A stretch of 44,814 bases of DNA from an uncultured Flavobacteriales bacterium (GTDB taxonomy: Bacteria > Bacteroidota > Bacteroidia > Flavobacteriales_D > Sanyastnellaceae), in NCBI GenBank assembly GCA_905479395.1, contig CAJQMI010000003.1, positions 1-44,814 of the forward strand, written 5' to 3'. This document shows, in pieces, positions 1 through 44,814 of the stretch. Position 1 is the stretch's first letter. Every line of letters starts with the position of its first letter. A program made the position numbers and the translations under genes. Under the pieces are notes generated by a model, which saw only the letters and a list, made by a program, of their open reading frames with translations, searched no databases and was not told where the DNA came from.

Positions 1-2901
1 CTGGAAAACGACCCACTCCAGACCGATACGCTCCTTCCCTCTTTTTTACAATCTAGCCATCTCGACTGGGCTGATTCGGTATTGCTCAAACTGAGCTTGC
101 GTGAACAAATTGCCCAATTGCTCATGCCTCCTGTTTATGCCCATGAAGATCGCCAAGGCTGGGCCCAAGCCGAACAATGGGCAAAAAACGGTGAAATCGG
201 TGGGGTGATTTGCATGCAAGGGCACCCCCAAGGCCAAATCGAGCGACTGAAGCGGCTGCAGTCTGCATCAAAAGTCCCACTTCTCGTATCAAGCGATGCC
301 GAGTGGGGGCTCGGAATGCGGCTAGATTCAACAAGATCCTGGCCTCGAGCACTCACCATTGGCGCCGCGAATGATACCGGCCTGACTCGGAAATTCGGAC
401 AAGAGGTTGGCAGATCCTTGCGTGCAACTGGCGTCCAAGTCAACTTCGCTCCCGTTGTGGATGTGAATAGCAATCCGTTGAATCCAGTCATCGGAAGCCG
501 ATCATTTGGAGGCAGTGTTCAGCGCGTGTCGGAGATGGGCATTGCGTATGCCAAAGGAATGCAAGATGAAGGCGTAATAGCAACAGCCAAGCATTTTCCA
601 GGGCATGGTGACACCGATGCCGATTCGCATAAAACCTTGCCTTCCATTTTACATAAGCGCCATCGGCTGGACTCCGTGGAACTTGAACCATTCCGGAAAT
701 TGGCGAATGAAGGCATCGCAGCCATGATGGCAGCGCATCTTTTCATTCCAGCATTGGATTCCACGCCTGGCCAGCCTTCTACCCTGTCGCCCCTGATCAT
801 AGATACCATACTTCGCCAAGAATTAAAATTTCAAGGTTTGGTGTTCACCGATGCAATGACCATGAAGGGATTTTCAGAATTTGCCACTACAAAAACGCCA
901 CATGCCGATGCCCTCATCGCTGGAAATGACGTTTTGCTCTTCCCCGGCAATCCTGCAGACGCAATTGATGAAATATTGGCAGCAATCCAATCAAAACGAA
1001 TCGACTCCCTCTCCATTCACCGAAAATGTCGAAGGCTGCTCGCTGCCAAATCATGGGGGAAGTCGATGGAGGCCATTTCAGGCGCTTATGATTCCAACCG
1101 TGCTGAATCTATTCACCGCGATTTACTGGCCAAATCACTCACCGTTGTAACGAACCGGCAACGCTCATTGCCTTGGGAGACAGGAGTCACTCAAATTGAA
1201 TCCATTTTCGTCGGTTGGAAAGGTCCTGTGCACAGTCGATTCAATGAAGTCGCTGAAAAAACGATGGGAAATGGATGTGCATTTTTCGGTCAATCCATGA
1301 GTGACGGCTCCTTCATAGAAGATGCTCAATCAATCATTCCATCTGCAATTGCCAAGGAGCCTGACTGGCTTGTCCTTCACCTCGGCGGCACGTCAAATTC
1401 AGTGAGCAAACAACATGGAATCAGCGATGAGGTCCTGAAGCAAGTCAATTGGACCCTGGCACTTGCAAATGAGCGCAACATTCCCACGGCGTTGATCATT
1501 TATGGCAGCCCCTATTTGCTCAAGCGATTGGAAACATCGGCAGCACTGGCAGATGCACTTATGGTAGCTTATCAGGACGATGAACGAACCATCGATGCAG
1601 TGGCGAATGCACTCACAGGCGCAGGCATGGCCGGCGGAACACTGCCCGTAGCCGCAGGAGCATTCCCTGAAGGACATGGCTTGCCCTGGCTCGGAAGGGT
1701 TCGATTGGGTTTTTCGAAGGTTCCTTTCGGTGCCAAAAGCAAAATCGACAGCATCGTTTACGACGCAATTGATGGTGGAGCCATGCCCGGTTGCCGTGTT
1801 CTTATCGCTCACAAAGGAATGGTCGTTCATGATGGTGTATACGGCACCTTGGATGGGGTAAACCCCGTGAAACCAAGCAGCGTGTATGATCTGGCAAGCA
1901 TCACTAAAATAGCGGCTTCAACACTCGCTCTCATGCATCTGGAGGAAAAGGGAGAGATTGACCGAAATTCCCAATTGGAGAATTACCTCCCTGAACTTGA
2001 AGGCACAGACCTCGGGACACGTTTGCTCCAAGACGTTTTGGCACACCGCGCAGGACTCACCTCGTGGATTCCCTTTTACCTCGAAGCCTTAGAAGATTCA
2101 ACTGCCTTCTCTCCTTCCAAAACAACTGAGCACTCGCTGCAGATTTCCAATGAATGCTTCATGCGACCGAGCTGGAAAGACAGCATTTGGGATAGAATTG
2201 TCACGGCACCAGTGGATCCCGTTGGAAAACATCGATACAGTGATTTGGGCTACTATGCGATTCAACGCATCGTTGAGAGGAAGACCGGAAAATCCTTGGA
2301 TCAATTTGTGGATGACATCTTGTACCGTCGGGCTGGCTGGAGCAGTTTTAGCTTCAATCCACTTCAAAAAAATGACGTGAGAGAGATCGCTCCCACGGAA
2401 AACGACACTCTTTTCCGGAAAGGTCGAATACACGGAACCGTGCACGATCCTGGAGCCGCTATGCTTGGAGGGGTCTGCGGACACGCTGGACTCTTCGCAA
2501 ACGCTTACGACCTCGCTCGTCTAATGCACATGCTGCGCATGGGAGGAAGCTATGGGGGGATTGACTGGTTCGAGCCGGAAACCGTTGTGGAATGGACCAA
2601 GAGAGTCGATGAAGACCCTGAGTTTCGAAAAGCAAGCGGATTCGACCGACCCGCAAACGAACCCGATTCTGGGCCAACGTGCAATGAAGCGAGTGCTTCA
2701 AGCTTTGGCCATTCGGGTTTTACGGGAACACTCGCCTGGGCTGATCCTGATGAAGACATTCTATTTGTATTTCTGAGCAATCGCACGTTCCCTGATGCGA
2801 GCAATCGCAAGTTGATTGAATGGGATGTTAGAACAAAAATTCAGCACGAAGCTTATCAATCCTTGGGGGTACGTTCTCGGTTCAACGAGATACGCCCTTG
2901 A
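1..2901 (+). CDS. GH3 beta-N-acetylhexosaminidase / serine beta-lactamase fusion (5' end missing)
   Basis: The reading frame is open from base 1, so the N-terminus and any signal peptide lie outside the window; a TTG at 82 is internal. 966 residues are visible. Residues about 25-330 match a family 3 glycoside hydrolase of the NagZ type: KHFPGHGDT near residue 197, followed by the DSH of the family's Asp-His acid/base dyad, and VFTDAMTMKGF with the probable nucleophile Asp284. A GH3 C-terminal-like domain follows (about 370-560). Residues about 590-950 form a class C beta-lactamase/penicillin-binding-type serine hydrolase: SxxK as S633-I-T-K636, the Tyr motif as Y746-S-D, and HSG at 904-906. 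Such fusions are common in Bacteroidota, and a role in cell-wall turnover is inferred. The bshA gene follows at once, so the two are probably co-transcribed. Domain calls are firm; substrate is not. Confidence 0.9.
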   Translation: MENDPLQTDTLLPSFLQSSHLDWADSVLLKLSLREQIAQLLMPPVYAHEDRQGWAQAEQWAKNGEIGGVICMQGHPQGQIERLKRLQSASKVPLLVSSDAEWGLGMRLDSTRSWPRALTIGAANDTGLTRKFGQEVGRSLRATGVQVNFAPVVDVNSNPLNPVIGSRSFGGSVQRVSEMGIAYAKGMQDEGVIATAKHFPGHGDTDADSHKTLPSILHKRHRLDSVELEPFRKLANEGIAAMMAAHLFIPALDSTPGQPSTLSPLIIDTILRQELKFQGLVFTDAMTMKGFSEFATTKTPHADALIAGNDVLLFPGNPADAIDEILAAIQSKRIDSLSIHRKCRRLLAAKSWGKSMEAISGAYDSNRAESIHRDLLAKSLTVVTNRQRSLPWETGVTQIESIFVGWKGPVHSRFNEVAEKTMGNGCAFFGQSMSDGSFIEDAQSIIPSAIAKEPDWLVLHLGGTSNSVSKQHGISDEVLKQVNWTLALANERNIPTALIIYGSPYLLKRLETSAALADALMVAYQDDERTIDAVANALTGAGMAGGTLPVAAGAFPEGHGLPWLGRVRLGFSKVPFGAKSKIDSIVYDAIDGGAMPGCRVLIAHKGMVVHDGVYGTLDGVNPVKPSSVYDLASITKIAASTLALMHLEEKGEIDRNSQLENYLPELEGTDLGTRLLQDVLAHRAGLTSWIPFYLEALEDSTAFSPSKTTEHSLQISNECFMRPSWKDSIWDRIVTAPVDPVGKHRYSDLGYYAIQRIVERKTGKSLDQFVDDILYRRAGWSSFSFNPLQKNDVREIAPTENDTLFRKGRIHGTVHDPGAAMLGGVCGHAGLFANAYDLARLMHMLRMGGSYGGIDWFEPETVVEWTKRVDEDPEFRKASGFDRPANEPDSGPTCNEASASSFGHSGFTGTLAWADPDEDILFVFLSNRTFPDASNRKLIEWDVRTKIQHEAYQSLGVRSRFNEIRP

Positions 2902-2918
2902 AACAGAAACTGCGCCAA

Positions 2919-4064
2919 ATGAAAATCGGATTTGTCTGCTACCCCACTTTTGGTGGCTCAGGAGTTGTCGCAACGGAATTGGGCAAGGCCTTGGCGGAAA
3001 AAGGGCATGAACTTCACTTCATCACCTACAGCGCGCCCGCTCGAATGGGAAGCCTTAAAAGCAACCTTTTCTACCATGAAGTTCGAGTGTCTGATTATCC
3101 TTTGTTTGAATATCAGCCATACGAATTGGTTTTGACCAGTAAAATGGTTGAAATCACCGTTGCCCATGATCTTGATCTGCTTCATGTGCATTATGCCATT
3201 CCGCATGCGAGTGCCGCAATCATGGCCCGAGACATCTTGCGCGCTCAAGGCATCGACATCCCGGTCGTTACCACCCTGCACGGAACAGACATCACCCTCT
3301 TGGGCCGAGAACCAGCCTTTGAACCTGTCATTTCGTATGCAATCAACCGTTCTGATGCAGTGACTGCCGTGTCAGAAAGTTTGCGGAGTGACACCCTTGA
3401 ATTGTTTGGAGTGGAACGGTCAATCCAAGTGGTCAATAACTTCATCTGCACACGGCACTTTGAAAAGGACGCCGATGAAGCCTTCCGAAAAAGCATTGCC
3501 CCCAATGGGGAGCCGATCATTGTTCATATTTCGAACTTTCGACCCGTTAAACGGGTGCATGATGTGCTCGAAATTTTTATTCGCATTCGAAAAAACATTC
3601 CTGCCAAACTGCTTCTTGTTGGTGACGGACCTGAGCGATCCCGCGTTGAACAAATCGCAAAGAATGCGGGCGTATCCGACGATGTGATTTGCATTGGCAA
3701 GATTAAGAATCCCATCGAGCCATTGCTTATAAGTGATCTCTTCTTGCTGCCCTCGGAGACGGAAAGCTTCGGATTGGCTGCTCTAGAGGCACTCGCCGCT
3801 GGCGTACCTGTCATTGCCAGTGATTCTGGAGGAATTCCGGAAGTCGTCGAACATGGGAAATCGGGATACCTAGCCCCTGTGGGTGATGTCGAACGCATGT
3901 CGGAATACGCTCTTTTTTTGCTGAACAATGCTGAAGAAATGACTCGTTCCAAACACATGGCGAAGGCGCGATCTTTGGACTTTCGCATCGAGAATATACT
4001 TCCTTTGTACGAGGCAATTTATCAGCGATTGACGTTCGATGTGCATAACCAAAGTGAACAATGA
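2919..4064 (+). CDS. bshA: N-acetyl-alpha-D-glucosaminyl L-malate synthase BshA
   Basis: This is a family 4 (GT-B) glycosyltransferase of 381 residues that should join UDP-GlcNAc to L-malate, the first step of bacillithiol synthesis in the cytoplasm. The N-terminus has the BshA hallmark CYPTFGGSGVV with the nucleotide-sugar glycine loop. A phosphate-binding region lies near NFRPVKRV, and the EX7E-type motif is ESFGLAALE with Glu282 and Glu290. I chose ATG 2919 because BshA proteins begin MKIG; a TTG at 2898 would add seven residues and overlap the upstream stop codon. The gene starts 17 bp after the GH3 fusion and its end overlaps the next gene by 4 bp, indicating one transcript. No bshB or bshC is present in the window. 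Family assignment is confident. Confidence 0.9.
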   Translation: MKIGFVCYPTFGGSGVVATELGKALAEKGHELHFITYSAPARMGSLKSNLFYHEVRVSDYPLFEYQPYELVLTSKMVEITVAHDLDLLHVHYAIPHASAAIMARDILRAQGIDIPVVTTLHGTDITLLGREPAFEPVISYAINRSDAVTAVSESLRSDTLELFGVERSIQVVNNFICTRHFEKDADEAFRKSIAPNGEPIIVHISNFRPVKRVHDVLEIFIRIRKNIPAKLLLVGDGPERSRVEQIAKNAGVSDDVICIGKIKNPIEPLLISDLFLLPSETESFGLAALEALAAGVPVIASDSGGIPEVVEHGKSGYLAPVGDVERMSEYALFLLNNAEEMTRSKHMAKARSLDFRIENILPLYEAIYQRLTFDVHNQSEQ

Positions 4065-4621
4065 CCTCGAGCAAGCAAAATAAAATTGGACAACGTATTT
4101 CGTTTGCTTGGCATGATGATTCGTTGACCGTAATCATCGATCAAAGCATCTCGCGATCGCAACAAATGATGCTTGATGCTTGGTTTGTTGCGTGGATTAT
4201 TGTTGGGGGTTCCTTTGCATATGCTTATTCAACAAGCCAAGGCGACGAGCGAAAATTCTTGCTCATCTGCCTCGCTTTCTGGGCGTTTTTCGCTTTTCGT
4301 GTGCTGAAAGTTTTAGCTTGGCGAAGGGTTGGGCAAGAAAGGATTCGGGTGGATGCCGAGGGAATGAGCATCAAAAATGCCTTTGGCTCTTACGGAAAGG
4401 CTAAGTTCTTCATGAAGGACAATATCAAACGCATGGAAGTGATTCGCCGCGATCCATCTAAATTCATGCAAAACATGGATCAGAGCTTTTGGATCATGGG
4501 AGGAGACTCCCTTCAATTCAAATACATGCGATCCAGTTTCGTACTCGGCAAACAGCTCGAGGAACGTGATGCAAAAGCGCTTGCTCAATTGTTTGACAAG
4601 GCGCTTCGCAAGTTCAATTGA
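4061..4621 (+). CDS. Small inner-membrane protein, PH-like cytoplasmic domain
   Basis: I do not recognise a named family. The 186-residue product has two closely spaced hydrophobic segments (about residues 37-57 and 65-84), both probable membrane helices. A basic stretch and a soluble C-terminal part of about 95 residues follow, with alternating hydrophobic residues and a IRVDAEGMSIKN segment reminiscent of bacterial PH-like membrane domains. The start codon overlaps the bshA stop codon (ATGA), so the protein is probably translated coupled to BshA. No catalytic motif is visible. A role connected with bacillithiol is only suggested by the overlap. Confidence 0.7.
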   Translation: MTSSKQNKIGQRISFAWHDDSLTVIIDQSISRSQQMMLDAWFVAWIIVGGSFAYAYSTSQGDERKFLLICLAFWAFFAFRVLKVLAWRRVGQERIRVDAEGMSIKNAFGSYGKAKFFMKDNIKRMEVIRRDPSKFMQNMDQSFWIMGGDSLQFKYMRSSFVLGKQLEERDAKALAQLFDKALRKFN

Positions 4622-4646
4622 CGGGAAGTTAACGCTCGTTAACCCG
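4622..4646 (+). terminator. Hairpin after the bshA operon, possible weak terminator
   Basis: Two copies of GTTAAC (4628-4633 and 4638-4643) are separated by GCTC and can pair, extended outside by CGG/CCG with a three-base bulge. The hairpin begins directly after the stop codon at 4619-4621. There is no T-run after it, so an intrinsic terminator is uncertain; a repressor-type inverted repeat is an alternative. Confidence 0.3.
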
Positions 4647-4692
4647 GCCCCTCCGTCCGCTAATTCCCCGTTTATCTGCCCGACCAAAGCCT

Positions 4693-4700
4693 CAATTTTG
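4693..4700 (+). promoter_or_regulatory. -7 box CAATTTTG, 4 bases before the start codon
   Basis: The box differs from the Bacteroidota consensus TAnnTTTG at one position. It is followed by AGGC and then ATG 4705, the same 4-base spacing seen for several other genes here. It would give a leaderless or nearly leaderless mRNA for the lipoprotein and T9SS cargo pair. No -33 TTTG element is evident. Confidence 0.4.
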
Positions 4701-4704
4701 AGGC

Positions 4705-5406
4705 ATGAGAAGTGGAAAGAGGAAAAATCTCGCAGCGTTTTATGGCGCAGTAGTTGTGGTGATTGGGGCGTTGGCATCGGGATGCAAAACAAACTCCTGC
4801 GAGCTGCAGCATTGGACGATCGAAGTGTCTCTAATCAACGGCAGCTACCCAAGCTCCTTCTGGTTGCAATCCCAAGAGAGAAACCCCTCTGCCCTGTCTT
4901 GGTGGCACACACCATCTTTCGAATCCATTTCAGATACGATCCATTCAGAAAATGGACAGCCGTGTGAATTTTATGGACCAATTGACCTTTCTGAGGTTCA
5001 ATTCATTGGGGAGTGGCGATTTTACGACCACGATTCAATTCTTCACCCTCTTGAACACCAGTGCCTCATCTCAGGGGATACGATCAAATTGATCTTGGCC
5101 TCTCCCTTTTGGATCGAATTAATAGGAGGCCGAAACATCTTGGAAACATCGCAGGACGAGCCCGTATTTGTTGAATGTGATTGGTGCACAAACTCCACAG
5201 ATAATCAAGCGGCCGTTTGGTTTACACCCGGCAGAATGCCAAAGCCCGCATTGATACTGGAGGGCTGGATTCACCCCCATCAGTCCTTGCCAATGACACG
5301 CTCCATTGAATTGAGAACGGCAGATGATGAGCTGCTCAGTACACGCCCAATTTCGATTCGTACCGGACAAATCTGTGACACACTGTCCCTGCCCTACTTA
5401 CGCTAA
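4705..5406 (+). CDS. Predicted lipoprotein of unknown function
   Basis: The 233-residue product starts with a basic region (MRSGKRKN), a hydrophobic stretch and a lipobox LASGC, with the lipidated Cys at residue 27; it should be anchored in the periplasm or outer membrane. The mature part is rich in Cys (for example CDWCTN) and Trp and has no motif that I recognise. Only 11 bp separate its stop codon from the start of the large T9SS cargo at 5418, so the two are very likely one operon and may act together. A surface partner or binding subunit for that cargo is a guess from context only. Confidence 0.75.
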   Translation: MRSGKRKNLAAFYGAVVVVIGALASGCKTNSCELQHWTIEVSLINGSYPSSFWLQSQERNPSALSWWHTPSFESISDTIHSENGQPCEFYGPIDLSEVQFIGEWRFYDHDSILHPLEHQCLISGDTIKLILASPFWIELIGGRNILETSQDEPVFVECDWCTNSTDNQAAVWFTPGRMPKPALILEGWIHPHQSLPMTRSIELRTADDELLSTRPISIRTGQICDTLSLPYLR

Positions 5407-5417
5407 TTATTTTATTC

Positions 5418-8400
5418 ATGAAATCACACATATCTGCAACCGCGGGGGCAATCCTCATGCTCCATTTTTCAATCATTAATTTCGGTCAAGTCATCACCCC
5501 ACAGGAGAGCAAGCAATCACAGTTTCTGTGGGCATTCGAGAACTGTGCGGCCATCGGACCCACCACCATCGCATGCGACTCGGTATTTCAGCAAATCGCA
5601 AGAATCCCCGGACATGTTGGATTGGCCTTATGCTACAGGTCTTTGCCCATCCTGCGAGAAATACCAAAGGCAGGTCTTGACAGTTTGCAAGAATCAGCGA
5701 ACATCTTGAGCTCTCACAACTACTTACGAGCAGGTATGAATACGTTTGTAGTATCCAGTGAATTGGTCCCCAGTGACTGGATGAACAATGATTGGTGGCT
5801 CGTGATAGACGGCGAAGAAATTGAATTAACACTTGATTCACCTATCACACGTTTTGTATCCATTGAATCAGAGGCTACTGCAGTCGGAATCAAATCAACA
5901 GGCACAGGCGACACCGTAAGCTGCAACATCTTACTGCCAATCTTTCCAAGCGAAGCCTGCGTTGAACCTGACCTACCCCCATGGCAAGGAGAAAATGAAT
6001 TGGACCCTTGGTGGATAGGATGCTTTCTCAATGGACAACCCATTGAAGGGCAAGTTTTTTTAAAAATCGGAAGTGACAATGAATTCAATCGGCCATTGAT
6101 TTTTCTGCAAGGCTTTGATCCGGGACTCAGCAATCACTTTCCTTCCTTCGGATTTGGGGACTTCAATTGGGATGTGATTTGGGAATGTGGCCCTTTTGAA
6201 GATTACGGAATTCCCGGGCTAACTGAATTCATGAATGATTTATTAGAAGATGGTTTCGACCTGGTATTCTTGGACCTCGAAAACGGAGTCCAATCTGTAG
6301 AAAACCAGTCTGCGTTGACTCAAGAAGTGATCCGACTTTGCCGCGATCACAAAGTGGGCGATGAATCCATGGTGGTCGTAGGACCAAGCTTAGGTGGAAT
6401 TGTCGGCCGTCATGCACTTCGAATGATGGAATTGAATGAGGAACCTCATTGTACGCGACTCTTTGCATCCATCGACGCCCCTTTCAAGGGCGCCTGGTTG
6501 CCGACAGCACTTCAAGAAGCCATCGGCTTTTTCTCTGATTTTTCCGTCGAGGCGTACAACTTAGGCCTTGCTCTTCAATCTCCAGCTGCAGGTCAAATGC
6601 TAATTCATTCGCCATTTCATTCTGCATCTGTCCGTCAGTCTCTGGAAAACCTCCAGGATGACTGGGGCCTTCCAAGCACACCTATGTGCATCGCCACCTC
6701 AAATGGAAATCCATTCGTCGAAACAATGGCTTCGAATGATCTGATCTTTCATGCAACTGAATCTTTTTTGGGATACGATTATGTCGATATTTCCCTCTAC
6801 ACACATCCGGGGTCCACAACACATGAAAATTCAACGCCTGAGAATTTGGTGATTTTCAATGCTGAAATATTGAATTCAGAATGGAGCTTAGGGGAACCTC
6901 TTAGCTATAGTCATACAGCATGGTCAGGCGCAAACTTACCTTCTTGGAATGCTCTTCCGGGAAGCTATTCGAACCATCTTTCAGCTTTTCAATCCGCATT
7001 GGAGTTGTCTGGCATTGAAGCTGACTACTGTGCCAATCAATCTTTATTTATTCCAACATTGTCCGCTTTGGATTTGGCGCTCAACACGGAATTTTCCACC
7101 AATGCCACACCATTTAATGATGTGTCATTCGAGCCTGCTTCAACTGGATCTGCATTTCATTGTGACTTGACGTCGCATCTGGATTTTCTCAACGACTGGA
7201 TTATTGATGGCAAACCACTGACGAATTCAAATGCCGCCTCATTCCAACACGCTTATCTCGGATGGGCATTTCCTCAAAAAAAGTTCATTGGAACATTCGA
7301 TTTGGCGCCGCTTGGAACCTTGGAAGTAGGAACAGCTGAGGCCAATGGAAGTGGCGAATGGCCCATATTTGATTCTTACATCAGCACGTGCGGGGGCACC
7401 GTTAGCATTGGAGCAGGTGGACAAATGCTCATCGGCGACAGCATTGATGGAGGCAATGCTACGCTCACCATGCTCGATGGTGCTCGTCTCATCCTCAATG
7501 AAGGCAGCTCACTTCACATTGGACGCAATAGCTCAGTGATCATGGCTGCCAATTCAATCATCGAATTAAATGGTGGAAAAATCGTTGTACATCCCGAGGG
7601 AATATTTTCGCAAGAGGCCAATAGCCAGGTGATCCTAAATGGGAGCGGTGAAGTTCAACTGTGTGGTGTCCAGTCACTTTGGAAATCCGGCGGTGACCTT
7701 CTTCTGTTAGGACAGGACACCTTGAATATCACGGGAACATATGAACTCGGGATGGGAACCTGGAACTGGGTCGGCAATCAAGTGTATTCGTTCATTGGAG
7801 AGCACGCAAAACTCGACATCAATCACGATGGAGATGAATTTTGCAACATCATCATTCCTGAGAATTCAGGGCATTTGTTTCAAGGAACAGGTCTGATCAA
7901 ATTTCAGAAGACCAATTTCTACCTGTCTGAGGCATCAACAATTCGCATCCAGACGAGATCCCAGCTCAACGACTGCACATTCAGTGGAACCGACCTCACC
8001 TCACTGGTGGAATTGCAAGGGCGCACAAACTGGGTTGGAGGAAGCATGAACAACATGCACCTGTTCGCCGTTTGTCCCGGTGTGGCCAGTTTCAAAGGGG
8101 AATCCATTATAACGCAAAACGTCTGGATAGAAACCCAAGGCAACGGCACCCGAATGAACGGATTCGAATTCCATGATTCACAAGTGAGTGTGACCAACCC
8201 CTTTCCACTGTCATGGATACAGAACTGCATATTTGATGGAGGGCTGCTGCATGAGCTGCCACTATTTTCAATTAAAAATTCAAATCATCCTTTTCGCTGC
8301 GAATCAACAAATTTCTCCAATCATAATCGAGGCATAGAAATCGAAAGCGCTACTGTGGATTTGGGTTGTTCGGAATTTGAAAATATGGTAGAGGCCATGC

Positions 8401-9062
8401 ATTTGAAAATGGATGGCGTGGTCAATATGATGCCTCCAAATGGTAAAAATCATTTCCACGACAATGCCGTGCACTTCAAGCTCAGCGATGCGCCCATCCC
8501 TCATCTTATCTCCGGGAACAATTGGATAGGTCCCTGCACTGACGCCTCAATACTGGGCACCAGTCCATTGGAAACAACCGATTCCGGTGGGAGTCTATTG
8601 CTTTCATTAACGGGTAATTTTTGGCCCAACGCACAAATTGGCGTGCCCCTTATCGTGCCATCGACCGATGTGCAATCTTCACTCGATGGTGGATCTATTC
8701 AATTCAAGGACATGTTGCCACATTTGAGCTCTTGTCTTTCCGACGATATTTCAGAGGATGCAAATGTAAAAATCAAGGGAAATCTGTTGCCTGCTGAAGA
8801 AAGTTCATCCTTGAGCGTCTTTCCCAATCCCGTCCATCAGTGGCTTACAATTGACAGCTTCACAAACCAAGGGAATAATGAAGTGTCAATGGATGTGCGC
8901 CTCATGAATGCACTTGGGCGCAAGGTCTTTGAATGCAAAATGGACCACGGTGATTCAAAAACCGTAAATATGGAATCCTTTGCAAATGGCTGGTATGCTC
9001 TGGAAATTTCATCGCATCACCAAGCTCCGCAAATTTTTCAACTGCTCATTCAGCACCCATAA
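5418..9062 (+). CDS. T9SS cargo: lipase-like alpha/beta hydrolase plus beta-helix
   Basis: The 1214-residue protein has a signal peptide (about 1-24). Residues about 195-480 look like an alpha/beta hydrolase: a long strand region leads to VVVGPSLGG with nucleophile Ser324 in a GxSxG elbow (PGAP1/lipase-like). FIPTLSALDL near residue 545 also recurs in this kind of protein. Residues about 655-1060 form a region of short Gly/Asn-rich strands (for example GARLILNEGSSLHIG), as in right-handed parallel beta-helices. The C-terminus (about 1130-1214) is a T9SS type A sorting domain starting LSVFPNPV and ending in short strands. It should be secreted by type IX secretion and attached to the cell surface. 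The substrate is unknown; an ester or lipid is inferred from the Ser elbow. The 3' end overlaps convergent aroQ by 17 bp. Confidence 0.82.
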   Translation: MKSHISATAGAILMLHFSIINFGQVITPQESKQSQFLWAFENCAAIGPTTIACDSVFQQIARIPGHVGLALCYRSLPILREIPKAGLDSLQESANILSSHNYLRAGMNTFVVSSELVPSDWMNNDWWLVIDGEEIELTLDSPITRFVSIESEATAVGIKSTGTGDTVSCNILLPIFPSEACVEPDLPPWQGENELDPWWIGCFLNGQPIEGQVFLKIGSDNEFNRPLIFLQGFDPGLSNHFPSFGFGDFNWDVIWECGPFEDYGIPGLTEFMNDLLEDGFDLVFLDLENGVQSVENQSALTQEVIRLCRDHKVGDESMVVVGPSLGGIVGRHALRMMELNEEPHCTRLFASIDAPFKGAWLPTALQEAIGFFSDFSVEAYNLGLALQSPAAGQMLIHSPFHSASVRQSLENLQDDWGLPSTPMCIATSNGNPFVETMASNDLIFHATESFLGYDYVDISLYTHPGSTTHENSTPENLVIFNAEILNSEWSLGEPLSYSHTAWSGANLPSWNALPGSYSNHLSAFQSALELSGIEADYCANQSLFIPTLSALDLALNTEFSTNATPFNDVSFEPASTGSAFHCDLTSHLDFLNDWIIDGKPLTNSNAASFQHAYLGWAFPQKKFIGTFDLAPLGTLEVGTAEANGSGEWPIFDSYISTCGGTVSIGAGGQMLIGDSIDGGNATLTMLDGARLILNEGSSLHIGRNSSVIMAANSIIELNGGKIVVHPEGIFSQEANSQVILNGSGEVQLCGVQSLWKSGGDLLLLGQDTLNITGTYELGMGTWNWVGNQVYSFIGEHAKLDINHDGDEFCNIIIPENSGHLFQGTGLIKFQKTNFYLSEASTIRIQTRSQLNDCTFSGTDLTSLVELQGRTNWVGGSMNNMHLFAVCPGVASFKGESIITQNVWIETQGNGTRMNGFEFHDSQVSVTNPFPLSWIQNCIFDGGLLHELPLFSIKNSNHPFRCESTNFSNHNRGIEIESATVDLGCSEFENMVEAMHLKMDGVVNMMPPNGKNHFHDNAVHFKLSDAPIPHLISGNNWIGPCTDASILGTSPLETTDSGGSLLLSLTGNFWPNAQIGVPLIVPSTDVQSSLDGGSIQFKDMLPHLSSCLSDDISEDANVKIKGNLLPAEESSSLSVFPNPVHQWLTIDSFTNQGNNEVSMDVRLMNALGRKVFECKMDHGDSKTVNMESFANGWYALEISSHHQAPQIFQLLIQHP

Positions 9063-9477
9063 AAAACCGAAGTGCCGCAAGGTATCCCTCTGCCCCCATG
9101 CCACTAATGGCTCCAGAGCAAGCAGATCGAATGAGAGATTGGTGCCGAAATTCTTCGCGCGCTTCAGGGTGTGAAATGTGAACTTCCATTACTGGAGAAT
9201 CAATCGAGGCGACCGCGTCCCTCAATGCGACACTCGTGTGCGTATAACCGCCAGGATTGAAAATGATTCCCTTGCTATCGAAGCCATGTTTATGAAGCAA
9301 ATTCACCAATTCTCCCTCTACATTGCTTTGAGCACATTCAATCAAATAACCTTGCTGGCTGCCCATTTCCATGAGGCGTTGATTCAAGTCGCCCAGTGTC
9401 ATTGAACCATAAATCTCAGGTTCCCGCTTTCCAAGCAAGTTCAAATTGGGTCCGTGTAAGACGAGTATTTTCTTCAC
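9046..9477 (-). CDS. aroQ: Type II 3-dehydroquinate dehydratase AroQ
   Basis: This 143-residue enzyme dehydrates 3-dehydroquinate to 3-dehydroshikimate (shikimate pathway step 3, cytoplasmic dodecamer). Visible family residues are GPNLNLLGKREPEIYG with Arg18 and catalytic Tyr23, the FNPGGYTHTS loop with Asn74, the EVHISHPEARE strand with His100, and Arg111. The length fits the family. The start is GTG at 9477, supported by the conserved MKKILVLHGPN beginning. A near-consensus box TAATTTTA lies 4 bases upstream and uses the TAA stop codon of the transporter gene. The gene is either the distal gene of that operon or has its own leaderless promoter. Confidence 0.95.
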   Translation of the reverse strand: MKKILVLHGPNLNLLGKREPEIYGSMTLGDLNQRLMEMGSQQGYLIECAQSNVEGELVNLLHKHGFDSKGIIFNPGGYTHTSVALRDAVASIDSPVMEVHISHPEAREEFRHQSLIRSACSGAISGMGAEGYLAALRFFMGAE

Positions 9478-9481
9478 TTGG

Positions 9482-9489
9482 TAAAATTA
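9482..9489 (-). promoter_or_regulatory. -7 box TAATTTTA before aroQ, built on the upstream stop codon
   Basis: Read on the minus strand this is TAATTTTA, one mismatch from TAnnTTTG, followed by CCAA and the GTG start of aroQ. The first three bases are the stop codon of the DASS transporter gene. Box-to-start spacing is 4, as for the exact matches elsewhere in the window. Confidence 0.4.
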
Positions 9490-10911
9490 GATCATCTCCA
9501 ACCAGATTGGCAGAACAAAAATGGCCCAGAGCCAGGCAACTGCGGCGGCAACAACATTCAGCACAATCCCGACACTTGCCATATTGCCCATGGATATTCG
9601 ATTGCTACCAAAAATGATGGCATTGGGAGGCGTCGCCATTGGCAGCATAAATGCGCAACTGCTCGCCATGGTGACAGGCACCACCAAAATCAATGGATCA
9701 ATCCCAAGGTTCAATGCCACCTGCCCCACCACCGGAACCATGATGACAGTGAGGGCAAGATTGCTCATGACCTCGGTTAACATCAGCGCTGAAAACGTGA
9801 AAATACCAATCAAAACAGGTGTTGAAAATGCCTCACTTCCTGCGATGCCTTCCGCCACCATGGGCAAAATCTCGGCGTCGTTGAGTGCTTTTGCAAGCGT
9901 CAAACCACCACCAAAAAGCAACAAGATGTCCCATGGCAATCGCTTCGTGTCTTCCCAAGTGAGAAGTGCTCGGTCTTCAGCTGTTCCAGACGGAATCATG
10001 AAAAGAACAGATCCCGCTAGCATGGCGATGGTTGTATCGTTCAATTCCCAACCGAAGGCACTTACCAACCAGCGACGTCCCACCCAAAAAATACCAGTGC
10101 ATAAGAAAACAGTGGCAACCCGCACCTCGGCAGCATTCCACTTCCCCAATGCTTGCAACTCACTGCGAATGCCTTGGATACCGCCAGTTAGTTCGGAGTT
10201 GGAAACACGGCAGAGCACGCGGGTGAGCAGCCAGTAGACCAAAACCAGCATTAAAACCGCAAATGGAAAAGCTAAAAGCATCCACTCAAGGAATGGCATG
10301 CTGAACGAAAATTGATCTTCCATAATACCGGCCATTGCGACATTCGGAGGCGTTCCCACCAGCGTTGCTATTCCGCCGATATTCGCTGCATATGCAGTCC
10401 CCAACAGTAAGACCATAGCAAAACGCGGATGCTCCTTTTCGTTTACTTTGCTCGCGACAGATAGAGCTATAGGAAGCATCATAAGCGTGGTAGCAGTGTT
10501 GGAAATCCACATGCTCAATGCTGCCGTTGCCAGCATAAACCCGCCAATGAGGCGCCGAGGCTTCCCTCCCGCAACCACAAGAATATTCAAGGCAAATCTT
10601 CGGTGTAAATTCCATCGCTCGAGCGCTATGGCGATCAAAAAACCGCCCATGAACAGGAACACATAATGCGAACCATAAGGTGCCGTGGTTTCAGCAATTG
10701 TCGAGATGCCAAGGATGGGAAATAAGACCATCGGCAACACTGAAGTTACCCCGAGCGGAACGGCTTCAGCAATCCACCATACGAGCATCCAAGCACCCGC
10801 ACTCAGAACAGGAACAGCTTTCTCTGGAAGCCCGAAACTGGTCGCTGCAAACCAAACCAACCCCGCTATTACGGGTCCTAACACCAACCTGAGTCCGCGG
10901 CTCAATTTCAT
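9487..10911 (-). CDS. SLC13/DASS family sodium-coupled anion (dicarboxylate-type) transporter
   Basis: The 474-residue integral membrane protein has about 11 hydrophobic segments. It carries the paired family motifs: SNTATT at residues 137-142 in the first half, and in the second half a degenerate copy EVMSNLALT followed by the ATPPNAIIFGS segment. In this family, known from VcINDY, these tips bind sodium and the carboxylate substrate. Substrates across the family include succinate, malate, citrate and sulfate; which applies here cannot be read from sequence. The second SNT motif has Leu where Thr is usual, which could alter selectivity. The gene starts 5 bp after the EEP protein gene and is followed 9 bp later by aroQ. 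Confidence 0.88.
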   Translation of the reverse strand: MKLSRGLRLVLGPVIAGLVWFAATSFGLPEKAVPVLSAGAWMLVWWIAEAVPLGVTSVLPMVLFPILGISTIAETTAPYGSHYVFLFMGGFLIAIALERWNLHRRFALNILVVAGGKPRRLIGGFMLATAALSMWISNTATTLMMLPIALSVASKVNEKEHPRFAMVLLLGTAYAANIGGIATLVGTPPNVAMAGIMEDQFSFSMPFLEWMLLAFPFAVLMLVLVYWLLTRVLCRVSNSELTGGIQGIRSELQALGKWNAAEVRVATVFLCTGIFWVGRRWLVSAFGWELNDTTIAMLAGSVLFMIPSGTAEDRALLTWEDTKRLPWDILLLFGGGLTLAKALNDAEILPMVAEGIAGSEAFSTPVLIGIFTFSALMLTEVMSNLALTVIMVPVVGQVALNLGIDPLILVVPVTMASSCAFMLPMATPPNAIIFGSNRISMGNMASVGIVLNVVAAAVAWLWAIFVLPIWLEMI

Positions 10912-10916
10912 CGAAT

Positions 10917-11777
10917 TTATTTGAAAACAGCCTGGTAGGGCAAATGATCAGAAATGTAAAGGCCAAATTTAATGTGTTCGTCAGCACACGCCCAGTCCAC
11001 TTCAACATCACCCCGGTAAAGGATATAATCGATTCGCTTGGCGCCGGCGATAGCTTCCGTCAAAAATGAGGAATACGTTCCGAACTCTTTCCGACAGCGG
11101 TACTTTGCGCTGGCATACGTGTCTTGCAAGTCACCCATTGCCATCAAATCCTTGATCTCTGGCGCATCGGGTTCTGCATTGAAGTCTCCACATACCAATG
11201 TTAAATCATCCGTCCCTAGCCCTGACCAACCGGCCATCAGAGCAGCTGAACCCTTGCGAGACCATTCCCCCACATGTGACCAATGACCGTTGAGTACGCG
11301 CACAGTTTTCTGATTTTTCCGGTCAAAAAGCACCACAATGGTCACCAATCTTGGCAGATCAGCATCCCAACCTATTGAACCCTTCTCGCTGGGATCAGTG
11401 GACAGCCACTTGACTTCACCGCGAAGAAAATCATACCGTTCACGATTCCAGAATATTGGAGTCGCCTCTCCATTGCCATCTGCATCGCGCCCTCGACCAA
11501 AGGAGTCATGTTGACCGAGGCGTTTTTGAAGGTCTTCGTATTGGTTGGGAAGAACCTCCTGCAATGCAACGACATCAAAATAGCGCACTGCGTTGGCGAC
11601 CTCATCCCTGCGTTCGTGCCATTTCAACGTGTCACTGGGATTGTCATAGCGCACATTAAATGTGCATACGCTCGTCTCAGAGGACTGCTGTGCATGCCCA
11701 TTCATCGGATTGAACGCGGAAAGCATAACGAACAACTGAATCCCAATTCCGAAAAACAACTTATGCGATTGCATCAT
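10917..11777 (-). CDS. Secreted endonuclease/exonuclease/phosphatase-fold hydrolase
   Basis: The product (286 residues) has a signal peptide (MMQSHKLFFGIGIQLFVML, cleavage probably after GHAQ). An EEP (DNase I-like) domain follows: TFNVRYDNP (metal-site Asn), VVALQEVLPNQ (metal Glu), LNGHWSH, VCGDFNAEPD (Asp/Asn pair) and SDHLPYQAVF (catalytic His at the C-terminus). These residues appear intact, so phosphodiesterase or phosphatase activity on an exported substrate is likely. The start at ATG 11777 (or the ATG at 11774) is preferred to the upstream extension to 11960, because it gives the signal peptide and lies 4 bases from a TATATTCG box. Nucleic acid, sugar phosphate and phospholipid are all possible substrates. 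Confidence 0.85.
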   Translation of the reverse strand: MMQSHKLFFGIGIQLFVMLSAFNPMNGHAQQSSETSVCTFNVRYDNPSDTLKWHERRDEVANAVRYFDVVALQEVLPNQYEDLQKRLGQHDSFGRGRDADGNGEATPIFWNRERYDFLRGEVKWLSTDPSEKGSIGWDADLPRLVTIVVLFDRKNQKTVRVLNGHWSHVGEWSRKGSAALMAGWSGLGTDDLTLVCGDFNAEPDAPEIKDLMAMGDLQDTYASAKYRCRKEFGTYSSFLTEAIAGAKRIDYILYRGDVEVDWACADEHIKFGLYISDHLPYQAVFK

Positions 11778-11781
11778 GGAA

Positions 11782-11789
11782 CGAATATA
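11782..11789 (-). promoter_or_regulatory. -7 box TATATTCG for the EEP protein gene
   Basis: Minus-strand TATATTCG, one mismatch from TAnnTTTG, then TTCC and ATG 11777. It lies back to back with the rlmD box at 11805-11812 in a 39-bp divergent intergenic region. Confidence 0.4.
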
Positions 11790-11804
11790 CCGACTGACTG
11801 GCAT

Positions 11805-11812
11805 TACCTTTG
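11805..11812 (+). promoter_or_regulatory. -7 box TACCTTTG, 4 bases before the rlmD GTG start
   Basis: Exact match to TAnnTTTG, followed by CGTC and GTG 11817. The box argues for the GTG start of rlmD over the ATG at 11763, which would place the promoter inside the coding region. Transcription would start at or next to the start codon. Confidence 0.6.
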
Positions 11813-11816
11813 CGTC

Positions 11817-13304
11817 GTGGGCAGAGAAAGAAAATTCCGAAAGAACGAAGCACTCATCCTCGATGTTGAAGACATCGCATTTGGAGGAAAAGGCATCGCA
11901 CGAATCACAACAGACAAAGGACCCTTTGTGGTGTTCATCCAAAATGCCTTTCCAGGGCAAAAGGTGGAGGCCAGGGTTGTCAAGTGCAAATCAAAGCACG
12001 CAGAATGCAGGCTCGAAGAGGTGATTCAGCGATCACCCTCAGAAGTTGACCATGGGTTCCAGGAAATCCCCGGAGCACCCTATGCGCGCGTTCCGCTTGA
12101 ATTGCAGCACAAGACCAAGGAAAAGACCGCTCTCGATTTGTATGAGCGCATTGGAGGAGTCGATGACGTTCAATCCGTGTACGAAGGCTTCATTGCCTCG
12201 CCTAAGAATTGGCACTACCGGAACAAAATGGAATATAGCTTTTCGGCCATCGTACACAATCCAAAAACCAAGGAGAAAGAGGACGGTTTTGGTTTTGGTT
12301 TTAAAAAACGCGGGACATGGTGGGCCGTCGAAAACCTCAATGGCGATTCGGGATTGTACGACGCTCAAGTCGAGAATTTCATGCCCACGTTGAGGGGTTG
12401 GTTTGAAGAAACAAACTTGCCCGCATGGCATCCGCCAAAGCGCGAGGGATTCTATCGTTTCTTGGTTGCCAGACGCAGTGAGGCAAATGAGAAGTTACTC
12501 TTCAACTTGGTCACCAGTTCAGATGGATTGGAATCATTTGACCGTCAAGCATTCGTGGAATTACTCAAATCCGCATTTGGCGAACGATTACAAGGTGTGA
12601 TCCATACAATCAATGACGACAAAGGAGATCGCGTAGAAGCGAGGTCAGGCGATTCAGAGCTGGTTTATGGACAAGCTTTCATTACAGAGACCTTGCACGA
12701 GCTCAATTTTGACATTGAGATGTCCAGCTTTTTCCAAACCAATCCAGCTTGCGCCGAACGCCTGTATGCAGAAGTCATCGCGGCGGTGTCGGCTTCGGAT
12801 GATGCCAGCACCGGTTCCAAACCATTCCATACGGGAGAGTATATCATGGACCTCTTCTGCGGCACAGGAACCATTGCACAAATGCTCGCTCGGCACACTG
12901 GAAAAGAAATCATTGGGGTCGACATTGTTGAGCAAGCCATCATCGACGCCCGCAAAAGTGCTAAAAACAACGGCACTGAAAACGTTCAATTCCACGCAGC
13001 TGATGTGGGGAAGTTCCTTCTGGAGTTCCCTGAATACAAGGGCCGAATCAAATCCATTGTACTCGACCCTCCTCGAGCAGGCATCTCACCAAAGACGCTG
13101 AGAAAAGTCATCCGATTGGGCGCAGAACGTCTGGTTTATGTATCCTGTAACCCTGCGACCCAAGCAAGGGACATTGTTACGTTGAGGGAATTCGGATATG
13201 AGCTGAAACGTTTGAAATTGGTGGATCAATTTCCGCATACTGCGCATGTCGAAGCCATCGCCGTTTTTGAAAAGAACTTGAAAGCATCGAACTTAGACGA
13301 ATGA
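11817..13304 (+). CDS. rlmD: 23S rRNA (uracil-5-)-methyltransferase, RlmD/TrmA family, lacking the Fe-S cysteines
   Basis: From GTG 11817 the product has 495 residues. A TRAM-like N-terminal domain (ILDVEDIAFGGKGIAR) leads to a Rossmann methyltransferase. Motifs are DLFCGTGTIAQ (SAM site), VLDPPRAG and YVSCNPATQARD with catalytic Cys444, plus the usual C-terminal HTAHVEAI. It should form 5-methyluridine in 23S rRNA. Where RlmD normally has three or four Cys for a 4Fe-4S cluster, this protein reads GAPYARVPLELQHK, with no Cys. The exact target site (U1939 or U747) cannot be assigned. An in-frame ATG at 11763 is the alternative start. The end overlaps the phosphoribosyltransferase gene by 4 bp. 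Confidence 0.85.
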   Translation: MGRERKFRKNEALILDVEDIAFGGKGIARITTDKGPFVVFIQNAFPGQKVEARVVKCKSKHAECRLEEVIQRSPSEVDHGFQEIPGAPYARVPLELQHKTKEKTALDLYERIGGVDDVQSVYEGFIASPKNWHYRNKMEYSFSAIVHNPKTKEKEDGFGFGFKKRGTWWAVENLNGDSGLYDAQVENFMPTLRGWFEETNLPAWHPPKREGFYRFLVARRSEANEKLLFNLVTSSDGLESFDRQAFVELLKSAFGERLQGVIHTINDDKGDRVEARSGDSELVYGQAFITETLHELNFDIEMSSFFQTNPACAERLYAEVIAAVSASDDASTGSKPFHTGEYIMDLFCGTGTIAQMLARHTGKEIIGVDIVEQAIIDARKSAKNNGTENVQFHAADVGKFLLEFPEYKGRIKSIVLDPPRAGISPKTLRKVIRLGAERLVYVSCNPATQARDIVTLREFGYELKRLKLVDQFPHTAHVEAIAVFEKNLKASNLDE

Positions 13305-13813
13305 CCTCCACACGCATCCTTGAGTCCGAGCAAATCGAACGGAAAATTCAACGCATCGCCCGACAGATTGCGGAAGAATTCATCAACGCCCAGAAGATTC
13401 ATCTGATCTGCATCGCTGGCAATGGCGTGCCCGTGGGAAATCGCATTGGCACAGCTTTGCAAAACATTTGCGATGTCGACATTGCAATGAGCACACTGAA
13501 AATGAATAAGTCTGCTCCATTGGATATGCCCATTGTTTTAAGCTCAGATCTGAGCAATCTGTCTGGCGCAGAGGTTGTAATCGTGGACGACGTGCTGAAC
13601 TCAGGGAAAACTCTGATGTACGCCGTGCACCACATCTTGAGTGCAGGACCCAAGCGAGTGGCCACTGCCGTATTGGTTGACAGAATTCACCGCTCCTTCC
13701 CCATTCGCGCTGATTTTTGTGGCCTGAGTTTAAGCACGAATCTCAAAGAGCACATTGACGTGACGATCAGTGATGAGTGGAACGAAAAAGATGAAGCTTT
13801 GCTTAAGGACTGA
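13301..13813 (+). CDS. PyrR-like phosphoribosyltransferase family protein
   Basis: The 170-residue product has the type I phosphoribosyltransferase fold, with the PRPP-binding signature VVIVDDVLNSGKT (about residues 92-104) after strand-rich LICIAGNGVPVG, the usual pyrophosphate loop position. Overall layout and length resemble PyrR, the bifunctional uracil phosphoribosyltransferase and RNA-binding attenuator of pyr operons. No pyr operon leader is visible nearby, so a regulatory role is not supported and enzymatic salvage is equally possible. Translation is coupled to rlmD by an ATGA overlap. The gene converges on aroK with 8 bp between the stops. Confidence 0.8.
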   Translation: MTSTRILESEQIERKIQRIARQIAEEFINAQKIHLICIAGNGVPVGNRIGTALQNICDVDIAMSTLKMNKSAPLDMPIVLSSDLSNLSGAEVVIVDDVLNSGKTLMYAVHHILSAGPKRVATAVLVDRIHRSFPIRADFCGLSLSTNLKEHIDVTISDEWNEKDEALLKD

Positions 13814-13821
13814 GGGCTCCT

Positions 13822-14355
13822 TTAGTCAGAACCAGATTCACTGAGCAACAACTCCCAACGCTTGAAGTCTTCCTTGCCAGGCTCCTTCAAAAGGCGTTCG
13901 TCGGCATCTGCGTAGCAAGCATTGCGAGAAACCCAATGCCTTTTCACTTCCTCGGCAGATTTCTTCCCACCATTGGCATTCATCAGGAGCGGTCGATGTG
14001 GAGCATTCGTGGCGAATAAGCGTCTCTCAATCACTTCAAAGGGCGGACTCAAATGAACCACATGTCCTTTGGCTTTCATCCAATCCAATGCACCTGCAAT
14101 GCAGGGGGTTCCACCACCGCAACCAATGACTCTGATTCCTTCGGAAATGACCAAATGTTTGAGCATCCGCATTTCCATCGCCCTGAATGAAGCTTCTCCC
14201 TCCTGGTCAAAAATTTCTTCAATGCTCATGCCCTTGTGCTGTTCAATGGCCCTGTCTAAATCCACGGTTTCGAAACGGTTCATTTCAGCCATCTTTAGAA
14301 TCGCGTGAGTCTTTCCAGAGCCCATATAACCGATAAAAAAGAGCACGGATTTCAT
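13822..14355 (-). CDS. aroK: Shikimate kinase AroK
   Basis: This 177-residue P-loop kinase phosphorylates shikimate with ATP at the 3-hydroxyl. Motifs are the Walker A GYMGSGKT (residues 9-16), VDLDRAIE with Asp34 for shikimate, FRAMEMRML with Arg58, CGGGTP at 79-84, and the adenine/lid RPLL with Arg121. All expected substrate and ATP contacts are present. The Walker A third residue is Met where many homologues also have Met or Pro. Its start overlaps the FAH-family gene by 4 bp, so it is the distal gene of that transcript even though the two functions appear unrelated. Confidence 0.93.
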   Translation of the reverse strand: MKSVLFFIGYMGSGKTHAILKMAEMNRFETVDLDRAIEQHKGMSIEEIFDQEGEASFRAMEMRMLKHLVISEGIRVIGCGGGTPCIAGALDWMKAKGHVVHLSPPFEVIERRLFATNAPHRPLLMNANGGKKSAEEVKRHWVSRNACYADADERLLKEPGKEDFKRWELLLSESGSD

Positions 14356-14975
14356 GTGCCATGAATGTTGACACGAAACATGGATTCTTCATTGAAAAAT
14401 CCTTCCAACGTATCGCCATCTTCGACGCGGCCCACACCAGCAGGTGTTCCGGTAAAAATCACATCTCCCATCTTCAGTGTCATGTACTTCGACACATGAG
14501 CAATCAACGCATGAACGTGGTGGGTCATATCCAGCGCTGAGCCAGACTGCACTTTTTCACCGTTTTTCTCGAGATAAAATGGAACAGACTCCCAGCCTTC
14601 AGTGAACGAATCGACAGGAAACCACTTCTTGCTAATGACCGCAGAACCATCAAATGCCTTGGCCTTCTCCCACGGGTGACCATTTGCCTTTGCTTCGGCT
14701 TGTATGTCGCGCGCTGTAAAATCAATCCCCAAGGAAATCGCATCAAAATACCGATGCGCAAATTCCGCTTGAACAGCCTTGCCGTTGCGGCAGATTCGAA
14801 TCAATAATTCCACTTCATGATGAACATCTTGTGTCCAGTCCGGGATGTAAAAAGGGTGACGATGAGCCAAAATAGCGCTATCCGGTTTTAAAAAGAACAA
14901 AGGTTCCTTGGGCACCGAATTCCCCAATTCTTTGGCGTGTTCAGCGTAGTTACGACCGATGCAAATGAGCTTCAT
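14352..14975 (-). CDS. Fumarylacetoacetate hydrolase (FAH) family protein
   Basis: At 207 residues this is a minimal, one-domain FAH-fold protein like the human FAHD1 / bacterial YcgM group. Visible metal ligands are HHEVELLIRI (Glu54, Glu56) and GIDFTARD (Asp85). It begins with the typical ICIGRNYAEHAKELGN and ends with the VIFTGTPAGVG motif. Members cleave or isomerise short diketo acids, including oxaloacetate and acylpyruvates; the specific reaction here is not determinable. It precedes aroK with a 4-bp overlap. A stretch of 38 bp separates it from the OmpA-domain gene upstream. Confidence 0.88.
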   Translation of the reverse strand: MKLICIGRNYAEHAKELGNSVPKEPLFFLKPDSAILAHRHPFYIPDWTQDVHHEVELLIRICRNGKAVQAEFAHRYFDAISLGIDFTARDIQAEAKANGHPWEKAKAFDGSAVISKKWFPVDSFTEGWESVPFYLEKNGEKVQSGSALDMTHHVHALIAHVSKYMTLKMGDVIFTGTPAGVGRVEDGDTLEGFFNEESMFRVNIHGT

Positions 14976-15014
14976 AATGAGTGAATCAGATACAAAGATG
15001 GCACACAGCCCTCG

Positions 15015-16196
15015 TCATTCCACATAAAACCGAATCTCAACCCGACGATCAGAAGCGAAATGTGTTGAATTGCGCTCCTCACCAAAATAATTCAACAGGA
15101 CCCGATGACTCTCCAAACCACTTTGTAAAATGTAGTTCCGGACTGTTTGAGCCCTGCTTTTTGACAAGGTATGGTTCAAGGAACGCGCGCCAGAAGGGTC
15201 AGCATGACCGGTGCATACCACGCGGATTTGTGGGTGCCGACATAGCAGTTCCATGACTTCATTCAACTGAAGCTGCGCATTCAAATCCATCGAGGCAGAC
15301 GCCGAAGAAAAGGGAATATTGACCGCCTCCGGCAGCCGAAGCTGACTGAGGGTGGCATCTGTTGAAATTGGCAATAAAACCGAGGTGGCGATAGGCATCA
15401 CCCCTGACGACTCCAACGAAATGATTCGTCTTTCTTGACCCTCAAGCAAATATAAAATGCGCTCCATCCAGTATGTCAAATCCTGCGCATCATTGCTCGG
15501 CCAAACGGAACGATCCTCCGTCGAAATGGCTCCCGAGCTCGCTGATGACAATTCCAATGCCATTGAAGGAAGAGGTGTATTGGCATCCAATGTTAGCCAA
15601 TCAAGCACAGGATCATCACCTTGAATACCCGAATTCTCTGTTAGCAAACCCTTCAATGATTCAAATAAAGCGGCATTGACACGGTAGTTCAATTCCATTG
15701 CCAACTGCATTTTCAATTCATCCAAACCACTCTGGACAAGCACATACCACTCCTCTTCTTCTGATAGGTTTTCTGCCATTCGCCAGCGGCGTAAATCGCG
15801 ATGATCCAAAGAAGAAACCTGCTCAATCAGCTCTTTGATTTCATCAGAGAAACCACCCTTGATCCATGGTGCAGGGAGAGACTGAAGACCCGCGACCTCC
15901 TGAACAATGCGTTCAAGCCTTCGAAAGACAGCCGTTTCTGATGTTTTCCAATGCACGCGGCCCATATCCATGTCCACAGCAACCGCACCATCCAGGTAGA
16001 ACCCCATGTTTTCCAGCATCAAAGCATGTGATCGTTTCCACATCTCTGACTGAGCGAAATCTTCGTTCGCATCTTGAGCACCCAGTTTCCCTCCAGCGGT
16101 CATTAGCATGAACGCACTCAGGCACAACAGGCCACTTCGTCTCACTCGAACCCTCAAATTTATGGGCAACAAGGAAAATGGACTGCGCTCATTCAT
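15015..16196 (-). CDS. OmpA-domain outer membrane/peptidoglycan-binding protein
   Basis: The 393-residue product has an arginine-rich N-terminal region and a hydrophobic segment ending LGAQ, a probable signal peptide of about 40 residues. A long helical middle of no recognised family follows (about 45-285, Glu-rich, possible coiled coil). The C-terminal OmpA/MotB-like domain (about 290-393) includes TGHADPSGARSLN, LSKSRAQTV and DRRVEIRF; the Asp and Arg that bind diaminopimelate in this family are present. The protein should tie an envelope structure to peptidoglycan. No beta-barrel is visible, so the anchor domain is the only sure part. Confidence 0.85.
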   Translation of the reverse strand: MNERSPFSLLPINLRVRVRRSGLLCLSAFMLMTAGGKLGAQDANEDFAQSEMWKRSHALMLENMGFYLDGAVAVDMDMGRVHWKTSETAVFRRLERIVQEVAGLQSLPAPWIKGGFSDEIKELIEQVSSLDHRDLRRWRMAENLSEEEEWYVLVQSGLDELKMQLAMELNYRVNAALFESLKGLLTENSGIQGDDPVLDWLTLDANTPLPSMALELSSASSGAISTEDRSVWPSNDAQDLTYWMERILYLLEGQERRIISLESSGVMPIATSVLLPISTDATLSQLRLPEAVNIPFSSASASMDLNAQLQLNEVMELLCRHPQIRVVCTGHADPSGARSLNHTLSKSRAQTVRNYILQSGLESHRVLLNYFGEERNSTHFASDRRVEIRFYVE

Positions 16197-16239
16197 CCCT
16201 GTAAATATCGCTCAAATAAGTTATAAAGACGACTAAAAC

Positions 16240-17652
16240 CTATTTACCACGACCTTTGAGGACTGTTAAGACAGTGTAGAATAGAATTTTAATGTCCAAT
16301 GCGATGCTCATGTTTTCAATGTAAATCAGGTCAAAGCGCAAACGCTGCACCATCTCGTCAACATTCTCTGCGTAACCATATTTCACTTGTCCCCAAGAAG
16401 TGATGCCAGGACGGACCTTTTGCAAATGGTGATAATGTGGCGCCCTCTCCATGATGCGTGCAATGAAATGCGCTCTTTCTGGCCGTGGGCCCACGAGCGC
16501 CATATCTCCTAAGAGCACATTCAAAAATTGTGGAAACTCATCCAATCGTGATTTTCGCAAAAAACGCCCGACGCTTGTAATTCTGGGATCATCATCCCGG
16601 CTCAATTGAGGTCCTTGGGCCTCAGCGTCCGTGTGCATCGTTCTAAACTTGATGATTTGGAACGGTCTCCCATGTCTTCCTATTCGCTCTTGTAAATAGA
16701 AAACAGGTCCTTTGCTTGTTGACTTAACCATCAAGCCAATGACGGCAAATAAAGGACTGAGTATTAGCAAGGCAAAGATGCTAACGGTCCAATCCAACAG
16801 CCGCTTGATAGAGCGCTGCCATTGCGGCATGATTTCTCTATCGATTTCGATCAAGGGAGCGCCATAGATGCTTGACATTCTCACAGAGCCACTCAGGATG
16901 TCATAGATGTCGGGAATGATTCTAATTTCGACGAGCGTTCCTTCAAGCGCATTGAGAATGGCCTCAAGATTGTCACGATCTCCGCCGCCGATGGCAATGA
17001 TGACCTCCTCAATTCCTCGATCTGCAATGACGCGTTGAATCTCGGTCACTTTTCCCAAATTGGGCAAGTACCGATCCAAGGCTGTATCTACCCCATTTAC
17101 CTGTATGAACCCAAGGAATCGATATCCAGCGTCTTTGCGCAAACCCTTGATTTCCTCGTACATGCGCACTGCACGCTCGTTGCCACCTATGATCAATGTT
17201 GGAAAACTCCATTTACCTGTATGGATTTTCTTCACTGTGCGTGTGGTAATAACCAGGCGGCCCAACAGTGTCAATGTCCAATGACTCGCTGTTAGCGCAC
17301 TCAAAGAAGCATAATACTGGCGATAGCTCTGAATGTTGTCATCCAGCAATAAACCAAAAAAGATGACGAGAACGCCAAGTGCAGTGGTCCATGTTACCTG
17401 TCCAACTTCTAAAATTCGATGACGCTTTAACGGCTTCGAAAACATCCCCGCCATGCCATGCAAAATCAACCAGAAAGCAGGAATGATTGCCAATCCCAAA
17501 AGGTATTGACGGTCAGCCAGTGCTTCGGACCAATCCGGAGCGCCTATTTCTTCAATGACGACTTTTCGAAAGACGTACAAAACCGACCATGATATTGCAG
17601 CGGACGACCAGTCCGAAATCACATACGCCAATGTGAGTAGCCGCTTGTTCAT
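16240..17652 (-). CDS. Polyprenyl glycosylphosphotransferase (exopolysaccharide priming sugar transferase)
   Basis: The 470-residue product has an N-terminal block of about four or five membrane helices, a central nucleotide-fold-like CoA-binding_3 domain (PTLIIGGNERAVRMYEEI, about 150-240), another membrane segment (about 285-310), and a cytoplasmic catalytic domain of the bacterial sugar transferase family. The catalytic domain shows KFRTMHTDAE, RKSRLDEFPQFLNVLLGDM and LVGPRPER. It should transfer a sugar phosphate from a UDP-sugar to undecaprenyl phosphate (WcaJ-like). No other polysaccharide genes are visible. The start overlaps the upstream lipoprotein gene by 4 bp, the only clue to a partner. 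Confidence 0.92.
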   Translation of the reverse strand: MNKRLLTLAYVISDWSSAAISWSVLYVFRKVVIEEIGAPDWSEALADRQYLLGLAIIPAFWLILHGMAGMFSKPLKRHRILEVGQVTWTTALGVLVIFFGLLLDDNIQSYRQYYASLSALTASHWTLTLLGRLVITTRTVKKIHTGKWSFPTLIIGGNERAVRMYEEIKGLRKDAGYRFLGFIQVNGVDTALDRYLPNLGKVTEIQRVIADRGIEEVIIAIGGGDRDNLEAILNALEGTLVEIRIIPDIYDILSGSVRMSSIYGAPLIEIDREIMPQWQRSIKRLLDWTVSIFALLILSPLFAVIGLMVKSTSKGPVFYLQERIGRHGRPFQIIKFRTMHTDAEAQGPQLSRDDDPRITSVGRFLRKSRLDEFPQFLNVLLGDMALVGPRPERAHFIARIMERAPHYHHLQKVRPGITSWGQVKYGYAENVDEMVQRLRFDLIYIENMSIALDIKILFYTVLTVLKGRGK

Positions 17653-18539
17653 GGGTAACGGACCAGCTTAAAATTATCAACCACAACGGTAGTCGTATCC
17701 TGCGAACCATCATAAATGGCATCCAACAAAATCTCATACTGGGTGGCATCAGGCGTACTTCTCACCATCGGCCCAAGATCCAGATAGATTTTATTGGGAC
17801 TCATATCCGTTGATTTCAAAAGCAGGATGGGATAACGCTGCGCCGTTTCATCATTGGCCACCCTCAGACCAATCCAAAAGGGCTGATCGCATGCATAGTC
17901 CAACTCCAACCAAACCGGTCCAGAGGTGGTGAGGTTGAACTGCTGTTCATTGGTGTTTGAGGTCAAAACCGCTTCGGTTGCAGACAATTGAATCAAACCA
18001 CTTCCGTCACCTTCAAGCACCCAATTGAGATCTTCGGTGCGCGCTATTGAAGCAGTGCTTGTTGAAGACTCCTCGAAACGATTGGATGTCTCAAAATCCT
18101 CGGCATTGATGATTTGGGCTAGCTCTGTGTAGCCCAACTCCAAGTTTAAAGTATCCTTTCCCCCAAACTCTAAATCGGGGATGTAGGTGAAAGCTTCGTA
18201 AAATGGATAAGGTTGACGCGTTGATGAGATGGCATTTGCCCGAATGCCAGCAGACAAAATCAGCTCGGGATTTGGCCCCAATGCATCCGGCGAGAGCGGA
18301 ATATCGGCGGGAAGAGGAAACGCACCCAATACATCCGTGGAGGAATAGACCCACACTTCCTCAATTCGACTCGATGATGTCCCCTCGGTTTCGTCCGTCT
18401 CGATCGACATGGATTCTACATGCAAAACAAACGGATCGCCCTCCCATGAATCGATGCATCCCGAAAGGGTAAAGCACAAAACCATCGCTGCAGCGATGTA
18501 TGAAGTGGATGAATGAAATGGCAAAAAGGCGAGAGTCAA
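17649..18539 (-). CDS. Lipoprotein paired with the sugar transferase, unknown function
   Basis: The product has a lipobox FTLSGC and a mature part with repeated short beta-strand patterns and a VWVYSSTDVLGAFPLPA segment. That segment resembles a widespread but functionally unassigned Bacteroidota lipoprotein family. The start is uncertain: the frame is open to an ATG at 18602, but a TAGTTTTG promoter box at 18570-18577 lies inside that extension. I prefer TTG 18539, which gives a 296-residue protein with a usable signal peptide; TTG 18524 is another option. ATG 18485 is too close to the lipobox. It overlaps the sugar transferase gene by 4 bp (ATGA), suggesting an envelope role linked to polysaccharide, which is inference. 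Confidence 0.7.
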   Translation of the reverse strand: MTLAFLPFHSSTSYIAAAMVLCFTLSGCIDSWEGDPFVLHVESMSIETDETEGTSSSRIEEVWVYSSTDVLGAFPLPADIPLSPDALGPNPELILSAGIRANAISSTRQPYPFYEAFTYIPDLEFGGKDTLNLELGYTELAQIINAEDFETSNRFEESSTSTASIARTEDLNWVLEGDGSGLIQLSATEAVLTSNTNEQQFNLTTSGPVWLELDYACDQPFWIGLRVANDETAQRYPILLLKSTDMSPNKIYLDLGPMVRSTPDATQYEILLDAIYDGSQDTTTVVVDNFKLVRYP

Positions 18540-18569
18540 CTGGAAGTAAGGTATCGTTAGCGACGGCTG

Positions 18570-18577
18570 CAAAACTA
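18570..18577 (-). promoter_or_regulatory. -7 box TAGTTTTG for the lipoprotein-sugar transferase operon
   Basis: Exact match to TAnnTTTG on the minus strand, downstream of the dksA-like gene and upstream of the lipoprotein start. If used, the mRNA would begin near 18565, leaving a leader of about 25 bases before TTG 18539. No -33 element is clear. Confidence 0.4.
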
Positions 18578-18673
18578 AAGCTTCGCCTACGTCATGCAGC
18601 ATTGTTAACGGGCTGATTCTCTCCTTCGTATCTCAGGTTTCAAACAAAAAAAATGAGTTGTCCACAAATGACC

Positions 18674-19015
18674 TCAATCTGCACACTGGACGCAGCTTGT
18701 TGCACCGGGCATCAACAGAATGCGCCCCATTGGAATTCGTTCACCACAGCTATGGCACAAGCCAAACCGATCCTCTTTGAGCCGATCAAGTGCACGAAGC
18801 AGATTTCCCCGTTGCTTCTCCACCTGCCGAAGCGCAGCCTGGTTGACGCTCCTGTTGTTGATCGCATCCATTCGACTAACACGTCCGATGGCATTCTCAG
18901 GTGGAATAGGCTTGGTAAGCTCCCGGTATTCCATGATGCGTTCATCCAATTTCACCAATTTCATTTGCACCTTTTCCTTGAATTGTGCAATTTCTTCTGC
19001 GCTCCAATGCGACAT
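18674..19015 (-). CDS. DksA/TraR-family zinc-finger regulator
   Basis: The 113-residue product begins MSHWSAEEIAQFKEK with a long helical coiled-coil region. It ends in a four-cysteine zinc finger, LCHSCGERIPMGRI followed by SCVQC, the pattern of the DksA/TraR family. In E. coli these bind the RNA polymerase secondary channel and act with ppGpp; the small Bacteroidota members are less studied. I placed the start at ATG 19015, since the frame upstream to 19057 encodes an unrelated Arg/Pro-rich leader. The gene is divergent from transaldolase. Confidence 0.87.
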   Translation of the reverse strand: MSHWSAEEIAQFKEKVQMKLVKLDERIMEYRELTKPIPPENAIGRVSRMDAINNRSVNQAALRQVEKQRGNLLRALDRLKEDRFGLCHSCGERIPMGRILLMPGATSCVQCAD

Positions 19016-19076
19016 ATTTATCCGTTTTCCTTCAAGGTACGGTCGGGCGCAAGGCAATCAAAACAATTCAAATCGT

Positions 19077-19084
19077 TAATTTTG
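19077..19084 (+). promoter_or_regulatory. -7 box TAATTTTG, 4 bases before transaldolase ATG
   Basis: Exact match to TAnnTTTG followed by TGGC and ATG 19089, predicting a leaderless mRNA. The same TGGC-ATG junction occurs at DUF4494 (21155-21161). No clear -33 TTTG is seen upstream. Confidence 0.6.
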
Positions 19085-19088
19085 TGGC

Positions 19089-19745
19089 ATGAAATTTTTC
19101 ATTGACACGGCCAACCTCGATCAAATTCGAGAAGCCCAATCCCTTGGAGTACTGGACGGAGTAACCACCAACCCATCGCTGATGGCCAAGGAAGGCATTT
19201 CAGGTGATGACGCTGTCAAGGCTCACTATGTGGCTATTTGTGAAATTGTTGACGGTGATGTGAGCGCTGAAGTCATTGCAACTGATTTTCAAGGCATGAT
19301 TTCCGAAGGACGCGTTTTGGCTGATTTGCATGCGAACATCGTTGTCAAGGTGCCTGCAACAGCTGATGGAATTCGAGCTATACGTTGGTTCACTGACCAC
19401 GGCATTCGCACCAACTGCACGTTGATTTTCTCCGCCGGACAAGCTCTCCTAGCTGCAAAAGCAGGAGCAAGCTATGTGAGTCCATTTGTCGGAAGATTGG
19501 ACGACATCAGCAGCGATGGTTTGCAGCTCATTGAAAAAATCCGAGTCATTTATGACAACTACGACTATGGCACGGAAATCCTCGCAGCAAGCGTTCGTCA
19601 CACCATGCACATCATTGAATGCGCAGAGATTGGTGCTGACATCATGACCGGCCCACTGAGTGCCATTATGGGACTGCTCAAGCACCCGTTGACAGACAGT
19701 GGCTTGGCTCAGTTCTTGGCTGATCACGCCAAGGCCAAAGGCTAA
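19089..19745 (+). CDS. tal: Transaldolase (TalC / fructose-6-phosphate aldolase subfamily)
   Basis: The 218-residue enzyme belongs to the short transaldolase subfamily, which includes true transaldolases of the pentose phosphate pathway and fructose-6-phosphate aldolases. Active-site features are FIDTAN (Asp6), GVTTNPSL (Asn28), VVKVPAT with Schiff-base Lys87, and the SPFVGRLDD loop with a phosphate-binding Arg. The length fits the family. It should work in the cytoplasm on sedoheptulose-7-phosphate and glyceraldehyde-3-phosphate, or as an aldolase; the two activities cannot be told apart with confidence here. The stop overlaps the start of the YciO-type gene by one base (TAATG). Confidence 0.93.
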
Positions 19746-20365
19746 TGCTCCTGCGCATTCACCCGGAAAATCCGGATGAACGAAAGATTCGTCAAGTCTG
19801 TGCTCTGTTGGAGCAAGATGCAGTTATCATTGTTCCGACAGACACAGTCTACAGCATGGCGTGCATTTTAGGTTCTTCCAAAGGCCTTGAGCGTCTTGCG
19901 CGACTCAAAAACATTCCTCTAAAAACAGCTCGATTCAGCATCGGATGTTCTGATTTGAGTCAGCTGTCGTTGTATACTCGACCATTGAGTAGCCCGACAT
20001 TCAAAGCCATGAAGCGAGCCTTCCCTGGTCCATACACGTTCATTGTTCCTGCCAACAACAATGTACCCAAGTGGTTCATGGGCAAGCGAAAGTCCATAGG
20101 CATCCGAGTGCCAGACAACCGCATCTTCAGCGCCATCGTTGAAGAGTTGGGTAAACCACTCGTCGTGAGCTCAGTTCGGGATGAAAATGAGATTCAAGAA
20201 TACACGACTGATCCTGAACTCATCGCTGAACGGTTCGGCGCAAGTGTTGATGCAGTCATCGATGGGGGGTACGGAAAACTTGATGCTTCTTCGATCTTGG
20301 ACTGCACAGGAGAGATTCCGACTGTCATTCGAGAAGGACTTGGACCTACCGACGAAGTGCTCTGA
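19745..20365 (+). CDS. YciO-type member of the Sua5/YciO/YrdC family
   Basis: The 206-residue protein has the YrdC fold, with IIVPTDTVYSM near the N-terminus and KRKSIGIRVPDN. It has the YciO-like ending of the core, VVSSVRDENEIQEY, in place of the TSAN-type motif of true threonylcarbamoyl-AMP synthases (TsaC/Sua5). Annotation pipelines usually call this L-threonylcarbamoyladenylate synthase, but YciO proteins are known not to replace TsaC well, so a role in tRNA t6A formation should not be assumed. Translation is coupled to transaldolase. The stop lies one base from the stop of convergent pcm. Confidence 0.85.
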   Translation: MLLRIHPENPDERKIRQVCALLEQDAVIIVPTDTVYSMACILGSSKGLERLARLKNIPLKTARFSIGCSDLSQLSLYTRPLSSPTFKAMKRAFPGPYTFIVPANNNVPKWFMGKRKSIGIRVPDNRIFSAIVEELGKPLVVSSVRDENEIQEYTTDPELIAERFGASVDAVIDGGYGKLDASSILDCTGEIPTVIREGLGPTDEVL

Positions 20366-20366
20366 T

Positions 20367-21017
20367 TTACTGGTCTTGAGCGCGTGATGCGAGCATTGGA
20401 ACAAATGCAAAATCACCGTGCTCCTCACGCACAAAATCCGCTTCACTCTTGCGGGTGAGGGTAAACATGCGCTGGGTATCTCCCTCTCCAACAGGAATCA
20501 CGAGTCGCCCTCCTATCTTCAATTGCTTCAGCAAAGCCTCAGGCACTTCGGGAGCTCCGCACGTAACAATGATGCCATCAAAAGGAGCGAATACCACTTT
20601 TCCTTTGTAGCCGTCACCGTAAAACAAATCCGGTTTGAATCCCATCGATTCCAAAAGCGGACGAGCCTTTTCAAAAAGATTCCGTTGGCGTTCTATGGAA
20701 AAGACCTTGTAGCCCATGGAACACAAAACGGCGCATTGATAACCGCTACCCGTTCCAATTTCCAATACCTTTTTTCCTGGTCCGAGATCCAGTAGTTCAG
20801 TCTGTTTCGCAACGGTGTGCGGCTTACTGATCGTTTGGCCTGATCCGATTTGGAACGCTTTATTTTGATATGCAAATTGTTCAAAGGCGGAGGACAAGAA
20901 AAAGTGACGAGGCACCCCGTCAATCGCTTCCAACACTTCCTCATTGCTGATTCCGAGAGCGCGTAACTCATCAATCATTTTCCTTCGTTGGCCCTTGTGC
21001 CTGTATTCGTCCTTCAT
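20367..21017 (-). CDS. pcm: Protein-L-isoaspartate O-methyltransferase
   Basis: The 216-residue protein repairs isoaspartyl residues by SAM-dependent methylation. The SAM motif VLEIGTGSGYQCAVL and the family hallmarks GSGQTISKPHTVA (substrate loop) and VPRHFFLSSAF are present, with YGDGYKG and the post-motif FDGIIVTCGAPEVPE. The listed start is the ATG at 21017; a GTG directly before it (21020) is the alternative. Its length is normal for the family. It stands alone and converges on the YciO-type gene with a one-base gap. Confidence 0.94.
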   Translation of the reverse strand: MKDEYRHKGQRRKMIDELRALGISNEEVLEAIDGVPRHFFLSSAFEQFAYQNKAFQIGSGQTISKPHTVAKQTELLDLGPGKKVLEIGTGSGYQCAVLCSMGYKVFSIERQRNLFEKARPLLESMGFKPDLFYGDGYKGKVVFAPFDGIIVTCGAPEVPEALLKQLKIGGRLVIPVGEGDTQRMFTLTRKSEADFVREEHGDFAFVPMLASRAQDQ

Positions 21018-21146
21018 CACGCAGTGAAATTAATTCAGCGAACGGTTTCCTTCTCACCAATTTGAACTTCTTTTTGAACGTGCATTGTGGATTCAATGTT
21101 AGTCGAAAGCACGCATGTGAGCATCCGAAGATCGACAGGCAGAAAG

Positions 21147-21154
21147 TACTTTTA
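21147..21154 (+). promoter_or_regulatory. -7 box TACTTTTA before DUF4494 gene
   Basis: One mismatch to TAnnTTTG (last base), followed by TGGC and ATG 21159 at the 4-base spacing. The TGGC-ATG junction is identical to that of transaldolase. Confidence 0.4.
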
Positions 21155-21158
21155 TGGC

Positions 21159-21674
21159 ATGACAAAACACTGGTTCACCTGCAAGGTAAAATACGTTCGC
21201 CACGATGCCGAAGGAGCAGAAGTAAAAGCCACCGAATCTTTTGTGCTTGACGCTTACAACTATACTGAAGCCGAATCACGAATGACTGGAATCTGTGAAA
21301 ACGAAGGAATTCGACCGTTCGAAATTGTGCAAATCACCAAATCCAATCTCTCTGAGGTCATTCGATTTGATGATGCCGATAAGTGGTTCAAGGTTAAAAT
21401 TGCATTGACAACCCTTGACGAGCAAAAAGGAGTTGAAAAAGAATCCTACCAACATGTGCTGCTCTCGGCCCAGGATGTTCGTGATGCTTATGACAAAGTG
21501 CAAAAGCACATGTCAACTGTTGGACTCGGCTTTGTCATTCCCTCCGTTGCTTTCCAGAAAATAACGGAGGTATTCCCGCTAGAAGAAGAAGGTGGATCGC
21601 ATGCTGTGCAGGGAGCACCAGAGGGTTCATTCACGGAAAGCGATGCCGAGACTGAAGTTCTTCAGGAAGCGTAA
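21159..21674 (+). CDS. DUF4494 family protein
   Basis: The 171-residue product begins MTKHWFTCKVKY and includes EAESRMTGI, a WFKVKIALTT segment and the C-terminal FVIPSVAFQKITEVFP, the pattern I know from the Bacteroidota family DUF4494. No function is established and no catalytic motif is visible; the first half has the alternating beta pattern of a small barrel. The acidic tail of about 35 residues (Glu/Ser-rich) is probably disordered. I use ATG 21159 because homologues begin there. The 3' end overlaps the convergent helicase gene by 13 bp. Confidence 0.88.
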   Translation: MTKHWFTCKVKYVRHDAEGAEVKATESFVLDAYNYTEAESRMTGICENEGIRPFEIVQITKSNLSEVIRFDDADKWFKVKIALTTLDEQKGVEKESYQHVLLSAQDVRDAYDKVQKHMSTVGLGFVIPSVAFQKITEVFPLEEEGGSHAVQGAPEGSFTESDAETEVLQEA

Positions 21675-23605
21675 AGCCATTCCCAGGCGCTGTGATACGC
21701 GCCGGATTGTTCAGCGCGTTCAATCAATTGATGGTAGAACGAATCATTGCCTAATGTGGCACCGTCTCCCACCATCAGTAAATGATGTTTTGCTCGGGTC
21801 ATGGCCACATTGGTTCTGCGGTACTCCTTCAAAAAACCAACGGCACCTTCGGCGTTGCTCCGGGTCAGAGAAATAACAATGGCGTCGCGCTCTTGGCCTT
21901 GAAAAGCGTCCACTGTAGCAAATTCAATGCGATCGCGGAATGATGCGTGGTTATCCAACCCCTCAAACTGCCGTTGCAACTCGACCACTTGGGCACGGTA
22001 AGGAGCTATAACTCCCACTTGAAAAGAAGGACAAGCCTCCAAAATCTCAAGGGTTCTTTGCAGAACAAATTCTGCTTCAGCTGCGTTCATCGTACTCTCG
22101 CTTCCCTCCTCCTTTTCCTCATCAAACCCACATCCCGAAGAATCAATAAAGGTCCAAGGACTTCGAAGGATTTCAGGAAGTATCTGAGTGGGCAGGCTTT
22201 GAGCAGCGCGCAATCTACCTTCATAAAACCAATGCGATGATGGCGCCATGATCTCGGGATGCATGCGGTACTGCTCTGTGAGCATCGTCACACTTCCAGC
22301 GCAAAAACTCGAACGCATAAAACGCGCCAAAGCACTTTCTTCTAGTCCCATCGCCAAGGCTTGGGAACTTTTGATGACAGGAGGCAACTGATGTGGGTCA
22401 CCTGCCAAAATGCACCGGCTGCTCTTTTGCATCGAAATCAACGCCGCCGGAAGCATCGCTTGACCCGCTTCATCAATGACAACACAATCGAATTTTTCAT
22501 CAAGCAACGCCTCATTGGCTGCACCGGAAAGAGTTGCGCAGACAACATCTGCATTTCGCACAATGCGCTCTGCGATGAATCGTTCCAATGAAATAGCTTC
22601 CCGTTCAAGTGATTTCGCCTCTTGGCGCGCTGAAGCACGATCTGCCCGCTGATCACTTCCGAAGTTGCGATGGAATCGATCAACGATTTGCCAAGCCTGT
22701 TTCGAGCGCTTTCGCAGATCACGCACTTGCTTGTATTCCGAATCAGCCTCCACTAAGGCATCCAGTCCATGCGATTGCACCTCATCCGAGAGTCTCATAG
22801 GATGACCGATTCGCACCGCCATCACTCCACGTTTTGCACATCCAGAAACGAGCAAATCTACCGCAGCATTGCTTGGTGCAGTCAATAGAAGCCGTTTCTT
22901 CTGGCGCACCATCTCAACCACAAATGCCAAAACAGCAGTGGTCTTGCCCGTGCCCGGAGGACCGTGCAGCAAACTCAGCGCTGGGTGCATCAATGCCTTT
23001 TTCAGCCATTCTTGTTGGAGCACATTTAACGAATCAGATGTTGCAGTAAACTCTGTTTCCGAAAGCGTTCCATCGCACAGCATCGGAAGCTCACCGCACC
23101 CCATGAAGGCATCTCGTGCAGCTCGTTCAATGCCATCCTCTGTATTGATCCAATGATTCAGAGCATGGGCCATGCGTCGATAAGTGCGGTCATCGGAACG
23201 TGCATCCAACGTCCATCGCTCATGCATTTCTGCACCCGACAAAGGGCTCCCATCTAAAATGACGTCCATTGCTGTTGCATTCGCCTTGCGCACAATGCCA
23301 ATCCGAACAGCATCTTTGGATTTCGGCGAACCCATTTCATTCGCTTGGTACAATGAAACGGGGGAGCCAGCTCGAAAAGCACCCACTAAACCTGCATTGT
23401 GCTGCATTTTAACCTTCAAACGCACACGCCCTCCGAAAGTGAAATCTTGATCTTCAATGGCAATCGGAGACCACGTAACACCCTCAGCACGTCGAATCCT
23501 AAGCGACTTGCCCTCTATGACAGCGGAGAGGCGCCTCTCCTCCTCACGTTGCTCAAAAACCAAGGCCTCAGCTAACCTTCCAAGTTGTTCGATGGATGTT
23601 TTCAA
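21662..23605 (-). CDS. Superfamily 1B (IGHMBP2/Upf1-like) helicase
   Basis: The 647-residue protein carries the full motif set of a UPF1/DNA2-like SF1B helicase: Walker A HGPPGTGKTT (about residue 215), VVIDEAGQA (motif II), LAGDPHQLPPV (motif III), EQYRMHPEIM (motif IV), VDAFQGQERDAIVISL (motif V) and NVAMTRAKHHLLMVGD (motif VI). The N-terminal 150 residues form a beta-rich domain of the kind found in IGHMBP2. It should unwind DNA or RNA 5'-3' using ATP; the preferred substrate is not determinable. The start appears to be TTG at 23605, since no ATG is closer to the natural N-terminus. It follows the T9SS type B gene by 21 bp. Confidence 0.9.
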   Translation of the reverse strand: MKTSIEQLGRLAEALVFEQREEERRLSAVIEGKSLRIRRAEGVTWSPIAIEDQDFTFGGRVRLKVKMQHNAGLVGAFRAGSPVSLYQANEMGSPKSKDAVRIGIVRKANATAMDVILDGSPLSGAEMHERWTLDARSDDRTYRRMAHALNHWINTEDGIERAARDAFMGCGELPMLCDGTLSETEFTATSDSLNVLQQEWLKKALMHPALSLLHGPPGTGKTTAVLAFVVEMVRQKKRLLLTAPSNAAVDLLVSGCAKRGVMAVRIGHPMRLSDEVQSHGLDALVEADSEYKQVRDLRKRSKQAWQIVDRFHRNFGSDQRADRASARQEAKSLEREAISLERFIAERIVRNADVVCATLSGAANEALLDEKFDCVVIDEAGQAMLPAALISMQKSSRCILAGDPHQLPPVIKSSQALAMGLEESALARFMRSSFCAGSVTMLTEQYRMHPEIMAPSSHWFYEGRLRAAQSLPTQILPEILRSPWTFIDSSGCGFDEEKEEGSESTMNAAEAEFVLQRTLEILEACPSFQVGVIAPYRAQVVELQRQFEGLDNHASFRDRIEFATVDAFQGQERDAIVISLTRSNAEGAVGFLKEYRRTNVAMTRAKHHLLMVGDGATLGNDSFYHQLIERAEQSGAYHSAWEWLYAS

Positions 23606-23626
23606 CCTCGCGTTTTTTGAACGAAA

Positions 23627-26035
23627 TCAACGCACCAACGTAAACGTACCGTTGATGTATTTGTAGCCTTCACCTTCGTCAATGGTTTGCCCATTGACAT
23701 CATTGATGACCAACGCTGAGCTTGCTCGTGCAATTCCGAGTACGTAATAATAGGTTCCTTCAGCAGCCTCGTCAGGAGCGGGTTTCCAACCTGACGATTT
23801 ACCGAAATCGTTGCTCGTATACATCAACTGTCCCCAGCGGTTGTAAATCCGAATGGTGCTGCCATTGTATCGGTCGCTGTTTAAACCTTCGACATAAAAA
23901 GCATCATTCAAAGCATCCCATTGCCCTGGGCCATTTGGTGAAATCACATTGGGAATGGTGAGCTCACAAATTGCTTCTTCTACTTCGAAGTAACTCGTAG
24001 TGCTCCATGTGCAAGGAGGCGCCATGGTCACGAGGACTTCGTAATCCCCGGCTTCTTCGGCGTTGAACGTCGCAGCTGTTCCAACTGTTGCTCCACCGAA
24101 TTGCCAATCATAGACGTAGTCAGACTCATTGGAGCCTAAATCAATGAAACTGAGCGCCACCAATTGAACCGCATCATCTGGACAAACCTCAGCTGTTGCC
24201 TCAACTCCTGTAGGCGGTGGAATGAAATCAACCGCGACATTCTGCGTCACTTCGCAGTTGTCCAAGTCCCCTCCTGTGACAGTCACCATTAAAGTCATGA
24301 CGGTGTCCTGCGTCAGGCCATCCACACTCACGTTTGCCCCATTGCCATTGACCAAATCTGAGGGCGTCCAATCATATGAATAGTTGAAATCTGGGTCTTC
24401 GTTGAGCACATTTCCTTGCAAGGAAACTGGTGAGCCGCAAAAACCTTCAGGTGTCTCTATTTCTACTTCAGGACCTTCCACCACCGTAATTTCTACGTCC
24501 GTGCTGTAGGTGCAGCCGAAATTGTTGGTTGCCGTGTAAGTGAATGTGCCTGAGTCAGCAGCGACCAGTGTGATCTCGTTGCAATCTTCGCTTTGGTCAT
24601 AGATACTTGGGCCACTCCAAGAGGTACTATCGCACCCCATTCCAAAGACGGGGGTGAACACGATGGGCTCCGGGTAAAGCTCCGGATTGAAATTGATTGC
24701 CCATTCAAAAATGAACCCATTATCTGATCCCAAAATATCGCATATCTCAATCTCCCAGGTACCATTCAACGGACAGCCTTGTAAAGAAGTCCACATACCA
24801 ACAGCGCTGTATGTATCTGCAGGAAGCGTTCCAAATCCACCAGCTTCCTCTGTCCACGTTCCATTAGTCGCATCCGGAGACCAAAAGTAATCATAACCAA
24901 TCCCGGGATCATCTGGCAAGAAGTCGTCATCGACAGGCTCTCCTAGAAAAGTGCCACCACCACCTTGGTTCTGCAATTGCATGACACTGCCATTCGGGCA
25001 TATCAACTGAATCGTTAGATCACCCATGTAACTGTGTTCCATGTTCACGAAAACACTTTCTATATCTGTCGAGGCATCTTCAACAACAGAGCCAGGGGCG
25101 AAAGAAGTCAAAGTCAACGTTGTTGAAAAGCAATTCCCCTGTTCGTCGGGTATGAAGAGTCCTTCCCCGAAATCACCACTCGGTTCAGCGTCATAGGTCA
25201 CACCCTCGACCACACCGGATAACGGAAATTGTTGTCCCTGGCAGATGGTAGCATCTTGCGATGTTCCCGTCCAATCAGGATCAGTCGAAATTAAGACCAA
25301 GTGATCAATCAAATTGGCATTTTTACAACCGTCAGGATTCTCATCAGAAACGTTGTCATCGGTGAGCATCAGCTGCACCTTGTACGCTCCTGGAAGGTCG
25401 AATGAATGGGTCACCAGCGGACCATCTGTTGATTCCGTCCCATCGTCAAAGTCCCACTCCCAAGAATCGAGTGCGAAATTGTCGGCAACTGTCGAGGACG
25501 ATGCGTCGAACGTGATTTCTTCTCCAGGACAAGCCAAGTGTGGGATGGGCTCAGAACTGTCCACAACGGCAAACGGCTTTTCGCACGGATAACCACAGGT
25601 CATCGCAGCAGCAAAATTGCCAGAACCTGATGCATTCGAAGTAAAATGCAGCGTCAAGCAGCCGCTAATATTATCTTCTGTCGCGAAAAAATCCAACGCT
25701 AACAATTCTCCTCCAGTAAACACGCCGAAACTATTGGCTGGTTCCGCCGGTCCATCAAATATTTCCAATAAATCTCCTGGAGCCAGATCAGATATCACAA
25801 AATATAAATTCACAATTGTCTCTGGCGCCTCAGGGCATATGGTCATCGTAATGTCCTCATTCGCTCCATAATCCTCATAAGTTCCGCCTGAATCGAGGAG
25901 CACTCCTCCACATTCAATAAGTTCTGAATTGGACATTGGATACTCCGTTTGCTCCTGTGATAGCATCGAATTCGAGACAACCATCAGTAGAAAAACCATG
26001 CATTGAATTGGGCGCATTGAATTTTGACTATTCAT
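23627..26035 (-). CDS. T9SS type B cargo with CUB, PKD and P-like domains
   Basis: The 802-residue secreted protein has a signal peptide (about 1-27). A CUB-like domain (about 40-145; TMTICPEAPET, GDLLEIFDGP) is followed by a PKD domain (about 150-245; WEWDFDDGTEST, HSFDLPGAYKVQL). Next is a proprotein convertase P-like domain (about 305-445; MEHSYMGDLTIQLICPNG, LNGTWEIEICD), then Ig-like repeats. It ends in a CHU_C/gliding-motility-associated domain (about 700-802; IPNVISPNGPGQWDALNDAF, RIYNRWGQLMYTS). The last is a T9SS type B sorting signal. No enzyme domain is visible, so it is probably an adhesin or structural surface protein. Its start overlaps the stop of the small secreted protein gene upstream by 4 bp. 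Confidence 0.87.
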   Translation of the reverse strand: MNSQNSMRPIQCMVFLLMVVSNSMLSQEQTEYPMSNSELIECGGVLLDSGGTYEDYGANEDITMTICPEAPETIVNLYFVISDLAPGDLLEIFDGPAEPANSFGVFTGGELLALDFFATEDNISGCLTLHFTSNASGSGNFAAAMTCGYPCEKPFAVVDSSEPIPHLACPGEEITFDASSSTVADNFALDSWEWDFDDGTESTDGPLVTHSFDLPGAYKVQLMLTDDNVSDENPDGCKNANLIDHLVLISTDPDWTGTSQDATICQGQQFPLSGVVEGVTYDAEPSGDFGEGLFIPDEQGNCFSTTLTLTSFAPGSVVEDASTDIESVFVNMEHSYMGDLTIQLICPNGSVMQLQNQGGGGTFLGEPVDDDFLPDDPGIGYDYFWSPDATNGTWTEEAGGFGTLPADTYSAVGMWTSLQGCPLNGTWEIEICDILGSDNGFIFEWAINFNPELYPEPIVFTPVFGMGCDSTSWSGPSIYDQSEDCNEITLVAADSGTFTYTATNNFGCTYSTDVEITVVEGPEVEIETPEGFCGSPVSLQGNVLNEDPDFNYSYDWTPSDLVNGNGANVSVDGLTQDTVMTLMVTVTGGDLDNCEVTQNVAVDFIPPPTGVEATAEVCPDDAVQLVALSFIDLGSNESDYVYDWQFGGATVGTAATFNAEEAGDYEVLVTMAPPCTWSTTSYFEVEEAICELTIPNVISPNGPGQWDALNDAFYVEGLNSDRYNGSTIRIYNRWGQLMYTSNDFGKSSGWKPAPDEAAEGTYYYVLGIARASSALVINDVNGQTIDEGEGYKYINGTFTLVR

Positions 26036-26445
26036 TTTCTCAAGTTTTTTGCGCCAGTTGCAGATTGATTCACAAGGTATCGCTGATAGAGCGTCTCACA
26101 GCGTGAAAGAGAGAACAAGACTAGGGTCTGGTTGCCGTGAATCGACCTGACAATATGATTGTCTTCTCGTGGCACCACATTTATTTGCAATGGGTTAAAG
26201 TTCTCTCGACTTGGGACCACGGCTTCATCCACGACCAATCGTTCCGTGCCTTCTTTCACTCCGTCTACAATCTGCCATCCGTGCTCCAACCACCAGGCCA
26301 TGCGAGACGCATCGTCTTTCCATGAATCCCAAGTTGCTGTCGGCTCTGCAGCAATCACCGCTTGTGCAAGTGAATGAGGATTACCTGCAGACAATGAAAA
26401 TGCTGGGGCTGCAGCGAGCATTGAACAAATTAATAATGAGAACAT
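26032..26445 (-). CDS. Small secreted protein of unknown function
   Basis: From ATG 26445 the product has 137 residues with a signal peptide (MFSLLICSMLAAAPAFSLSA). The mature part has no motif I recognise; it contains a Trp-rich helix (WDSWKDDASRMAWWLEHGW) and a hydrophobic strand (TLVLFSLSRCE). The frame is open to 26490, but that start would spoil the signal peptide. It is translationally coupled to the large T9SS type B protein (ATGA overlap), so it may help in that protein's localisation or be a binding partner; this rests on context only. Confidence 0.7.
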   Translation of the reverse strand: MFSLLICSMLAAAPAFSLSAGNPHSLAQAVIAAEPTATWDSWKDDASRMAWWLEHGWQIVDGVKEGTERLVVDEAVVPSRENFNPLQINVVPREDNHIVRSIHGNQTLVLFSLSRCETLYQRYLVNQSATGAKNLRK

Positions 26446-26579
26446 GTGAATTGGTTTCAGGGTATTCAGGCGTAAAGGTAAACAACCCAAACCAGCCTAA
26501 GGTTGCACAAGAATCAGAGGATTATGAACAGTTGCTAAAGATTTTATAGCACTCACAATGGCAGGATAAAAAATCTGTC

Positions 26580-26587
26580 TATCTTTG
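26580..26587 (+). promoter_or_regulatory. -7 box TATCTTTG of the tRNA cluster, followed by seven C
   Basis: Exact match to TAnnTTTG 21 bases before the first base of tRNA-Lys. It is followed by a run of seven C (26588-26594), so transcription probably starts within or next to the C-run. No -33 TTTG is clear. Confidence 0.55.
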
Positions 26588-26608
26588 CCCCCCCAAACGT
26601 GGGAACAT

Positions 26609-26682
26609 GACTCCTTAGCTCAGCTGGTTAGAGCATCTCACTTTTAATGAGAGGGTCCTGGGTTCGAGTCCCAGAGGGGTTA
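26609..26682 (+). tRNA. tRNA-Lys (anticodon TTT)
   Basis: A 74-base cloverleaf without encoded CCA. The acceptor stem pairs GACTCCT with AGGGGTT (two G-U pairs), the D arm is GCTCAGCTGGTTAGAGC, and the anticodon stem TCTCA/TGAGA encloses loop CTTTTAA with anticodon TTT. The T arm is CTGGG TTCGAGT CCCAG and the discriminator base is A. Confidence 0.95.
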
Positions 26683-26690
26683 CAAAAAAG

Positions 26691-26717
26691 AAGGGTGTCA
26701 TTGGCACCCTTTTTATT
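26691..26717 (+). terminator. Intrinsic-terminator-like hairpin between tRNA-Lys and tRNA-Leu
   Basis: AAGGGTG (26691-26697) pairs with CACCCTT (26705-26711) around a 7-base loop and is followed by TTTATT. It ends about 5 bases before tRNA-Leu(GAG). It could end transcripts from tRNA-Lys, act as a partial terminator, or mark a processing site. Confidence 0.65.
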
Positions 26718-26722
26718 GCACT

Positions 26723-26806
26723 GCCCAGGTGCTGAAATTGGTAGACAGGCATGGTTGAGGGCCATGTGTCCGTTAGGGCGTGCGGGTTCGAGTCCCGCTC
26801 TGGGCA
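26723..26806 (+). tRNA. tRNA-Leu (anticodon GAG)
   Basis: An 84-base class II tRNA. The acceptor stem pairs GCCCAGG with TCTGGGC, the D arm contains AAATTGGTAGAC typical of Leu, and the anticodon stem CATGG/CCATG encloses loop TTGAGGG with anticodon GAG. A long variable arm and T arm CGGG TTCGAGT CCCG follow. CCA is not encoded and the discriminator is A. Confidence 0.95.
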
Positions 26807-26816
26807 CTTTGCACCT

Positions 26817-26898
26817 ACCCGGGTGGCGAAATTGGTAGACGCGCAGTCCTCAGAAGGCTGTGCCTTCGGGCGTGCTGGTTCGAATCCAGTTCCGGGTA
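26817..26898 (+). tRNA. tRNA-Leu (anticodon CAG)
   Basis: An 82-base class II tRNA 10 bases after the preceding tRNA-Leu. The acceptor stem pairs ACCCGGG with TCCGGGT, and the anticodon stem CAGTC/GGCTG encloses loop CTCAGAA with anticodon CAG. The variable arm contains GTGCCTTCGGGCGT and the T arm TTCGAAT. CCA is not encoded. No terminator separates it from the DAHP synthase gene 125 bases downstream. Confidence 0.93.
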
Positions 26899-27023
26899 CT
26901 TTCTCTCGAACAACTCCTCCAGCGCTGCAGAAATCGGAGAAAACCGCTTTTAAATGCCCTTGGTGCAACCTTGAGGCTGTAAATGAGAAGTTTGCGCACC
27001 TGATTCTTCGAGTTACCGAAAAA

Positions 27024-28166
27024 ATGGCGAAGCAAGCCGGAAACCAAGTGTATCTTGCGACCGTGGTATCCAACAATTCCATCAACGCACAATCCATCAT
27101 AGAGGGCCTTGCTCAAGTGCAGCGACCTCTATTGATCAGTGGTCCTTGTAGCGCAGAGTCAGAACAACAAGTGGTTGGAACTGCATGCGAAATTGCCAAG
27201 CGCGGAGCGCACATTTTACGGGCTGGAATATGGAAACCACGGACCCGCCCCAACGGCTTCGAGGGCAAAGGGGCTGTTGCACTTGAGTGGATGGTGAATG
27301 CGCGAGAGGAATCTGGACTTCCCATTGCCACAGAAGTAGCAAACGCCCAGCATGTAGAAGCCTGCTTAAACGCTGGCATTGATGTCATGTGGATTGGAGC
27401 TCGCACGAGTGTGAGTCCATTTGCTGTCCAAGAAATTGCGGATGCACTGAAAGGCACCAATGTTCCCGTCTTTGTAAAGAACCCAATGCATGCCGACCTT
27501 TCATTGTGGTTAGGCGCTATCGAACGCGTTCGAAACACAGTCGCCGGCCCCGTGTGGGCCGTTCATCGTGGCTTCAGTCAATACGGCCAAAAGGAATACC
27601 GCAATGCCCCCATGTGGGAAATCGCCATTGGTCTTAAAATGGCCCTGCCCGAATTGCCAATCATTTGCGATCCAAGCCACATTGCTGGCAATCGATCCCT
27701 ACTCCTTCCAGTCGCTCAAAAAGCGATGGACTTGGGAATGGAAGGCCTGATGCTCGAAACACATCCCAATCCTCAGGACGCACTTAGTGACGCAAACCAG
27801 CAACTCACTCCAGCTGCCTTTGGTGAATTAATCGACTCTCTTACCATACGCAGCGCTTCAGTTCCTAAGATATCTTCTGCCGATCTCTCCGCCTTGCGAC
27901 TTCAAATGGATTCAATCGATGAGCAAGTCATTGAATTGCTGCACACACGCATGGACCTTGCACGTGAAATTGGCCTTCACAAATGGGAAAATGGAATGAC
28001 CATTCTTCAAATGGAGCGGTGGAAGGAAGTTTTTGACACCCGAGAGAAGTGGGCCGCGCGAGCGGGATTGAGCCCCGAATTCATTTTAAACTTCCTTGAA
28101 CAGGTGCACAAAGAAAGTATTCGAGTGCAAAACGAGGAAATGACCTCGAAAATGAACAGGCCGTAA
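27024..28166 (+). CDS. Bifunctional DAHP synthase / chorismate mutase
   Basis: From ATG 27024 the protein has 380 residues. The N-terminal part (about 20-265) is a DAHP synthase of the short AroA type: SGPCSAES, AGIWKPRTRPNGFEG, EVANAQHVE, VFVKNPM, AVHRGF and DPSHIAGN are visible. The C-terminal 95 residues are an all-helical AroQ-type chorismate mutase (MDSIDEQVIELLHTRMDLA, then EIGLHKWENG). The fusion couples the first committed shikimate step with the branch to phenylalanine and tyrosine; in such fusions the mutase domain can mediate feedback control. The frame is open upstream across the tRNA-Leu genes, but those residues are not protein-coding. A strong terminator follows the gene. Confidence 0.92.
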   Translation: MAKQAGNQVYLATVVSNNSINAQSIIEGLAQVQRPLLISGPCSAESEQQVVGTACEIAKRGAHILRAGIWKPRTRPNGFEGKGAVALEWMVNAREESGLPIATEVANAQHVEACLNAGIDVMWIGARTSVSPFAVQEIADALKGTNVPVFVKNPMHADLSLWLGAIERVRNTVAGPVWAVHRGFSQYGQKEYRNAPMWEIAIGLKMALPELPIICDPSHIAGNRSLLLPVAQKAMDLGMEGLMLETHPNPQDALSDANQQLTPAAFGELIDSLTIRSASVPKISSADLSALRLQMDSIDEQVIELLHTRMDLAREIGLHKWENGMTILQMERWKEVFDTREKWAARAGLSPEFILNFLEQVHKESIRVQNEEMTSKMNRP

Positions 28167-28186
28167 CTGACTGATAGTTAGTTATT

Positions 28187-28209
28187 TGCGATTTTTATCG
28201 CATTTTTTT
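28187..28209 (+). terminator. Intrinsic terminator after the DAHP synthase gene
   Basis: TGCGAT (28187-28192) pairs with ATCGCA (28197-28202) around TTTT and is followed by seven T. It lies 20 bases after the stop codon. Confidence 0.85.
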
Positions 28210-28347
28210 GTAATATTTTGAAACTAAAATTCAACTCCCTACGTAAAGGGAGATGGTTTTGGTTTTGCCACGCTCGATATGAGCGTTTATGAATCAGGCG
28301 ATTTGGTGAGAAGGGGTCCCTCAACGGAGGGGCCCCTTTGATTTTTT
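28210..28347 (+). ncRNA. Candidate small structured RNA between two terminators
   Basis: Between the terminator of the DAHP synthase gene and a second plus-strand terminator lie about 100 bases with no reading frame. They can fold into CTCCCT/AGGGAG (28235-28240, 28247-28252) and ACGCTC/GAGCGT (28270-28275, 28281-28286), joined by a G/T-rich linker, and then run into the strong terminator hairpin. A second terminator facing the same way suggests a second transcript. The upstream TAATATTTTG (28211-28220) is only a loose promoter match. I do not recognise 6S, SRP, tmRNA or RNase P signatures. It may instead be an extended 3' UTR. Confidence 0.3.
28311..28347 (+). terminator. Strong intrinsic terminator, 12-bp stem
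   Basis: AAGGGGTCCCTC pairs with GAGGGGCCCCTT (one G-T pair) around loop AACG, followed by TGATTTTTT. The T-run lies on the right, so it acts on plus-strand transcripts, although the next gene on the right is on the minus strand. Confidence 0.8.
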
Positions 28348-28395
28348 AAGGACTTTTTTGAAAGGGCACTGGTGGCCAAAAGTGCATAGGAGTGC

Positions 28396-28803
28396 TCAGG
28401 AGCGCTTATCAATTCTAGTCATCATGTGCAACCACATCGACCGACTCAGTCTCGCTATCAGCGGCAACAATGCAATTAGAAGCGAAATTCCTGTTGTCAA
28501 GAACAGCGTCACATCTTCGAAAAAGGAAAATTGAAGCAGCCCCCACCAATCAAAACACACCAAAGCAACCAACACTGCCACCCACAAAGCAACAGTCAAT
28601 CCATAAGACACGTAAGCTGCTCCAAAGTAAAATCCTGGTTCTCTCAAGAAATCTTCCCCGCAAACAGGACATGCATTTGGCATGGACGTGATGTGCTTCC
28701 AGTGGTAGGCTTTGGGTGATGAGAAAATTTGACCTTCACGGCACCTTGGACATTGCGAATGAATCATCGCAGCCAGTCCCGTTTTTCTTTTCTTCGACCT
28801 CAT
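28396..28803 (-). CDS. DUF983 zinc-ribbon membrane protein
   Basis: The 135-residue product has two CxxC pairs, CPRCREGQIF and CPVCGEDF, which should bind zinc near the N-terminus. The DUF983 signature REPGFYFGAAYVSYGL follows, leading into two membrane segments (about 65-85 and 95-115). The family is widespread in Bacteroidota and Alphaproteobacteria and has no firm function. Its start overlaps the ABC exporter stop codon by 4 bp, so it belongs to that transcript, running from purB. Confidence 0.9.
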   Translation of the reverse strand: MRSKKRKTGLAAMIHSQCPRCREGQIFSSPKAYHWKHITSMPNACPVCGEDFLREPGFYFGAAYVSYGLTVALWVAVLVALVCFDWWGLLQFSFFEDVTLFLTTGISLLIALLPLIARLSRSMWLHMMTRIDKRS

Positions 28804-30617
28804 TTCAAATTCTGCATCGTGACCAGCCGGTGGTACATCCCGTTGAGATCCATCAGATATTCGTGACTACCCTCCTCCACAATTTTACCTTGATCCATAA
28901 CTACGATGCGATCAGCGTGACGAATCGTACTCAGTCGATGAGCGACAACCAACGTCGTTCTCCCCTCCATCAGACGGTTGATTGCTTGCTGAACGGCATG
29001 CTCTGATTCGGTATCCAATGCAGATGTCGCCTCGTCCAACAACAAAACAGGAGGATCCTTATGCAGCGCCCTAGCAATGCTCAGCCGTTGTCGTTGCCCA
29101 CCGCTCAACTTGTTCCCTCCGTCCCCTACAGACGACTTCCATCCTTGATCTAGATTTTCGATGAATTCAAGCGCATTTGCAGCATCCGCGACTTCTTTCA
29201 ACTCGTCTTCATTCTCGCCGCCTTCATTGGGACTTCCCAACGTGATGTTCTCAGCGACGGATGCATTGAATAAACGAGCCTCCTGAGTAACCATGCCCAT
29301 CTGTGTTCGAAAACTCACCAATTCAAAAGATTCTACGGGAATACCATCCCAAGTAATCTGCCCTGCAGAGGCATCATAAAAACGAGCGAGAAGATTTACC
29401 AGTGTGGTCTTGCCCGAACCACTTGGTCCTACCAAGGCCACGGTCTCACCCCTGCCAATGGTCAAATCAATCCCATTGAGAACAGCGTGATCACCATACG
29501 CAAATCGAACGCCTTCAAATCGAATTTCTGCACGCAGCGGTTCTGCCAACTTCACCCCAGCATCTGTCATTTCCTCTGCAGACAATATCTCTTCCAAGCG
29601 CTCAAGCGAAGCTGAGCCCTTTTGGATTCGGAACCAGCCATCACTGATCGAGCGGGCAGGTGGAATGATTTGAGAAAAAACCACGAGATAGCCGATGAAC
29701 CAGTCGCCGGTTAGGCCACTGGACCCTTCCAAAACGATTCGCCCTCCAAACCAAAGCAATGTGGCCATAACGCCCAACGAAACAGTCTCAGACACCGGCG
29801 AAGACAAATACTCGCGCTTATAAAGCCGTCGCATCAATTCAAAAAAGCGATCGTTGGAGGCAGAAAACTTGCGCTCAAATTTCGTCTCAGCGTGAAACGC
29901 TTTGATCACCATCATCCCGCCAAGTGTTTCTTCCATGATGGAGATCAAGCCTCCAAGCTCCTCTTTGCCTCGCTTCGCAGCATGCTTTAAACTCTTGGCT
30001 ATTCGGCTAATCAAAAAGCCGCTAACTGGCAAAAAAAGCATGGAAAACAAGGTCAATTCCCAACTCAAGTAAAACAGCGTTCCCAATGAAACCATTATGG
30101 AAATCGGCGATTTAAACAAGATTTCAATCGTTCCGATTACGCTGAATTCAACCTCCATCAAATCATTGGTCATTCTGCTGATCACATCTCCCTTTCGAGA
30201 CTCGGTGAACCAACTCATTGGCAACCTTAACACTTTCGAGTAGAGGTTATTTCGTAAGTCACGGCTTACTCCCGTGCGCATGGTTGCCAGGCTGTAAAGC
30301 GCGAGATATCCTACCGCATTTTTTAAAATCGTGATGCAAAAAATTCCAATACAGATATAGGTCAAAGCCCGCGAGGCGCCTACATCAAGGACAAATGCGT
30401 CAAAATAAGCGCTCCACTTCTCGATACCGCTGCCTGCGGGAATCTCTATCACTGACTGGGTTTCCTCACCCGACTGGAAAATAATGCGGAGAAAAGGAAC
30501 GACACTCAAAAACGTGAACAAAGACAGGAAGGCATTCAGCACATTGCACACAACGTTGACCACCAAGTTGAGCCGGTAATTCGCCAAATGCCGAAAGAGG
30601 TCAATGAATCGATTCAA
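28800..30617 (-). CDS. MsbA-type ABC exporter (fused permease-ATPase)
   Basis: The 605-residue protein has six predicted membrane helices in its first ~320 residues (ABC transporter type 1 exporter fold) and a C-terminal ATPase. The ATPase has Walker A GPSGSGKTT (about residue 390), Q-loop region MVTQEARLF, signature LSGGQRQRLSIARAL, Walker B VLLLDEATSALD and H-loop VVAHRLSTI. It should work as a homodimer; lipid A, other lipids or drugs are typical substrates of such exporters, and the substrate here is not determinable. It starts 4 bp after purB ends and overlaps the DUF983 gene. A role as the essential lipid flippase is plausible but unproven. Confidence 0.92.
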   Translation of the reverse strand: MNRFIDLFRHLANYRLNLVVNVVCNVLNAFLSLFTFLSVVPFLRIIFQSGEETQSVIEIPAGSGIEKWSAYFDAFVLDVGASRALTYICIGIFCITILKNAVGYLALYSLATMRTGVSRDLRNNLYSKVLRLPMSWFTESRKGDVISRMTNDLMEVEFSVIGTIEILFKSPISIMVSLGTLFYLSWELTLFSMLFLPVSGFLISRIAKSLKHAAKRGKEELGGLISIMEETLGGMMVIKAFHAETKFERKFSASNDRFFELMRRLYKREYLSSPVSETVSLGVMATLLWFGGRIVLEGSSGLTGDWFIGYLVVFSQIIPPARSISDGWFRIQKGSASLERLEEILSAEEMTDAGVKLAEPLRAEIRFEGVRFAYGDHAVLNGIDLTIGRGETVALVGPSGSGKTTLVNLLARFYDASAGQITWDGIPVESFELVSFRTQMGMVTQEARLFNASVAENITLGSPNEGGENEDELKEVADAANALEFIENLDQGWKSSVGDGGNKLSGGQRQRLSIARALHKDPPVLLLDEATSALDTESEHAVQQAINRLMEGRTTLVVAHRLSTIRHADRIVVMDQGKIVEEGSHEYLMDLNGMYHRLVTMQNLK

Positions 30618-30621
30618 TTGC

Positions 30622-31995
30622 TCAATCTTTTAAAGTATCTACCAGAGCGGCGGCCGATCCCGTATAACTCCACGGAGTGAGCATTTTCAATTCCATCTTT
30701 ACCGAATCTTTCACGTCGAGGCCTTCGATAAAAAGGGCAATTGATTCCGCATTGATCACACTGTTTTGACGGGTTAAATCTTTCAAGGCTTCGTAGGGCT
30801 TAGGGAATCCTTCTCGACGTAAAATGGTCTGTATTCCTTCTGCAACGATGGCCCAATTCGCCTCGAGATCAGCTTTCAACTTTGATTCATTCAACAGAAG
30901 TTTTCCCAGGCCTTTTTGCAGTGACCCCAAAGCGATCAAATCGTGCGCCATGGGCACACCGATGTTGCGAAGCACCGTCGAGTCGGTCAAATCGCGCTGC
31001 AACCGGCTGATCGGTAACTTCTCCGCAAAATGATGCAACAGCGCATTGGCCACTCCAAAGTTGCCTTCTGCATTTTCAAAATCAATTGGATTCACTTTGT
31101 GCGGCATGGCACTGCTCCCCACTTCCCCCGCTTTAATTCTCTGTTTGAAGTAATCCATGCTGATGTATGTCCAAGCATCCCGACTCAAATCGATGAGAAT
31201 GGCATTGATTCTTCGCAGACAATCGCACCAAGCTGCTAGGTGATCGTAGTGCTCGATCTGCGTGGTGATCTGACTGCGCTTTAGTCCGAGGCGTTCTTCT
31301 ACGAATTCGTTGCTAAACGCCATCCAATCCCTCTCCGGGTAAGCCGCATAATGAGCATTGAACTGCCCTGTAGCACCGCCAAACTTAGCTGCATACTGGC
31401 ATCTCTCAAGTTCAGCTAGCTGCACGTCCATTCGATTCACATACACAGCCCACTCCTTACCAAGAGTAACCGGAGAAGCTGGTTGGCCGTGCGTTCTAGC
31501 CAGCAATGGAATATCCTTCCATTGCCGCGCTTGACTCAACATGGTCTTCCTCAGCCCCTTCAGCCCAGGCAACAGTATTTCTTCTGTCGCTTCTTTGATG
31601 GACAGCGGGATGGCTGTGTTATTGACGTCCTGTGAGGTGAGTCCAAAATGAATAAACTCCGCGAAATCTGACAACCCTAAAAGCTCCATCTTCTCCTTGA
31701 TGAAATATTCAACAGCCTTTACGTCGTGGTTTGTGGTGCTCTCGAACTCTTTAATCCGTTCGGCATCCGCCTCGGAGAAATCTTCATAAATCCGACGAAG
31801 TGGGGCCGCTTGATCAGGTTTGAACCCATTCAATTGTGGCAATGGAATCTCTGTCAACTGCAGAAAATATTCAATCTCCACCCGAACACGGTATCGCATC
31901 AAACCCCATTCGGAAAAATAGGGAGCAAGGTGGGCCGTTCGACTTCGATAGCGACCGTCAACGGGAGATATGGCTGTGAGGGCGTTCAACTGCAT
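30622..31995 (-). CDS. purB: Adenylosuccinate lyase
   Basis: The 457-residue enzyme splits SAICAR and adenylosuccinate in purine synthesis. The fumarase/aspartase superfamily signature is GSSAMPHKVNPIDFENAEGN, and the N-terminus ISPVDGRYRS is diagnostic of the E. coli-type PurB. TSQDVN and the catalytic-His region RTHGQPASP are also present. I use ATG 31995; the frame extends to an ATG at 32028, but an exact promoter box lies in that extension and homologues begin MQLNALTAISPVDGRY. The gene heads a minus-strand transcript with the ABC exporter and DUF983, an unusual mix of functions. Confidence 0.95.
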   Translation of the reverse strand: MQLNALTAISPVDGRYRSRTAHLAPYFSEWGLMRYRVRVEIEYFLQLTEIPLPQLNGFKPDQAAPLRRIYEDFSEADAERIKEFESTTNHDVKAVEYFIKEKMELLGLSDFAEFIHFGLTSQDVNNTAIPLSIKEATEEILLPGLKGLRKTMLSQARQWKDIPLLARTHGQPASPVTLGKEWAVYVNRMDVQLAELERCQYAAKFGGATGQFNAHYAAYPERDWMAFSNEFVEERLGLKRSQITTQIEHYDHLAAWCDCLRRINAILIDLSRDAWTYISMDYFKQRIKAGEVGSSAMPHKVNPIDFENAEGNFGVANALLHHFAEKLPISRLQRDLTDSTVLRNIGVPMAHDLIALGSLQKGLGKLLLNESKLKADLEANWAIVAEGIQTILRREGFPKPYEALKDLTRQNSVINAESIALFIEGLDVKDSVKMELKMLTPWSYTGSAAALVDTLKD

Positions 31996-32012
31996 GGGCT
32001 TGATTTCAACGA

Positions 32013-32020
32013 CAAAAATA
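32013..32020 (-). promoter_or_regulatory. -7 box TATTTTTG upstream of purB
   Basis: Exact match to TAnnTTTG on the minus strand, 17 bases before ATG 31995. It predicts a short leader of about 12 bases and argues against translation from 32028. Confidence 0.45.
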
Positions 32021-32115
32021 CACTTCAAAACCGCGCATTCCGATGGAACTTCTCAACCAAATCAGCGGCTTGATCAACACGTCAATCGGCACCACTTTTT
32101 ATCGAAATTCGCCTC

Positions 32116-32838
32116 ATGAAAGAAGATTTTCAAGTCGAAGGCATGACATGCGGTGGTTGCGCAGGCAGCGTTGAAAATACACTCAGCGCCATTCCTGGCA
32201 TAGAATCTGTCGAAATCGACTTGGCCAGTGGAAAAGTCACCATTGAGTCTTCTGCGAAAGCTTCATTGAATGCACTGCAAAACGCACTTGCCCCCCTTTC
32301 GCGCTATCGCATCAGACATGCTACTAATTCATCTATAAAGGCAGCAACAAAGGTTGAAACAAACGAGCTGTGGCGAAAATTCTGGCCGCTTATCCTCATC
32401 GGTTTGTTCCTTCTTTCGGTGTCATTCGTTTCCGCGTTGGAGGCATCGAATCCGATGCAAAAGAGCATGGAAATTTTTATGAGTGGTTTTTTTTTAGTGT
32501 TCTCTTTTTTTAAATTTCTCGATCTGCGAGGATTCGTACGGAGTTACTCGATGTATGATCTGCTCGCGAAACGGGTCACTCTTTATGCTTGGATCTATCC
32601 TTTTCTAGAAGTGGGCCTTGGATTTGCCTGGGCCTTTGTCGGAGGCACATTTGAAGTAGCACTTTTCACCGCAATTTTGATGGGGTTTGGTGCATTGGGT
32701 GTGATTTTAGCTGTCCGCCAAAAACAAGCCATCCAATGCGCATGTCTCGGCACAGTGTTCGAATTGCCCATGACAAGTGTCACCATCATTGAAGATCTAC
32801 TCATGGTCGCAATGTCCTTGTTTTTCTTAATCCCCTAA
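32116..32838 (+). CDS. HMA domain fused to a MauE-like membrane protein
   Basis: The 240-residue product begins with a heavy-metal-associated domain (residues 1-70) with metal-binding VEGMTCGGCAGS (Cys12 and Cys15). After a short linker come five hydrophobic segments (about 89-110, 117-137, 153-176, 178-199, 218-239), resembling MauE/DoxX-type proteins, with a CxC pair in QAIQCACLG facing a membrane end. MauE-type proteins support disulfide or thiol redox reactions across the membrane; the HMA domain suggests copper, zinc or mercury as the handled ion. No metal operon repressor is visible. The metallo-beta-lactamase-fold gene follows after 16 bp. Confidence 0.82.
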   Translation: MKEDFQVEGMTCGGCAGSVENTLSAIPGIESVEIDLASGKVTIESSAKASLNALQNALAPLSRYRIRHATNSSIKAATKVETNELWRKFWPLILIGLFLLSVSFVSALEASNPMQKSMEIFMSGFFLVFSFFKFLDLRGFVRSYSMYDLLAKRVTLYAWIYPFLEVGLGFAWAFVGGTFEVALFTAILMGFGALGVILAVRQKQAIQCACLGTVFELPMTSVTIIEDLLMVAMSLFFLIP

Positions 32839-32854
32839 TGCTTTCACTGCCGCG

Positions 32855-33724
32855 ATGAATATTCACACGATCCATACCGGAAACTTTAAACTTGATGGCG
32901 GCGCCATGTTTGGTGTCGTGCCAAAAGCACTTTGGCAGAAACATGTTCAAGTGGACGACAACAACCTGTGCACTTGGGCCATGAGATCCATGCTCGTGGA
33001 GCATGGTGACCGACTGCTTCTTGTCGATACAGGCATCGGGAATAAGCAGTCTGATAAATTTTTCAGCCACTATCACCTCCATGGAGACACCTCGCTTGAT
33101 GGAGAGCTGCGACAGCGTGGATTCAGCCGAGAAGATATCACAGATGTCCTGCTCACTCATCTGCATTTCGATCATGTGGGCGGAGCGGTGGAACGGAACA
33201 ACAAAGGCGAGCTTCGCCCTGCTTTTCCAAATGCAACTTACTGGACTTGCCAGCGTCATTGGGATTGGGCAATGAATCCAAATCCACGGGAGAAGGCATC
33301 CTTTTTGAGTGAGAACCTAACACCATTGCAAGAAAGCGGACAACTTGCGTTCATTGAACGCGGAGGCCGCTGGAATCACACCCCATTTCCAACTGCCTTT
33401 CCCGGATTGGAAATCTTCTTCGCTGACGGCCACACAGACAGCCAAATGATCCCGATTGTCCCTTGCCACGGAACAAAACTGGCCTTCATGGCAGACCTTA
33501 CTCCAGCTGCAGCCCACCTTCCAACAGCTTGGGTCATCGGATATGACACGCGTCCTTTGTTGACCATGGATGAGAAGCAACTCTTGCTCGAGCAAGCTGC
33601 ACGAGAAGATTGGGTCCTGTTTTTTGAACACGATGCCGCAAACGCGTGCTGTCGATTGCAACAAACAGAAAAAGGAATTCGAGCGCGTGAACTTTCTCCT
33701 AGCCTCGAAAACTTGATTGGCTAA
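32855..33724 (+). CDS. Metallo-beta-lactamase-fold hydrolase
   Basis: The 289-residue cytoplasmic protein (no signal peptide) has the metal motif [10 protein letters not shown] (His102, His104, Asp106, His107), His193 in DGHTDSQM, Asp214 in MADLTPA and His259 in FFEHD. A complete dinuclear zinc site is therefore likely. The layout resembles lactonase-like and glyoxalase-II-like members (quorum-quenching or N-acyl lactone hydrolases), and the substrate is unknown. It lies directly after the HMA-MauE gene, so both may be in one transcript. The stop overlaps the stop of convergent pyrD. Confidence 0.85.
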
Positions 33725-34761
33725 TCGACAGACTGCCGCTTTAATATCGCGCGATTGATCTGCTTGACCAAACCAGGTCCCGCATAAATCAATCCGGAGT
33801 AAACTTGGAGCAAAGAGGCTCCAGCATCCAACTTCTCCAATGCATCCTCTGGCGAACAAATCCCACCAACACCAATGATTGGGAACGTTCCTTGCGACTG
33901 GGTGTGCAGGTAACGAATGACTTCCGTCGAGCGATTGCGAAGTGGCGCTCCACTCAATCCCCCTGCACCCATGGATTCCACTTTTTCTTTTGACGCCTTC
34001 AAGCCGCTGCGATCAATGGTTGTGTTGGTAGCTATCACTCCCGAAATGGTTGTTTCGCTGACCAAGTCAATGATGTCATCCAATTGAGCGTCCGTGAGAT
34101 CTGGTGCAATCTTAAGAAATATTGGACGCTGGATGCTCTTGGTTTCATTGCGAGCCACCAAAGCCAGAAGCAACTTTGACAGCGGCTCTTTTTCCTGAAG
34201 TTCACGCAAACCGGGTGTATTGGGTGAACTCACATTCACTACGAAATAATCCACGTATGGATGGAGCGCGTCAAAGCATTTTTCATAGTCCAAAGTCGCA
34301 TCGGCATTTGAAGTGACTTTGTTCTTTCCAATGTTCCCACCTACCAACAGGCCTTCCGGACGTTGTTTGAGGCGCTCAACCGCAGATTCCATCCCACCGT
34401 TGTTGAACCCCATGCGATTGATTATTCCCTCATCTGATGGCAATCGAAACAATCGAGGCTTGGGATTACCCGATTGTGAAACTGGCGTAATCGTACCAAT
34501 CTCTACAAAGCCAAAACCCAATGTTGCCATTTCCCCCAGCCACTGAGCGTCCTTGTCAAAGCCAGCAGCCAAACCTACTGGATTGGGGAATTCCAAACCC
34601 GCCACTTCAACGGTGAGGCCTTTGGAGTTTACTAAATACCAGCGCTTCAAGACCCAAGAAAGCCCCGGAATAGAGCAAGCAAACTGCAGCAGTTTCATGG
34701 TCAATTCATGTGCGTTTTCGGGCTGAATTCGAAAAATAATAGGCTTGAGGAGAGCGTACAT
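33721..34761 (-). CDS. pyrD: Dihydroorotate dehydrogenase, class 2 (quinone-linked)
   Basis: The 346-residue membrane-associated flavoprotein oxidises dihydroorotate to orotate with quinone. Motifs are [32 protein letters not shown] with the catalytic Ser of class 2, [17 protein letters not shown] and IIGVGGI. The N-terminal helical extension [20 protein letters not shown] is the class 2 membrane-docking part. The start at ATG 34761 is chosen over an upstream extension to 35034, because an exact TATTTTTG box lies only 5 bases before it and homologues begin there. Confidence 0.95.
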
Positions 34762-34766
34762 GTCGG

Positions 34767-34774
34767 CAAAAATA
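34767..34774 (-). promoter_or_regulatory. -7 box TATTTTTG, 5 bases before pyrD ATG
   Basis: Exact match to TAnnTTTG on the minus strand, followed by CCGAC and ATG 34761, so the mRNA would have almost no leader. It overlaps the intergenic region that also holds the TAGATTTG box of the unknown gene at 34874. Confidence 0.5.
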
Positions 34775-34855
34775 CATCCCGAACGAATTAAGTGTGTTGA
34801 AAAATATGTGGATAGCGCAATCCGCACCCCCCTATGAACAGAGCTCCCAAGCGGA

Positions 34856-34863
34856 TAGATTTG
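34856..34863 (+). promoter_or_regulatory. -7 box TAGATTTG upstream of the unknown gene at 34874
   Basis: Exact match to TAnnTTTG, 10 bases before ATG 34874. It would give a very short leader of about 5 bases. Confidence 0.45.
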
Positions 34864-34873
34864 GTACCCAACG

Positions 34874-35440
34874 ATGAGGAACGCAGGACTATTTAGTTGG
34901 ATGACGAAGAAGAAGCTCACGGAAGAGCAGGTAGCCACTTTTTTTGTGGAGACAACTTTTGAGACCGTTGAAAATGGCTGGCCCGAAGTCGCGTCCTTCC
35001 TAAACGATTGTCCTGGTTTTGAAAAATCACCCACACTCGACCCCGAAGACTACGGACGTTTTCTGATGATCATTGTCTCAGCGAACATTCAAATGATTCC
35101 AAAGCATTTCGACAGTGGAATTGACAGGCAGGTCATCCAACGAATTTGCAGCAAATTTGCCCGTTCATTGGACATTGCACCGGAAACATTTGCAAGCAAA
35201 GTGAAGCAGTATAGAGCGTTCATGAAGCAAATCAATCAGCCTTCAAAGAATGTGAGCACAGCGATGACGCGAGCGGTATTTTACAAATACCACTTGAATC
35301 AATACCAGAATGCTTACTTCAGAGACATGAACACACCTGAACCCAACATACAGAGAGACCTCAAATGCTTGATGGATCACTTCTTGTGGGACTGGGATGC
35401 ATTCACAGAGTCCTATCGGGTAGTGGCGGCACGTGCCTGA
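34874..35440 (+). CDS. Conserved-looking hypothetical protein
   Basis: I do not recognise the family. The 188-residue product is soluble and mostly helical by pattern, with no signal peptide, membrane segment or metal motif. Parts worth noting are [20 protein letters not shown] near the N-terminus and a basic helical middle (about 85-130). A second ATG at 34901 could be the start. The stop codon TGA abuts the TCA that forms the smpB stop on the other strand (TGATCA). Confidence 0.7.
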
Positions 35441-35878
35441 TCAGAGCATCCTTTCAATGTCCCTCGAAACGTCTTTGTCCTTGAGACTTTCGCGCTTGTC
35501 GTGGAGCTTTTTTCCTTTTGCAATCGCGATGGTAAGTTTGGCATAACCGCTATCTGCGATGAAGCACAGTGTTGGCACAACCGTCACACCGGTGTCTTTT
35601 AGTTTTCGCTCAAGCTTCTTTAATTCTGTTTTCTGTAGCAATAGCTTTCTCGGGCGACGCACCTCGTGAGGCGTATAACCCGCATTGGAATACTCTGCGA
35701 TGTACATGTTGAAAACAAAAAACTCACCGTTCCAAAATCGGCCATAAGCCTCAGTGATGCTCGCTTTTCCCAGCCTGATCGATTTGATTTCAGAACCCAC
35801 CAACTGCATACCAGCGGTAAACTCGTCCGCAAGAAAGTACGTGTAAGACGCTTTTTTGTTTTTAATTGCGCTGGCCAT
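35441..35878 (-). CDS. smpB: tmRNA-binding protein SmpB
   Basis: The 145-residue protein delivers tmRNA to stalled ribosomes. Its core motifs are YTYFLADEFTAGMQLVGSEI, SIRLGKASITEAY, PHEVRRPRKLLL and, near the C-terminus, KGKKLHDKRESLKDKD, where the basic tail reaches into the decoding centre. Length fits the family. ATG 35878 is selected over the frame-open start at 35908 because a promoter box TACTTTTG ends 4 bases upstream. The gene is divergent from add with 48 bp between the starts. The tmRNA gene itself is not seen in the window. Confidence 0.95.
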   Translation of the reverse strand: MASAIKNKKASYTYFLADEFTAGMQLVGSEIKSIRLGKASITEAYGRFWNGEFFVFNMYIAEYSNAGYTPHEVRRPRKLLLQKTELKKLERKLKDTGVTVVPTLCFIADSGYAKLTIAIAKGKKLHDKRESLKDKDVSRDIERML

Positions 35879-35882
35879 GGTG

Positions 35883-35890
35883 CAAAAGTA
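35883..35890 (-). promoter_or_regulatory. -7 box TACTTTTG, 4 bases before smpB ATG
   Basis: Exact match to TAnnTTTG on the minus strand, followed by CACC and ATG 35878, predicting a leaderless mRNA. A minus-strand TTG 15 bases further upstream (35906-35908) may be a short-spaced -33 element. Confidence 0.6.
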
Positions 35891-35914
35891 CTCAACCAAA
35901 GGCCTCAAGTCTAC

Positions 35915-35922
35915 TACCTTTG
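35915..35922 (+). promoter_or_regulatory. -7 box TACCTTTG, 4 bases before add ATG
   Basis: Exact match to TAnnTTTG followed by AAAC and ATG 35927, predicting a leaderless mRNA. It faces the smpB box across 24 bp. The box sequence is identical to that of rlmD (11805-11812). Confidence 0.6.
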
Positions 35923-35926
35923 AAAC

Positions 35927-36961
35927 ATGTTGAAACCAATCCTTGCATCAGCGGACCTCCGAGCCATGCCAAAAGTGGAACTGCATTGCCATCTGGAACT
36001 GGCACTGCGCCAAAATACGTTGCGTGAATTCGCGCAAAAAAATGACATCGATGTATCAACTGATGCGGCTTTTGCTCAGGCATTTTTAATTCAAGAGCCC
36101 ATGGGAGAATTAAAGTCCGTCTTGCATAAATTCCTGAATACACGGGACGTAATCCTGAAGGAAGAATGGATGGAGCGCGTGGCCTTTGAAGCCTGCGAAG
36201 ACATGTATCTGCAGTCCAATGTGCGCATCCTTGAACTTCGGTATGCACCCAGCTTTTTGTTGGACCACCACAAGCACATGGATGCTTATCGGCTTCAGAA
36301 AGCCATCATTTCCGGGGTGGAGCGTGCCGAAGAGAAATACCCCATTGCGGTGGGCTTGATCTGCATCCTGCAGCGCACAAAATCTGTCGAAGAAAATGAG
36401 ATATGGGTGGATTTCGCCCTCAAACCACAGCATCAATTTGTCGCCTTGGACTTAGCCGATAACGAGGTAGACTTTGACCCCGAACCCTTTATTCCACTTT
36501 TCAAAAAGGCCAAGGATGCGGGATTGGGCATAACTGTTCACGCCGGAGAACCCAATGTTCCTGGAATTTCCCGCAACATCCGCACGGCAATTGAAAAAAT
36601 GGGCGCAGATCGCATTGGACACGGACTCCAAGCCATCGAAGACCCAGAAGTCATTGCCTTGCTCATTGATCGAGGCATTCCATTGGAACTGTGTCCCACC
36701 AGCAATTGGCTTACTGGAGCCTGCAGTTCCATTGCAACACACCCATTCAAGGCCTTGTTTGAGGCGGGAGTCAAGACCACTGTGAATACGGATGACCCCG
36801 GCATCATGTGCACCAATTTGCTCAATGAATACGCTTTGCTAACGACAGAATGCGGGATAGATCTCGCTACACTAGAAGCCTGCAACGCTTGGGCTTTGGA
36901 GGCCAGCTTCATCCCAACGACGAAAAAAGAATCAGCCTGGAACCAACGCTTAAGACCCTGA
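35927..36961 (+). CDS. add: Adenosine deaminase family protein
   Basis: The 344-residue protein has the metal-dependent TIM-barrel site of adenosine/AMP deaminases: HCHLEL with His20 and His22, HAGEP with His205 and Glu208, RIGHG with His232, and TDDPGI with Asp289 and Asp290. The usual HxHL(D/E)G is HCHLELA here, so the Gly after the acidic residue is Leu; a known bacterial ADA subgroup shares this. Adenosine or a related nucleoside is the likely substrate, but aminodeoxyfutalosine and adenine deaminases share the fold. The next gene starts 5 bp later. Confidence 0.86.
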   Translation: MLKPILASADLRAMPKVELHCHLELALRQNTLREFAQKNDIDVSTDAAFAQAFLIQEPMGELKSVLHKFLNTRDVILKEEWMERVAFEACEDMYLQSNVRILELRYAPSFLLDHHKHMDAYRLQKAIISGVERAEEKYPIAVGLICILQRTKSVEENEIWVDFALKPQHQFVALDLADNEVDFDPEPFIPLFKKAKDAGLGITVHAGEPNVPGISRNIRTAIEKMGADRIGHGLQAIEDPEVIALLIDRGIPLELCPTSNWLTGACSSIATHPFKALFEAGVKTTVNTDDPGIMCTNLLNEYALLTTECGIDLATLEACNAWALEASFIPTTKKESAWNQRLRP

Positions 36962-36966
36962 ACAAA

Positions 36967-38883
36967 ATGAAATTCGCTCAAACCACATACCCACCACTCC
37001 TGGCAATCATTTGGATGATTTTTGGCATGAATTCCTTGGCGCTAACCCAAGAAAACACCGTCGGAACCATCGCATACGATTCTGAGGCCTACGCCCAAGG
37101 CTACACCCTGCTTTACCCACACAATCAACCGCATGCAAGGCTAGTCGACGCTTGCGGGCAAATCGTTCATATCTGGGAAAATGAATCCGGCCGCGTCCCA
37201 GGCAACAGCGCTATGCTCTCACCCATGGGCGGAATGGTATGGGCCCACAGAGCTGCAGATGACTCAGGATCAATCATCTCCGCTGGAGGACGAGGCGAAA
37301 CCATTGAAATGCGCAACTGGGACAACACGCCAATGTGGAGCTACACACTGAACGATAGCACAGGGCGACTGCATCACGACTTTGCGCTTTTAAACAACGG
37401 AAATGTGCTGGCCATCGCTTGGGAACACATGGATTCATTGGAAGCCGTCCAAGCTGGACGCAATCCTGAGAACCTTGAAGGAGGCGCGCTCTTTAGCGAA
37501 CGCTTGATTGAACTTGAGCCGGATGGGAATGGCGGTGCAAACGTGGCCTGGGAATGGCGCGCCTGGGACCATCTCATCCAGAATTTTGACTCCACCAAAT
37601 CCAACTTTGGAATCATTGCTGATCATCCAAATCGGATCGATATCAATTATGGAACCATCGGAAATATCGAACAAGACTGGCTCCACGCCAATGGCATCGA
37701 TTACAATCCGCAAACCAATCAAATCTTGTTGAGCGTTCCCAATTTCGACGAATTGTGGATCATTGACCGGGACCAAGAAGATGCCGGACTAGCATGGCGC
37801 TGGGGAAATCCAGAAGCATATGCACAAGGTGATGCCGATGACCAAAAATTATTTTACCAGCACAGCGGGACTTGGTTGGATGCACCATACCTGCAAAACT
37901 CCCCTGACTTTGGGAAAATAGGTGTGTTCAATAACCGCAATCCCGGAGCGACAGGACCATACTCCAGCGCACACATCATTGATCCCACTTGGCAAGAAGC
38001 AGACAGCAGTTATGCCTTCGAAAACGGAGTCTTCTTGCCGTTGGACTTCGATTGGACATGGACCGCATCCGTTCCTACCGATTTTTTCAGCAGCGGCCTT
38101 TCAAACTTCGAACGCCTAGCCAATGGGAACAACCTCATTTTGGCCGGACGCCAAGGAGAAATTTTGGAACTTACGACAGCAGGAGACACGGCCTGGCATT
38201 ACCGCGTGCCTCTCCAAGCTGGAGCCGCTGTGGAACAAGGATCGGAATTGGGCACAAACGCAAACATCCTTTTCAAAGCCCGCCGATATCCGGCGCAATT
38301 CCCAGCCTTTTCCGATGTCAACTTAGAGCCTATGGGCTTTTGGGAACTGAACCCACAACCTCTGGAAAACTGTTTGCCATGCGCTCTGGAAATCAATGTC
38401 GAGGTCATCGACGGCGAATACGCTTATGCCAATGTAAGCGGCGCTTCTGGTGAATTTACAGTCACCTGGTCATTGTTTGATGTGAACCTCTGCAACGGGG
38501 ATACATTGCCCTTTTTAGACGAAGACAATCCTTGTCAACCCAACCTCGAACTGCTTGTTCCTGGCGACATCGTCACAGCTGCTGTGTTCGATGAACAAGG
38601 ATGCGAAGCGAGCGCGACTTTCATTTGGACACTGACAAACGGAGTGGACCAAAATGAAATCAATATACGTGCGTTTCCAAACCCAAGTTCTGGTGAAGTC
38701 ACCTTGACCGGGTTGCCATCGGACGCATTTTTAACCATTCGCAATGCTGCAGGCAAGTCCGTCTGGGATAGGACGACATCAAATCATTCAACCCTCCAGG
38801 TTTCATTGAATCACTTGAAGGCCGGATGGTATTTCATCGAAACAGATGGCGTGCGCATCCCAATCATCCTCTTGCCTCACTAA
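36967..38883 (+). CDS. Arylsulfotransferase-like T9SS surface protein
   Basis: The 638-residue product has a signal peptide (about 1-27). Residues about 35-490 resemble the arylsulfate sulfotransferase (ASST) beta-propeller family as it occurs in Bacteroidota, with HHDFALLNNGNVL, DWLHANGIDYNPQ and YQHSGTW at blade positions where the family's catalytic His residues fall. A beta-sandwich follows, then a C-terminal T9SS type A sorting domain (about 560-638; FPNPSSGEVTLTG, LKAGWYFIETDG). It would be exported and surface-linked, acting on sulfated phenols or sugars if active. Activity is unproven. It follows add by 5 bp, an unexpected pairing. ATG 36967 is chosen because it creates the signal peptide. 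Confidence 0.82.
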   Translation: MKFAQTTYPPLLAIIWMIFGMNSLALTQENTVGTIAYDSEAYAQGYTLLYPHNQPHARLVDACGQIVHIWENESGRVPGNSAMLSPMGGMVWAHRAADDSGSIISAGGRGETIEMRNWDNTPMWSYTLNDSTGRLHHDFALLNNGNVLAIAWEHMDSLEAVQAGRNPENLEGGALFSERLIELEPDGNGGANVAWEWRAWDHLIQNFDSTKSNFGIIADHPNRIDINYGTIGNIEQDWLHANGIDYNPQTNQILLSVPNFDELWIIDRDQEDAGLAWRWGNPEAYAQGDADDQKLFYQHSGTWLDAPYLQNSPDFGKIGVFNNRNPGATGPYSSAHIIDPTWQEADSSYAFENGVFLPLDFDWTWTASVPTDFFSSGLSNFERLANGNNLILAGRQGEILELTTAGDTAWHYRVPLQAGAAVEQGSELGTNANILFKARRYPAQFPAFSDVNLEPMGFWELNPQPLENCLPCALEINVEVIDGEYAYANVSGASGEFTVTWSLFDVNLCNGDTLPFLDEDNPCQPNLELLVPGDIVTAAVFDEQGCEASATFIWTLTNGVDQNEINIRAFPNPSSGEVTLTGLPSDAFLTIRNAAGKSVWDRTTSNHSTLQVSLNHLKAGWYFIETDGVRIPIILLPH

Positions 38884-38888
38884 ATTCG
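38881..38888 (+). promoter_or_regulatory. -7 box TAAATTCG before the hydratase gene, built on the upstream stop
   Basis: One mismatch to TAnnTTTG, followed by CCAT and ATG 38893. Its first three bases are the TAA stop codon of the preceding T9SS gene, as in aroQ. Confidence 0.4.
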
Positions 38889-38892
38889 CCAT

Positions 38893-39672
38893 ATGAATCA
38901 GTCGATTATGGTTTCTCATGAGCAAGGTGTTTGCACCATTGCGCTCAATCGCCCGGAAGTCTTTAACAGCTTTGACCAAGCAATGGGTAAGGCTTTTCAG
39001 GAAGCACTGGATGCTGCCGCTGAAAATCCAAGCGTTCGATGTGTCGTCGTGACCGGAAACGGACGTGCCTTTTGCGCCGGTCAAGACTTGAAAGAAGTGA
39101 CGGCACCAGATGCACCCGACTTCACTGATATCGTAGAAAACACCTACAATGAAAGCATTCGTCGCATTCGAAGCATGGAAAAACCCGTCATCGGAGCCAT
39201 CAATGGCGTGGCCGCTGGTGCCGGAGCAAACATTGCCTTGGCTTGTGATTTGACCATTGCAAAAGCGTCGGTTAAGTTCATCCAGGCTTTCTCCAAAATA
39301 GGACTGATCCCGGATAGTGGTGGAACTTGGATGCTCCCTCGATTGGTGGGCATGCAACGCGCAGCGGCAATGGCCTTTTTTGGCGAGCCTGTTCTTGCCA
39401 GCGAGGCCGAAGCTATCGGATTGATTTACAAATCAGTCAATGACGAAGTCTTCGATGAAGAGGTGGCCTCAATTGCTCTGCGCCTTGCAAGCCTGCCAAC
39501 CTATGGCATCGGACTCACCAAGAAAGCGTTCAATTTAGGCTTGGAGAGCGACCTTTCGACCCATTTAACGACAGAGCGAGATTTGCAAATGCGCGCCTCC
39601 AAAAGCGACGACTACGCAGAAGGTGTCGCGGCTTTTTTGGAAAAGCGCAAACCAACCTTTCAAGGAAAATGA
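38893..39672 (+). CDS. Enoyl-CoA hydratase/isomerase, PaaG-like
   Basis: This 259-residue crotonase-fold enzyme has the oxyanion-hole segments AFCAGQDLKEV and GVAAGAGANIALACDL, and the PaaG-like KIGLIPDSGGTWMLPRLVG with Asp in the position used for isomerase chemistry. Phenylacetate-pathway 2-(1,2-epoxy-1,2-dihydrophenyl)acetyl-CoA isomerase is the closest known family by pattern, but no other paa gene is visible, so it could equally serve fatty acid or branched-chain acid catabolism. It overlaps the DUF551 gene by 4 bp. Confidence 0.88.
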   Translation: MNQSIMVSHEQGVCTIALNRPEVFNSFDQAMGKAFQEALDAAAENPSVRCVVVTGNGRAFCAGQDLKEVTAPDAPDFTDIVENTYNESIRRIRSMEKPVIGAINGVAAGAGANIALACDLTIAKASVKFIQAFSKIGLIPDSGGTWMLPRLVGMQRAAAMAFFGEPVLASEAEAIGLIYKSVNDEVFDEEVASIALRLASLPTYGIGLTKKAFNLGLESDLSTHLTTERDLQMRASKSDDYAEGVAAFLEKRKPTFQGK

Positions 39673-39950
39673 TGACACAATCTTGGATTAGCAGGGAGGA
39701 TCAACTGCCCGATGATCATCAACGCGTGTTGGCCTTCATTCCGGGAAACAAAGTGTTCTTGCCGGGTAAAGAGCTTGAATTTGAAATCCGAGAGGTCCTT
39801 GTTTTGCATTTTTGCGCCAACCACTTCGCTGGCAATCCAGAGAAAGCTGAAAAACATGGCATACACTTTTGGGCAGGTGAAGGAAGCAGCAATCGATACT
39901 TCAACGAGGTAAGCCATTGGATGCCCTTGCCTTCCCGTTTGACCTTGTGA
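39669..39950 (+). CDS. DUF551 family protein
   Basis: The 93-residue protein matches the DUF551 pattern: WISREDQLPDDHQRVLAFIP at the N-terminus and SHWMPLP at the end. No function is established for the family. It starts in an ATGA overlap with the hydratase gene (a second ATG follows at 39672) and its stop is 7 bp from the stop of convergent rsmE. Confidence 0.87.
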   Translation: MMTQSWISREDQLPDDHQRVLAFIPGNKVFLPGKELEFEIREVLVLHFCANHFAGNPEKAEKHGIHFWAGEGSSNRYFNEVSHWMPLPSRLTL

Positions 39951-39957
39951 ATCTTCT

Positions 39958-40662
39958 TTAGCTTGACCGCAATCGCTGCGCCAAAGCAAACATCTGAATC
40001 GCAGCCAAACCAGCTGTTTCGGTGCGCAATCGCTGCGTACCAAGCGAAACTTCCATTGCTCCCTTTTCCGTAGCCGCTGCGATTTCAGCCGCTGTGAAGT
40101 CGCCTTCAGGGCCAATCGCCAACCAGCCCGACTCACCCGGATTTAACGCATCAAATAAATGCAGCTTTTCTCCAATTTCGCAGTGAGCAATGAAGCCTGC
40201 GCCTTCAGCTTTCACAAGATATTCCTCCCACGGTATCGACGGCATCAATTCAGTCAGCCAAAGTTGCTGCGACTGTTTTAAGGCCGACACCAGTATCCTG
40301 TTCCATCTATCTCTCTTCTCTTTTGTGCGTTCACCGCGGTGCGTCCAAACCGGCTGGATTCGACTAACGCCGTATTCCATGGCCTTTTCCAACATCCATT
40401 CAAATCGATCTGAACTTTTGGTTGGAGCGATAACCAAAGTCAGCTGCGTTTCCAGTGGAGGAACGCGTTCAATAAGTCGCGTTTCCAGCACACATTCGCG
40501 CTTATCAAGCTTCTTCAACGTACCATGGTACCGACCTCCTTTGCCGTCAATCAAAAGAAATTCATCACCTACGGACGCTCGCAACACGCGCACCATGTGC
40601 TTCGACTCCTCCGAGTCCAATTGGTGAGTGGGTTGCACCGCAGGAGCATAAAAATACCGCAT
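39958..40662 (-). CDS. rsmE: 16S rRNA (uracil-1498-N3)-methyltransferase RsmE
   Basis: The 234-residue SPOUT methyltransferase should methylate U1498 of 16S rRNA. The family motifs are MRYFYAP at the N-terminus (PUA-like part), KSSDRFEWMLEKAMEYGV, and the trefoil-knot SAM site: LAIGPEGDFTAAE and LGTQRLRTETAG. I start at ATG 40662; the frame extends 6 codons further. It lies 34 bp downstream of pckA on the same strand and is probably co-transcribed. Confidence 0.94.
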   Translation of the reverse strand: MRYFYAPAVQPTHQLDSEESKHMVRVLRASVGDEFLLIDGKGGRYHGTLKKLDKRECVLETRLIERVPPLETQLTLVIAPTKSSDRFEWMLEKAMEYGVSRIQPVWTHRGERTKEKRDRWNRILVSALKQSQQLWLTELMPSIPWEEYLVKAEGAGFIAHCEIGEKLHLFDALNPGESGWLAIGPEGDFTAAEIAAATEKGAMEVSLGTQRLRTETAGLAAIQMFALAQRLRSS

Positions 40663-40696
40663 GCCCAAATTTACGCGCAATGCGCGAACCGACGCA

Positions 40697-42316
40697 TCAA
40701 CTTCTCACAGGCGCTCCAATCAACATGGCAGGGGTTGCAGCCTCTTCGAATTTTTCAAAGTTCGAACAGAACAAATCGGCCAATTTCGCAGCTGCAGCAG
40801 CGTACGCCTCACCATCAGTCCACGTCTTAGACGGGATCAGAAGGTCTGAAGGCACCCCAGGGCATGTTGCGGGTGAATTGAGCCCAAACACCTCATCCTT
40901 GTGATAAGGAACATAGTCCAATGCACCGCTCATAGCGGCATTGATCATGGCGCGGGTGTAACTGAGCTTCATTCGTTGACCCACACCATAGCCACCGCCA
41001 CTCCACCCGGTATTTACAAGCCAAATTCGCACGCCATGTTTTTCCAATCTTTCACCCAACATCGATGCATATTCTGTGGGAGGAAGAGGCATGAATGGGG
41101 CCCCAAAGCAAGCACTAAAGGTGGCCTGAGGCTCTGTGACTCCAACCTCCGTCCCGGCGACCTTCGCTGTGTAGCCGCACAAAAAGTGATACATTGCCTG
41201 GCCATTTTCAAGGCGGCTAATAGGAGGCATCACTCCGAAAGCATCACACGTCAAGAAAAACACATCCTTTGGGTGCCCTCCTTTCCCTGTTTCAATGGCA
41301 CCAGGAATGTGATGCAAGGGATAAGAGACACGGGTGTTTTGCGTCAATTTTGAGTCGGTGTAATTCGGTGTAATTCCGTCAGCTTTAAAGCCGATATTTT
41401 CCATCATCGCTCCAAACCGAATGGCCTGATATATTTGAGGTTCTTTGGCAGGTTCGAGATCGATTGTTTTGGCATAGCAACCGCCCTCCATATTGAAAAT
41501 ACCTTCTTCTCCCCATCCGTGCTCATCATCTCCGATCAAACTGCGGCTTTCATCGCTGCTCAATGTTGTCTTCCCCGTTCCAGAAAGCCCAAAGAACACA
41601 GCAACCTCTCCTTCATCATTGACATTCGAAGAGCAATGCATTGGCATTACGCCATGTACCGTTGGCAAGACGAAATTCATCACAGAGAACATCCCTTTTT
41701 TGATTTCTCCGGTGTAAGCAGAGCCCGCAATTAAAATGCACTTTTCCGTAAAATCAACAGCTGTGACATTTCCTTGACGGCATCCGTGAAGATCAGGATT
41801 GGCCTCGAAGGATGGCGCACAGATAACGGTCCATTCCGGTGCAGGCACCAAAACATCCTGCTCGTCAAGACGAATGAACATGTTGTGCACGAAGAGATTT
41901 GACCAAGCTTTTTCTGTGATAACCCGTGTTCGGATCTGAGTAGAAGAGTCGGCGCCTACAGCAGCATCCCGAACAAAAACACTTTTGCCTTCCAAATGTG
42001 TCACCATATCCTGGTGCAAACGTTGGAAATGGCTGGACTCGATTGCTTGATTGATGTCTCCCCAGTCCACGGTTGTGGAGGTTTGATCGTCTTTGACCAA
42101 GAATCGGTCTTTCGGAGATCGCCCCGTAAATTGTCCTGTACAAACGGCAAGAGCTCCTGTATCGGTGAGCACTCCTTCGCCCCTAAGCAGGGTTTGTAGA
42201 ATCAGTTTCGCTGGCGGAAGGTTCCAGTGCGCTCGCGCAACTCCTTCCAATTTAGCGGCCTCGAGCGAGGCGTCAAATGGGGTGTTTCCTAGATGTTTCA
42301 TTGGAGAATTGTTCAT
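40697..42316 (-). CDS. pckA: ATP-dependent phosphoenolpyruvate carboxykinase
   Basis: The protein converts oxaloacetate and ATP to phosphoenolpyruvate, the gluconeogenic step. It has the kinase loop GLSGTGKTTLSSD, the metal/nucleotide segment LIGDDEHGWGEEGIFNMEGG, and the conserved HPKDVFFLTCDAFGVMPP region. From ATG 42316 it has 539 residues, near the usual 530-540. Two earlier starts (GTG 42331, ATG 42328) coincide with or overlap a TAACTTTG box, so I prefer 42316; ATG 42301 is also possible. It follows the DUF423 gene. A gluconeogenic role agrees with the dicarboxylate-type transporter elsewhere in the window. Confidence 0.95.
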   Translation of the reverse strand: MNNSPMKHLGNTPFDASLEAAKLEGVARAHWNLPPAKLILQTLLRGEGVLTDTGALAVCTGQFTGRSPKDRFLVKDDQTSTTVDWGDINQAIESSHFQRLHQDMVTHLEGKSVFVRDAAVGADSSTQIRTRVITEKAWSNLFVHNMFIRLDEQDVLVPAPEWTVICAPSFEANPDLHGCRQGNVTAVDFTEKCILIAGSAYTGEIKKGMFSVMNFVLPTVHGVMPMHCSSNVNDEGEVAVFFGLSGTGKTTLSSDESRSLIGDDEHGWGEEGIFNMEGGCYAKTIDLEPAKEPQIYQAIRFGAMMENIGFKADGITPNYTDSKLTQNTRVSYPLHHIPGAIETGKGGHPKDVFFLTCDAFGVMPPISRLENGQAMYHFLCGYTAKVAGTEVGVTEPQATFSACFGAPFMPLPPTEYASMLGERLEKHGVRIWLVNTGWSGGGYGVGQRMKLSYTRAMINAAMSGALDYVPYHKDEVFGLNSPATCPGVPSDLLIPSKTWTDGEAYAAAAAKLADLFCSNFEKFEEAATPAMLIGAPVRS

Positions 42317-42330
42317 TGCATTTCCCATCA

Positions 42331-42338
42331 CAAAGTTA
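42331..42338 (-). promoter_or_regulatory. -7 box TAACTTTG at the start of pckA
   Basis: Exact match to TAnnTTTG on the minus strand. It lies directly before ATG 42328 (2-base spacing), too close for use of that codon, and 14 bases before ATG 42316. It supports the later start and a short leader of about 10 bases. Confidence 0.45.
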
Positions 42339-42339
42339 A

Positions 42340-42756
42340 TTAAATCTCAGCCTCGGTTGCCTTCGATCTCTGCAGAAATTGCATCAAAAACCACAACCAG
42401 CTTATTATGAGTGAAATACCCCCTATCGGAGGAGCCATGCGCAAGGGGCCGCGTTCAACCCACTCGGGTTCAAGAGACTCAAGCATCAATACACCAGAAA
42501 AGAGGACGATTCCAAAAACGAGCAATCGTTCAGGCCATGGCCTGCAGCTATTTGACAGCCAAGCATTCCGCATCAGTGTCATGACCAAAAGTCCGAGGCC
42601 CATGTACCTGAAGTATTCGACAGCAATGGACCAGCGTATTTGTAAATCTGGATCTGTCAGTGCATGTCGACCATATGCAGCCAACGCAATCGAGAAAGCC
42701 ACAGCCGCCAGCCCCAATGCAACCCAACTTTCATTTTCCTTGTTTAAAATGTGCAC
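42340..42756 (-). CDS. DUF423-like small membrane protein
   Basis: From GTG 42756 the 138-residue product has four hydrophobic segments. It shows the DUF423 traits AAYGRHAL near the N-terminus, a central AVEYFRYMGLGLL and a C-terminal APPIGGISLIISWLWF. The family has no firm function. The frame is open upstream to 42996 but those residues run across the divergent gene's start region, and the TATGTTTG box 4 bases before GTG 42756 marks the real start. pckA begins 23 bp after this gene ends (from ATG 42316). Confidence 0.75.
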   Translation of the reverse strand: MHILNKENESWVALGLAAVAFSIALAAYGRHALTDPDLQIRWSIAVEYFRYMGLGLLVMTLMRNAWLSNSCRPWPERLLVFGIVLFSGVLMLESLEPEWVERGPLRMAPPIGGISLIISWLWFLMQFLQRSKATEAEI

Positions 42757-42760
42757 CTTG

Positions 42761-42768
42761 CAAACATA
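42761..42768 (-). promoter_or_regulatory. -7 box TATGTTTG, 4 bases before the DUF423 GTG start, with -33 TTTG
   Basis: Exact match to TAnnTTTG on the minus strand followed by CAAG and GTG 42756. A minus-strand TTTG at 42786-42789 lies 17 bp upstream, the expected -33 spacing. It overlaps the plus-strand box at 42767-42774. Confidence 0.65.
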
Positions 42769-42774
42769 TCTTTG
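42767..42774 (+). promoter_or_regulatory. -7 box TATCTTTG for the VCBS-repeat gene
   Basis: Exact match to TAnnTTTG on the plus strand, sharing two bases with the minus-strand DUF423 box. A TTG at 42740-42742 is a possible -33 element with 24-bp spacing. The start codon at 42839 is 64 bases downstream, so this gene, unlike its divergent partner, would have a leader. Confidence 0.45.
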
Positions 42775-42838
42775 CAGGCTCGCTGCAAACCTGCGTTTTG
42801 ATTCAAAGAAATCAACAAGGAACTCGAATCTTGCCCAC

Positions 42839-44814
42839 ATGCAAACCAAATCAATCTTTTCAATCACCATCGGCCTATGCCTTTCTTGGTTGACACTTTC
42901 GATGCAAGCCCAAACTCCTTGGAACTGGGTGTTGCAACCAGGACCAGAGGTAAGCATTGAAGGCGATGTCATGCCCCACCCATTTACTGGTGGCATGCGA
43001 GCACCTCAATGGTCTCCCATCGATATGGATGGCGACGGTGACGAAGACCTATTCATGTTCGATCGCGACGGAAGTCGCATTTTGGTATTTGAACGCACCA
43101 GTTCAAATTGGATTGAGCGCCCTGATTGGTCTGAAGGTTGGCCTGAAATGCGGCATTGGGTGCTGCTTCGTGATTTCAATTGCGATGGCTTGCCCGATTT
43201 GTTTACGGGCTTTCAAAACAACATATACGTTTGGGAAAACACGGGACTGAATGACAATGGAGCGCCTTCATTTGAACCATACGCAACACCTTTGATGGCC
43301 TCGTGGGATTTCGGAACTGGCGCGCAAGATTTGCCCGTAATCTGCCCATTTGACGACAAACCTGCCATTTGGGACATTGACAACGATGGTGACTTGGACT
43401 TTGTGGCATTCACAGAAACAAGCACGCGACTCTACCGATTTACCGGACAAGCTGCATGTGGATTGGACTTGGTTTGCACCAACCGATGTTATGCGATGGT
43501 ATCAGAAGGAAGTGAAGACAACACGCTGTTCATCGGAGATGATCATGAATGTAATTTCAATGTTGCAGATCCTGAAGGACGGCCAACCAATGAAGAAGAG
43601 GCATCACTGAGAATGCACGCCGGTGGCGCAATCACCGCACTTCAACTCGATGGTGAACAGGGACATGATCTGTTGATTTCAGATGTGTCATACCCGAACA
43701 TCAGCGGTCTTTTTCTGGAAAGTGCCGTCGATGGACAGGATAGCACAGCTTGGGTTGACTATGCCTTTCCTGCCCTCATCAGTCACGAAGGACCTGCCGA
43801 CTCTGTTGATCTTGAACGATTTCCTGCCGCCTATCCCATTGATGTGGACACGGATGGAGATATTGACCTCATCTTCTCGCCCAACATAGGATTCGAAATT
43901 GATGATGATCGCTGCGTGCAACTGTGGACCAATAACGGCACTGCAGCTTCACCTATCTGGTCTCTTGAAGACGACAACTTCATCCAAAACGGCACGATTG
44001 ATGTTGGGCGTGGCGCCATTCCAAAGCTCGTTGATTTGGATGGCGATGGTGACCTGGATTTGGTCGTGGGAAACAAAGAGCGTTATGAAGGAGTCGCCAA
44101 TACACCAAGCGCAATTGCATTGTTCGAGAATATAGGAACCAACATTGCTCCTAGCTTTAAATGGAAGACATGGAACGCCATTGACCTCACAGCAAACAAC
44201 ATTGAAAGTGCATTCCCTGCGCTTGGAGACTTGGACGACGATGGTGATTTAGACCTGGTTTTGGGAGATGAATTGGGCTACCTGCATCAATTTGAGAACA
44301 TTGCAGGTCCCGGTGCATGGCCTATTTGGGAACTTGAAGAATTGTCCATCTCTGATATCAATGGCGAGACCATTGATGTAGGACAATTTGCCGCTCCGCA
44401 GTTCATGGACATTGATGGTGACGGCGAACTGGATTTGATCATTGGGGAAAAGAATGGAAGCTTACAGCTCTACTTGCATTGCATCGCAGAAGGTGAAGCA
44501 AGCTGGTGCCTGGCCACTTCAGAAGAAAACGGCTCCAACTGGGCAGGTATCCAAGCAAATCAGCAAAGTGCAATCAATGGATATTCCACCCCATGCCTTT
44601 ACCAAGATGGCGCCGGCATGCACGTAATGATTGGCAACGAATTAGGGGCCATTCAGTATTACGGTGTTCTCAATCCAGCCGCTATTCTCGACCCATTGGT
44701 CGAGATCACAACTTCGGTAGGGAATTTCATCCATGGAACACGCTCAGCAGCCTCATTTGCGGATGTCAATGGGGATGAGATTCCTGAAATGCTCATTGGA
44801 ATTCACAACGGCGG
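42839..44814 (+). CDS. Secreted VCBS/FG-GAP repeat protein (3' end missing)
   Basis: The frame starts at ATG 42839 with a signal peptide (MQTKSIFSITIGLCLSW, cleavage near MQAQ) and stays open to the right edge, so 658 residues are visible and the C-terminus is lost. At least eight FG-GAP/VCBS-like calcium repeats occur: DMDGDGDEDLFMF, DFNCDGLPDLFTG, DIDNDGDLDFVAF, DVDTDGDIDLIFS, DLDGDGDLDLVVG, DLDDDGDLDLVLG, DIDGDGELDLIIG and DVNGDEIPEMLIG. These form a beta-propeller-like surface domain. A T9SS sorting domain is expected beyond the edge. No enzyme domain is seen; adhesion or polymer binding is inferred. Confidence 0.88.
   Translation, partial: MQTKSIFSITIGLCLSWLTLSMQAQTPWNWVLQPGPEVSIEGDVMPHPFTGGMRAPQWSPIDMDGDGDEDLFMFDRDGSRILVFERTSSNWIERPDWSEGWPEMRHWVLLRDFNCDGLPDLFTGFQNNIYVWENTGLNDNGAPSFEPYATPLMASWDFGTGAQDLPVICPFDDKPAIWDIDNDGDLDFVAFTETSTRLYRFTGQAACGLDLVCTNRCYAMVSEGSEDNTLFIGDDHECNFNVADPEGRPTNEEEASLRMHAGGAITALQLDGEQGHDLLISDVSYPNISGLFLESAVDGQDSTAWVDYAFPALISHEGPADSVDLERFPAAYPIDVDTDGDIDLIFSPNIGFEIDDDRCVQLWTNNGTAASPIWSLEDDNFIQNGTIDVGRGAIPKLVDLDGDGDLDLVVGNKERYEGVANTPSAIALFENIGTNIAPSFKWKTWNAIDLTANNIESAFPALGDLDDDGDLDLVLGDELGYLHQFENIAGPGAWPIWELEELSISDINGETIDVGQFAAPQFMDIDGDGELDLIIGEKNGSLQLYLHCIAEGEASWCLATSEENGSNWAGIQANQQSAINGYSTPCLYQDGAGMHVMIGNELGAIQYYGVLNPAAILDPLVEITTSVGNFIHGTRSAASFADVNGDEIPEMLIGIHNG

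Follow-up and report, generated by a model that had tools for sequence, protein, structure and literature searches.

A conserved, previously undescribed small-RNA gene with a predicted ECF-type promoter downstream of DAHP synthase in an uncultured Flavobacteriales bacterium

What lies between two terminators of the same direction when no gene of that direction separates them? The question is raised by a short part of the window analysed here, a stretch of 44,814 nucleotides from contig C3 of a 2.29-Mb, 144-contig Flavobacteriales genome. An earlier note had claimed two such terminators with two extra short hairpins between them, and had read this layout as a small RNA gene extending over 28210-28347. 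Both terminators are present (28187-28209 and 28310-28347), as are both hairpins (28235-28252 and 28270-28286). The space is also free of plus-strand genes, as the note had stated: the upstream plus-strand gene, encoding a DAHP synthase/chorismate mutase fusion (PF00793 + PF01817), has its frame end at 28166, and the next gene, encoding a DUF983 protein (PF06170), is convergent on the minus strand (28803 to 28396). The plus strand of the segment 28210-28347, between these two genes, holds a small-RNA gene that is real, conserved and, in the literature searched, undescribed; judging from its sequence features, we are almost certain that a small RNA gene is what the segment represents. As to the surroundings, three tRNA genes lie at 26609-26898, and the DAHP synthase frame, when begun at its mechanical start (26751), runs over two of them, so that the true start is probably located further downstream.

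The segment and its predicted RNA

The first terminator consists of a stem at 28187-28202 and a T-run at 28203-28209, and probably ends the DAHP synthase mRNA. Its small hairpin varies among relatives and is not conserved (alignment judged by eye), and what recurs near this site, equally by eye, is the T-run together with an upstream CTG-N4/5-CAG hairpin. The second terminator has a 13-pair stem (28310-28339) and six T residues at 28342-28347. The small-RNA layout proposed for the segment held for the gene itself, but the hairpin at 28235-28252 turned out to be promoter DNA lying outside the RNA; therefore, the predicted transcript lies inside 28210-28347 without filling it and comprises only ~95 bases (28253-28347). 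The -10 box would place the transcription start at 28251-28255. The features of the locus are as follows.

28187-28209 (+): first terminator-like site, hairpin and T-run, probable end of the DAHP synthase mRNA
28219-28225 (+): -35 box TGAAACT of the predicted ECF-sigma promoter; G, A, A and C of GNAAC invariant in 51/51 distinct copies
28242-28245 (+): -10 box CGTA, 16 bases past the -35 heptamer; GTA equidistant in 50/51
28253-28347 (+): predicted small RNA of ~95 bases, its start placed from the -10 box; 96% identity in the genus (over 28255-28347)
28255-28264 (+): conserved 5' end GGTTTTGGTT, put forward as the seed for pairing; invariant in 20 BLAST-derived copies
28270-28286 (+): covarying hairpin ACGCTC-GATAT-GAGCGT; 6/6 pairs changed on both sides, 84.5% of cells paired
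28295-28307 (+): conserved stretch CAGGCGATTTGGT, a further possible site of pairing or protein contact; invariant in 20 BLAST-derived copies
28310-28347 (+): intrinsic terminator, AACG tetraloop stem and T-run; 7/12 counted pairs double-changed, 95.7% of cells paired

From 5' to 3' the RNA thus begins with conserved bases (GGUUUUGGUU), and the covarying hairpin that follows is separated from the terminator, which also covaries, by a second conserved stretch (CAGGCGAUUUGGU). Folding of the 181-base segment gave a z of -5.6 relative to shuffled sequences, none of 200 shuffles being as good. Covariation was scored on the hairpin 28270-28286 and the terminator in 43 distinct RNAs against 500 shuffles, in a set that kept 11 g10-type rows (with another hairpin) and two g9 rows shifted by the aligner (L021, L042), all of them counted as unpaired cells or gaps. 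Paired cells reached 92.3% (78.3 in shuffles) and the covariation score 0.447 (0.207 in shuffles). Covariation across relatives had been proposed in the earlier note as a check, and both structures do covary, with changes on both sides at 13 of the 18 pairs compared with 8.4 in shuffles. The exception was the number of further pair types (26), which did not rise above shuffles (27.8); the other four of the five measures exceeded all 500 shuffles, and sliding of the pairing partners abolished the signal. The terminator loop reads AACG in 42/43 distinct RNAs and AATG in the remaining one. Since the 43 copies were required to carry GGTTTTGGTT and CAGGCGATTTGGT, the invariance of both strings in that set is by construction, and the claim that they are invariant rests instead on the 20 BLAST-derived copies. 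RNAalifold favours pairing of GGUUU-UGGUUU with GAAUCAGGC around the hairpin; as most of the letters involved are invariant, the alignment speaks neither for nor against this pairing. GGUUUUGGUUU is able to pair inside the RNA with GAAUCAGGC and would be hidden by such a pairing.

Conservation is concentrated on the RNA and its -10 box. Among 17 genus sequences the mean pairwise identity is 0.96 over the RNA (28255-28347) and 1.00 over the -10 box, 0.80 over the -35 box, 0.61 in the promoter spacer, 0.56 in the upstream linker, 0.73 in the DAHP synthase 3' coding end and 0.41 in the bases past the terminator. In the 20-sequence alignment hardly a base varies from GGTTTTGGTT to the terminator, and the surroundings drift. 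BLAST with 28210-28347 retrieved clear copies from the genus itself as well as from g13, g9, g3 and g10, with matches in 29/60 genomes at E<=0.1, the weakest of which probably arose by chance. Those in G036 and G040 were inspected and rejected as homologues, no CAGGCGATTTGGT following them, and the matches in G042, G050, G055 and G056 were left out.

A covariance model built from 19 sequences (R1) matched 80/114 family genomes at E<=0.1 and 52/114 at E<=1e-10, the latter comprising 19/22 genomes of the genus, one of g13, two of g9, seven of g14, nine of g3 and 14 of g10; the genus genomes left unmatched are G007 (95% complete) and G016 and G021 (63-64% complete). Most copies have DAHP synthase on one side and DUF983 on the other. 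Among 399 genomes of the order, no R1 match outside the family was better than E 0.001, so that this form of the RNA appears confined to the family as far as the model sees. The outside matches at E 0.001-0.05, several of which cover the terminator only, were taken as chance; one of them (L071) was read and contains neither conserved string. Pattern matches in public genomes amounted to 52 stretches, all from metagenome-assembled genomes (MAG) and mostly labelled Flavobacteriales, Bacteroidetes or Crocinitomicaceae, with single labels of Bacteroidia, 'bacterium', Chryseobacterium gleum and Rhodopirellula. A phage or viral origin was discarded, the RNA having no match in phages or viral contigs. 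Two contigs of one assembly (G001:C28:1-126 and G001:C29:1-127) both begin inside the RNA gene, and the conserved sequence may for this reason break assembly.

The predicted promoter and the ECF sigma factors

In front of the RNA the window carries TGAAACT-N16-CGTA, an arrangement in keeping with ECF promoters: AAC at -35 with CGT at -10 is given as the general ECF pattern in PMC4153023, citing Helmann 2002. The conservation of this element was assessed in 51 distinct copies, gathered through the RNA strings GGTTTTGGTT and CAGGCGATTTGGT and not through the promoter, with the bases preceding the RNA aligned on AAC. G at -2 and AAC occur in every copy (51/51). GTA sits at a fixed distance in all copies except L020 (g13), which has CGTT one base nearer to the -35 box. 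The base preceding GTA is C in 31, G in 12 and A in 8 of the 51, the full CGTA thus not being universal, and GT is found 11-13 bases 5' of GGTTTTGG throughout. Within the 16-base spacer only one A stands out (48/51), information otherwise being low (0.04-0.67 bits). Further upstream, 38-43 of the 51 copies have T at the positions from -16 to -13 relative to AAC, and the T-run closing the first terminator recurs ~10 bases 5' of the -35 box; this T-run (28203-28209) may double as an upstream promoter element.

Because GNAAC and GTA are fixed while the spacer drifts, we read this region as a two-box promoter and not as a hairpin. A stem at 28220-28266, with the hairpin 28235-28252 as its inner part, coincides with the two boxes and was rejected as belonging to the RNA: only 2/19 pairs changed on both sides in 16 genus sequences (2.1 in shuffles) and 73.0% of cells were paired vs 71.3 in shuffles, a value reached by 3/500 of them, the cells with double changes being matched by 11/500 shuffles and the covariation score by 27/500. 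Relatedness alone can explain this slight excess. The pattern is not enriched in the genome of the window, with 18 matches vs 35 for its reversed control. From the arrangement and constancy of the two boxes, we nonetheless consider it highly probable that the RNA gene has an ECF-type promoter of its own. A comparable CGT box at -10 (motif SM6), ascribed to sigma-ECF, precedes type IX secretion (T9SS) genes in Flavobacterium psychrophilum (PMC9723704). The likeness lies in this box and its attribution to ECF sigma factors; SM6 promoters differ in being reported for protein genes (T9SS and others), and the text of that article available to us states no -35 AAC box.

As to the sigma factor itself, the same genome contains seven ECF-type genes with a Sigma70_r4_2 domain (PF08281), and TGNAAC-N16-19-CGT is absent within 400 bases upstream of all seven open frames. 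Three of them (L162, L164, L168) are followed by the gene of a possible anti-sigma factor, as suggested by position, and Pfam and NCBIfam assigned no family to two of these three encoded proteins. The gene after L164 (L164:1701-3068) encodes a PKD domain and, below threshold, matches T9SS sorting domains; its product is possibly an unusual anti-sigma partner. Work on the ECF sigma factors of Bacteroidota and their anti-sigma partners is under way, and Bacteroides ECF21 factors have membrane-spanning anti-sigma partners, according to PMC13088901.

Proposed mode of action and candidate targets

The conservation, the hairpins, the terminator and the two-box promoter come from the sequence itself; the identity of the sigma factor, the transcription, the pairing and the targets are what we infer in the following mechanism. 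Stress on the envelope or surface would release an ECF sigma factor, which would start transcription at ~28251-28255 from TGAAACT-N16-CGTA, and the strong terminator at 28310-28347 would end RNA synthesis. The 5' end GGUUUUGGUU, perhaps also CAGGCGAUUUGGU, would then pair with A/C-rich sequence just 5' of the start codons of mRNAs for membrane or secreted proteins, whose translation would be blocked, as with RybB and MicA. As a whole, the explanation that the locus is a stand-alone, ECF-driven gene of a trans-acting small regulatory RNA of ~95 bases seems to us reasonably probable, and its more specific part, repression of envelope or surface proteins by base pairing, is put forward tentatively.

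Targets were sought as AACCAAAAYC up to 15 bases 5' of ATG in 22 genus genomes. The motif is not enriched in these, with 190 matches vs 207 for the reversed 10-mer followed by ATG, which is a fairer control than the wholly reversed pattern (102 matches); in the genome of the window the motif alone occurs 28 times vs 44 for the control. Two gene starts are nonetheless suggestive as candidate targets, the site being found again at orthologous genes. Rhodopsin genes (PF01036) carry AACCAAAACC-CAAACA[C/A]-ATG in 13/18 genus copies, which places 10 bases exactly complementary to the 5' end of the RNA at 7 bases before the ATG; the site is absent in the other five, one of which has just 15 bases of leader in view, and the exact site is found in 0/7 g3 rhodopsins, these counts leaving out five further loci (g10, g37) that were unreadable. 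A secreted-protein gene shows AACCAAAACC-[A/T]AATCAA-ATG in the genome of the window and in 10 relatives, which were chosen for carrying the site and hence give no denominator. The leader bases flanking both candidate sites are likewise conserved. In duplex energy with the first 18 bases of the RNA, the secreted-protein start ranked 8th and the rhodopsin start 13th of 111 gene starts, a PPIase start being 6th.

Feedback on an ECF gene (L163) through the CAGGCGAUUUGGU stretch was also considered, the L163 leader giving the best duplex energy of the 111 gene starts with this stretch (-21.8), and was rejected: among 29 leaders read from 30 loci, only four retain strong pairing (L297 and L298, -21.8; L304, -18.4; L299, -17.9), and the other 25, a few with a doubtful start codon, range from -8.1 to -15.5. 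Two separate observations concern the leaders and the complementary sequence. Rhodopsin leaders L267-L277 share a TCAGGACACG element ending ~12 bases 5' of AACCAAAACC, and a related CACAGGAC element occurs in g3 rhodopsin leaders. On the minus strand of the window, a 151-codon open stretch contains AACCAAAACC, the sequence complementary to the 5' end of the RNA, twice in overlap (12285-12300).

Weaker R1 matches in g4, g5, g8, g11 and g37, which we group as class II (E 4e-7 to 3e-4 in those read), bear on how the RNA would act. In eight of 12 class II sequences TGNAAC is followed, 15-16 bases past the heptamer, by a [C]GT box, the four from g37 have a degenerate CACAATT, and all 12 show a TTTTGGTT stretch 5' of a strong terminator, their kinship being less certain because R1 itself contains the TTTTGGTT motif. 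A small RNA acting through protein binding, as sponge or scaffold and not by mRNA pairing, would have its invariant stretches as protein sites. UUUGGU does appear near the 5' end, again 5' of the terminator and also before the terminator in the distant class II, and complementary sites near start codons are not enriched. However, the recurrence in class II is partly by construction, the search model containing the element, and the conservation of the complement before the rhodopsin start in 13/18 genus genes speaks against protein binding as the mode of action, which we regard as unlikely.

Neighbourhood, related RNAs and known systems

The position of the RNA behind DAHP synthase suggests another origin, namely release of the small RNA from the 3'-UTR of the DAHP synthase transcript, which would couple it to aromatic amino acid synthesis. 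This position is shared by the genus, g3, g9, g13 and g14, and the CTG-CAG hairpin upstream would fit such an origin. The neighbours of eight class I loci beyond the window were examined with Pfam and BLASTP. DAHP synthase/chorismate mutase lies upstream by Pfam in five of them (L072, L076 (g14), L077, L080 (g3) and L020 (g13)), and in a sixth, L028 (g9), the DAHP synthase end was seen via alignment (L021). On the other hand, in the g10 loci the gene preceding the RNA, in place of DAHP synthase, is a minus-strand APS-kinase gene (L082:2067-2519 (-) and L084:2183-2662 (-)), which argues against processing from that transcript. Downstream, DUF983 is identified by Pfam in L072, L076, L077 and L028 and by 51% identity in L082, and L084 has the ABC transporter that is the window's next gene (61%); one or the other is thus kept in 6/8 loci, L020 having another gene, for a secreted protein, and the downstream side of L080 being unread.

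Related RNAs at other loci bear on the same point. The g3 paralogues L052 and L053 retain promoter, 5' end (GGTTTTGGTT in L052, GGTTTTGGT in L053) and terminator, with a diverged middle that includes the CAGGCGATTTGGT stretch; L053 adjoins a gene for a PHB-depolymerase-like esterase, and L052 one for a similar protein (by eye). A second small-RNA-like gene in the genome of the window (L150, G000:C74:28063 onward, +) adjoins ddl and is built from TGTAACC-N15-CGTA, a hairpin, a conserved AACAGTTTA-TTGTTTT stretch and a terminator, and in g3 (L055) the ddl-linked RNA forms two tandem copies between ruvC and ddl. The presence of L052, L053 and the ddl-linked RNA at loci without an adjoining DAHP synthase, together with the two-box promoter in front of the RNA, makes a 3'-UTR origin improbable. 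As a side observation, partial matches at the g10 loci L058, L059, L060 and L061 share a GATGAGGT[A/T]GATGTGGTGAGAA stretch 5' of a terminator, possibly a further RNA family.

A back-up terminator for DAHP synthase, or one common to the two convergent genes, without RNA function, would suit the gene arrangement and the strength of the terminator, but the 55 bases preceding the terminator hairpin match the whole RNA in conservation (0.96) and a conserved promoter stands in front of them, which makes this reading very improbable. Hardly credible is a leader-peptide element at 28289-28309 (ATG AAT CAG GCG ATT TGG TGA, MNQAIW), a Trp-ending micro-ORF beside an aromatic pathway gene whose frame does exist in the window: among 20 distinct sequence contexts, which hold no conserved start codon within the RNA, ATG is kept in only 8 and the stop TGA in 12 while the RNA letters are fixed, and no same-strand gene follows for an attenuator to control.

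A stand-alone small RNA gene thus being the preferred reading, its relation to described RNAs can be considered. The earlier note had also suggested a search against known RNA families, and none matches the segment: with Rfam 15 (4227 families), only three tRNAs scored above the gathering score in the whole window. Sub-threshold overlaps in 28100-28450 included minus-strand CRISPR-DR63 (21.5 bits against a required 37), ctRNA_p42d (19.6 against 50) and STnc100 (17.3 against 47). 6S-Flavo RNA (RF01685), likewise a structured RNA (108 model positions), was rejected, its model remaining unmatched in the window and in its genome at E<=10, and so was Flavo-1 RNA (RF01705), whose covariance model has no match in the window. 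Flavo-1 is, like the RNA proposed here, a small RNA of Bacteroidota. Among ten representative loci the only gathering-score match was one Flavo-1 copy (47.2 bits) at L069:3305-3380 (-), convergent with and directly beside a class II relative. Among the matches listed in the literature searched, the coverage of which was partial, we found no description of the window RNA, nor any small RNA placed under a Bacteroidota ECF sigma factor. A compact conserved RNA with a recognisable promoter makes such a small RNA directly testable, and the covariance model can be used to seek the family in cultured relatives.

RybB, MicA and MicL are sigma-E dependent small RNAs of enterobacteria, in which RybB and MicA block translation of mRNAs for membrane or secreted proteins; the sigma-E response of Proteobacteria comprises a protein arm and an RNA arm. 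Two genes of the build described here were found in the genome of the window, beside DAHP synthase and beside ddl. It is tempting to speculate, although we think it somewhat unlikely, that the RNA described here is the founding member of an ECF-sigma small-RNA set in Flavobacteriales, which would form the RNA arm of the Bacteroidota envelope-stress response and silence membrane proteins made in abundance, the light-driven rhodopsin among them, via the GGUUUUGGUU seed, the RybB/MicA solution having been reached independently. The window RNA differs from RybB, MicA and MicL in belonging to another phylum and in showing no match to a sequence family. It resembles them in its alternative (ECF) sigma promoter, short transcript and intrinsic terminator, as predicted here from the DNA, in the envelope-protein mRNAs proposed as targets and, for RybB, in a conserved 5' end proposed as the pairing region, so that a functional analogy to RybB and MicA appears reasonable.
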